Below, piece by piece: positions 1-39,022 of a stretch of DNA of 39,022 nt. The notes under the pieces are model-generated. The model was not told the origin of the DNA. It saw only the letters and a list, made by a program, of their open reading frames with translations, and did no database searches. The position numbers and the translations under genes were made by a program. Origin of the DNA: Bacteroidales bacterium (GTDB lineage Bacteria > Bacteroidota > Bacteroidia > Bacteroidales > ML635J-15); assembly GCA_027858835.1 (NCBI GenBank), contig JAQIBY010000079.1, positions 1 to 39,022 of the forward strand, given 5' to 3'. Each line of letters begins with the position of its first letter. Position 1 is the stretch's first letter.

Positions 1-675
1 TCAGAAAATACAGGAGGATTTGATTTTTTAACAAAAGCATCTGCAGTTTATTCATCTAATATTGAGGGAAATAGTATTGATTTAAATTCTTATATGAATT
101 ATGAGCTGAATAAAGATAAATTCAAGGTTGGAAAAGAAATTGAAGAAATTGAGGATTTAATCGAAGCATATGAGTTTGCCCAGTGTAATAAATTGAATGA
201 GAAAAATTTATTGAATTGCCATAAAATATTTTCGGATACGTTATTAATAAGAAGTAAAAGAGGAAAATATCGTATTGAACAAGTCGGAGTTTTTGGTAAA
301 TCAGGTTTAGCTTATATGGCCTTGGGGCCTGAATTTGTGGAAAGAGAAATGGATTTGTTATTTAAGGATGTAGAAGAACTGATTTTTATTGACCTCAATG
401 AAATTGAAGTTTTTTATTTTGCATCACTTATTCATTTAAGACTGGCGCATATTCATCCATTTAGAGATGGAAATGGTAGGGCTGCTCGATTGGTTGAGAA
501 ATGGTTTGTTACAGAGAAATTGGGACGGGATTTTTGGAAAATACCATCGGAGGAATTTTATAAGAAGAACCAAGCAAAATATTATGAAACAATAAATCTT
601 GGTGTCAACTTTTATGAATTGGATTACGACCGATGTGTTGGATTTTTGGAAATGTTGCCGAATTGTCTTAAATAA
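1..675 (+). CDS. Fic family protein (AMPylase), 5' end outside window
   Basis: The reading frame is open from the first base, so the gene begins upstream and the ATG at position 94 is internal. Bases 454-489 encode the Fic motif HPFRDGNGRAAR, complete with the catalytic His and the phosphate-binding GNGR loop. Bases 52-69 encode SSNIEG, which fits the (S/T)xxxE(G/N) inhibitory-helix motif of class II (N-terminal) Fic proteins; the Glu is encoded at 64-66. By family knowledge such proteins transfer AMP from ATP to target hydroxyls and are held off by that Glu. The substrate is unknown. No antitoxin gene follows; the next gene is convergent. Starting at ATG 94 would remove the inhibitory helix, so that start is rejected. 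Confidence is high for the family and low for any specific target. Confidence 0.9.
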   Translation, partial: SENTGGFDFLTKASAVYSSNIEGNSIDLNSYMNYELNKDKFKVGKEIEEIEDLIEAYEFAQCNKLNEKNLLNCHKIFSDTLLIRSKRGKYRIEQVGVFGKSGLAYMALGPEFVEREMDLLFKDVEELIFIDLNEIEVFYFASLIHLRLAHIHPFRDGNGRAARLVEKWFVTEKLGRDFWKIPSEEFYKKNQAKYYETINLGVNFYELDYDRCVGFLEMLPNCLK

Positions 676-886
676 AACACGAAAGCACAACAAAGTATAA
701 TCGTAATGCGGGCTGAATGGCTTGAATTAAGCATCTTAGCGCCAGAGGAATTTTGCGGTGGGTGGACAGTGAATTTCTCCGAAGCGCGCACTCAACTTAC
801 ATAAAACGTTAGCTACTTGCACATAATCCCAATTGTGTTTCAGAATTGATAAAGAAATTTCGAAACTACCTATTTCTGTTTCAAAT
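676..886. other. Intergenic region between convergent genes
   Basis: About 210 bases between the Fic gene and the convergent M4 peptidase gene, with no ORF. It holds an AACGTT-centred motif at 804-813 and one copy (829-869) of a repeat also found at 14723-14770 (minus) and 20437-20480. No convincing GC-rich terminator hairpin is visible for either gene. Confidence 0.6.
829..869 (+). repeat. Dispersed intergenic repeat, copy 1
   Basis: The copy begins CCAATTGTGTTTC and ends AAAGAAATTTCGAAACTAC. It closely matches 20437-20480 on the same strand and 14723-14770 on the opposite strand. All three copies lie between genes, near gene 3' ends or in a leader. Function unknown. Confidence 0.7.
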
Positions 887-3800
887 TTATTTTATCATTA
901 ATTTTTTATGTAAAATTTCATCTTGAATTTGTATTTTCAATACATACATACCTGTTGGTAATCCTGAAACATCAAGCTTGTTATTGCTTAATACAGTTTG
1001 CTTTAGGATTTTCCCCTCAATATTTTGTAACTCAATTAAAATTCCACTTTGACTTTCTGGAAAACCGGAAATATGAATCGTGTTTTCAGCAGGATTGGGA
1101 TAAATTTTAATATCCAATGCGATGTTTTCATTTGCACCAACTGTACAGGCTTCAACATCAATAATTAATTGTGCAGTTTCGCTTTCACAAGCTGCGGTTT
1201 GAATTTCCCAATCGTAAAAATAATAGTAATATGCCAATGGGTCAGCGGTTGAGGCGCTGCTGCGTTTAATGCTGACAACTTCATCAATCGTGTATGGATA
1301 ATCAAGATAGCCAATGTCGCTTGTTCTGAAAAGATCCGGAGCTTCCAACCCGACAAGTTGTAAATTATCTCCAACGGGAACTTCCAGATTCAAATCAATA
1401 CGGGAGATTCCATCAGGGATATAGACATCTACAGATTCAATGATGTTTTGAGATTGGTCACGAATAGCAATACTGCGCATTCCGGCTCCATCTGCGTTTA
1501 CTTCGACCGACAATAACTCAAATTCCTGCAATGCATCGAAAATCAAATAGTGTACATAATCCGGATTTCCGAAATAATCGCCGCCTGCTGTGTTATTGGT
1601 CGCTCCTGTACTGAAAATTGGACCCGGCAGCATTTCACGTAAATAATAACTTGTCGCTTCCTGAATTGGGTCGTGTTCCCATTCTGTTCCATTATGCAGT
1701 AAATCTGAGCAATTTTCATCGGAATACCAGTTAATATCATCACCGTCAGCTTCTGCATTTAAAGTAAAGCTCGAGTCAATACAAACCACTTGATTTTCTG
1801 TTTGCGGAGCATCGCCCAAATTAACGCTAATTGATTTGCTAAAGGCATCTTCACCATAATCATTGCTTGCGGTGAGTTGTACAGTGTAATCTCCTGAGGT
1901 TTGATACACATGATAGGGGTTTGTTTCATTACTGCTGTTTCCATCACCAAAATTCCATGCCCAGCCTGTTGGTAAATTCAGACTTTCATCTGTAAATTGA
2001 ATTCGTCCATTACAAGCTATTGTGTTTGTATTTGAAAAATTGGCGATTGGTGGAGCATCTTCCTGCATACATATCCAATCAATTTCAAATCCGTTCATGC
2101 TTAATCCCACATCGGAATGAAAGACAATGGTAATGCTTCCGCCGGTTGATACTATGGTTTCAGGATTTCCTATGCTGTTGCAGTAATACGTGTCGTTAAT
2201 CAAGGAATAACTTGTATCGGGTCCATCATAAAATGCGATGTAATCATAATCGCAATTGGAACCTGAGCCAGCTTCTATATCAAATTCTGTGATGTTTAAG
2301 GAGATTTGTGATGCTCCAGGAGGTTGTATGGTAAATGTTGCCTCGGAATCGTTAGAATACGGATTTTCAGGTCCGCCATCATCATACAATGTGCCAAAAC
2401 ATTCATTCGTGCTTTGATTTCCATTAATTGGCATAAAAATCATGCATGGATTGCTGGGGTTGATTGATACAAAGTCGGTTTTTGTAATTTGATCCTCACC
2501 GCATGTTCCGCCATCTGCCGTTAAGTTTACACTGAACTCTCCTAGGCTAGTATAGGTATGTGTCGGATTCACTTCGGTTGAGGTGTTTCCATCGCCAAAA
2601 TCCCAGACAAAACTACTTCCGTTAATGCTGTAATTCTGGAAATTTACGGTGAAAGGAGCCGCACAACTTTCAGTGTAGGCTGCATCAAAATCGGCAAGTA
2701 CCTCATCTACATATTCGCCACTTAATCCAACAGCATAAAATGCATTTGTAATGACTTCAACTTCCGGGCTACATGCACCGTGAAAATCAACTCCGGCTTG
2801 AATAGCGTAAAATCTGGCATCTAAAAATTCGGACGTGTTTGTCAAATATACAGTTTGCATCCGAAATGTGATATCGGCAGCATCGTCCATTCCAAATCCG
2901 GTGATGCTATAACTGTCGCCATTATCGTTTGTGTCATTGTCTCCAACTGCAATAAGATAGAACCAATACGATAATACACTCATGTTGGTATGTACGCCGC
3001 CATAGTCTGAAGCGTCTGTTTGCCAATGATTTCCGAGATATGTGTCGGGTTTATTATAATCGTTTGGATTGTCCATGGATCGAAAGGTAACACCAATGTC
3101 TTCACCAATATCCCAATCTGCATATTCTGGAACCGCAAAAAATTCAACACAAGTTCCGAAAATGTCACTAAAGGCTTCGTTAATCGCACCAGATTCATAC
3201 TGATAAACCAAATCACATGTATAGCTTGTGAGTCCATGCGTGATTTCATGTGCTGCTATATCAACTGTGGTAAGGGGTGTGGTGCCATTTTCAAAATCCC
3301 CATCTCCATAAGTCATTACGCTTCCATTCCAAAAGGCGTTCATGTTATTTGGATAGTCATCTAATGTCAGATTATAATGCACATAAGAATTTAATTCATG
3401 CCCGTTACCATCAATGGAGTTTCTACCGTGTACGGTGTAATAATAATCATATGCCTGTTCGGTTGCAAAATGGGCGTCCGTGGCGTATTGATCAAGTTCT
3501 GCATTTACATTATCCCAATAGTTGTCAGTATCAGTAAAATCAACCGCAGAGCCATAATCATTGGTCATTTGGCAGTTGTAGGTAGCGATTCCGTTTCCTC
3601 TGCCGGATTCCCTTAATCGGTAAGTTCCATCATAGGAGTCTGTTGTAATGCTTTGTTCGCCTGAATAACCGGTGTTTGCAGTTCCTGGGACATCTGCAGT
3701 ATGTATGCGTGTGTGTTTATTCAGGATTGCTCCGGTTTCTGCATCAATATATACCCAATTTCGCTCGTATGGTTGAATTGAGAACATGTCAAATTTATAT

Positions 3801-4399
3801 GCAGCGCGAAATTCGTTGTCGTATAAATTTCCATTGACAGGATAATACACTTTTTCTCCTTTAGGTATTGTGTATTCTTCTCTGTAAGGATGATTTGCGT
3901 CTTCTTCAAAAATCCAAACCGCATTTTCAGTGGAATTTTTTGCAAAATTTAATGCTTGCGTTTCTGAGATGGAAAACTGCCCTGAAATTTGAGGGTGGGA
4001 GGGAATATTGCCATTCATTGAGCGGACTTTTCCATTTTTCAGGTGTAATAAGTAGGCAGAATATTCTAACGGAATACCATTAATGGTTTGGCTGTAACGT
4101 TTATGTTCGTAACCCAGTTTATCCCGGCTTGAATTTAAATATTGAAAACTAACAGCATCTGAAGCGATGAATTGTTTCAGGTAGGGAAATGCTTTTTCTT
4201 CAGCTAGCGACTTTCCTTGCGCAAAGCGGATATAATTGGGAACCTCAGAAAAGGATTTTACCCGAACCAATTCTGCACCCGCTGCAATTTGATGGGCAGC
4301 TTCTCCCTGAAATATTTTAGGATTGGATTGTTGTGCCTCGAGTGAGAAAGTCCATGTTAGTAAGACTAATAGGAGGGTAATGAATAAACTGTTTTTCAT
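887..4399 (-). CDS. Secreted M4 (thermolysin-family) metallopeptidase with PKD, CUB and T9SS sorting domains
   Basis: A 1170-residue secreted zinc endopeptidase. A signal peptide (about 1-22, ending SLEAQQ) is followed by an FTP/PepSY-like prodomain (about 45-235) and an M4 catalytic domain (about 245-560). The zinc site is HEITH (H384, H388) with E408 in GAINEAFSD; H470 in GGVHTN matches the catalytic histidine of thermolysins. A PKD domain (about 570-650), a CUB-like domain (665-775), a second PKD (782-860) and an Ig-like CHU_C-type module (865-930) follow. The end is a T9SS type A sorting domain (about 1090-1170, with IYPNPAENT and final KLMIK). This implies outer-membrane export by T9SS and cell-surface or extracellular proteolysis. 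It has its own transcription unit: a terminator separates it from the C1B peptidase upstream, and a TATATTAG element precedes the start. The physiological substrate cannot be inferred. Confidence 0.93.
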   Translation of the reverse strand: MKNSLFITLLLVLLTWTFSLEAQQSNPKIFQGEAAHQIAAGAELVRVKSFSEVPNYIRFAQGKSLAEEKAFPYLKQFIASDAVSFQYLNSSRDKLGYEHKRYSQTINGIPLEYSAYLLHLKNGKVRSMNGNIPSHPQISGQFSISETQALNFAKNSTENAVWIFEEDANHPYREEYTIPKGEKVYYPVNGNLYDNEFRAAYKFDMFSIQPYERNWVYIDAETGAILNKHTRIHTADVPGTANTGYSGEQSITTDSYDGTYRLRESGRGNGIATYNCQMTNDYGSAVDFTDTDNYWDNVNAELDQYATDAHFATEQAYDYYYTVHGRNSIDGNGHELNSYVHYNLTLDDYPNNMNAFWNGSVMTYGDGDFENGTTPLTTVDIAAHEITHGLTSYTCDLVYQYESGAINEAFSDIFGTCVEFFAVPEYADWDIGEDIGVTFRSMDNPNDYNKPDTYLGNHWQTDASDYGGVHTNMSVLSYWFYLIAVGDNDTNDNGDSYSITGFGMDDAADITFRMQTVYLTNTSEFLDARFYAIQAGVDFHGACSPEVEVITNAFYAVGLSGEYVDEVLADFDAAYTESCAAPFTVNFQNYSINGSSFVWDFGDGNTSTEVNPTHTYTSLGEFSVNLTADGGTCGEDQITKTDFVSINPSNPCMIFMPINGNQSTNECFGTLYDDGGPENPYSNDSEATFTIQPPGASQISLNITEFDIEAGSGSNCDYDYIAFYDGPDTSYSLINDTYYCNSIGNPETIVSTGGSITIVFHSDVGLSMNGFEIDWICMQEDAPPIANFSNTNTIACNGRIQFTDESLNLPTGWAWNFGDGNSSNETNPYHVYQTSGDYTVQLTASNDYGEDAFSKSISVNLGDAPQTENQVVCIDSSFTLNAEADGDDINWYSDENCSDLLHNGTEWEHDPIQEATSYYLREMLPGPIFSTGATNNTAGGDYFGNPDYVHYLIFDALQEFELLSVEVNADGAGMRSIAIRDQSQNIIESVDVYIPDGISRIDLNLEVPVGDNLQLVGLEAPDLFRTSDIGYLDYPYTIDEVVSIKRSSASTADPLAYYYYFYDWEIQTAACESETAQLIIDVEACTVGANENIALDIKIYPNPAENTIHISGFPESQSGILIELQNIEGKILKQTVLSNNKLDVSGLPTGMYVLKIQIQDEILHKKLMIK

Positions 4400-4470
4400 A
4401 GAAATAGAAATTAATTATCTAATATAGTGATAAGGAGATGAAATGCCAAAGAAATTAGTTGCATTGTGAG

Positions 4471-4497
4471 AAAAAGCTACCCATCGGATAGCTTTTT
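4471..4497 (-). terminator. Intrinsic terminator of the C1B peptidase gene
   Basis: Twelve-base arms (4471-4482 and 4486-4497) with one mismatch and a 3-base loop, followed by T-runs on both strands. It lies about 20 bases past the stop of the C1B peptidase gene, so it should end that transcript before the M4 gene. Confidence 0.7.
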
Positions 4498-4518
4498 TTA
4501 ATTATTGTTGGATTTCAA

Positions 4519-5724
4519 TTATTTGATTCCCATTTTCTTTTTAATTGCTTTTGGAATTGCATCTTTATGTACAACAACATTCATGGTTTTGTATTTCACA
4601 AAGGCTTCTGACGCATAGAAATATCCATCATAAATATTGTTAGTATCCCATGAGTTTTTCACTTTGTAATAAATATTTCCTTTTTGATCTTTTGCTTTAC
4701 CTGTCAGCAACATGCCGTGATCATCAGTTGTTTGGTAATTATCAAAAGCTTCCTGGCGCATTTCCTGAGTAATGGTTTTTTCCGGAACAATTTGGTCAAA
4801 AGCATAGAGTAATTTTGATTTTTCACTTTTGCTCATTGTTTCCCACTTGGCTTGTTCTAATCCGTCAAGATTTGGTTTCTCGGTTTCGGGAACGATTGCA
4901 ACGCCGTTTGTCCAACTAAATCCTTTTTCGCTGACATCAGATCCCCATGCAATGGAATATCCGTTGTCAATGGCATTGTCAACCACTTGCATTAACTCAT
5001 CAATGGGAAGATTATATGATTTTGCCCACTGCCAGTTATCCGGAATTTCCAGAACAAATTGTTTGTGAAACGGATGATGCGTGTATGATGTCATATTGAT
5101 GTAATCATCCATATTTAATCCCAAATCATCTGCAAATGCTTTTGGAGTCATGCTTTTGCCATTCACTTCAAAGTTTTCGGGGATTTCACCTAAATACGCA
5201 TCTAAAATACCTGCATAAGCACGTTTCCATGCAGTTGATAATTCTTTATTTTTGTTTTCAATGACAGCATCAACAAAGGCATTAAGCACATGATCGAGTT
5301 CGCCGTGAACATGATTGTCCATACCGTATTTCAATCCATCATAGGCATCTTCAGTCATCATTCCAAAATGTTTGTAAACGTAGAATACATCGTAAAATGC
5401 TCCGCCGCCGCCAAAATTTGTTTTTCCGTGCATCCGGACATATTTATCTGCTTTGCCTTCAAATGTTTTACGTACGACAAATAATTCAGCCAAATCGTAT
5501 TCCCCTTTTCCGGTACGAATTAATTCTGTTTCAAGCAATGCAAGGCCGGAATAGCTCCAGCAGGTTCCTGCACGATACTGATTTTTTACCGAAGTTGTCG
5601 GAATGTCTTTAATGATTTCAAATTGATAAGCTTTCTCGTCTTCTGTTTTTTCTTCTTGCGCTTTTGCAGGCATCACGAAAAGCAGGAAAGCTGCCAATAC
5701 TGTAAATAATGATAAATGTTTCAT
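4519..5724 (-). CDS. Secreted C1B (bleomycin hydrolase / aminopeptidase C-like) cysteine peptidase
   Basis: A 401-residue protein with a signal peptide (about 1-22, ending PAKAQ). The papain-fold triad is visible: C55 in QYRAGTCW, H336 in DDHGMLL and N357 in VKNSW, with the oxyanion Gln probably Q49. Spacing and overall length fit the C1B family (bleomycin hydrolase, PepC), but those enzymes are cytosolic; this copy is exported and carries no T9SS tail, so it is probably periplasmic or lipid-free. By family knowledge it trims N-terminal residues from peptides. The C-terminus (GIK) does not show the carboxylate tail that autoprocesses in bleomycin hydrolase, so true aminopeptidase activity is inferred only. 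A -7 element lies at 5749-5756 and a terminator at 4471-4497, so it is monocistronic. Confidence 0.92.
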   Translation of the reverse strand: MKHLSLFTVLAAFLLFVMPAKAQEEKTEDEKAYQFEIIKDIPTTSVKNQYRAGTCWSYSGLALLETELIRTGKGEYDLAELFVVRKTFEGKADKYVRMHGKTNFGGGGAFYDVFYVYKHFGMMTEDAYDGLKYGMDNHVHGELDHVLNAFVDAVIENKNKELSTAWKRAYAGILDAYLGEIPENFEVNGKSMTPKAFADDLGLNMDDYINMTSYTHHPFHKQFVLEIPDNWQWAKSYNLPIDELMQVVDNAIDNGYSIAWGSDVSEKGFSWTNGVAIVPETEKPNLDGLEQAKWETMSKSEKSKLLYAFDQIVPEKTITQEMRQEAFDNYQTTDDHGMLLTGKAKDQKGNIYYKVKNSWDTNNIYDGYFYASEAFVKYKTMNVVVHKDAIPKAIKKKMGIK

Positions 5725-5748
5725 ATTTTTATTTTTCTAATTTGTTAA

Positions 5749-5756
5749 CAAATATA
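5749..5756 (-). promoter_or_regulatory. Bacteroidetes -7 promoter element for the C1B peptidase
   Basis: On the minus strand this reads TATATTTG, an exact match to TAnnTTTG, 25 bases upstream of the start codon. No clear TTTG -33 element is visible. Confidence 0.6.
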
Positions 5757-5786
5757 ATGATTTCATTTGAGTTTTACTCGGATTTA

Positions 5787-6457
5787 AGATTTCTCTAACA
5801 GTCTATTTGTTGTTTCCTGTTTTCGACACTGGGTCACCCACATTTTATTGTCGTAAATAACTTGAGTAATTACCGTTTGCACAAAAGGATACTTTTTTTT
5901 AACCCTACTTTCTTTCCAATCCCGAATCACTGAATGTGAAATTTTGAGTGTTCGGGATAAAAACGCTTAAAATATGTGATAGCTAAAGCTAATCGTAACC
6001 TTCCGAAAATAAGCATTCAGAAGTCTTCTGGAAGAAGACTATGCGGGTGGGAATGGCAGACCGCTCGCCCGTGATGGTTGTGAATGTCGGATTTTTGTTG
6101 TAAAATCAATCAGATGCTTTAGACACGTTCTGATTAGATTTTACAAAAATCCGGCAGAGAGGGTAAGCTGTCGGTGCTGCCTTGTCTTTTTTGCTTCCTT
6201 TTTTTGACTAAGAAAAAAAGGAAGATGGAAAAACTTGCTAATATTTAGGTCTAATCGCTTTGTTTCTTTCTTTTATAGTTTTTTAAAAATATTTATCCTC
6301 CCTTTTTTATTACAAATGGTTAATCATTATAATCTGGTCTGGTCAACTAAATCACTGTCTTGATTGATTCTAAATGACTGATTTTGTTAAGAATGTGTTT
6401 TTGTAATGATAGAAGTGTCGAAAACCGGAGATTTCTCTAACAGTCTATTTGTTGTTT
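5787..6457. mobile_element. Non-coding segment bounded by 29-bp direct repeats with inner inverted repeats
   Basis: Identical 29-bp direct repeats lie at 5787-5815 and 6429-6457. Just inside each are inverted 12-bp arms GTTTTCGACACT (5819-5830) and AGTGTCGAAAAC (6414-6425), each 3 bases from its direct repeat. The interior holds hairpins at 6022-6040 (8-bp arms, 3-base loop), 6088-6153 (about 24 paired bases with a small bulge) and 6194-6224 (12-bp perfect arms CTTCCTTTTTTT). A minus-strand frame of about 58 codons without a good start ends at the left repeat; it may be a gene relic. The layout resembles attL/attR around a small integrated element, but there is no recombinase gene. It also fills the 751-base gap between the C1B peptidase and the surface antigen genes. 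Confidence 0.5.
6088..6153. repeat. Long imperfect inverted repeat (hairpin)
   Basis: The arms 6088-6114 and 6129-6153 are complementary over about 24 bases with one 3-base bulge and one extra base; the loop is 14 bases. No T-run follows, so it is not a typical terminator. It lies inside the direct-repeat-bounded segment. Confidence 0.65.
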
Positions 6458-6475
6458 TAAGACAGATTTTCCGAA

Positions 6476-7804
6476 TTAAAACAACCAGTTCATGCCGATA
6501 TATAATCCCATTCCACCATCAGCAGCTTTAACAGGAAAGCCAACGTCTGCAGCAATAACAAAGTTTTCGTTCATGGCAATATGTAAACCGGCTCCGTAAG
6601 TAATATGGAAATCTTCATCATCACTGAAATAGTTTGATTGGTCAATTTCAGCAGGGATGTTTGATTTGTCGATATCAACCAGTGTTAAGCTTCGTCCAAT
6701 ATCCGTAAAGGGACTGAAAGCCATGTACCAATCTTGATTGATGAAATTAAATCTCCAGAATTTGTAACGTAATTCAATATTTGCAAATGCGACCGATTCT
6801 GCAACCAGACGGTTACGAATTAGTCCGCGCACGGATTTTGCCCCTCCGAGACCGTCAACCGTGGAGGATGGCATGTAGCTATATACCATGTAGGGATACA
6901 TGTAAAATGGGGCGTCTCCCCAAACAATGCCCTGGTATCCAAGGCGATATGCGAAGCTTAAATCGTTTTCAATTAATGTGAAATATTGTCGATGTGTGAC
7001 GGCAAGTTTTCCGAAATTGAAATCTTTTGAAAAGGAATTAAAGAGCACTGCTTCTGTCCACATGCCGCGCATAGGGCTGGGCTCATTATCTCTCGTGTCA
7101 AAAACAAGTCCGGTTTTGAACGAATGATGTGTGCCGCCGGTTGCTTCATTGTCACCTATAATTCCCCAATCAACATATTGTTCGTATAAGCCCGGAGTAT
7201 TAGGCAGCATGTCAACACTGTCTTTTCCTTCGTTCAGATTGTCAATATCAACGGGCGCAATATCTACTTTCATAAAATTGTATCCGGCTGACCAGCTTAG
7301 GTTATCATGCAATAATCGCCCTTGAAAATCTGCTTTAAAGCGTAGAATATTACGTTCATGTTTATAAAACATACGTGAAACGTAATCTTCATGACCGGTG
7401 TTTGTCCAATCGGCGTTATAAACTGAATTGTAGCCATTAAATCCGTAGAAATCCACGGCTTGTTCCGGCATGAATAATAGGTCGGCAGTGAGTCGCACTC
7501 CGGGAATTAAATATTCTGAATCGTAAAACAAACGAAAAATTCCTGAGCCTTTAGTGTATCGAGAAACCTCCGCATATATGGAGTGATAGTACTTCGGATA
7601 AATTGCACGATCTCCATAGTTGTATATATTAGTTAGAACTCCGTATTGAAATCCTAAATCAGTATTGTATGAAACAACCGGTAGTAATCCTAAACTCCAT
7701 TCTGCTTTTGAAGGTTCGTCGGACTTGTTTTCATCATCTTGAGAAAAGCTTTGTAGGCTTGTAAGTGCCAATAAGAGAATAAGTCCTAAAGCAATTTTTT
7801 TCAT
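6476..7804 (-). CDS. BamA/Omp85-like surface antigen family outer-membrane beta-barrel protein
   Basis: A 442-residue protein with a signal peptide (about 1-21, LQSFSQ) and then many alternating beta strands typical of a membrane barrel. The segment GGAKSVRGLIRNRLV (about residue 325) corresponds to the conserved VRGF/Y lid-loop motif of Omp85 barrels, and the last residue is Phe, as expected for BAM-dependent insertion. No POTRA domains are present, so it matches the short bacterial surface antigen (PF01103-like) proteins rather than BamA itself. Role unknown; by analogy, transport or lipid export across the outer membrane. The right-hand 29-bp repeat (6429-6457) begins 19 bases past its stop codon. 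It is followed by no co-oriented gene close enough to form an operon. Confidence 0.85.
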   Translation of the reverse strand: MKKIALGLILLLALTSLQSFSQDDENKSDEPSKAEWSLGLLPVVSYNTDLGFQYGVLTNIYNYGDRAIYPKYYHSIYAEVSRYTKGSGIFRLFYDSEYLIPGVRLTADLLFMPEQAVDFYGFNGYNSVYNADWTNTGHEDYVSRMFYKHERNILRFKADFQGRLLHDNLSWSAGYNFMKVDIAPVDIDNLNEGKDSVDMLPNTPGLYEQYVDWGIIGDNEATGGTHHSFKTGLVFDTRDNEPSPMRGMWTEAVLFNSFSKDFNFGKLAVTHRQYFTLIENDLSFAYRLGYQGIVWGDAPFYMYPYMVYSYMPSSTVDGLGGAKSVRGLIRNRLVAESVAFANIELRYKFWRFNFINQDWYMAFSPFTDIGRSLTLVDIDKSNIPAEIDQSNYFSDDEDFHITYGAGLHIAMNENFVIAADVGFPVKAADGGMGLYIGMNWLF

Positions 7805-7900
7805 AATTTTTGCATTGGTTTATCAGCCACTAAGATATAAATTTATGGGTTATTTGCTTTAATGTTTAGGAATTTTTCCAATAATTCTGCATTTTTTAAT

Positions 7901-8012
7901 TTCACTTTATTAGTTTCGTAACAGAAATAAAATGAACACTTATGAAACGACCTGTCCCAAATGATCGACTTATAGCGATAGCTTGTATGACATCTGTAAG
8001 GGTTGTTAATTC
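7901..8012 (+). repeat. Leader repeat, copy A (duplicated pdx-kinase 5' region)
   Basis: Nearly identical to 9563-9673 (copy B). Its first part, up to the codons for MKRPVP, matches the leader and start of the pyridoxamine kinase gene (copy C, to 11513). It includes a TAGTTTCG promoter-like element and an ATG at 7942. It sits just upstream of the TPR/PD40 gene. Confidence 0.85.
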
Positions 8013-8037
8013 AGTGTTTTTTGTGAAATGTTTTTAG
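7942..8037 (+). pseudogene. 31-codon ORF starting like the pyridoxamine kinase (copy A)
   Basis: The ORF starts MKRPVPNDRLIAIACMTS and stops at TAG 8035. The first six residues equal the N-terminus of the kinase encoded at 11497. The first 24 codons are nearly the same as in the ORF at 9603-9698; the remaining seven differ entirely. It may be a truncated duplicate of the kinase start or a small leader peptide ahead of the gene at 8048. Only the sequence relationship is certain. Confidence 0.4.
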
Positions 8038-8047
8038 TCATACAATT

Positions 8048-9385
8048 ATGAAGCGTATTTTTTTGTTTATGTTCTGTCTAATTGCTTTGCAATCTTTTGG
8101 ACAGGCAGAAAAGGTTAAAGTGAAATTTGGTGATTTTTCTGATATCCGTGATTATAGAAAAGCAAAGTCTTGTTTGAGAGAAGCAAATGATAACTTTATT
8201 TACATGGAGAGTAATCTTATTAGTCGTGATAAATCATTGGAAAATTACCTTACAGTTTGGGAGTTGTATTCTGAAAATGCATGGCTAAACTATAGAATTG
8301 GATATTTATATCAAGAGAAGAATGATTATTCAAAATCTCTCAAGTTTTTACAGAAAGCCAGTGAATTGGATTCTACTGTTTCAGATTTTTTACACTTTCG
8401 ACTTGGGAAAGCTTATCAAATGAATTACAAATTTGATTTGGCTTTGTCCCAATATTTGAAGTTTCGTCAGCACCTTAAAACTTTTAAAACTACCGATAAA
8501 GTTTTACTTGAGTTAATAAGATATGAAGCAAATTGTAAGTGTGCTAAAAATATCCTGAAGGATACATTGGATTACAAAGTGAAAAATATGGGACCTCTTA
8601 TTAATTCAGCTTTTGATGATTATGGTGCATTAGTAGTGAATGATACAATGTATTTTACCTCTCAGCGTATATGGAATGAGAATAGTGTGACACCAAGAGG
8701 AAAAGGATATGAGAATATTTATTTTTCTTGTTTGGAAAATTGTGATGGGAAAGGTGCATGTATTTATGATAAAGATCTAGCAATGAGCAATATGAATAAA
8801 AATATTGCAATGATTACTTTTGATGAAAAAACAAAGCTTTTTATTGTATATAACAATACTGGAGAACTTCATAATAGTTTGTTTTATGCAAAATTTGAAA
8901 ATAATACGATTCAAATTATTGCACCTTTGTTGCCAAGTGTAATAAGTCAGTTTTTTACATATTCTTGTTGTTTTAATAAAAATCATACACAAGTTTTTAT
9001 GATAGGTGTGAGAAAAGACAAATTCGAAGCCTATAATAAGGAAGTATGTTATTCTAATTTTATCGATAGCGTTTGGTGTGAGCCAATGAATATTGGACCC
9101 GTAATTAATACTCCTTTTAATGAGGTTGGATTGTTTCTTTCTGCAGATGGGAACACACTTTATTTTTCATCTCAAGGACATAATTCAATTGGAGGTTATG
9201 ATATTTTTAAATCAGAATTAGATGAAAATGGAAATTGGTCAAAGCCAGTGAATCTTGGATATCCTATAAATACAATTTATGATGATTGCTTTTATTGGGA
9301 AGCAGAGGATGGCAGTAAAGCTTATTTAGCATCAAATCGTAAAGGAGGTATTGGTTCATATGACATATACCAAGTCATAAAATAG
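8048..9385 (+). CDS. Secreted TPR / PD40 beta-propeller-repeat protein
   Basis: A 445-residue protein with a signal peptide (about 1-19, LQSFGQ). Residues about 60-150 form TPR-like helices (YRIGYLYQEKNDYSKSLKFL, then FRLGKAYQM). Later come PD40/WD40-like strands: DDYGALVVNDTMYFTSQR near 190, and FNEVGLFLSADGNTLYFSSQ with GGYDIFKSELD and GSYDIYQV toward the end. This arrangement matches the N-terminal half of the OmpA-family proteins of Bacteroidetes (PorE-like: TPR, PD40, regulatory domain, OmpA), but here the protein stops right after the propeller repeats. It thus lacks a peptidoglycan-binding OmpA domain and a T9SS tail. The gene sits between duplicated leaders A and B and looks like inserted cargo. 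It probably acts in the periplasm or at the outer membrane; the role is unknown. Confidence 0.8.
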   Translation: MKRIFLFMFCLIALQSFGQAEKVKVKFGDFSDIRDYRKAKSCLREANDNFIYMESNLISRDKSLENYLTVWELYSENAWLNYRIGYLYQEKNDYSKSLKFLQKASELDSTVSDFLHFRLGKAYQMNYKFDLALSQYLKFRQHLKTFKTTDKVLLELIRYEANCKCAKNILKDTLDYKVKNMGPLINSAFDDYGALVVNDTMYFTSQRIWNENSVTPRGKGYENIYFSCLENCDGKGACIYDKDLAMSNMNKNIAMITFDEKTKLFIVYNNTGELHNSLFYAKFENNTIQIIAPLLPSVISQFFTYSCCFNKNHTQVFMIGVRKDKFEAYNKEVCYSNFIDSVWCEPMNIGPVINTPFNEVGLFLSADGNTLYFSSQGHNSIGGYDIFKSELDENGNWSKPVNLGYPINTIYDDCFYWEAEDGSKAYLASNRKGGIGSYDIYQVIK

Positions 9386-9418
9386 TTGGTGTCTGGGTTT
9401 ATTTGTATGATTAGAGAG

Positions 9419-9673
9419 ATTCCTCACCCTTGACAGGCAATGAGAAATCTTTTCCCATGTGCAAATCAATAATAATTTTCCATGATAAGTATGATTTTTT
9501 TTAATAGCTCTGCTAGGAAAGGTTTTCCTTACAATTTGAAAAATTACTACCTAATTATCCATTTCATTTATTAGTTTCGTAACAGAAATAAAATGAACAA
9601 TTATGAAGCGACCTGTCCCAAATGATCGACTTATACTGATAGCTTGTATGACATCTGTAAGCGTTGTTAATTC
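9419..9673 (+). repeat. Leader repeat, copy B
   Basis: The part 9419-9619 matches 11335-11513 upstream of the pyridoxamine kinase (copy C lacks about 27 bases near its left end). The part 9563-9673 matches copy A (7901-8012). The left boundary with copy C is sharp and starts ATTCCTCACCCTTGA in both. Confidence 0.88.
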
Positions 9674-9698
9674 TTTTTATTTTTTATGCTTATGTTGA
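9603..9698 (+). pseudogene. 31-codon ORF starting like the pyridoxamine kinase (copy B)
   Basis: The ORF begins MKRPVPNDRLILIACMTS and stops at TGA 9696. It differs from the copy A ORF by two amino acids (A to L, R to S) and one silent change in the first 24 codons, then diverges. It may be a relic of the kinase start or a leader peptide. Confidence 0.4.
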
Positions 9699-9800
9699 AA
9701 ATATGTATTCTCTTTGCCTTTGCTGAACGTCGCATTTTATGACAAATTCAATTGATATTTTTGCCCGTTATCAACCAAGTGAAATGCAATTCAAATGAAC

Positions 9801-9899
9801 ATTCCCTGAAAAAAGTGTGGTTTGATTACAGGTATTCCTTGAAAAAAGTGTTGTTGTAACACATTTATTCCCTGAAAAAAGTGTGCAATAATGACATAA
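9801..9899 (+). repeat. Three direct repeats with a 33-bp period (possible operator/iteron array)
   Basis: The units start at 9801, 9834 and 9867. Each begins with the 19-base core ATTCCCTGAAAAAAGTGTG (the second has two changes), followed by about 14 unrelated bases. The array ends 18 bases before the -7 element of the ATPase gene. The spacing, close to three helical turns, would put protein-binding sites on nearly the same DNA face. Confidence 0.8.
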
Positions 9900-9916
9900 T
9901 TTACATGATAATTATG

Positions 9917-9924
9917 TATATTTG
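9917..9924 (+). promoter_or_regulatory. Bacteroidetes -7 promoter element for the AAA/DUF4143 gene
   Basis: TATATTTG is an exact TAnnTTTG match, 18 bases before the ATG at 9943. The transcript leader would be only about 12 bases. No TTTG -33 element is clear; the upstream iterons may serve an activator or repressor instead. Confidence 0.65.
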
Positions 9925-9942
9925 TGAAAAATACTCAAAACG

Positions 9943-11229
9943 ATGAAAAGAGACAAGCTCGATAGTCTGATAAAATGGAAAAATAGCCGCATACGTAAGC
10001 CGCTGATAATGAGAGGTGCAAGGCAAGTTGGGAAAACTTGGCTGCTTAAAGAATTTGGGAAATCATATTATGATAAGCTTGTTTATGTTAATTTTGAGAA
10101 CACTCCTTCTCTAAAAGAATTATTTAGCACCGATTTAAACATTGAAAGAATCATCTCTGTTTTAGAGATTCACTCAGGAATCAAAATTACTCCAAACGAC
10201 ACGCTAATAGTTCTCGATGAAATTCAGGAAGCTCCTTCAGGATTAACATCGTTAAAGTATTTTTGTGAGAATGCTCCTGATTTACATATTGCCGCAGCTG
10301 GGTCTTTACTTGGTTTATCTGCGTCAAACAAATCATCATTTCCGGTTGGGAAGGTTGATTTTTTGGATTTACATCCTATGTCTTTTTTTGAATTCATCTC
10401 AGCCCTTGGGAAAAGAAAGCTTTCAGAAGCTATCAAGACTGAGAGCTGGGCATCAGTTGATATTTTTCATGATGAATTAATAAATCATTTACGCACTTAC
10501 TATTATGTTGGTGGGATGCCTGAGGTTGTTCAAAATTATATTAACAATAAAAATTGGGAAGAGGTAAGGCTAATACAGCAAAGAATATTAAACTCCTATG
10601 AAGCCGATTTTTCGAAACATGCTCCAATTGAAATTGTTCCTCGAATTCGCATGGTTTGGCAAAGCATACCATTACAATTAGCAAAAGAGAACAAAAAATT
10701 TGTTTATGGTGCTATACGGAGTGGAGCTAGAGCAAAAGACTTTGAGTTAGCGATACAATGGCTTGTTGATGCTGGGGTACTTTTAAAAGTAAATCGGATA
10801 ACGAAGCCTGAGTTGCCAATTAATGCTTTTCTTGATACAGATGCATTTAAATTGTATTTGCATGATGTCGGTTTACTCTCTGCTATGGTCAAGCTTGATA
10901 TTAAATCGCTTATACAGGGGAATGAGTTATTTTCACAATTCAAAGGAGCACTTACTGAGCAATATGTATGTGAACAACTACAAAATATTGAAGACTCAGA
11001 AATAGCATACTGGACAAATAGCCGAAGTACATCCGAAGTGGATTTCATACTACAAACTAATTCTGAAGTAATTCCAATAGAAGTAAAAGCTGAGAAGAAT
11101 ATAAAAGCAAAGAGTTTTAAACTTTTTTGTGAAAAATACCAACCACAAAATGCGATTAAAACATCTTTGCTAAAATACAAAAAGCAAAGCTGGATGACTA
11201 ACATCCCTCTATATGCGATAGGTGTATAA
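9943..11229 (+). CDS. AAA ATPase with DUF4143 C-terminal domain
   Basis: A 428-residue protein of the AAA_14/DUF4143 family. Walker A is GARQVGKT (25-32) and Walker B is LIVLDEIQ (D92, E93). The C-terminal DUF4143 part contains SEVDFIL (D367) and PIEVKAE (E380, K382), the D-(E)xK pattern of a PD-(D/E)XK nuclease-like fold. Such proteins are widespread, often strain-variable, and their biological role is not settled. Here the gene is alone behind leader copy B, the 33-bp repeats and a strong -7 element, and ahead of leader copy C, so it appears to have been inserted between duplicated copies of the pyridoxamine kinase leader. The nearby iterons suggest dedicated regulation. Whether the nuclease-like motif is active is unknown. 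Confidence 0.92.
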   Translation: MKRDKLDSLIKWKNSRIRKPLIMRGARQVGKTWLLKEFGKSYYDKLVYVNFENTPSLKELFSTDLNIERIISVLEIHSGIKITPNDTLIVLDEIQEAPSGLTSLKYFCENAPDLHIAAAGSLLGLSASNKSSFPVGKVDFLDLHPMSFFEFISALGKRKLSEAIKTESWASVDIFHDELINHLRTYYYVGGMPEVVQNYINNKNWEEVRLIQQRILNSYEADFSKHAPIEIVPRIRMVWQSIPLQLAKENKKFVYGAIRSGARAKDFELAIQWLVDAGVLLKVNRITKPELPINAFLDTDAFKLYLHDVGLLSAMVKLDIKSLIQGNELFSQFKGALTEQYVCEQLQNIEDSEIAYWTNSRSTSEVDFILQTNSEVIPIEVKAEKNIKAKSFKLFCEKYQPQNAIKTSLLKYKKQSWMTNIPLYAIGV

Positions 11230-11334
11230 ATTTAAGAATCTGTCTAATATCAATGAAACTTTATCAGTTCTTTATGTATTAATGGTTTATTGAATGAACA
11301 AATTTCCTCCTCAAAATTCCGAATAAAAACTGTC

Positions 11335-11513
11335 ATTCCTCACCCTTGATGTACAAATCAATAATAATTTTCCATGATAAGCATGATTTATTCTTAAATA
11401 GCTCTGCCAGGAAAGGTTTTCCTTACAATTTGAAAAAATACTACCTAATTATCCATTTCATTTATTAGTTTCGTAACAGAAATAAAATGAACAATTATGA
11501 AGCGACCTGTCCC
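11335..11513 (+). repeat. Leader repeat, copy C (native pdx-kinase leader and first codons)
   Basis: Matches 9419-9619 from ATTCCTCACCCTTGA up to the codons for MKRPVP, where similarity stops and the intact kinase reading frame continues. It is the only copy joined to a full-length gene, so it is the likely source. Confidence 0.85.
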
Positions 11514-12366
11514 TAGAATTGCTGCTATCCATGACCTCTCCGGTATTGGAAGAGTATCATTGTCAAGCATTTTTCCGATTTTTTCAACCATGGGAATTCA
11601 GGTGTGTGCTTTGCCGACAGCTGTATTGTCATCCCACACACAGTATCCCGGGGTTAAGCTTTTGAGTTTGGATGATCAAATGATAGAATTCATTGCCCAT
11701 TGGAAAGCCTTAAACATGGATTTTGATGCCATTTATAGCGGATACCTCGGGTCTATCCATCAAATTGATATTGTCCGCGATTTTATCGACGATTTTAAAC
11801 GAGATGATCAATTGGTTGTTGTCGATCCTGTAATGGCTGATAATGGTGAATTATATACAACTTTTACAGATGAGATGGTGATCGAAATGCGACGATTAAT
11901 TGAGAAAGCTGATATGATTACTCCAAATCTTACCGAGGCTGCATTTTTACTAGGAGAGGAGTACTCAGATATCATTTCCATTGAAAAAGTGAAGCAATGG
12001 TGTTTGACTTTGGCTGAAAAAGGACCTGAAATTATCATCATAACTTCAGTTCCCGAAGAAAATGGGAAAAAAGCTGCAAGCATTGCCTATCATGCACGTA
12101 CTAAGCGTTTTTGGAAAGTTTCTGTAGATTATCTGCCTGCTTCTTATCCCGGCACCGGAGATGCTTTCACCTCCGTTTTAACCGCTGCAATTATGCAGGG
12201 CGACTCATTGCCGATTGCTTTAGACCGTGCCGTGAATTTTATCAGCCTCGGCGTTCGTGCAACGTTTGGGCACGATTACGACCCACGTGAAGGCATAATG
12301 TTAGAGCGTGTTTTACACACACTTGACGGTCCGGTGCAATCCAGTTCTTATCAAATACTTGATTAA
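11497..12366 (+). CDS. Pyridoxamine / pyridoxal kinase (PdxY/PdxK-like)
   Basis: A 289-residue ribokinase-superfamily enzyme that phosphorylates pyridoxal, pyridoxine or pyridoxamine with ATP in vitamin B6 salvage. The N-terminus has the motif HDLSGIGRVSLS, followed by ALPTAVLSSHTQYPG (substrate-binding region) and VVVDPVMADNGELY. The ATP site PGTGDAFTSV holds the catalytic base D222. Length and motif order match the family. The gene overlaps nothing and is followed after 8 bases by a HAD phosphatase gene, so the two are likely co-transcribed and end at the terminator at 13262-13290. Its leader and first six codons are duplicated twice upstream (7901 and 9419). Which B6 vitamer it prefers cannot be read from the sequence. 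Confidence 0.93.
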   Translation: MKRPVPRIAAIHDLSGIGRVSLSSIFPIFSTMGIQVCALPTAVLSSHTQYPGVKLLSLDDQMIEFIAHWKALNMDFDAIYSGYLGSIHQIDIVRDFIDDFKRDDQLVVVDPVMADNGELYTTFTDEMVIEMRRLIEKADMITPNLTEAAFLLGEEYSDIISIEKVKQWCLTLAEKGPEIIIITSVPEENGKKAASIAYHARTKRFWKVSVDYLPASYPGTGDAFTSVLTAAIMQGDSLPIALDRAVNFISLGVRATFGHDYDPREGIMLERVLHTLDGPVQSSSYQILD

Positions 12367-12374
12367 TTCAAATT

Positions 12375-13202
12375 ATGATACAAAAAACTGTACAGCTTGT
12401 AGCCTTAGATTATGACGGTACGCTTGCACAGCCGAATTCCAAAGTTGCGGAAGAGGAGGTGCTTGCGCTTAGACAATTGGGGGAAAAGCAAATTGTCAGA
12501 GTGGTTGCAACCGGACGATCGCTTTTTTCTGCCGATGAAGTGATGAAACCCGAGCTTCCCATTGATTATCTTGTCTTCTCAAGTGGTGTAGGAGTGATGC
12601 ATTGGAAATCCCGGGAAATTATTCATCGAAATGATCTGAATATTGAGTTGGCAAAGCATTTAATCGCTGATTTGCACAATCGAAAGTTAAATTTCATGGT
12701 GCATCATCCCGTGCCGGATAATCACATGTTCTATTATCATAAATCAGATAAAGATGCCCCCGATTTTGAGCGCAGAATATCAATGTATAAAGCATTTGCA
12801 CAACCTTTTGAGAAGGATTTAAATTTTACGGGAATTTCTCAATTATTAATCATTGTCGGTGATGTGAATGAAGGACTGAAACATTTGTCGGACTTAAGAG
12901 CAGCATATCCCGAGCTAAATGTTGTCAGAACAACCAGTCCGCTGGATAATAACAGCATGTGGATAGAGATTTTTCCGAAACATGTATCAAAAGCCAGTGG
13001 AATTCAATTTCTTGCCGATAAACTCGGATTTGAAATAAAAAATATTATCTGCGTGGGAAATGATTACAATGATTTGGACATGCTGCATTATGCCGGTGCT
13101 TCTTTTGTTGTTGGAAATGCTCCGAACGAGCTGAAATCAAAATTTCATTGCATTCCTGCAAATCATGAAGGGGGAGTGGCGCATCTCTTAAATAGCTTAT
13201 AG
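12375..13202 (+). CDS. Cof-type HAD-IIB family hydrolase
   Basis: A 275-residue cytoplasmic haloacid-dehalogenase phosphatase. Motif I is LDYDGT (nucleophile D12, D14); motif II is the Thr in VVATGRS; motif IV is GNDYNDLDML near residue 230, with the two acidic magnesium ligands. The large cap between motifs II and III (about 85-190) is of the C2B type typical of Cof/YbiV phosphatases. These enzymes dephosphorylate sugar phosphates, flavin precursors or PLP. Its position 8 bases behind a pyridoxamine kinase makes PLP or another B6 phosphate a plausible substrate, but that is inference from context. The operon terminator lies 60 bases past the stop. Confidence 0.9.
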   Translation: MIQKTVQLVALDYDGTLAQPNSKVAEEEVLALRQLGEKQIVRVVATGRSLFSADEVMKPELPIDYLVFSSGVGVMHWKSREIIHRNDLNIELAKHLIADLHNRKLNFMVHHPVPDNHMFYYHKSDKDAPDFERRISMYKAFAQPFEKDLNFTGISQLLIIVGDVNEGLKHLSDLRAAYPELNVVRTTSPLDNNSMWIEIFPKHVSKASGIQFLADKLGFEIKNIICVGNDYNDLDMLHYAGASFVVGNAPNELKSKFHCIPANHEGGVAHLLNSL

Positions 13203-13261
13203 GCACATTTTGATTGCATATTTTGAGGAATAATATATTTTTGGCTATCTAATCAACCCCC

Positions 13262-13290
13262 AAAAACCGCTGTTTACCGCAGCGGTTTTT
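13262..13290 (+). terminator. Intrinsic terminator of the pyridoxamine kinase-HAD operon
   Basis: Perfect 11-bp arms AAAAACCGCTG and CAGCGGTTTTT with a 7-base loop and an 8-T run. The same sequence recurs at 14520-14548. Confidence 0.9.
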
Positions 13291-13398
13291 TTTGATTTTA
13301 ACCACACTGCACAAGCTCAAATTACAAATTGGGAAGATTATTCGCAGAGTTTGATGAGAATTTAGTGAGAAATACTTGCAATTTGCTTGGTTTTGGCG

Positions 13399-13406
13399 TA
13401 TATTTG
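13399..13406 (+). promoter_or_regulatory. Bacteroidetes promoter for the prodomain-like secreted protein
   Basis: TATATTTG at -7 with TTG at 13376-13378 about 20 bases further upstream, fitting the TTTG/TAnnTTTG arrangement. The start codon is 38 bases downstream. Confidence 0.65.
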
Positions 13407-13443
13407 GGGATAGATAGGTTTGTAATTTATTAAAAGAAAAATT

Positions 13444-14316
13444 ATGAAAAGGGGAATTTTAACACTATTTATTTTGTTTGTTATTTCTGGGCTATATGCG
13501 CAGGATGATTATTACTGGTACAATGGGGAACAAATTTCCCTTGAATCATACCACAAGAAAAAGTACATGGTAGTGGATAGCACTATCACAAGTGAAAGTG
13601 AGCTAATTACAGCATTAAATAATCCAAGTTTAACGATCAACACTTTTCAAGAATCGAGTGTTCTTATTCATTTGAATATTTACGATAGCACAGCTTATGA
13701 AAAACAGTATGCCATACTGCAAAGCCAGGATAGCATTGAGGAATCAGAATTAATAGATAATCCGGTTGTAAATTATGTTGGATCATACTATATAAGCCAA
13801 AGTAGTGGAGATACGGTTGGAATTTCAAGATTGTTTTATGTTAAACTAAATCAAGCGAGTGATATTGCATTACTTGACAGCATGGCTAATAGCAACAATG
13901 TGACCATATTAGGGAATGATCCAGATATGCCACTTATTTACACATTGGAATGCAATGATCAATCAACAGGAAATGCACTGGAAATGGCAAATTTGTTTTA
14001 TGAAAGCAATTACTTTGAACACTCAGCACCTTCATTTACTGAATCTGTTAATACCTTGAGTATTGATTACCGTGCTTTAAAATCAAAAGAAATATTAATT
14101 TACCCTAACCCAGCAAAAGACTATATATATATCGAGCCAAATATTATAGGTTTAAATATTCAAGCAATAAGTATTTATGATTTATCCGGGAAAAAGGTAA
14201 AATCATACCTTCCTGATTCTGATAAAATAAACATAAAAGACATAAAGTCAGGTTTTTATGTTTTAAGTATTAGTACAAAGAATAATAATATTACGTACAA
14301 AATAATAAAAAACTAA
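13444..14316 (+). CDS. Secreted protein: subtilase-prodomain-like region fused directly to a T9SS sorting domain
   Basis: A 290-residue protein with a signal peptide (about 1-19, GLYAQ). Residues 20-205 resemble the N-terminal prodomain of Bacteroidetes S8 (subtilisin-like) peptidases: it opens DDYYWYNGEQISLE and closes with EMANLFYESNYFEHSAPSF, the typical prodomain end just before the catalytic domain. No catalytic domain follows: there are no D-T/S-G, H-G-T or G-T-S-M-A motifs. Instead, a T9SS type A tail follows (about 212-290, IYPNPAKDY, GFYVLSI). So either the protease domain was deleted, or this is a stand-alone prodomain that could act as an inhibitor or chaperone; the sequence does not decide. 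It has its own promoter and lies between two copies of the same terminator. The reading of the first domain is from memory of the family and is moderately certain. Confidence 0.7.
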   Translation: MKRGILTLFILFVISGLYAQDDYYWYNGEQISLESYHKKKYMVVDSTITSESELITALNNPSLTINTFQESSVLIHLNIYDSTAYEKQYAILQSQDSIEESELIDNPVVNYVGSYYISQSSGDTVGISRLFYVKLNQASDIALLDSMANSNNVTILGNDPDMPLIYTLECNDQSTGNALEMANLFYESNYFEHSAPSFTESVNTLSIDYRALKSKEILIYPNPAKDYIYIEPNIIGLNIQAISIYDLSGKKVKSYLPDSDKINIKDIKSGFYVLSISTKNNNITYKIIKN

Positions 14317-14328
14317 AGCATTCAGATT

Positions 14329-14497
14329 ATGAAGCGAATAGCATTAATCATTGTCACTGTTTTAATATCTTTTGCCAGCCTTCAGTGAGACGGGCACACA
14401 AAGAATCCAAAACTCAGGCCTTTCACAAGGACATTACACCCTTTATTATCTCGAAAACGAAACCATCATTTCCAGCGAAAATATTGTCGTTAAGTAA
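14329..14497 (+). pseudogene. Remnant of a secreted T9SS protein (signal peptide joined to sorting-domain end)
   Basis: The ATG at 14329 opens a perfect signal peptide (MKRIALIIVTVLISFASLQ) that hits TGA at 14386. In the next frame, 14387-14497 encodes the end of a T9SS sorting domain (GLSQGHYTLYYLENE, final IVVK) with stop TAA at 14495. The whole middle of the gene is missing and the ends are joined out of frame. It follows the prodomain-like gene by 12 bases and is followed by a terminator. Confidence 0.75.
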
Positions 14498-14519
14498 AAT
14501 TTGATGTTAAAAAACCCCC

Positions 14520-14548
14520 AAAAACCGCTGTTTACCGCAGCGGTTTTT
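14520..14548 (+). terminator. Intrinsic terminator, second copy
   Basis: The same stem and loop as 13262-13290, with a 9-T run. Identity extends a few bases to each side (about 14513-14558). It closes the prodomain-like gene and pseudogene unit. Confidence 0.88.
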
Positions 14549-14722
14549 TTTTGATTTTCTGCAAAGTTTTTCATAATACCGATTAAACATCAAAATGGCG
14601 CATACTTTCACTTCGTTCTGTATGCTTGTTTTGCTGTAATATCGGCATTATACCGAAATTTTTGATTTTAAAGTGGTATAATATCGGCATTAACCTTCTG
14701 AAATGAATTCGGAATAAGAATT

Positions 14723-14770
14723 GGTAGTTTCAAAATTTCTTTGTCAATCATTTGGAAACACAATTGGTAT
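14723..14770 (-). repeat. Dispersed intergenic repeat, copy 2 (inverted)
   Basis: On the minus strand it begins ATACCAATTGTGTTTC and continues with AAAGAAATTTTGAAAC, matching 829-869 and 20437-20480. Confidence 0.7.
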
Positions 14771-14839
14771 AACAACTAAATCAACAATCCCCCGTTAATA
14801 AAAGATGACAACAAGTGTTTTTAAGGGAAAGTCATTCTG

Positions 14840-14847
14840 TATATTTG
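14840..14847 (+). promoter_or_regulatory. Bacteroidetes -7 promoter element for the GH3 gene
   Basis: An exact TATATTTG, 19 bases before the ATG at 14866. The -33 region is T-rich but has no clean TTTG. Confidence 0.6.
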
Positions 14848-14865
14848 TGGGAATGATTTATGTAA

Positions 14866-17832
14866 ATGATAAAACTCATGATAAATATTAGTTTAATATC
14901 TGCCTTCATTCTGGGGATTAGTTTAACTGTGGGAACAGGTGAGCGAAAAGCCGAGGAGAATCTGGTTGCGAAAGCGCCACCTTTTGTTATGGAGCAAAAT
15001 ATTGAGTGGGCAGATTCCATTGTTGCAGAAATGACGCTTGAAGCCAAAATTGCGCAATTATTTATGGTTGCAGCCTATTCCAATAAAGACAAAAAAGAAG
15101 AAGATTACATCAATTATCTTGTAAAAGATTTAAAAATCGGCGGTTTAATTTTCATGCAGGGCGGCCCGGAGCGACATGTCCGTTTAATTAATCGGTATCA
15201 GGAATCGGCAGACATTCCCTTGCTAATCGCTATGGATGCAGAATGGGGACCATCAATGCGTTTGGATTCAACCGTTTTGTATCCCCGACAAATGATGTTG
15301 GGCGCAATTCAGGACAATCAGCTTATGCAGGAAATTGGGGCTGAATATGCCCGGCAACTTAAGGAGCTTGGTGTGCATGTAAATTTTGCTCCGGTTGTAG
15401 ATATCAATGTGAATCCAAAGAATCCGGTGATTAATAGTCGTGCTTACGGCGAATTACGGGACGATGTTGTAAGAAAAGCCTACTATTTTTCAAAAGGCAT
15501 GCAGGATAATCGCGTGCTGGCAGTTATCAAGCATTTCCCCGGACATGGTGATACTGACAAAGATTCCCACAAAACGCTTCCTGCAATTTTGCATGATAAG
15601 GCACGTTTGGACAGCATAGAGATGTATCCGTTCAGAAAACTCGTAAATGCCGGTGTCGGTGGCGTGATGATTGCCCATTTATATGTTCCGGCATTAGATT
15701 CCGCAGAAAATCGGCCATCGACGCTTTCAAAAGCCATTGTCACTGATATTTTGAAGGAGGAATATGGTTTTGACGGTTTAATATTTACCGATGCTCTGAA
15801 CATGCGTGGGGTTGCTGATCATTATAAAACCGGCGAAGTTGAAGTGGAAGCCTTTATTGCAGGAAATGATGTGTTGTTGTTTCCACAAAATGTTCCGAAA
15901 GCCATTGCCGCTATGAAAGCAGCAGTTGCTGAGGGGCGTATTTCTGAGTCAGAGATAGATGCCCGGGTTAAAAAAATCCTTTTTGCAAAACAATGGGCAG
16001 GTGCTATAAACGATACAATACCAATAAATCCAATAGGCTTGGTGGAAAGTTTAAACAATACCAACGCAAATCTTATCAACCGAAAGATTATTGAAAATGC
16101 AGTCAGTTTAATCCAGAATAATGATGACATATTGCCATTACAAAATCTTGACAAACTAAAAATTGCATCGCTTGATTTTGGCAGCAATGAGATTAATGAA
16201 TTTCAGGAGCGACTGAAAGATTATACATCGGTTCCTGCCTATGTGTATGATCGCGATGTGCGAAATCTCGGCAAAAAAGCATTGATGGAAAAGCTCGCGG
16301 AATACGATTTGCTTATCATATCTGTCACCGGGACAAATCGTTCCCCTGCACGGAATTTCGGACTGAATGCCGTAGAAGCAGAGGTAATTCAGGAATTGGC
16401 AAAATCAAATAAAATTATACTGAATCATTTCGGAAATCCTTATGCATTAAGTGTGTTTAACGATGTCTCGGATATTGATGCGATTGTCGTATCATACAAT
16501 GCAAGAACACTTACTCAGGATATTTCTGCTCAAATGATTTTTGGTGGATTGGCTTACAAGGGGCGTATTCCGGTGAGTATTGGAGGGCATTTTTCTGCCG
16601 GAAGTGGTATCACAACAAAATCTATCCGCTTATCTTATACAGATATCCCGGAATCGGTTAATATTGATTCCCGATTGCTTTACAAAGTAGATTCATTGGT
16701 AAAGGAAGCCATTGACGAAAAAGCCACACCCGGAGTTCAATTACTTGCTGCTCGTCATGGAAAAGTGTTTTTTAATAAATCCTACGGATATCACACTTAC
16801 GATAAAAAGCAAGCAGTTTCAAATTCAGATATTTACGATTTGGCATCTGTTACAAAAATTGCGGCCACTACTGTCTCATTAATGAAACTTTATGATGAAG
16901 AAAAGTGGCAGTTAAATGACAGCTTGGGAAACTTTTTAGATTTTCTCAAAGGCAGTAATAAAGCAAATTTACAATTTAAAGATGTATTGACTCATCAAGC
17001 TCGATTGGCTCCCTGGATTCCGTTTTATACTGAAACTATAAAAGAAAATTACGGGAAATTTTATTGTGAATCGCCAAATGAGCAAATGTTTGTTCCGGTG
17101 GCTGATCATATGTTTACTATGATGAGTGTACGGGACAGTATTAATTATAAAATTGCGACTTCGAAATTGCGCTCCCGTAATGGATACCGATACTCCGATT
17201 TGGGTTTTTACTTAATGCGTGAGGTTATTGAGGAAATTACTGAAATTCCGATTGAAGTTTATGTACAAGATCAATTTTATAAACGTTTAGGAGCAAATAC
17301 GCTGGGATACAATCCAACTGAGCGATTCGCAAAAACTGATATTATCCCAACAGAGTATGATACAATTTTTCGGAAACAGTTGCTTTGTGGATATGTACAT
17401 GATCAGGGGGCGGCTATGTTGGGTGGAGTTTCCGGTCATGCCGGATTGTTTTCCAATGCAAATGATTTGGCAAAACTGATGCAAATGCTTTTGGACAAAG
17501 GTACTTATGGCGGACAACGTTATATTGCTGAAGAAACGGTACAATTATTTAGTTCTCCTTTGCGCAATCCGAAAGAAAACCGTAGAGGCTTGGGTTTTGA
17601 TAAACCGGTAATTGACAGTCCCGGAAAAGGTCCTGCCTGCGATTCTGCATCTAAGGAAAGTTATGGGCATTCAGGTTTTACGGGAATTCTCGCCTGGGTT
17701 GATCCTGAAACCGATATTTTGTTTATTTTCATGTCAAATCGGGTATATCCCGAAATGGACAATCGGAAAATCCTGCAACTAGATACCAGAACAAACGTAC
17801 AACAAGTATTTTACGATGCAATAATGGATTAA
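14866..17832 (+). CDS. GH3 beta-N-acetylglucosaminidase (NagZ-like) fused to a serine beta-lactamase-family domain
   Basis: A 988-residue exported protein (hydrophobic N-terminus 5-24). The GH3 domain (about 45-390) has KHFPGHGDTDKDSH, where D233 and H235 match the Asp-His acid/base dyad of NagZ, and the nucleophile D309 in FTDALNMRG. A GH3 C-terminal-like region (about 400-590) follows. The last third (about 600-988) is a class C beta-lactamase/PBP-like domain with S661-V-T-K664, a YSD motif in NGYRYSDLGF (usually YxN), and GHSGFTG as the third box. By family knowledge it acts on muropeptides: removing GlcNAc and, possibly, cutting peptides or esters; the role of the second domain is inferred. 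This fusion is known from Bacteroidetes. The start could also be ATG 14878. A barrel protein gene starts 1 base after its stop, so the two form an operon. Confidence 0.92.
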   Translation: MIKLMINISLISAFILGISLTVGTGERKAEENLVAKAPPFVMEQNIEWADSIVAEMTLEAKIAQLFMVAAYSNKDKKEEDYINYLVKDLKIGGLIFMQGGPERHVRLINRYQESADIPLLIAMDAEWGPSMRLDSTVLYPRQMMLGAIQDNQLMQEIGAEYARQLKELGVHVNFAPVVDINVNPKNPVINSRAYGELRDDVVRKAYYFSKGMQDNRVLAVIKHFPGHGDTDKDSHKTLPAILHDKARLDSIEMYPFRKLVNAGVGGVMIAHLYVPALDSAENRPSTLSKAIVTDILKEEYGFDGLIFTDALNMRGVADHYKTGEVEVEAFIAGNDVLLFPQNVPKAIAAMKAAVAEGRISESEIDARVKKILFAKQWAGAINDTIPINPIGLVESLNNTNANLINRKIIENAVSLIQNNDDILPLQNLDKLKIASLDFGSNEINEFQERLKDYTSVPAYVYDRDVRNLGKKALMEKLAEYDLLIISVTGTNRSPARNFGLNAVEAEVIQELAKSNKIILNHFGNPYALSVFNDVSDIDAIVVSYNARTLTQDISAQMIFGGLAYKGRIPVSIGGHFSAGSGITTKSIRLSYTDIPESVNIDSRLLYKVDSLVKEAIDEKATPGVQLLAARHGKVFFNKSYGYHTYDKKQAVSNSDIYDLASVTKIAATTVSLMKLYDEEKWQLNDSLGNFLDFLKGSNKANLQFKDVLTHQARLAPWIPFYTETIKENYGKFYCESPNEQMFVPVADHMFTMMSVRDSINYKIATSKLRSRNGYRYSDLGFYLMREVIEEITEIPIEVYVQDQFYKRLGANTLGYNPTERFAKTDIIPTEYDTIFRKQLLCGYVHDQGAAMLGGVSGHAGLFSNANDLAKLMQMLLDKGTYGGQRYIAEETVQLFSSPLRNPKENRRGLGFDKPVIDSPGKGPACDSASKESYGHSGFTGILAWVDPETDILFIFMSNRVYPEMDNRKILQLDTRTNVQQVFYDAIMD

Positions 17833-17833
17833 T

Positions 17834-18400
17834 ATGAGAGTTTTTTTTAGTCTGATAATTGGCGTTTTCCTTGCAATTTCTGTGCAAGCACAATATGGAA
17901 TTGTTGAGGAGAAATCTGCTTGGCATGAAAACTTCCGATTTGGCGGTGGTTTCGGGTTACGTCTGGGATCGGTCACTCAGATTGACTTATCGCCCCGAAT
18001 TGATTACCTTGTCACTGACAGATGGAGTTTTGGTGTGGGTGGAACCTATCTTTATTACAACAATAAGACTCGTTTTTACAAAACTTCTATTTATGGTTTT
18101 GGTGCCTTTACGGATTTTGCGCTTGTTAAAGACTTGAGTTCAATTCTCCCTTTCGGCACCGGCACAGCTTTGGTTTTACATGCGGAAGCAAATTATCTGA
18201 ATCTTGATCCCGATATGGATTTTGGCGCAATACCTCCCAGAACTGATCGGTTTTGGATTTGGCAGCCAATGATTGGCGGCGGATTGAAAATCCCTGCCGG
18301 GAAACGTGCATATTTGCAGGTTTTGGTATTGTATAACCTGAATGACTTACCGTATTCTCCTTATGCAAATCCGACAATTAATGTGCATATTATGTTTTAA
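17834..18400 (+). CDS. Small outer-membrane beta-barrel protein
   Basis: A 188-residue protein with a signal peptide (about 1-20, ISVQAQ). The mature part is a series of amphipathic strands rich in aromatic residues and Gly (FRFGGGFGLRLG, WSFGVGGTYLYY, VNVHIMF-like end with terminal Phe), as in 8-10-stranded outer-membrane barrels. The start lies one base after the stop of the GH3-beta-lactamase gene, so translation is probably coupled. This context suggests a role in cell-wall or outer-membrane upkeep, but no specific function is recognisable. A shorter out-of-frame ORF inside it is a shadow. Confidence 0.8.
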   Translation: MRVFFSLIIGVFLAISVQAQYGIVEEKSAWHENFRFGGGFGLRLGSVTQIDLSPRIDYLVTDRWSFGVGGTYLYYNNKTRFYKTSIYGFGAFTDFALVKDLSSILPFGTGTALVLHAEANYLNLDPDMDFGAIPPRTDRFWIWQPMIGGGLKIPAGKRAYLQVLVLYNLNDLPYSPYANPTINVHIMF

Positions 18401-18615
18401 TCGGTTTATTGTCTTCGGTGCCTTCGTATTCCGGTGTTTTCGAGACAATTTTGATAAAAAATCCAAATCCCTCAGTCTCCTGAAAATCTCGAAGCCACCA
18501 GTTCATATATCTAATACAAGCCAATAATTGTTTTTATTATTCAATAATATTTTTTCATTCAAATAGTTTATTTTCATAAAATGATTTTGTTTCTTTAAAG
18601 CACTAAGTGAAAACA

Positions 18616-19938
18616 ATGGATCAAATTACAATCACAATAATGTTTATGGGAGCATTGATATTCTTTGCTCACTTTTTCAATGGGATTTTTGACAAAACAA
18701 AAATTCCCAATGTGCTTTTATTAATAATTATCGGTATTGCTGCCGGTTTTTTTATTGATAAAGAAGTGTTTTTTGGCGAATTGGGTCGGGTTTTTACCAC
18801 AATTACCTTGATTGTTATTTTATTTGAAAGCGGCACAAATCTCAAATTTAATGAGTTACGAAGTTCTGTAACATCCGCAACAGCGGTAACCTTATACAAT
18901 TTCATTACTACATTGGCAATTGTCGGAGGATTGAGTTATGTCTTAACCCCATTGAATTTAACCGAATCTATTTTTATGGGCGCAATTGTAGGCGGAACCT
19001 CTGCGGCTGTGGTTGTCCCAATTCTTAATCAGCTTAAACTCGGCAAAAAAGCCAGTACGGTTTTGCTGCTGGAATCAGCCTTTAGCGATGTTTTGTGTCT
19101 AATTGTCGGTTTAGCTGCACTTGAAGCCATGAAAGCCGGTACTTTAGAGATCGGAAACATGATGAATACAATATGGAAATCCTTTTTATTTGCTGCGCTG
19201 ATAGGAGTTGCAGCAGGATTGATTTGGTCTCTTTTGCTGAATTTGATGCGTGAGTTAAAAAACTCCATGTTTACCACTTTGGCATTTGTCTTTTTGGTTT
19301 ACGGCATTATCGAATCCTTTGGGTTTAATGGTGGGATAGGAGCTATGAGTTTTGGAATTGTATTGGGCAATGCGAGCTCTCTTCGTAAAACAAATGTTTG
19401 GAAAAAAGTGTTTCGTTTTGATGCTGCCGGGCTTACAAATCACGAACAGAATTTTTATTCGGAAATTGTATTTATTTTACAAACCTATTTCTTTGTTTAC
19501 GTTGGTGTTATGATCGAGTTTGGTTCGACATCGGTTTATTTGCTGACAGTGCTTATCATGGCTATGATACTTTTAACCCGTCCGCTTGGTGTGCGCTGGT
19601 TTGTGAGAAAAGAAGTTTCAATTTCTGATCGTACAATTATGTCCATTATGTCCCCGAAAGGACTGGTGCCTGCGGTTTTGGCATCAATTCCTTTGCAATT
19701 GGGAATGTCATCCGGACAAACCATCGCTGAATTGGGATATTCCATTGTTTTGATTAGTATTGTAGTGAGTTCCATTCTTATAATGATTGGCAGCCGAGAT
19801 CCGCTTGCCTTTGTTAAAATGTTTCGGAGAGGAATTCGTACGGCAGAAGATAACAAATCGGATAAGAATAAAGGAATCGAAACAAAGCATGCAATTGAAG
19901 AACAAACTTCAGAGAAAAATGTAAAATCTGAAGCATAA
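18616..19938 (+). CDS. Cation:proton antiporter (CPA1/NhaP-type)
   Basis: A polytopic inner-membrane protein of about 440 residues with some 12 hydrophobic segments from residue 5 to about 400 and a short charged tail rich in Lys and Glu. Features of CPA-type exchangers are present: an early FDKTKIPNVLLLIIIGI segment, TSAAVVVPIL, and the acidic membrane motif ESAFSDVLCL in the region that carries the ion-binding Asp. It exchanges Na+ or K+ for H+; ion specificity cannot be read off. The upstream frame allows GTG at 18607; ATG 18616 was preferred as the stronger codon. The FKBP isomerase gene follows after 27 bases and may be co-transcribed. No RCK/TrkA regulatory domain is present. Confidence 0.88.
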   Translation: MDQITITIMFMGALIFFAHFFNGIFDKTKIPNVLLLIIIGIAAGFFIDKEVFFGELGRVFTTITLIVILFESGTNLKFNELRSSVTSATAVTLYNFITTLAIVGGLSYVLTPLNLTESIFMGAIVGGTSAAVVVPILNQLKLGKKASTVLLLESAFSDVLCLIVGLAALEAMKAGTLEIGNMMNTIWKSFLFAALIGVAAGLIWSLLLNLMRELKNSMFTTLAFVFLVYGIIESFGFNGGIGAMSFGIVLGNASSLRKTNVWKKVFRFDAAGLTNHEQNFYSEIVFILQTYFFVYVGVMIEFGSTSVYLLTVLIMAMILLTRPLGVRWFVRKEVSISDRTIMSIMSPKGLVPAVLASIPLQLGMSSGQTIAELGYSIVLISIVVSSILIMIGSRDPLAFVKMFRRGIRTAEDNKSDKNKGIETKHAIEEQTSEKNVKSEA

Positions 19939-19965
19939 ATTTTATATTGAGTTAAAATAATAGTT

Positions 19966-20424
19966 ATGGAAATTAAAAAAGGGAAAAGAGTTAAAGTTCA
20001 GTATCAATTACGATTGGAATCTTTTGATGGTGAGTTGGTTGAAGAAACCAGAGAAAATGAACCTGAGGTTTTTGTCGTTGGTGATGATGCAATGTTGGAT
20101 ATTTTTGAGAATCAGTTACTCGGCAAAAAAGCCGGAGATGATTTCCGCATCGAAATTCACGCCGCTGATGCTTTTGGTGATTATGATCCGGATGCTTTGA
20201 TTGAATTTACCGAAGAAGAATTTTATGAGTTAGTTGGTGAGGAAAAAGGGGATTTCGAGCTTGGTGCTTATTTCCCGATGGAAGATGACGAAGGCAATAA
20301 TTACGACGGTTTTATTACAGAAATTGAGGAAGACCGCGTCGTTGTTGATTTCAATCATCCGCTTGCCGGAGAGACTTTGTATTTTGCAGGAAAAGTACTT
20401 GAAGTATCAGAGCCTGAAGCTTAG
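19966..20424 (+). CDS. FKBP-type peptidyl-prolyl isomerase (SlyD-like)
   Basis: A 152-residue cytoplasmic protein. The N-terminal strand KKGKRVKVQYQLRLESFDGELVEE is that of SlyD-like FKBPs, followed by the insert-in-flap region (about 70-120: IHAADAFGDYDPD, then the DFNHPLAGETLYFAGKVLEV closing segment that restores the FKBP fold). NHPLAG is a hallmark of SlyD-type enzymes. It catalyses cis/trans isomerisation of Xaa-Pro bonds and acts as a folding helper. The His/Cys-rich metal-binding tail of E. coli SlyD is absent. Upstream lies the antiporter gene; downstream is a repeat at 20437 and an unrelated unit. Confidence 0.93.
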   Translation: MEIKKGKRVKVQYQLRLESFDGELVEETRENEPEVFVVGDDAMLDIFENQLLGKKAGDDFRIEIHAADAFGDYDPDALIEFTEEEFYELVGEEKGDFELGAYFPMEDDEGNNYDGFITEIEEDRVVVDFNHPLAGETLYFAGKVLEVSEPEA

Positions 20425-20436
20425 TCGATTGTAATA

Positions 20437-20480
20437 CCAATCGTGTTTCAGAATAATTGTTAAAGAAATTTTGAAACGAC
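20437..20480 (+). repeat. Dispersed intergenic repeat, copy 3
   Basis: Starts CCAATCGTGTTTC 13 bases past the FKBP stop. It matches 829-869 directly and 14723-14770 in inverted orientation. Confidence 0.7.
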
Positions 20481-20561
20481 TATTGTTTACACCGATATCT
20501 GATACCGAATTTTTATCTCATGCGTTATAAAACTGTGTTTTTAACGTAAGAAAGGTTTTTT

Positions 20562-21332
20562 ATGAAAGCGATTAACGGACAGGAAGCATACGAGAAACTA
20601 CAAAAACTTCTGATTGACAAGAAGGATAAATTGCGCATCATGGAACGACAAGTTGATATTGAAGTGCAAATGGCTTATTTCGAAAAAGGAACAAAAATCA
20701 AATTGGATTTGCCTGATCTTGAGCATGTGCTTACTAAAGCTGAGGATTTATTTGATGAGGATGTTGATCTTGAAGCAAAGCGAACGCTCTTAAATCAGCT
20801 TGCTTCTTTTGAGGAAGTAAAGTGTTATCGGATACTTGAAAAATACATGAAACAGCCAGATAAACAGTTGGTTGATTGGTCATATTTGGCCTATCAGGAA
20901 TCCTTAATGGGCATTGAATCATCACTTACAGATGAAGATATGGTCTATATTTCAAGCGGTCTCGGAGGAAAAGCCAATAAACTGCGTTATTTTGTAGTTA
21001 TGATGACTGATGATAAACTTCGTGCGTTTTCCCAGCAGGAGCAAAGTTTTATTTTAAAAGAAATAAAATATCAGTTTGATAAATTTGACGCCGAATTTGA
21101 GGAACATAATTTTTACAATGCATATTTTATGTTCTCCTGCCTAATCCCGATTGATATTAGTATTGGCGAGTTATTTCACGGATTTATTCAACAAATAAAC
21201 GAATTTGGCGCTTTGCTGAGTGATAATTTTTTAATTACTAATGTAAAACGAATGAGCGTTGATGAAGTGGAAGATTTCATTGAAAAACGTTTAGAAGATG
21301 GGGGTATTGATGATGAGGAACAAACAGATTAA
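20562..21332 (+). CDS. Hypothetical protein, mostly alpha-helical
   Basis: A 256-residue soluble protein not recognised as a named family. It has no signal peptide or membrane segment. The N-terminal third is charged and helical, with a possible coiled coil (LQKLLIDKKDKLRIMERQ). The middle has HEAT-like helical pairs (LEAKRTLLNQLASFEEVKCYRILEKYM) and the C-terminus is acidic (EDGGIDDEEQTD). The thiamine-binding protein gene overlaps its 3' end by about 20 bases, implying translational coupling and a shared transcript. No catalytic motif was found. The high quality of the frame and the overlap make it a real gene. Confidence 0.75.
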   Translation: MKAINGQEAYEKLQKLLIDKKDKLRIMERQVDIEVQMAYFEKGTKIKLDLPDLEHVLTKAEDLFDEDVDLEAKRTLLNQLASFEEVKCYRILEKYMKQPDKQLVDWSYLAYQESLMGIESSLTDEDMVYISSGLGGKANKLRYFVVMMTDDKLRAFSQQEQSFILKEIKYQFDKFDAEFEEHNFYNAYFMFSCLIPIDISIGELFHGFIQQINEFGALLSDNFLITNVKRMSVDEVEDFIEKRLEDGGIDDEEQTD

Positions 21333-21609
21333 TCTTGCCGTGCAGGTTTTGCCTTTCGGTGGTAAAAAACATGCATACGAAATTGTTGATGAGGCAATTA
21401 AGCAAATCCGAAATTCAGGTTTAATTTATAAAGTTTGTCCCTTTGAAACTGTGATTGAAGGCAGTTATGCTGAGGTTATGAATGTCGTTGAAAAAGTACA
21501 GAAAGCATGTTATGATGCAGGTGCAGAAAATCTGATTTGTAATATTAAAATTCAGAGTCACAGCAAGAAGAATGTCACAATTGACGATAAGATGCATAAA
21601 TACGAATAG
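21310..21609 (+). CDS. Thiamine-binding protein (MTH1187/YkoF-like, DUF77)
   Basis: A protein of about 99 residues of the small ferredoxin-like DUF77 family. Features: NLAVQVLPFGGKKHAYEIVDEAIKQI, then SGLIYKVCPFETVIEGSYAEVMNVVEK, which is the typical sequence with the PFETVIEG motif that lines the ligand pocket. Members bind thiamine or related compounds in the cytoplasm; a catalytic role is not established. In-frame ATGs at 21298, 21310 and 21313 are possible; 21310 was chosen because the first would extend the overlap with the upstream gene. The overlap means it is co-translated with the helical protein. No thiamine riboswitch is visible upstream. Confidence 0.85.
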   Translation: MMRNKQINLAVQVLPFGGKKHAYEIVDEAIKQIRNSGLIYKVCPFETVIEGSYAEVMNVVEKVQKACYDAGAENLICNIKIQSHSKKNVTIDDKMHKYE

Positions 21610-21656
21610 TTCAGGAGATATCTGATTTCATTTTTTTAGTTCTAAAAAAACAATCG

Positions 21657-21664
21657 TAATTTTG
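21657..21664 (+). promoter_or_regulatory. Bacteroidetes -7 promoter element for the NusG-like gene
   Basis: TAATTTTG is an exact TAnnTTTG match. Transcription should start near 21671, which rules out the GTG at 21666 as start codon and supports ATG 21687. An AT-only hairpin (21631-21650) just upstream may end the previous transcript weakly. Confidence 0.6.
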
Positions 21665-21686
21665 TGTGGAAATAATTCTTGCTGGT

Positions 21687-22190
21687 ATGATTTTTTTTCC
21701 AAAGCTATGGCATGCTTTTTATTGCAGATCACGATCTGAAAAGCGAGTGAATGACTTGTTTTTACAAGATGGTTATGATGCTTATTTGCCATTAAGAAAT
21801 GAAGTTAGGAAGTGGTGCGACCGCAAGAAAAAAGTTAAACTGCCATTGCTTCCCGGATATATTTTTGTGAGATGTAGCAGAAAGGATATCCAAAGCCTTG
21901 TAAAATATCCGCATGTTGTTGCAGCTGTGAAAAATCTTACTGAATATGCTGTTATAACACAGGATGAGATAGACAGACTAAACTTAGTGGCGAACGGTAA
22001 TTATGAGGTAGATTTAGATTGCAAACATTTTGCAAAAGGAGATTCTGTTATTATTAAAGCCGGTCCTTTTAAAGGATGTGAGGCAATTATCAGTGATAAG
22101 AATAAAACGGCAAAAATATGTGTGCATTTGGCATCAATTAATGTGAATTTTACGCTAACAATCCATAAATCGCAATTGGAATTTGTTTAA
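21687..22190 (+). CDS. NusG/UpxY-like transcription antitermination protein (orphan)
   Basis: A 167-residue protein. Residues 5-105 form the NGN domain (KLWHAFYCRSRSEKRVNDLF, then LPLLPGYIFVRC), and residues about 115-150 a KOW domain (FAKGDSVIIKAGPFKGCEAII). This is the architecture of UpxY/RfaH-like NusG paralogues, which in Bacteroidetes ride with RNA polymerase to let long capsule or exopolysaccharide operons be read through. Normally the gene is first in such an operon. Here nothing of the kind follows: the next 570 bases hold IS debris and then a methyltransferase. So it is either a leftover of a lost polysaccharide locus or acts in trans. The start was placed at ATG 21687 because of the promoter position. 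Confidence 0.85.
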   Translation: MIFFPKLWHAFYCRSRSEKRVNDLFLQDGYDAYLPLRNEVRKWCDRKKKVKLPLLPGYIFVRCSRKDIQSLVKYPHVVAAVKNLTEYAVITQDEIDRLNLVANGNYEVDLDCKHFAKGDSVIIKAGPFKGCEAIISDKNKTAKICVHLASINVNFTLTIHKSQLEFV

Positions 22191-22766
22191 TTTGCAGTTT
22201 TTCTTTCCGAGATATTTTTGTCGTATGATTTTATCGACAATTTTTGATGGTTTCTTTTGTTTTTTTCTGATAAATCTGTATCTTGACGAATCATTTTTGC
22301 TTTCTTGGGTCATCCCTGTATGTGACTGAGAGGGGCGAAGCCGTGGGGGAGAGTTAAGGCTTTACGGATTTTTTGTTGTTTTTACCAATATCCCGTATGC
22401 TTCGGCGAAACTTAGTACAGGCCTGCGGCACGGAGAAAGTGGTGTTGTAGTTTTACTGTCCCGCTAGGGACAATATATTGGTAAAAAAATGTCAATAAGT
22501 TTTTTAACGTCCTGTAGGCGATGCACTGAGCATTTTAGCCGAAGTGGACGTAATATTAATCTCATTTTAAAGAATAATCAAAATATTCAGACTATGGCAA
22601 ACACTTACACACAAATTCATATCCATGCTGTATTTGGCGTTCAGAATATTGTTTGTCGATTATCCCATAATTCAAAAATCTGGTTTAATGTGAACTCTTA
22701 CGAAGGAAACGTTATTCCTTTTTCGCATGATACATAGCCGCAAACGTTACCAAAAAGACAGAAACA
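22191..22766. mobile_element. IS200/RAYT-type debris: structured leader and truncated transposase start
   Basis: A 576-base gap between the NusG-like and methyltransferase genes. The part 22316-22500 has the GC-richer, hairpin-forming sequence often found ahead of Bacteroidetes IS200-like/REP-associated transposase genes, including the palindrome GTCCCGCTAGGGAC (22457-22470). Next comes a transposase start at 22594, then unrelated sequence. The first 120 bases hold nothing recognised. Confidence 0.55.
22594..22737 (+). pseudogene. IS200-family transposase fragment (N-terminus only)
   Basis: The ATG at 22594 opens MANTYTQIHIHAVFGVQN, the very typical N-terminus of IS200-like (Y1/HUH) transposases in Bacteroidetes. 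After these 18 residues similarity to the family ends, and the frame runs to TAG at 22735. The HUH motif, the catalytic Tyr and about 85 % of the protein are missing, so it is a dead fragment. The frame is also open upstream to 22489, but that part is not transposase. Confidence 0.75.
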
Positions 22767-23405
22767 ATGATAAGTAAAACACAGAAATTTTGGGATAAGC
22801 AAGCTAAAAGATATGATTATAGTGAGAGACAATTTGACTCAGTATTTAAAGAAGTGGTTTTAAAAACAAAAAATAATCTTACAATAGATGACAATGTACT
22901 TGATTTTGGATGTGCAACCGGAACAAAAACATTAGAACTTGCCGATTCGGTAAAACATATTCATGGGCTTGACATTTCAAGCGAAATGATTAACGAAGCG
23001 AATAAAAAGTTGAATGACAGTAATTTTAAAAATGTAAGCTTTACTCAAGGAGACATATTTGATAATGATTATGAGGAGGCATCGTTTGATAAAATAATAT
23101 CATATGGAGTGATACATCTCTTAACTGATAGCGATAAAATAATTCGTAGATTATATGATTTATTAAAACCAAATGGATTGTTTATTTCAACGACAGCTTG
23201 TTTAAAGGATAAAATGGCATTTAAAAATAGTTTAGAATTTAATGCATATCTTTTAATTAAGAAGTTAGGAATCTTTCCATTGCACTTAAATATGTTTATG
23301 CCTGAAAATGTTGAGAAAATAATTTCAGATCAAGGTTTTAAAATAGTTAAAGCTGAAACGATATTTCATGGGATAACAATTAGTTTTATAATAGCAAAAA
23401 AATAG
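22767..23405 (+). CDS. Class I SAM-dependent methyltransferase
   Basis: A 212-residue cytoplasmic protein with a Rossmann methyltransferase fold. Motif I VLDFGCATGTKTLELA (about 46-61) binds S-adenosylmethionine; IHGLDISSEMINEA gives the acidic ribose-binding residue; the sequence DKIISYGVIHLLTD corresponds to motif IV. The C-terminal half (FISTTACLKDK, then FIIAKK end) fits UbiE/Methyltransf_11/25-type enzymes. The substrate cannot be told. It stands alone between IS debris and an integrase fragment, with an AAACGTTAC motif 18 bases upstream, so it is probably an acquired gene. Codon use is noticeably more AT-rich than in the core block at 14866-21609. Confidence 0.85.
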   Translation: MISKTQKFWDKQAKRYDYSERQFDSVFKEVVLKTKNNLTIDDNVLDFGCATGTKTLELADSVKHIHGLDISSEMINEANKKLNDSNFKNVSFTQGDIFDNDYEEASFDKIISYGVIHLLTDSDKIIRRLYDLLKPNGLFISTTACLKDKMAFKNSLEFNAYLLIKKLGIFPLHLNMFMPENVEKIISDQGFKIVKAETIFHGITISFIIAKK

Positions 23406-23439
23406 AGAATGAAAAAGCACTGTGCACAATACATAGGAA

Positions 23440-23575
23440 TATAAGCGGTGCGCCAGCCTTGTCTTGATATTTCGGGCAAGCGGTTAAAATGAATTGCCAG
23501 CAAAGCAATACGGCGGGTGTAGTTGTCCAGTGTTTGGCGAGGTAGGATAAAATTTGCTGTCAGATTAAATCCCAT
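23440..23575 (-). pseudogene. Fragment of a tyrosine recombinase (integrase) gene
   Basis: On the minus strand the ATG at 23575 opens a frame with LDNYTRRIALLAIHFNRLPE, which resembles the N-terminal SAM-like core-binding domain of IS91-associated tyrosine recombinases of Bacteroidetes. A shift to another frame gives LARNIKTRL, similar to the next conserved block (LARN), so a deletion and frameshift lie between. The catalytic domain is absent. The identification rests on a short stretch. Confidence 0.45.
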
Positions 23576-23624
23576 TTTTCACAAATTAATATTATCTTTA
23601 AATATATTTTAACAAAGCAATTAA

Positions 23625-25631
23625 ATGGCAAAAATAATCAGTTTGATTTTTATGCTTTTTGCAGCCCTATTTCAGCCAGGCGATTTATTTGCCCAGGTAC
23701 ATGTTGTGGGCGGCGATTATGATTATGCCCCTTTCTCATTTATTACTAAAACAGGAAATCCCAGCGGACTGGAAGTTGATGTGTTGGAAGCCATTGCCGC
23801 TTCAGGTGATTTGGAATTGAGCTATCATCTTAGCAGGTGGGGCAATGCGATAGCTAACATTCAATCAGGAAAAACGGATATTATTGTTGGAATCATTTTT
23901 TCAGAAGAAAGAGAAAAACATCTAGATTTTACCATTCCTATTCATACAGAATACTATTCTATTTTTATTCGCAAGGATTTGCCATTTGAAGATTTGTCGA
24001 GCTTATACGACTACAAACCAGCGGTTTTGGATAAGGATGTTTCAATAGAAAAGTATCTTGTTCCCATGGGATTGTTGAATGATTCTGTTTTGGCCATTTC
24101 AATACCTGACGCATTTTCTGCAATAGAACTGGGATTGGCTGATTATGTGTTAGCCCCAAACCTGGTTGGCTTATACGAGATTGAAAAAAACAATTATCAA
24201 AACATTGAAATTAAAGGACCGTCAATAATTCCCAGCATTTATTGCATGGCAGTTAAAAAAGGTGATACCCAATTGCTGAACATTTTGAATGATGGAATCT
24301 CGGAGTTGCGAAGGAATGGGAAACTCGCCGAAATACAGGAAAAATGGAGAGTTTATGAACCAGATGACCATAGTAATAGGGAAATTGCCCGAAATATTTG
24401 GATTGTATTTGTAATCGCAGTTGGTTTATTCATTCTTGTTTTTATTTGGGTTTGGCTACTTCGCAGGCAGATTAAAAAACAGACAGAAAGTATCAATCTT
24501 AAAAACCGGGAATTACAAAAAAGCGAGGAAAAATTCAGGATTATCACTGAAAACTCGAGCGACATTATCTGGCATCTGGATAGTAATTTTATTCTAACCT
24601 ATATCAGTCCGGCCGACGAAAGAATAAGAGGCTTCAACAGGAAAGAAGTCATTGGCAAATCCCTTTTTTCTATTTTAAAGCCCGAAGGAATTGAAATGCT
24701 AAAGGAGGCGAATAAAAAGCGAATGGCTGACCTGAGTAAAGGCATCCGTTTAGCTCCTGGGATATATGAGCTGGAAGAAGTTTGTAAAGATGGCAGTTAT
24801 GTTTGGGTTGAGGCCTCTGCAACGGCAATATATGATCAGGATGGGAAAATTTTCGGGTATCATGGTGTCTCGAGAGATATTTCAGAACGAAAAAAAGCCG
24901 AACTGTTGCTTAAAGAACGGGAAAGCCAGTTGAGAGAACTGAATTCCACGAAAGACAAACTGTTTTCAATTATAGCGCACGATTTAAGAAGTCCGTTTAA
25001 CGTCATCTTAGGCTTTACGGAACAATTAATTGAAAACATAAAAGATTTTGAGCTTGCTGAATCTGAAAAGTACCTGCAGATCATCAATTTATCGGCCAAA
25101 AACACACTTGTTTTACTCGACAATTTGTTACACTGGTCAAAAACGCAAACCGGAAAAAATATTTATAAACCGGAAAAAATACATCTGTCTGAAATTGTCA
25201 GGGAAATATTAGAGTTGTCAAAATCTCTCGCAAAAATTAAAGATATATCGTTGGAATACACTTATAATGAGGATTTTGAAGTATATGCGGATGTAAATAT
25301 GTTGAAAACAATTTTACGCAACCTTATTTCCAATGCCATAAAATACACTCACTCAAATGGAAAAATTGTTATTTCAGCAGTCCAAAATCAAAACAATATT
25401 GAAATTACGGTTACTGATAACGGAGTGGGTATGAGTGAAGAAAATAGAAGCAAATTATTTAAAATTGATACCAACATTACAACCCCCGGAACAGCAAACG
25501 AAAAAGGTTCAGGTTTAGGCTTGATACTATGTAAGGAATTTGTAGAAAAACATGGTGGAAAAATATGGGCAGAAAGTGAAGAAGGAAAGGGATCTACTTT
25601 TTATTTTACCCTTTCTTGTAATGTTAATTGA
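23625..25631 (+). CDS. Sensor histidine kinase with periplasmic solute-binding (SBP_bac_3) and PAS domains
   Basis: A 668-residue inner-membrane kinase. Signal peptide/anchor (1-23); periplasmic solute-binding family 3 domain (about 25-245, with YAPFSFITKTGNPSGLEVDV and DIIVGIIFSEEREKHLDFT, as in amino-acid-binding proteins); one membrane segment (about 250-272); PAS domain (about 300-425, with FRIITENSSDIIWHL); HisKA with phosphoacceptor H452 in IIAHDLRSPFN; HATPase with N box (about 565), DNGVGM (about 598) and GSGLGL (about 628). It likely senses a small periplasmic ligand, such as an amino acid, and phosphorylates a partner regulator. No response regulator gene lies nearby and no receiver domain is fused, so the partner is elsewhere. 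An imperfect -7 element (TATATTTT) lies at 23603-23610. Confidence 0.93.
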   Translation: MAKIISLIFMLFAALFQPGDLFAQVHVVGGDYDYAPFSFITKTGNPSGLEVDVLEAIAASGDLELSYHLSRWGNAIANIQSGKTDIIVGIIFSEEREKHLDFTIPIHTEYYSIFIRKDLPFEDLSSLYDYKPAVLDKDVSIEKYLVPMGLLNDSVLAISIPDAFSAIELGLADYVLAPNLVGLYEIEKNNYQNIEIKGPSIIPSIYCMAVKKGDTQLLNILNDGISELRRNGKLAEIQEKWRVYEPDDHSNREIARNIWIVFVIAVGLFILVFIWVWLLRRQIKKQTESINLKNRELQKSEEKFRIITENSSDIIWHLDSNFILTYISPADERIRGFNRKEVIGKSLFSILKPEGIEMLKEANKKRMADLSKGIRLAPGIYELEEVCKDGSYVWVEASATAIYDQDGKIFGYHGVSRDISERKKAELLLKERESQLRELNSTKDKLFSIIAHDLRSPFNVILGFTEQLIENIKDFELAESEKYLQIINLSAKNTLVLLDNLLHWSKTQTGKNIYKPEKIHLSEIVREILELSKSLAKIKDISLEYTYNEDFEVYADVNMLKTILRNLISNAIKYTHSNGKIVISAVQNQNNIEITVTDNGVGMSEENRSKLFKIDTNITTPGTANEKGSGLGLILCKEFVEKHGGKIWAESEEGKGSTFYFTLSCNVN

Positions 25632-25968
25632 AAAAAAGAATTGCAGTATTTAAAAGGTAATAAAACAATTGGCTACACAAGGAAAGAATTGCCTATTGTT
25701 TTTCTGTCTGCACCATCCGAAAGCTTTCGGATTGATGTTTAATTGGTATAACTTGTCGATGTGATTTTCAAATTCAGGAACGGCAATTTTCGCCTGTTCT
25801 AGAATAGTTGGTGATGTTCTTTTACTCAAAATCATATCGGTTTGATAGGTTGGAGCTTCGAAATCCCGACATCCGCATATTGCCAACGTTAGCACCAAAC
25901 CGAAAAGCATTTGCGACAATAATACATTAGACAAAAAAACGATTAAATCTCACAAATAATTATTTTTT
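25632..25968. other. Intergenic region, 337 bases, with a possible gene relic
   Basis: Contains a perfect 18-base palindrome ATCCGAAAGCTTTCGGAT (25715-25732), an AACGTT-centred motif (25885-25890) and a minus-strand ORF of 94 codons that may be a relic (see separate entry). No clear terminator for the kinase gene is seen. Confidence 0.5.
25650..25934 (-). pseudogene. Doubtful 94-codon ORF, possible gene relic
   Basis: The N-terminal part looks like a lipoprotein signal by chance (FGLVLTLAICGC) because it reads through an AACGTT-type intergenic motif. The middle (about 24-70, DFEAPTYQTDMILSKRTS and EFENHIDKLYQL) has protein-like composition but is not recognised. Upstream there is no promoter. 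It may be the 3' part of a lost gene or chance. Kept only as a doubtful entry. Confidence 0.25.
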
Positions 25969-27207
25969 ATGATCAAAAAGACACTAATATTATCTACACT
26001 ATTATTTCTACTAATTAGTAACGCTTTTTCACAGGCTTATGGTTGGCAGAGTCTAGATTTCATAGCTCAAGAAAAATTATTTTCGGTTAAGTGCATTAAT
26101 GATGACATTGCCATATGTGTTGGTGAAAATGGATATATCATTAAAACAATAGATGGAGGCGAACAATGGTCTCAAATACAATCTAATACTGCTAACACTT
26201 TAAACAAGATTGATTTCATTAATGATACTTTAGGCTTTATATTAGGAAATAACGGAACAATACTTAAAACGACAGATGCTGGTAACTCATGGGATAACAT
26301 TGGAATAGAATCTCAATTTCATTTTCGCGAATTTTCTGCAATAAACGAAAACGCTTTTTGGGTAGCTGGTGATAATACGAATAATAATATTTGGCCTGGA
26401 GGAGACAAAGGAATTTTATTAAAAACAATTAATTGTGGTGCAACTTGGTCAATTGATTCTTCATTTAACAATGGAATTCATTCTGTTTCATTTGTTAACA
26501 TTGACACTGGTTACATTTGCACAAATGGACTTCAAAAGACAACAAACTCAGGGATATCGTTTGAAGCTATTGATCCACAAATAAATACTGAAGAACATAA
26601 TGGAACCTTAAACAATGTTAAATTTGTAAATGATAGTATTGGCTTCATTTCAATGAATTCCACAGGTGGAATTTTTAAAACTTCAGATTCTGGTATTACT
26701 TGGCAAACGGTTTCTGACCAGTGGGGTATTTTTGATTTTAAAGTTATTGATACTTGTTCCGTTTATTGCTTATGGTATGATATGCCGGGTGAAGCTTCTG
26801 GGTGGGCTTTTTGTTGCGAAGAAAACATTGTTCCAATAATAGAAAGCTATTATTTCAATGATGTAAGTTTCAAAAACAATATTGGCTTTGGTGCTGGTAG
26901 GCACACCGGTTACACACCTATTCGGGACAAAAGAATTTGCAAATGGGGGATTCTCGCTGAAAATAGTTCTGACAATTTAAATCTAGATTTTGAAGTACAT
27001 CCGAATCCGACTAATGGAAACGTTAAGATTCTTTTGCCATCACATCTAGTAAACTTTGAAATTGAACTTCTTGACTTAAATGGACAAATTTTGCAAAAGA
27101 AACAAAATATTGATCATTTAAACTTGAATAATTATTCTTCAGGCACTTATTTAATAAAAGTAACTGGAGAAGGTTTTACGAAACAGAAAAAAGTAATTAT
27201 TTATTGA
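25969..27207 (+). CDS. Secreted YCF48/BNR-repeat-like protein with T9SS sorting domain
   Basis: A 412-residue protein with a signal peptide (about 1-21, NAFSQ). The body carries repeats of the photosystem II assembly factor YCF48/sialidase-like propeller type: GENGYIIKTIDGGEQWSQI (about 52-70), GNNGTILKTTDAGNSWDNI (about 93-111), GILLKTINCGATWSI (about 145-160) and GGIFKTSDSGITWQTV (about 230). The C-terminal part (about 340-412) is a T9SS type A sorting domain (VHPNPTNGN, SGTYLIKVTG, KKVIIY). It is therefore a cell-surface or secreted beta-propeller. Its ligand is unknown. It stands alone between accessory genes, with low GC like the methyltransferase gene. Confidence 0.88.
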   Translation: MIKKTLILSTLLFLLISNAFSQAYGWQSLDFIAQEKLFSVKCINDDIAICVGENGYIIKTIDGGEQWSQIQSNTANTLNKIDFINDTLGFILGNNGTILKTTDAGNSWDNIGIESQFHFREFSAINENAFWVAGDNTNNNIWPGGDKGILLKTINCGATWSIDSSFNNGIHSVSFVNIDTGYICTNGLQKTTNSGISFEAIDPQINTEEHNGTLNNVKFVNDSIGFISMNSTGGIFKTSDSGITWQTVSDQWGIFDFKVIDTCSVYCLWYDMPGEASGWAFCCEENIVPIIESYYFNDVSFKNNIGFGAGRHTGYTPIRDKRICKWGILAENSSDNLNLDFEVHPNPTNGNVKILLPSHLVNFEIELLDLNGQILQKKQNIDHLNLNNYSSGTYLIKVTGEGFTKQKKVIIY

Positions 27208-27689
27208 GTTCAAACGTTCAGCTGCTAGCAGTACCTATATGTAATGCGAAAGGCGTGGAAACTTGGACGTGAGCCCCGTTTTCGAACATCGCCAATCAGC
27301 CAGCGTTCGACTGAGCTCACGCTGAAGTCTGGCTGATGGTTTTAGTGCAAAAATTTAAGGTTCTACTGCAAACTTTGTGGAATATGATGAAAAGATGGTA
27401 AATATTTAGGTTTACGAAACACGGCTTCTTTGTCCTGATGCAAACGGGTACACGGAATTTCTGGGTTACTAATTTATCTCCTCATTCATTAACTACATTT
27501 CGTTCAGTTATGAATAATTCAAAATATTATTTCTTCCACTGAATTTGCAGTAGAACCAAAGTTATTATCAAATTTAAAACTAATTGTTCAAAAATGCGAA
27601 TATTTCTAAAACATTTTCAAGAAAAATGCTGGAATTAAAGCGGACTTTCTAATATTTATAACGTGCAAGCATTCTAAAAAGGGTGTATT
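27208..27689. other. Intergenic region, 482 bases, with hairpin and inverted-repeat element
   Basis: Contains an AAACGTT motif at 27212-27218, a hairpin with 9-bp perfect arms (27295-27303 and 27329-27337), and a pair of 14-bp inverted repeats (27359-27372 and 27544-27557). No ORF or promoter is seen. Confidence 0.6.
27359..27557. mobile_element. Candidate MITE: 199-bp segment with 14-bp terminal inverted repeats
   Basis: The ends are GGTTCTACTGCAAA and its exact reverse complement. Similarity continues inward after a short gap with GTGGAA in both arms. There is no ORF inside. The ends recall those of ISL3-type elements by eye. No clear target duplication is visible. Confidence 0.45.
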
Positions 27690-28145
27690 TTACTTGCATT
27701 CCACCTGATCCTTTATCGATTTTAATAATTTCAAAATCAGGCCTGTTTCAAAGGCTGAAACCAATGCGCCGTCAGAAAAGCGATTGCTGCGAATAATCAC
27801 AGTAATCAGCTTGCATTTTGTCGGGATATCAATTATGTCATAATTGAACTGTGTATCGTTTAGCATTTTTCGACCTTCATCCCACATATTCCAATTAAAA
27901 GGTATGACAATTGGTAAATCATACACAATTTTATGAAAACGAGAAACAATTGAAGATTCATGCCAATAGGGCATAGTTATCGTACCGTCGTGATTTTTCT
28001 CACCACCTTTCATTTCCCCAAATTTTGTGGTCTTTTCAATTTCAGGGATTAATTCAAATAATGGTTTCCAATCACTTGTCGAAAATCCATTGATTATTTC
28101 GGTGTAGTTATTTTCATTTAAATTCATACAGTTGTTTTTAGGCAA
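27690..28145 (-). CDS. DUF6508-like hypothetical protein
   Basis: A 151-residue soluble protein. The pattern FGEMKGGEKNHDGTITMPYWHESSIVSRF followed by YDLPIVIPFNWNMWDEGRKML and IIRSNRFSDGALVSAFETGLILKLLKSI fits the DUF6508 family as I recall it. No biochemical function is known for that family. Met codons at 28145 and 28127 are both possible starts; the second would drop six residues. The flanks are repeat-rich (MITE-like segment downstream, REP-like hairpin upstream), so it is probably an accessory gene. Confidence 0.65.
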   Translation of the reverse strand: MPKNNCMNLNENNYTEIINGFSTSDWKPLFELIPEIEKTTKFGEMKGGEKNHDGTITMPYWHESSIVSRFHKIVYDLPIVIPFNWNMWDEGRKMLNDTQFNYDIIDIPTKCKLITVIIRSNRFSDGALVSAFETGLILKLLKSIKDQVECK

Positions 28146-28299
28146 TAGGTGATATATCAGTATTCATGATTTCTCTTGCGAATTTTCTCATAGGGAACTA
28201 GTATTTAACAAATTTAAGGCATTTTTTATGTTTTTGTTACGATTTTTCGCAAAAAAAAGCAAAAATCCCACCAAAAACCGCTTCTATGTATTGTCTTAC

Positions 28300-28325
28300 G
28301 CCCGGACTGCGTTCCTTGTCCGGGC
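28300..28325. repeat. REP-like GC-rich hairpin
   Basis: Perfect 8-bp arms GCCCGGAC and GTCCGGGC around a 10-base loop, followed by CCCTAAGGG and a repeated TGTGGCT. It is much more GC-rich than its surroundings. It resembles a mobile REP-type unit. Confidence 0.5.
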
Positions 28326-28394
28326 TTACCAACATCTTGTCCCTAAGGGAACAGGCTGTGGCTATTTTTTTTGTGGCTCACCAGAAAAAAAAAC

Positions 28395-28760
28395 TTACAA
28401 TCCGTTTTCTACAAATTGTATTTTCATTCCGTTCGGATCTTTAATAAAAAAGAATTTCATTTTCGGATTCGGCTGAAACGGTCCGCTTTCTATTTTAATT
28501 CCTTTGGATTTCATAAGCTGCAACATATCATCCAGAGAATCAACTTCAAATCCCCATGAAATGTCTGTACCGGGATTGATGCTTGTTTTGTTTTTATCGA
28601 AAATCAGTTCAACTTTAGTTTCTCCGTCTCCGAGAAATGCAATTTCTACATCCGCACCTGCCTTGAATTTCGCATTCAGCGCAAGTCCGATGATTTTTTC
28701 GTAAAAGTTTAAGGATTCCTCCATGTCCTTTACATACAGTGTACTCCAACAAAATTTCAT
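28395..28760 (-). CDS. VOC (glyoxalase/bleomycin resistance/dioxygenase) family protein
   Basis: A 121-residue cytoplasmic protein made of one pair of beta-alpha-beta-beta-beta modules: MKFCWSTLYVKDMEESLNFYEKIIGL at the start, KVELIFDK in the middle, and KFFFIKDPNGMKIQFVEN at the end. These are the usual landmarks of the vicinal-oxygen-chelate fold, in which a metal or a hydrophobic drug is bound between modules. Enzyme activity and substrate cannot be assigned. It is monocistronic and lies between a REP-like hairpin and the M23 peptidase gene. Confidence 0.85.
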   Translation of the reverse strand: MKFCWSTLYVKDMEESLNFYEKIIGLALNAKFKAGADVEIAFLGDGETKVELIFDKNKTSINPGTDISWGFEVDSLDDMLQLMKSKGIKIESGPFQPNPKMKFFFIKDPNGMKIQFVENGL

Positions 28761-28922
28761 ACGTATTTTCGTTTAAATTATGTAAAACAAGATACGAAAA
28801 TCGCTGAATGAAAAAAAATGAAAGCATCATTGATGTTCAATAAAACAAAGAATGTTAATTTATTGTATGAGATTCAAGAGATAATAATGTAAAAGCACGT
28901 AAAACTCTAAAGAAATGTAATC

Positions 28923-29906
28923 TTAATTCTCAGCAAGTAGTTTTGCCTCAATATTACGCTGAGCCTGTTCCAGCAGCTCATCATACTGCTTGCTTGTCAG
29001 GGTAATCTGATAATTAATTGGACTAATGTGTCGTCCGTTGACATGCACCTCATAATGCAAATGAGGACCTAAAGAAAGTCCGGTACTGCCAACGTTTCCA
29101 ATCTGCTGCCCACGTACCACATGTTCGCCTTCTTTTACGGTAATTTTCTGTAAGTGAGCGTATAAGCTGGATAATCCATCCACGCCGTGATCAATAATAA
29201 CATATTTTCCATAGCCGTTGGAACGATAATCTGCAAATTCAATTACTCCATCTCCGGAAGCATATACAGGCGTTCCAAATGAAGCAGTATGATCAACTCC
29301 TTTATGAAAATGGGTAAAACCTGTTACCGGATTTCTTCTGTATCCATAGTCTGTACCAAAACGAATAATATCATCATTATGGATAGGCGTAATTGCCGGA
29401 GTACATTTCATTCGCAAGCTTTCTTCTTCCAGTGCTTTGCCGATTTCTAGAAACGAATTTTCCTGAACCGCAAGTTTCCGATTAATCTGATCAAGATTCT
29501 TTTGAATTTCAACAACAACATCACTGTATTTATGTCCTGAAAAGCTATGATACTTATCAAATCCACCAAATCCAGAGTTTCGAATATTCATCGGAATGCT
29601 ATCCAATTGATAAATTGCACGATAAATTTCATTATCCTGATTGGCTAAATCTTGCAAATTTTCATGAAAATTTGTTAAACTATCGTTAATTGCTGCTAAA
29701 TCATGCGCCATTTTTTCATTTTCTTCCCGTAAAACCTTATCAGAAGGAGTGTCAAAAAATGCAAAGTATCCAAGCAACAAAATTAGCGATAAAAGTGCTG
29801 AACTAAGCACATGGCGAAATCCTTTAAAGAGGCTTCTCTTAAGGCTTCTGCGTACTTTTTCGTAGCTCAGACTCTCTGTATTGAATTTATATTTTATTCT
29901 ACTCAT
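28923..29906 (-). CDS. Membrane-anchored M23 family peptidoglycan endopeptidase
   Basis: A 327-residue protein with a basic cytoplasmic start, one membrane anchor (about 34-51) and a coiled-coil region (about 55-165). The LytM/M23 domain (about 185-300) contains H201 and D205 in HFHKGVD, and H282/H284 in PHLHYEV, the zinc ligands and catalytic His, plus H251 in SLYAHLQ; the active set appears complete. It cuts peptide cross-links in peptidoglycan from the periplasmic side, or serves in division or envelope growth. It is transcribed divergently from alaS, 130 bases apart; an M23 gene beside alaS is common in Bacteroidetes. The residue set suggests an active enzyme, not a degenerate EnvC-type activator. 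Confidence 0.92.
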   Translation of the reverse strand: MSRIKYKFNTESLSYEKVRRSLKRSLFKGFRHVLSSALLSLILLLGYFAFFDTPSDKVLREENEKMAHDLAAINDSLTNFHENLQDLANQDNEIYRAIYQLDSIPMNIRNSGFGGFDKYHSFSGHKYSDVVVEIQKNLDQINRKLAVQENSFLEIGKALEEESLRMKCTPAITPIHNDDIIRFGTDYGYRRNPVTGFTHFHKGVDHTASFGTPVYASGDGVIEFADYRSNGYGKYVIIDHGVDGLSSLYAHLQKITVKEGEHVVRGQQIGNVGSTGLSLGPHLHYEVHVNGRHISPINYQITLTSKQYDELLEQAQRNIEAKLLAEN

Positions 29907-29984
29907 AATGAATTATTTAGGTTCTCAAATGGAATTTCCATAGGAAAACTCTCAAATTCTGGCTGCAAATTTAATAAATTCCTG

Positions 29985-29992
29985 TAACTTTG
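29985..29992 (+). promoter_or_regulatory. Bacteroidetes -7 promoter element for alaS
   Basis: An exact TAACTTTG, 45 bases before the alaS start; the leader would be about 38 bases. No clear -33 TTTG is visible. Confidence 0.6.
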
Positions 29993-30036
29993 CATGCATT
30001 TGAAAAGAATTTTAACACAGTAAACTGTTAACAACT

Positions 30037-32661
30037 ATGACATCACAAGAAATTCGCGATAAATTCTTAAGTTTTTTTGAGGATAAAAACCACTTAATTG
30101 TGGATTCTGCACCCATGGTTTTGAAAAATGATCCAACCCTCATGTTTACCAACGCAGGGATGAATCAGTTTAAAGATGTGTTTCTCGGACACGGAAAACC
30201 TAAAGCGTCACGATTAGTTGATTCTCAGAAGTGTCTGAGGGTTTCTGGCAAACATAACGATTTAGAAGAAGTCGGGCAGGATACCTATCATCATACCATG
30301 TTTGAAATGCTTGGAAACTGGTCTTTCGGCGATTATTTTAAGGAAGATGCCATTAATTTTGCATGGGAATTACTTACAAAGGAATACGGCATTGATGAAA
30401 GCACTTTATATGTAACAATTTTTGAAGGCGATGAGCAGGACGGGCTTTTACCGGACACCGAAGCCGGAAAAATTTGGAAAAAAATGGTTCCCCAGGAAAG
30501 AATTTTGCCCGGAAATAAAAAAGATAACTTCTGGGAAATGGGAGAATCCGGGCCCTGTGGTCCTTGTTCGGAAATTCATGTAGATATTCGTTCTGAAAAA
30601 GAAAAAGCAGAAATTCCAGGTGCTGAGCTTGTCAATAAAGATCATCCGCAAGTCATTGAAATATGGAATCTTGTGTTTATTCAGTTTAATCGCAAAGCGG
30701 ATGGAAGTCTGGAATCCTTACCGAAAAAACATATTGATACCGGAATGGGGCTTGAGCGCCTGGCAATGGTCTTGCAAGGAAAACAATCCAATTATGATAC
30801 CGATATTTTTCAGCCGATTATTCAGAAATTGGCGAAAATGTCCGGCGTGAAATACGGTCAGAAAAAGAAAGTGGATGTCGCTTTGCGTGTGATTGCAGAC
30901 CATTTAAGGGCTGTTAGTTTTTCAATAGCCGACGGACAATTGCCCTCAAATGTGAAAGCAGGATATGTTATTCGTCGGATTTTGCGTCGTGCCATCCGTT
31001 ACGGATATTCTTTCCTTGGTTTCCGTGAAGCCTTTATGTATGAGTTGGTTGATAATCTTGACGAGATAATGGGAAAAGCTTATCCGGAGCTTCGTGCCCA
31101 GAAAAAACTCATTAAAAAAGTGATGATGGAGGAGGAAAACACCTTCTTCAGAACCTTGTCCAAAGGTATGGATATGTTGGATAAAATTATTTCAGAAACA
31201 AAATCTAATGATTACAGGGTGATTAGCGGCGAAGATGCATTTTCCCTTTATGATACCTTCGGATTTCCATTCGATTTAACGGATTTGGTGGCCAGAGAAA
31301 ATAAGCTTGTTGTCAATCGAAAAGAATTTGATGATTGCATGGCGCAACAAAAAGAAAGAGGACGCAAAGATGCGAAAAAAGACACAGGCGACTGGACCGT
31401 TCTTTTACAGGATGATGTGGAGGAATTTGTTGGGTACGACCAGCTTGAAGCCGATGTCAAAATCACGAAATATCGTAAAATCACGAAAAAGAAAACCGAT
31501 TATTACCAACTTGTTTTCAATTATACCCCGTTTTATGCGGAATCCGGCGGACAAGTCGGCGATAAAGGCTATCTTACTGATGGGAAAGAGCGCATTGAAA
31601 TCCTTGATACGCAGGATGAAAACGGTTTGATTGTTCATTTGACAAAAAAATTACCAGCAAACCCAAAAACTGAGTTTAAAGTGCAGGTTAATGAGGCGGC
31701 ACGGAAAAATGCAGCGGCTCATCATACTGCAACTCACTTAATGCACAGGGCTTTACGCGATGTGCTCGGAGTGCATGTTGAGCAAAAAGGTTCAGCTGTA
31801 CATCCGGATTATTTCCGTTTTGATTTTTCACATTTTGAAAAACTCAGCGATGAAGAAATCCGTAAAGTGGAAATTGCTGTGAATGAGAAGATTCGTGAAA
31901 ACATCTCTCAGAAAGAACATCGTGCCATTCCTTTAGATGATGCAAAAGAGATGGGTGCCATGGCTTTATTCGGCGAAAAATACGGCGATATTGTTCGAGT
32001 TGTCCGTTTTGATGATTCTGTTGAATTGTGCGGTGGAACACATGCTGCATCAACAGGAGAACTTGGATTCTTTAAGATTCTGGTTGAAACGTCGGTTGCT
32101 TCCGGTATTCGACGGATTGAGGCAGTGGTAGGGGAAGCGGCTCAAAATGCCATTTTCGATGCATTCGATACACTTACGCAAGTGAAGGCCCGCTTTAAAA
32201 GCGCGAAAAACATTGTGCAGACTTTGGATAACTCGCTAGAAGAAAATGCAAAATTGCAGGACAGCGTGAAATTAATGCAAAATGCATTGATTGATAAAAT
32301 GATGGGACAATTGGAACGTCAGGCTGAGGATGTCGGTGATTATAAGCTGATTCGCTCAGTGCTCGACGGCGCAAACCCTGCTATGCTAAAAGATATTGCA
32401 TTCCGTTTCCGTAATAAAGGCAATACAATTGTTGTACTGGGAGCTCAGCTTGCCGGTAAACCGAATTTAGTGCTCCTTATTCCAGATGAAATTGTGAAAG
32501 AATATGAACTGAATGCCGGAACAATGATTCGTTCTGCTGCCAAAGCAATTCAAGGCGGAGGCGGAGGGCAGGCCTTTTTTGCAACTGCCGGAGGGAGCAA
32601 GGCTGATGGTCTGGATAAAGCCTTAGATGAGCTCAAAAATCATTTTGTTGAGATATTATAA
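30037..32661 (+). CDS. alaS: Alanine--tRNA ligase
   Basis: An 874-residue class II aminoacyl-tRNA synthetase of normal length. The aminoacylation core starts SQEIRDKFLSFFEDKNHLIVDSAP and contains MFTNAGMNQFKDVFLG. The tRNA-recognition and editing domains follow. The editing-domain zinc site is HHTATH (H563, H567) with CGGTH (C665, H669). The C-Ala domain ends with GGGGGQAFFATAGGSKADGLDKAL. It charges tRNA-Ala and clears Ser/Gly-tRNA-Ala. It is transcribed from its own promoter (29985). The pseudouridine synthase gene follows 80 bases later. No anomalies were seen. Confidence 0.98.
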   Translation: MTSQEIRDKFLSFFEDKNHLIVDSAPMVLKNDPTLMFTNAGMNQFKDVFLGHGKPKASRLVDSQKCLRVSGKHNDLEEVGQDTYHHTMFEMLGNWSFGDYFKEDAINFAWELLTKEYGIDESTLYVTIFEGDEQDGLLPDTEAGKIWKKMVPQERILPGNKKDNFWEMGESGPCGPCSEIHVDIRSEKEKAEIPGAELVNKDHPQVIEIWNLVFIQFNRKADGSLESLPKKHIDTGMGLERLAMVLQGKQSNYDTDIFQPIIQKLAKMSGVKYGQKKKVDVALRVIADHLRAVSFSIADGQLPSNVKAGYVIRRILRRAIRYGYSFLGFREAFMYELVDNLDEIMGKAYPELRAQKKLIKKVMMEEENTFFRTLSKGMDMLDKIISETKSNDYRVISGEDAFSLYDTFGFPFDLTDLVARENKLVVNRKEFDDCMAQQKERGRKDAKKDTGDWTVLLQDDVEEFVGYDQLEADVKITKYRKITKKKTDYYQLVFNYTPFYAESGGQVGDKGYLTDGKERIEILDTQDENGLIVHLTKKLPANPKTEFKVQVNEAARKNAAAHHTATHLMHRALRDVLGVHVEQKGSAVHPDYFRFDFSHFEKLSDEEIRKVEIAVNEKIRENISQKEHRAIPLDDAKEMGAMALFGEKYGDIVRVVRFDDSVELCGGTHAASTGELGFFKILVETSVASGIRRIEAVVGEAAQNAIFDAFDTLTQVKARFKSAKNIVQTLDNSLEENAKLQDSVKLMQNALIDKMMGQLERQAEDVGDYKLIRSVLDGANPAMLKDIAFRFRNKGNTIVVLGAQLAGKPNLVLLIPDEIVKEYELNAGTMIRSAAKAIQGGGGGQAFFATAGGSKADGLDKALDELKNHFVEIL

Positions 32662-32741
32662 GTACGCATTTTACTTAATGAGATTGTTTAACTAATTGCT
32701 TTTAAGTAATAATAAATCAAATAGTTTAAGAATATATATAT

Positions 32742-33647
32742 ATGACATACAAAAAGAAACCGAGTGGGAAGTTTTCGAAACAGAGTGTTCGCACAATTGA
32801 TATTGAGGAATCAACAGAATTATTGAAATTCCTGTGTCTGCACTACAATCGCAGCAAAGCAAAATCCATGCTCAAAAACAAACTCATTGCAGTGAACGGG
32901 AAAATCACTTCGCAGTATAATGAGTCACTAAAACCCGGTGACAGCGTAATAATTCATCCCGATACGAGCACTACCGAAAAACGTATGCAGGATTTGAGCA
33001 TTGTTTATGAGGATAAGGACATTATTGTGATTGATAAACATGCCGGATTGCTTTCTGTCTCAACAACAAAGGAGAATATCCGGACTGCTTTTCGCATTAT
33101 TAGCGATCATGTAAAATTACAAGATCCTGATAATAAGATATTTATCGTACATCGTTTAGATAGAGAAACCTCAGGATTAATGGTCTTTGCAAAGTCTGAG
33201 GCAGTAAAAAAAGATTTTCAGGAAAATTGGCAGGATTGGGTAACAGATCGCACGTATTTGGCGATTGTGCAGGGAAAACCGGAACCATGGTCAAATACCC
33301 TGAAAACCTACATGTACGAGTCAAAAGCTTTAAAAGTGCATATTACTAAAAATCCTGATGAAGGACAACTTGCAATTACTCACTATAAAACCATAAAATC
33401 CAAAGGACAGTACGCATTGCTGAAAGTTTGGATAGAAACGGGCAGAAAGAATCAAATCCGTGTTCAGTTGAATGAAATCGGGCATCCCGTGCTCGGCGAT
33501 TCAAAATACGGAGGCGAAGCGGTGGATAATCCAATTGGAAGACTTGCGCTGCATGCCTGGGTTTTAAATTTCAAACATCCGGTTAGCGGTGAATTAAAGG
33601 AGTTTAAAACAGCAATTCCACGGAAATTTTCTCGCGTTATCGGATAA
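32742..33647 (+). CDS. RluA-family rRNA pseudouridine synthase with S4 domain
   Basis: A 301-residue cytoplasmic enzyme that converts specific uridines of rRNA to pseudouridine. An S4 RNA-binding domain (about 20-80: LLKFLCLHYNRSKAKSMLKN) precedes the RluA catalytic domain. The catalytic Asp is D140 in HRLDRETSGLMVFAKS, and motif ETGRKNQIRVQL with HPVLGDSKYGG follows. Subfamily RluC/RluD versus others cannot be fixed, so no symbol is given. The flavoprotein gene starts 1 base after its stop, implying an operon. Confidence 0.93.
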   Translation: MTYKKKPSGKFSKQSVRTIDIEESTELLKFLCLHYNRSKAKSMLKNKLIAVNGKITSQYNESLKPGDSVIIHPDTSTTEKRMQDLSIVYEDKDIIVIDKHAGLLSVSTTKENIRTAFRIISDHVKLQDPDNKIFIVHRLDRETSGLMVFAKSEAVKKDFQENWQDWVTDRTYLAIVQGKPEPWSNTLKTYMYESKALKVHITKNPDEGQLAITHYKTIKSKGQYALLKVWIETGRKNQIRVQLNEIGHPVLGDSKYGGEAVDNPIGRLALHAWVLNFKHPVSGELKEFKTAIPRKFSRVIG

Positions 33648-33648
33648 T

Positions 33649-34917
33649 ATGTCAGACTCACAGAAAAAATACGATTTAATTGTGGTTGGCGCAGGAGCTG
33701 CCGGATTATTAGCTGCCGGACATGCTGCTGAGCGTGGATTGAGTGTCTTGTTGGTTGAAAAAATGCGTCAGGCAGGCAGAAAACTGCGTATCACGGGAAA
33801 GGGTCGGTGTAATATCACCAATGATGCTCCAATTCGTGATTTCCTGAAAAAAGTAAAGCCGAACGGAAAGTTTTTGTATCCGGCATTTCATGCGTTTTTC
33901 TCTCAGGATATGATTGCTTTTTTAAATGCGCATGATGTCCCAAGCGTTTTAGAGCGAGGCGGACGGTATTTCCCGGAATCAAACCAAGCCGGCGACGTGG
34001 TGGATGCTTTGATAAAATATGCCGAAAATAAGGGCGTAGAGTTTCTTTACGAGGCAAAAGTCCGGCATCTCATTAAGGAAGATAAAAAGCTGGTCGGAAT
34101 TACCGTGATTCAATCCATGCAAATGCAGGATATCTTTGCGGATAATTTGCTGATTGCAACCGGCGGAAAATCCTATCCGGCAACGGGTTCTACCGGTGAT
34201 GGCTATAAACTGGCGAAGCAGGCAGGACATCAAATTGCGGAAGTGCATCCCGCGCTTGTTCCCATCGAAGTTGAAGGTGAAATTCCTTCGCGTTTAGAGG
34301 GCTTGTCGCTTAAAAATGTGAATTTAAGCCTTTGGGTTGACGGGAAAAAGCAAGATGAGGAATTCGGAGAAATGCTTTTTACCGATTTCGGATTTTCAGG
34401 GCCTATTGCATTGACAATCAGCCGTGAAGTTTACTCACCAATCAGCTTGGAAAAACAGGTGCAATTATCCATCGATTTTAAACCGGCTTTGGATGATAAA
34501 GTCTTGGATGCCCGGCTTCAAAGGGATTTGGACGGCAACGGGAAAAAGCAAATCGGCAATTTGTTTAAACAATGGCTGCCGTCAAAACTGATTCCCGTTT
34601 TTATTGATTTGCTACACATTGATGAGGAAAAACCGGCGCATCAGGTGTCCGGAAACGAACGGAAAGCGATTCGAAAACTCATGAAAAATTTTCGCCTTGA
34701 GGTGGTTGGCCTGCGATCTTTTCGTGAGGCAATTATTACTGCCGGAGGCGTGGATTTGGATGAAATTAATCCCAAAACCATGGCATCAAAATATCATGAG
34801 AATTTGTTTTTTGCCGGCGAAATTTTGGATTTAGATGCCGAAACCGGCGGATATAATCTGCAAATTGCATTCAGTACGGCATGGCTTGCTGCGGAGTCTG
34901 TTTCAGGGAAAGAGTGA
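33649..34917 (+). CDS. HI0933/BaiN-family FAD-dependent oxidoreductase
   Basis: A 422-residue flavoprotein. The N-terminal dinucleotide fold has VVGAGAAGLLAAGHAAERG (GxGxxG, about 10-28) and RQAGRKLRITGKGRCNITND, the hallmark of the HI0933 family. The C-terminal FAD contact is FFAGEILDLDAETGGYN, and the end is QIAFSTAWLAAESV. Members are often annotated as aminoacetone oxidase-like or BaiN; the real substrate is unknown in most species. It is translationally linked to the RluA-type gene (1-base gap). No signal peptide, so it is cytoplasmic. Confidence 0.92.
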   Translation: MSDSQKKYDLIVVGAGAAGLLAAGHAAERGLSVLLVEKMRQAGRKLRITGKGRCNITNDAPIRDFLKKVKPNGKFLYPAFHAFFSQDMIAFLNAHDVPSVLERGGRYFPESNQAGDVVDALIKYAENKGVEFLYEAKVRHLIKEDKKLVGITVIQSMQMQDIFADNLLIATGGKSYPATGSTGDGYKLAKQAGHQIAEVHPALVPIEVEGEIPSRLEGLSLKNVNLSLWVDGKKQDEEFGEMLFTDFGFSGPIALTISREVYSPISLEKQVQLSIDFKPALDDKVLDARLQRDLDGNGKKQIGNLFKQWLPSKLIPVFIDLLHIDEEKPAHQVSGNERKAIRKLMKNFRLEVVGLRSFREAIITAGGVDLDEINPKTMASKYHENLFFAGEILDLDAETGGYNLQIAFSTAWLAAESVSGKE

Positions 34918-34978
34918 TACGGCATAAAAAATCTATTCCAAGATAGCTGGCTTTCACAAAAAAAATGACAGATAATAA

Positions 34979-35572
34979 ATGGATAAATTTCAAAATAAAT
35001 ATCGCAAACAGTCTGCTAGACTGAAAAATTGGGATTATGGTTGAAATGCTGCCTATTTTGTGACCATTTGCACAGCAAACAGGGAATGTTTTTTTGGTTA
35101 TATCGTGGATAAGCAAGTGAAATTATCTGAAATAGGAAAAAAGGCCGATGAATATTGGTTAGAAATACCTGAACATTTTCCATTTGTAAAATTAGATGTA
35201 CATGTGGTAATGCCCAATCATGTACACGGGATTATTATAATTGACAAACAGGATGATGGTCGGAATAATAAACAAAACGTTGGTTGTGACGTGGTACGAT
35301 CTGTAGGGACGCAAAATTTTGCGTCCCTACAGGCGGAACAACCGAACCATCAACAAAAAAATAAATTCGGACCACAATCACAGAATCTGGCATCAATTAT
35401 TCGTGGATATAAAACAGGGGTTACAAAATATGCACGAAACAACAAAATTGATTTTTCCTGGCAATCCCGTTTTCATGATCACATTATCCGAAATGACACA
35501 GAATATCAACGAATAAAAAATTACATCATAAATAATCCCAAAAAATGGAAAAATGATTCATTAAATCCATAA
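34979..35572 (+). pseudogene. REP-associated tyrosine transposase (RAYT), disrupted by a stop codon
   Basis: From ATG 34979 the frame reads MDKFQNKYRKQSARLKNWDYG, then TGA at 35042-35044 where family members have Trp, then NAAYFVTICTANRECFFG and so on to TAA at 35570. The HUH motif is in VVMPNHVHGIII and the catalytic Tyr lies in EYQRIKNYIINNP, so the rest of the enzyme is intact. An internal start (GTG 35060) could give a shortened product without the first strand. A perfect 32-bp palindrome (35301-35332) is inserted in frame after the HUH motif. One base change (TGG to TGA) explains the inactivation. Confidence 0.88.
35301..35332. repeat. Perfect 32-bp REP palindrome inside the RAYT gene
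   Basis: Arms CTGTAGGGACGCAAAA and its exact reverse complement with no loop. It is of the TAGGGACGCA type common as REP/IS200-type units, and it lies in the RAYT reading frame, adding about 11 codons. Confidence 0.9.
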
Positions 35573-35891
35573 TGTACTAAGGCGATTCAACACGTGTCGA
35601 AAAAATAATAAACATGACAAATATTCCCTCATAAATAATTCACACAGCTCGCCACCACACCCAAAAACATGGAGCGCAATGCAAACAAAAACTCCAAAAA
35701 TCCTCACAAAACCTCTCACATTTGCATAATTTGTGCTATATTTCGGGAGAAAACCAGCTAACTCGTTTACAAATGCTTACACTAAATTACAAATGCTTAG
35801 CATACGGATATAGTTTTAGAGCACAGGGTTTTGTGGGCGGAGTTGTGTATATAAACGAGTTGGGCTTAATACAAAAAGACCGAAATACTAA
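35573..35891. other. Intergenic region before the helicase, with attC-like palindrome and direct repeat
   Basis: A 319-base gap. It has a TATATTTC promoter-like element (35737-35744), a 13-bp direct repeat TTACAAATGCTTA at 35767 and 35787, and 10-bp inverted arms AACTCGTTTA (35760-35769) and TAAACGAGTT (35852-35861) followed by GTTGGGC. No ORF is seen. Confidence 0.6.
35756..35866. repeat. attC-like imperfect palindrome
   Basis: The right end reads TAAACGAGTTGGGC, which contains GTTGGGC (fits the attC core GTTRRRY); the left end AGCTAACTCGTTTA is its near mirror image. The arms pair over 10 bases perfectly and about 12 with one bulge. Total length (about 110) fits attC sites, but no integrase gene is in the window. 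Confidence 0.35.
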
Positions 35892-38879
35892 ATGAGTAGC
35901 ATTGATAAAATACAAGAAAATCTGAATACTGAACAACAAGAAGCAGTTACTCAAACTGAAGGTTATGTGCGGGTAATTGCTGGTGCTGGCTCAGGAAAGA
36001 CAAAAGCATTAACATCACGCTACGCATACATTGTTGAAGCATTAGGAATTAACTCATCAAATATCCTTTGTGTAACCTTTACAAATAAGGCTGCACAAGA
36101 AATGCGAAAAAGAGTAAAAAGATTAGTCGGAGGAAATTCAGATTTAAGTTACATAACTACATACCACGGATTTTGTGTTAGAGTCTTGAGAGAGGACATA
36201 AACAAACTTGAATATCCGAAAAACTTTATAATAATGGACGTTGAAGACCAGAAAACTGTTCTTCGACAAGTATATAATGAACTAGGTTTAACATCAAAAG
36301 TATTCACTTTCAAACAAGTATTAAGATATATAAGCAAACAAAAAACCTCACAAGAATATCTGAAATATATCCTTGAATCCAAGAAGAAAGAAACCGATAA
36401 TGAAATTGAAAAAGTATTTATAAGATACTTAGAAAAACAACAACGGAATTTTGCTTTAGACTTTGATGACTTACTAAATTTTGCACTTTACATATTTGTA
36501 AATAATCCAGATGTTCTTGAAAAGTGGCAGAAAAGACTGCATTACATCCAAGTTGACGAAACTCAAGATAGTTCACGAAAACAATTTATGTTAATTGAGA
36601 TGCTCTCACAAATTCATAAAAATCTTTTTGTTGTTGGCGACCCAGACCAAACTATTTATGAATGGAGAGGTGCTAAACCCGAAATTTTGGTTGATTTTGA
36701 TAAACAATTTATTGATTCAAAGACAATCATAATGAATCAAAATTATCGCTCAACACCGAATATATTAAATCTTGGAAATCATATTATTAAAAACAATAAG
36801 ATTAGGGTAGATAAAGATATGTTTACCCAAAACCCTGAAGGCGTTGAAGTTGTCCATTTTCACGGTCAAAATGATTATGAAGAAGGTTTATGGGTTGCAA
36901 ATGAAATTAAGAAACTTGTAGCTGACGAAACGTATAAACATTCAGACTTTGCCATATTATATAGAGCTAATCACATTTCACGTAGTATAGAACAATCTCT
37001 AATTAGAGAGAATATTCCTTATTCTGTTTTTGGCGGAATTAGATTTTTTGAACGGAAAGAAATTAAAGATGTACTTGCCTATTTAAGATTGATTGAATTT
37101 GGGGATGATTTTTCTTTTCTGAGAGTAGTGAATACTCCAAGCAGAGGTCTCGGTAAAAAGTTTATTGAAAATGTAGCTAAAATTGCCGAAAAAGAAAATA
37201 TTTCGCTTTATTCAGCATTAAAAGAAAACATATTACAAAACGATTTAAGCCGTAAAGGAGCAATAGAATTTATAGAACTAATTGAAAAGTATAAAAAATC
37301 AAAAAATGATTTAATTATTTCAGATTTAGTCAAGGAAATAATGGATGAAAGTGGTCTTTCTGCGTATTATAGAACTGATGGAGATACAGATAGGTTAGAC
37401 AATATAAAAGAACTTCAAAACTCTATAATTTTATTAGAAACTCAGGATGAAGAACAAATAAATCTTACTGAGTATTTGCAAGAAATTGCACTCTATACAA
37501 ATATGGATATAGAAGACGATAAAAATGATAGAGTTAAATTAATGACCATTCATACTTCTAAAGGTTTAGAATTTCCATACGTTTTTCTTTGCGGTTTTAC
37601 AGAGGGCGTTTTACCAAGTGCAATGTCAATTAAGGAAAGACGAGCAAAAGCCATTGAAGAAGAAAGACGTTTGACCTATGTTGCTATAACAAGAGCTGAA
37701 AAGGCATTTTATATGACTGAATCTGAAGGTTTCAATTTCAGTACAGGTTTAAACAAATACCCATCACGATTTCTATTTGAAATAAGCGACAACTATTTTG
37801 TTCGTAAAGGTGAATTAAGTCAAGAAATTATAGATGAAGCCAAAGAACAACTCAAATTAGATTCAACTCGTCAACCTATTCAAAAGAAATTTAATATTGG
37901 TGATATAGTGAATCACACAATTTGGAATCAAGGGAAAATTATTGAGGTAAATGAAGAAAAAGGGGAGTATCAGATTGAGTTTTTAGAAACAAAGAAAGTT
38001 AAACCAATAAATTTTGAGTTTCAAGGAATTGAGAAAGTTGAAAAATTAAATAAAAAAAGAAAAACAAAAGAAAATAAAGCAGAGATTATTAGGGAGCAAA
38101 AAGCTCCTGTTAAAGTTGTTGCCAAACAAAAAACACCTGCGGATTTAATTGATAAAAACATAAAGGCAAAGATTAAAAGGTTTGCAAAAAAAGAATATCC
38201 AGATGATAAAGAAATGAGGGATTATGTTTTTGAAAACCAGGTTGAAGCATATTTATATATGGAATCGGTCTCTGACAATGAACTGAAAGGATTTGCTATT
38301 AGTGAATACAAGCATGATTATGATATGCAAAAGCATATTTATGACAATAATGTAGTTGCTAAAAAATATATGACTACTGTAACAGATACAGAAATTAAAA
38401 GAATTGCAAAAGAAGATTATTCAGAAGATTATGAAATGCAACAGCACGTTTATGACCAGCAAGTGTCTGCAAAAAAAGAAATGGCTAAAATTCCGAATAG
38501 TCTTTTAAAAAGAAATGCAATAAAAAAATATCCAAATGATTATGAAATGCAAATTCACATCTATGGAGAATTGAAAGAAGAAAAAGAGCTTAATAAAGCT
38601 GAAATAATAACCGATAATATTGAAGTTGAACTAAATGAACTTGTTGAAAAAGAAGAAACAGAAAAATCATTAATTGAAGTTGTTGAAATTAAAGATGAAG
38701 TAAATGAATCATTGGAACCTGATGAGACTAAACAACAAGAAAATGTCGATAATGTATCAATTGAAAACGAAGAAGTACTAAGCCCAACAAGGTGTAAAAA
38801 TAATGGTGGAGGCATTGATAATCAAATCGATACTTCAAATAATGGACTTTGGTCTAAATTGAAAAAATTGTGGTCTTAA
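35892..38879 (+). CDS. UvrD/PcrA-type DNA helicase with extended C-terminal repeat tail
   Basis: A 995-residue SF1A helicase. Walker A AGAGSGKT (G31-T37, K36), motif Ic/TYHGFC (about 94), DETQD (D222-D226; usually DExQD), QNYRST, and motif VI YVAITRAEKAF (R601) are all present, so it should be an active 3'-5' translocase. Residues about 655-705 form the Tudor-like C-terminal domain of PcrA/UvrD (FNIGDIVNHTIWNQGKIIEV). After a Lys-rich linker, four tandem 37-residue repeats (757-793, 794-830, 831-867, 868-904) share LKxxAxxxYxxDYEMQxHIY. An acidic tail follows. Usual PcrA/UvrD length is about 720-750, so the tail adds some 250 residues. It probably works in DNA repair or in defence; the tail may bind a partner. 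The gene lies in an accessory region and is unusually AT-rich. Confidence 0.93.
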   Translation: MSSIDKIQENLNTEQQEAVTQTEGYVRVIAGAGSGKTKALTSRYAYIVEALGINSSNILCVTFTNKAAQEMRKRVKRLVGGNSDLSYITTYHGFCVRVLREDINKLEYPKNFIIMDVEDQKTVLRQVYNELGLTSKVFTFKQVLRYISKQKTSQEYLKYILESKKKETDNEIEKVFIRYLEKQQRNFALDFDDLLNFALYIFVNNPDVLEKWQKRLHYIQVDETQDSSRKQFMLIEMLSQIHKNLFVVGDPDQTIYEWRGAKPEILVDFDKQFIDSKTIIMNQNYRSTPNILNLGNHIIKNNKIRVDKDMFTQNPEGVEVVHFHGQNDYEEGLWVANEIKKLVADETYKHSDFAILYRANHISRSIEQSLIRENIPYSVFGGIRFFERKEIKDVLAYLRLIEFGDDFSFLRVVNTPSRGLGKKFIENVAKIAEKENISLYSALKENILQNDLSRKGAIEFIELIEKYKKSKNDLIISDLVKEIMDESGLSAYYRTDGDTDRLDNIKELQNSIILLETQDEEQINLTEYLQEIALYTNMDIEDDKNDRVKLMTIHTSKGLEFPYVFLCGFTEGVLPSAMSIKERRAKAIEEERRLTYVAITRAEKAFYMTESEGFNFSTGLNKYPSRFLFEISDNYFVRKGELSQEIIDEAKEQLKLDSTRQPIQKKFNIGDIVNHTIWNQGKIIEVNEEKGEYQIEFLETKKVKPINFEFQGIEKVEKLNKKRKTKENKAEIIREQKAPVKVVAKQKTPADLIDKNIKAKIKRFAKKEYPDDKEMRDYVFENQVEAYLYMESVSDNELKGFAISEYKHDYDMQKHIYDNNVVAKKYMTTVTDTEIKRIAKEDYSEDYEMQQHVYDQQVSAKKEMAKIPNSLLKRNAIKKYPNDYEMQIHIYGELKEEKELNKAEIITDNIEVELNELVEKEETEKSLIEVVEIKDEVNESLEPDETKQQENVDNVSIENEEVLSPTRCKNNGGGIDNQIDTSNNGLWSKLKKLWS

Positions 38880-38938
38880 ATCCGCCACTATTCTTATACA
38901 AACCGTTGTGCCGCATACTGACCGAAAACTTTGCAACT

Positions 38939-39022
38939 ATGGAAACAAATGAAAAATTAAGAGAACAGATTTTTGAGATAATTAATAATCAACTCAGGGA
39001 TAACGACCCACCTGAGACTAAA
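38939..39022 (+). CDS. Start of a small hypothetical protein, 3' end outside window
   Basis: Only the first 28 codons are inside the window: METNEKLREQIF, then LRDNDPPETK. This resembles the N-terminus of short uncharacterised Bacteroidetes proteins with a DNDPPETK motif. It follows the helicase by 59 bases, with an AAACCGTTGTGCCGC motif in between. Function unknown. Confidence 0.6.
   Translation, partial: METNEKLREQIFEIINNQLRDNDPPETK

What the first reader, a model, noticed from the sequence alone, without database searches (positions are those of the whole stretch)
7901..11513. Pyridoxamine-kinase leader duplicated twice, each copy carrying different cargo
Near-identical leaders lie at 7901-8012, 9419-9673 and 11335-11513. 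Each includes a promoter-like TAGTTTCG element and codons for MKRPVP; only the last runs into a full kinase. Behind copy A sits a TPR/PD40 gene, and behind copy B an AAA/DUF4143 gene. The cargo genes are unrelated, yet the leaders agree base for base over long stretches. This looks like repeated insertion at the 5' end of one gene that rebuilds the target each time, or like a cassette system with a fixed leader. No recombinase is in or beside the units, so the mechanism is open.
Basis: partly seen in the sequence, partly recalled or inferred. Interest (0 to 1): 0.72.

Follow-up and report, generated by a model that had tools for sequence, protein, structure and literature searches.

The report
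Two gene insertions at one start
Two unrelated genes sit one behind the other at the front end of a vitamin-B6 kinase gene, each followed by a fresh copy of that front end, and one of them belongs to a very common, unexplained family of bacterial genes that is unusually often framed by duplicated neighbouring DNA.

Summary
The three leaders are real, but they are not three copies of one leader. A 53-bp core (promoter-like element plus codons MKRPVP) is in all three. A and B also share a right arm of about 56 bp (Y); B and C share a left arm of about 112 bp (X). The order is flank-core-Y | TPR gene | X-core-Y | AAA gene | X-core-kinase: the junction pattern of two same-ended units inserted in tandem at the kinase's 5' end, each rebuilding it. 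Neither cargo gene is a recombinase.

Behind copy B is an AAA_14-DUF4143 gene (PADLOC PDC-S01). Direct repeats flank 21 of 100 such genes in the order, against 0 of 159 ORFs in random stretches from 35 of the genomes (11 of 100 after hand filtering). Some repeats are duplicated ends of a neighbour gene (icd, rpiB, ppx/GppA, a sugar transferase). The family also carries upstream motif arrays with a 32/33-bp period (72 of 108 against 8 of 307).

Closest known: 'insertion with long target duplication' of restriction-modification genes. The mechanism is unproven, and no empty site at this locus was available.

The parts
7906..7958 (+). Core, copy A: promoter-like element, 5'UTR and codons MKRPVP; 51/53 identical to copies B and C
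7959..8014 (+). Right arm Y, copy A (51/56 identical to copy B; no significant similarity to the kinase coding sequence)
7942..8037 (+). 31-codon mini-ORF beginning MKRPVP, copy A (probably a by-product)
8048..9385 (+). Cargo 1: TPR/PD40 protein, 445 aa (signal-peptide-like start, by eye)
9457..9566 (+). Left arm X, copy B (105/112 identical to copy C); a further short match begins near 9419
9567..9619 (+). Core, copy B (53/53 identical to C)
9620..9675 (+). Right arm Y, copy B. X-core-Y together form the attP-like composite
9801..9884 (+). Three copies of an 18-bp motif at 33-bp spacing upstream of the AAA gene; in the rest of the assembly only one place, with 2 mismatches
9943..11229 (+). 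Cargo 2: AAA_14-DUF4143 ATPase with a PD-(D/E)XK-type motif (D367, E380, K382 invariant in 15 of 15 aligned), PADLOC PDC-S01
11349..11460 (+). Left arm X, copy C
11461..11513 (+). Core, copy C: the front end of the intact kinase gene
11497..12366 (+). Target gene: pyridoxamine kinase, 289 aa

Best explanation
Two single-gene units, one carrying a TPR/PD40 gene and one an AAA_14-DUF4143 (PDC-S01) gene, were inserted in tandem at the 5' end of the pyridoxamine kinase gene. Shown: each unit runs from a common left end (Y) to a common right end (X) and closes with a copy of the kinase leader and first six codons, so the kinase keeps a full front end. The junctions have the layout of left junction (flank-core-Y), internal composite (X-core-Y) and right junction (X-core-kinase). 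Shown: neither cargo gene has a recombinase domain. Shown: AAA_14-DUF4143 genes are flanked by local direct repeats far more often than genes in random stretches, several of the repeats being duplicated ends of a neighbour gene. Inferred: the units entered by insertion with long target duplication, driven by an enzyme acting in trans or by host recombination on homologous gene ends. The order of the two insertions is not settled: B-C and A-B divergence do not differ significantly (p 0.33).
For: Junction anatomy and identities. Only three places in the genome. The kinase of the nearest relative has no leader copy in the 453 bp held upstream. Family test: flanking repeats around 21 of 100 AAA genes (16 of 60 in the first set, 5 of 40 in the second), 0 of 159 ORFs in random stretches, 11 of 164 other ORFs beside AAA genes; hand-filtered 11 of 100; with the window left out 20 of 99 and 10 of 99. 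Four repeats searched in their own genomes: in G188 (icd), G102 (sugar transferase) and G048 the query found two places, both beside the AAA gene; in G000 (rpiB) the same two plus one weak inverted match inside the repeat. Tandem AAA genes with three copies of one target gene's end in G102. Gene-end duplication at ppx/GppA in G392, with a more decayed one in G530, both outside the order.
Against: No empty site at this locus. The TPR gene is not of the AAA family, so what moved it is not shown. Core and arms could come from unequal recombination of one original unit followed by replacement of one cargo. The source is a 184-contig assembly and no reads were available. Ten of the 21 repeats lie in stretches I dropped by hand as dispersed, simple, terminator-like or motif-array repeats. 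The score cut-off was set after the first looks. Other ORFs beside AAA genes are also enriched (11 of 164), so the place, not only the gene, may matter. On plasmids the AAA segment stands in place of a hipBST operon without any repeat, so duplication is not the only route.
Confidence: 0.58

Rival explanations
1. One original insertion (Y-gene-X between two cores) was duplicated by unequal homologous recombination between the cores; later the AAA gene with its upstream array replaced the cargo of one copy.
For: The X-core-Y composite is what crossing-over between two cores gives. On Bacteroides-type plasmids an AAA segment, from about 134 bp before the gene to 5 bp behind its stop codon, stands where related plasmids have most of a hipBST operon, with no repeat; that AAA is the newcomer is inferred from a leftover hipB start. 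A short signal-peptide-like frame after Y in unit 2 could be the stub of a lost cargo (read by eye; not tested).
Against: No repeat between the TPR gene and unit 2 was reported in the self-comparisons beyond the arms and core and short chance-like matches. Two events and a full replacement are needed.
Confidence: 0.24
2. Classical site-specific integration by an integrase encoded elsewhere, with attB in the kinase leader and attP = X-core-Y; the units are non-autonomous passengers.
For: Junction layout is that of attL / attP / attR. The two units share both ends but not the cargo.
Against: No other copy of the arms in the genome. In 295 genomes of the order six others gave weak short matches only (two candidates scored per genome, so a weak test). 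None in plasmids or phages; two exact words absent from viral contigs. No integrase was identified; I did not search the genome for one. Repeats differ between loci, so no single integrase explains the family.
Confidence: 0.12
3. Integron-like cassettes with an attC-type site.
For: Fixed ends with variable cargo.
Against: Five stretches of the leader do not fold better than shuffles (z -0.40 to 0.29). The conserved block contains the target gene's own start codon.
Confidence: 0.02
4. Assembly artefact: the repeat was resolved wrongly, and the AAA unit is a circle or a strain variant.
For: B and C are identical over 75 bp, and the assembly is fragmented.
Against: The arms differ enough to place longer reads; tandem gene-end duplications recur in an independent genome.
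Confidence: 0.04

Closest known systems
Insertion with long target duplication of restriction-modification genes (Nobusato et al. 2000; not read, seen as described in passages of PMC1643837, PMC3031569, PMC3874152, PMC4978471)
   Same: A gene unit without a known transposase flanked by direct repeats of the order of 100 bp made from target DNA.
   Different: Cargo here is not a restriction-modification system; some repeats are gene ends; two units with shared ends and different cargo sit in tandem.
PDC-S01 candidate defence gene (PADLOC; passages of PMC12988326 and PMC13356809)
   Same: Cargo 2 matches PDLC04786 over residues 1-427 (E 7e-183).
   Different: The passages I read treat it as a candidate defence gene and mention neither flanking duplications nor motif arrays.
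Non-autonomous integrative elements with attL/attR and tandem accretion (recalled, e.g. CIMEs)
   Same: Direct-repeat junctions, tandem arrangement, target gene restored, no recombinase of its own.
   Different: Only about 1.7-1.9 kb and one gene per unit; no autonomous partner found.

Membership tests
Insertion with long target duplication | Insert flanked by long direct repeats made of target sequence | tested here: met
   X-core 165 columns at 95.2%, core-Y 124 at 91.9%; the core holds the kinase's own start codon. That X is target sequence is not shown.
Insertion with long target duplication | Related genome with a single, unduplicated target | tested here: inconclusive
   the only same-genus relative has the kinase and no leader copy in 453 bp, but that DNA does not resemble the leader at all (by eye)
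Insertion with long target duplication | Cargo is a restriction-modification gene, as in the published cases | tested here: not met
Site-specific integrative element | Common core, different arms at the two ends, composite between tandem units | tested here: met
Site-specific integrative element | Own integrase or recombinase | tested here: not met
   the large ORFs are TPR/PD40 and AAA_14-DUF4143; one antisense ORF of 166 aa overlaps the AAA gene and was not searched
Site-specific integrative element | Excised circular form | not testable with these tools
   needs reads or PCR
Integron gene cassette | attC site folding into a bulged hairpin | tested here: not met
Insertion sequence / transposon | Terminal inverted repeats and transposase | tested here: not met
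   no inverted pair joins the two ends of a unit (two pairs link the core of B or C to the inside of the TPR gene)
PDC-S01 (AAA_14-DUF4143) | Full-length match to the profile | tested here: met
   PDLC04786, residues 1-427; AAA_14 and DUF4143 above cut-off
PDC-S01 (AAA_14-DUF4143) | Anti-phage activity | not testable with these tools

The most novel reading that the evidence does not exclude
AAA_14-DUF4143 genes are minimal mobile elements in their own right: one gene plus its own 32/33-bp-spaced binding array, whose ATPase-nuclease inserts the gene next to the ends of other genes and duplicates those ends. One of the commonest 'candidate defence' families would then owe its abundance partly to its own mobility, and would carry neighbours such as the TPR gene in the same way.
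Probability: 0.2. Interest if true: 0.88.

Novelty: new variant of a known kind. Interest (0 to 1): 0.66.

Why it matters
How single accessory genes spread without a visible recombinase is an open question. PDC-S01 is called the fourth most common defence across prokaryotes in one survey (PMC12988326, passage). Duplicated gene ends and the motif array would be countable marks of its insertion, so the question becomes testable: look for empty sites, circles, and binding of the protein to its own array. The window shows two different cargo genes with the same ends at one site.

Tried and rejected
Integron attC: no unusual fold. Y as a decayed kinase 5' end: rejected; the protein score is reached by 158 of 2000 shuffles for A and 1166 of 2000 for B, the DNA score of B by 262 of 500. 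Homology of A's left flank to X: BLAST gives 83.7% over 86 columns including the core, but the flank alone is weak (18-22 of 500 shuffles for 25-40 bp, 111-183 of 500 for 15-20 bp, 69 of 300 for 120 bp); not used. Known RNA or tRNA at the site: no match in the window. The best leader match of the order outside the own genome (G107, 78% over 53 bp) lies in sequence that looks unrelated. A genome-contig scan gave the same-genus kinase contig (same length, 4863 bases) and one distant locus. AAA relatives in viral contigs: none by that pattern search; in the phage collection 13 records, not examined further. Structure prediction from one sequence failed (mean pLDDT 33); no fold search was made. 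PDB sequence searches: nothing with the protein, two marginal unrelated hits with the alignment.

Counts with their limits. First looks: 17 of 61 AAA genes against 8 of 113 others at 600-bp flanks. The control stretches come from 35 of the genomes, one each; five requested ones do not exist. The AAA stretches were taken down the E-value list with some left out, mostly at contig ends. The 21 positive genes lie in 19 stretches; three come from G102. The strict list was made by hand: ten stretches were dropped (L072, L088, L093, L100, L105, L112, L120, L185, L190, L199); L111 (four local hits) and L163 (three local copies) were kept and could be argued out, leaving 9 of 100 (p 1.5e-4). Of the five positives of the second set, two survive (L163, L191). 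One neighbour counted as 'other' is a distant PDC-S01 gene (L182). Eight plasmid loci: two with repeats (L204, L205), six without. Fourteen loci outside the order: four with a score of 30 or more, ten without; of the four, L230 and L231 were not tied to a gene end.
Full report
What is there. The window is contig 115 of a 3.6-Mb, 184-contig genome. The kinase at 11497-12366 is a pyridoxamine kinase. Upstream lie two large ORFs, a TPR/PD40 protein (8048-9385) and an AAA_14-DUF4143 protein (9943-11229). The three 'leaders' are far beyond chance: the longest exact repeat is 75 bp, against 14-17 bp in five Markov controls.

The anatomy is not three equal copies. A 53-bp core with the promoter-like element and the codons MKRPVP is in all three (A-B 51/53, B-C 53/53). 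Y, about 56 bp, follows the core in A and B only (51/56). X, about 112 bp, precedes it in B and C only (105/112). So the order is: outside flank, core, Y, TPR gene, X, core, Y, AAA gene, X, core, kinase. Two units with the same ends inserted side by side at one target give exactly this: left junction, composite, right junction. Each insertion leaves the kinase with a full leader and start. Y has no significant similarity to the kinase. Which unit came first cannot be told: 157/165 for B-C and 114/124 for A-B do not differ significantly (p 0.33).

Search for the same site elsewhere. In the own genome only these three places match. The nearest relative held (same genus, kinase 75% identical) has the kinase with 453 bp upstream and no leader copy that I could see. 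Among 295 genomes of the order six others gave weak short matches (only two candidates per genome were scored). Plasmids and phages gave none, viral contigs none for two exact words. So the hotspot idea could not be tested at this site.

The AAA gene led further. Relatives at E 1e-60 or better are in 70 of 198 genomes of the order. I fetched 60 stretches around better matches, 40 around weaker ones, and 35 random stretches, one each from 35 of these genomes. For every ORF of 300-600 aa with room, I aligned 500 bp upstream with 500 bp downstream. Direct repeats at score 21 or more flank 21 of 100 AAA genes, 11 of 164 other ORFs in the same stretches, and 0 of 159 ORFs in the random stretches (Fisher 5e-10 against random; 8e-4 against the neighbours). 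The cut-off was set after the first looks; the second set alone gives 5 of 40. Seven of the 11 neighbours were identified: three SLFN_AlbA_2 proteins, a DUF234 ATPase (PDC-S27), a SoFic protein, a distant PDC-S01 gene missed by my screen, and a BACON protein beside an AAA gene; an eighth is the window's TPR gene; three were not identified. Leaving out, by hand, dispersed, simple, terminator-like and motif-array repeats keeps 11 of 100 (p 2e-5), the window among them; 10 of 99 without it.

Several repeats are the end of a neighbour gene, doubled on the far side of the AAA gene: isocitrate dehydrogenase in G188 (L068); ribose-5-phosphate isomerase B beside the second AAA gene of the window's own genome (L097); a bacterial sugar transferase in G102 (L092, two AAA genes in tandem and three copies of the gene end); the stop codon and a terminator-like stretch of a DUF4867 gene in G048 (L082). 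In G188, G102 and G048 the repeat query finds two places in its genome, both beside the AAA gene; in G000 the same two plus a weak inverted match inside the repeat. The older third copy in G102 was seen only in the local comparison. Orphan copies against attached ones: icd 4 nonsynonymous and 2 synonymous codon differences, stop lost; G102 7 and 5, stop lost; rpiB 0 and 1. Outside the order, G392 carries the end of a Ppx/GppA gene on both sides (L228), and G530 a more decayed one (L229). A plasmid of a different phylum has an 88-bp repeat, 87.5%, around its AAA gene (L205).

A second mark of the family. In the 250 bp upstream, a repeated word with a period of 32 or 33 bp is present in 72 of 108 AAA genes, 8 of 307 ORFs in random stretches and 17 of 391 other ORFs in the AAA stretches; periods of 27/28 are seen in 6 and 38/39 in 1 of the 108. 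The words differ between loci. In the window it is an 18-bp word three times (9801-9884); elsewhere in the assembly only one place comes within 2 mismatches, with 2. In some loci the array is also behind the gene (L089, L112, L185, L190). Inferred: the protein binds its own array. The protein has invariant Walker-type residues and a D...ExK motif (D367, E380, K382) in 15 of 15 aligned relatives (motif names recalled); PMC12988326 (passage) describes PDC-S01 as an ATPase fused to a PD-(D/E)-X-K member.

A different route also exists. On Bacteroides-type plasmids an AAA gene of this family lies where other plasmids have most of a hipBST operon. The AAA segment starts about 134 bp before the gene and ends 5 bp behind its stop; there is no repeat. 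So these genes probably can also enter by substitution; the direction is inferred.

What is known. 'DUF4143' occurs in 1, 'COG1373' in 7 and 'PDC-S01' in 3 papers of the library; I read passages of two of the last. 'Long target duplication' occurs in 19 papers; passages in PMC3031569, PMC1643837, PMC3874152 and PMC4978471 describe it for restriction-modification genes, with duplications of the order of 100 bp; in PMC2654758 I saw only the reference. The two primary papers were not read (one is not held; the other was not looked up). In these searches I saw no report of it for AAA_14-DUF4143 genes; that says no more than these searches.

Verdict. The best reading is two tandem single-gene insertions that rebuilt the kinase's front end. 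The wider pattern around the AAA family is statistically strong as an association; that the protein causes the duplications is not shown.

Noticed in passing
window 5787-6457: A 29-bp perfect direct repeat (5787-5815 / 6429-6457) encloses about 610 bp with 11-bp inverted ends just inside it and no listed ORF of 80 aa or more: looks like a small non-coding insertion.
   Followed up: no
window 13250-13293 and 14508-14551: Two nearly identical terminator-like stretches (95%) frame a gene with a secretion-tail domain; possibly another gene flanked by duplicated DNA, or a common terminator.
   Followed up: no
window about 14570-14770; L026 upstream: A stretch near 14570-14770 recurs beside the second AAA gene on contig 85 of the same genome: probably a small dispersed element (by eye).
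   Followed up: no
L118:8520-9869 and 11436-12539; L111:1386-2900; L167:1482-2978: DUF234 ATPase, SoFic and SLFN_AlbA_2 genes near AAA genes are also flanked by long direct repeats; the pattern may cover several single-gene accessory families.
   Followed up: partly
L203, L210 against L207, L208: On related Bacteroides-type plasmids an AAA_14-DUF4143 gene stands in place of most of a hipBST operon between the same flanks.
   Followed up: partly
window 8867-8887 with 9588-9608 and 11482-11502: A 21-nt stretch inside the TPR gene is 86% complementary to the core of copies B and C; may be chance.
   Followed up: no
window 94-675: Protein near the left end of the contig matching SoFic and PDC-S04 profiles.
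   Followed up: no
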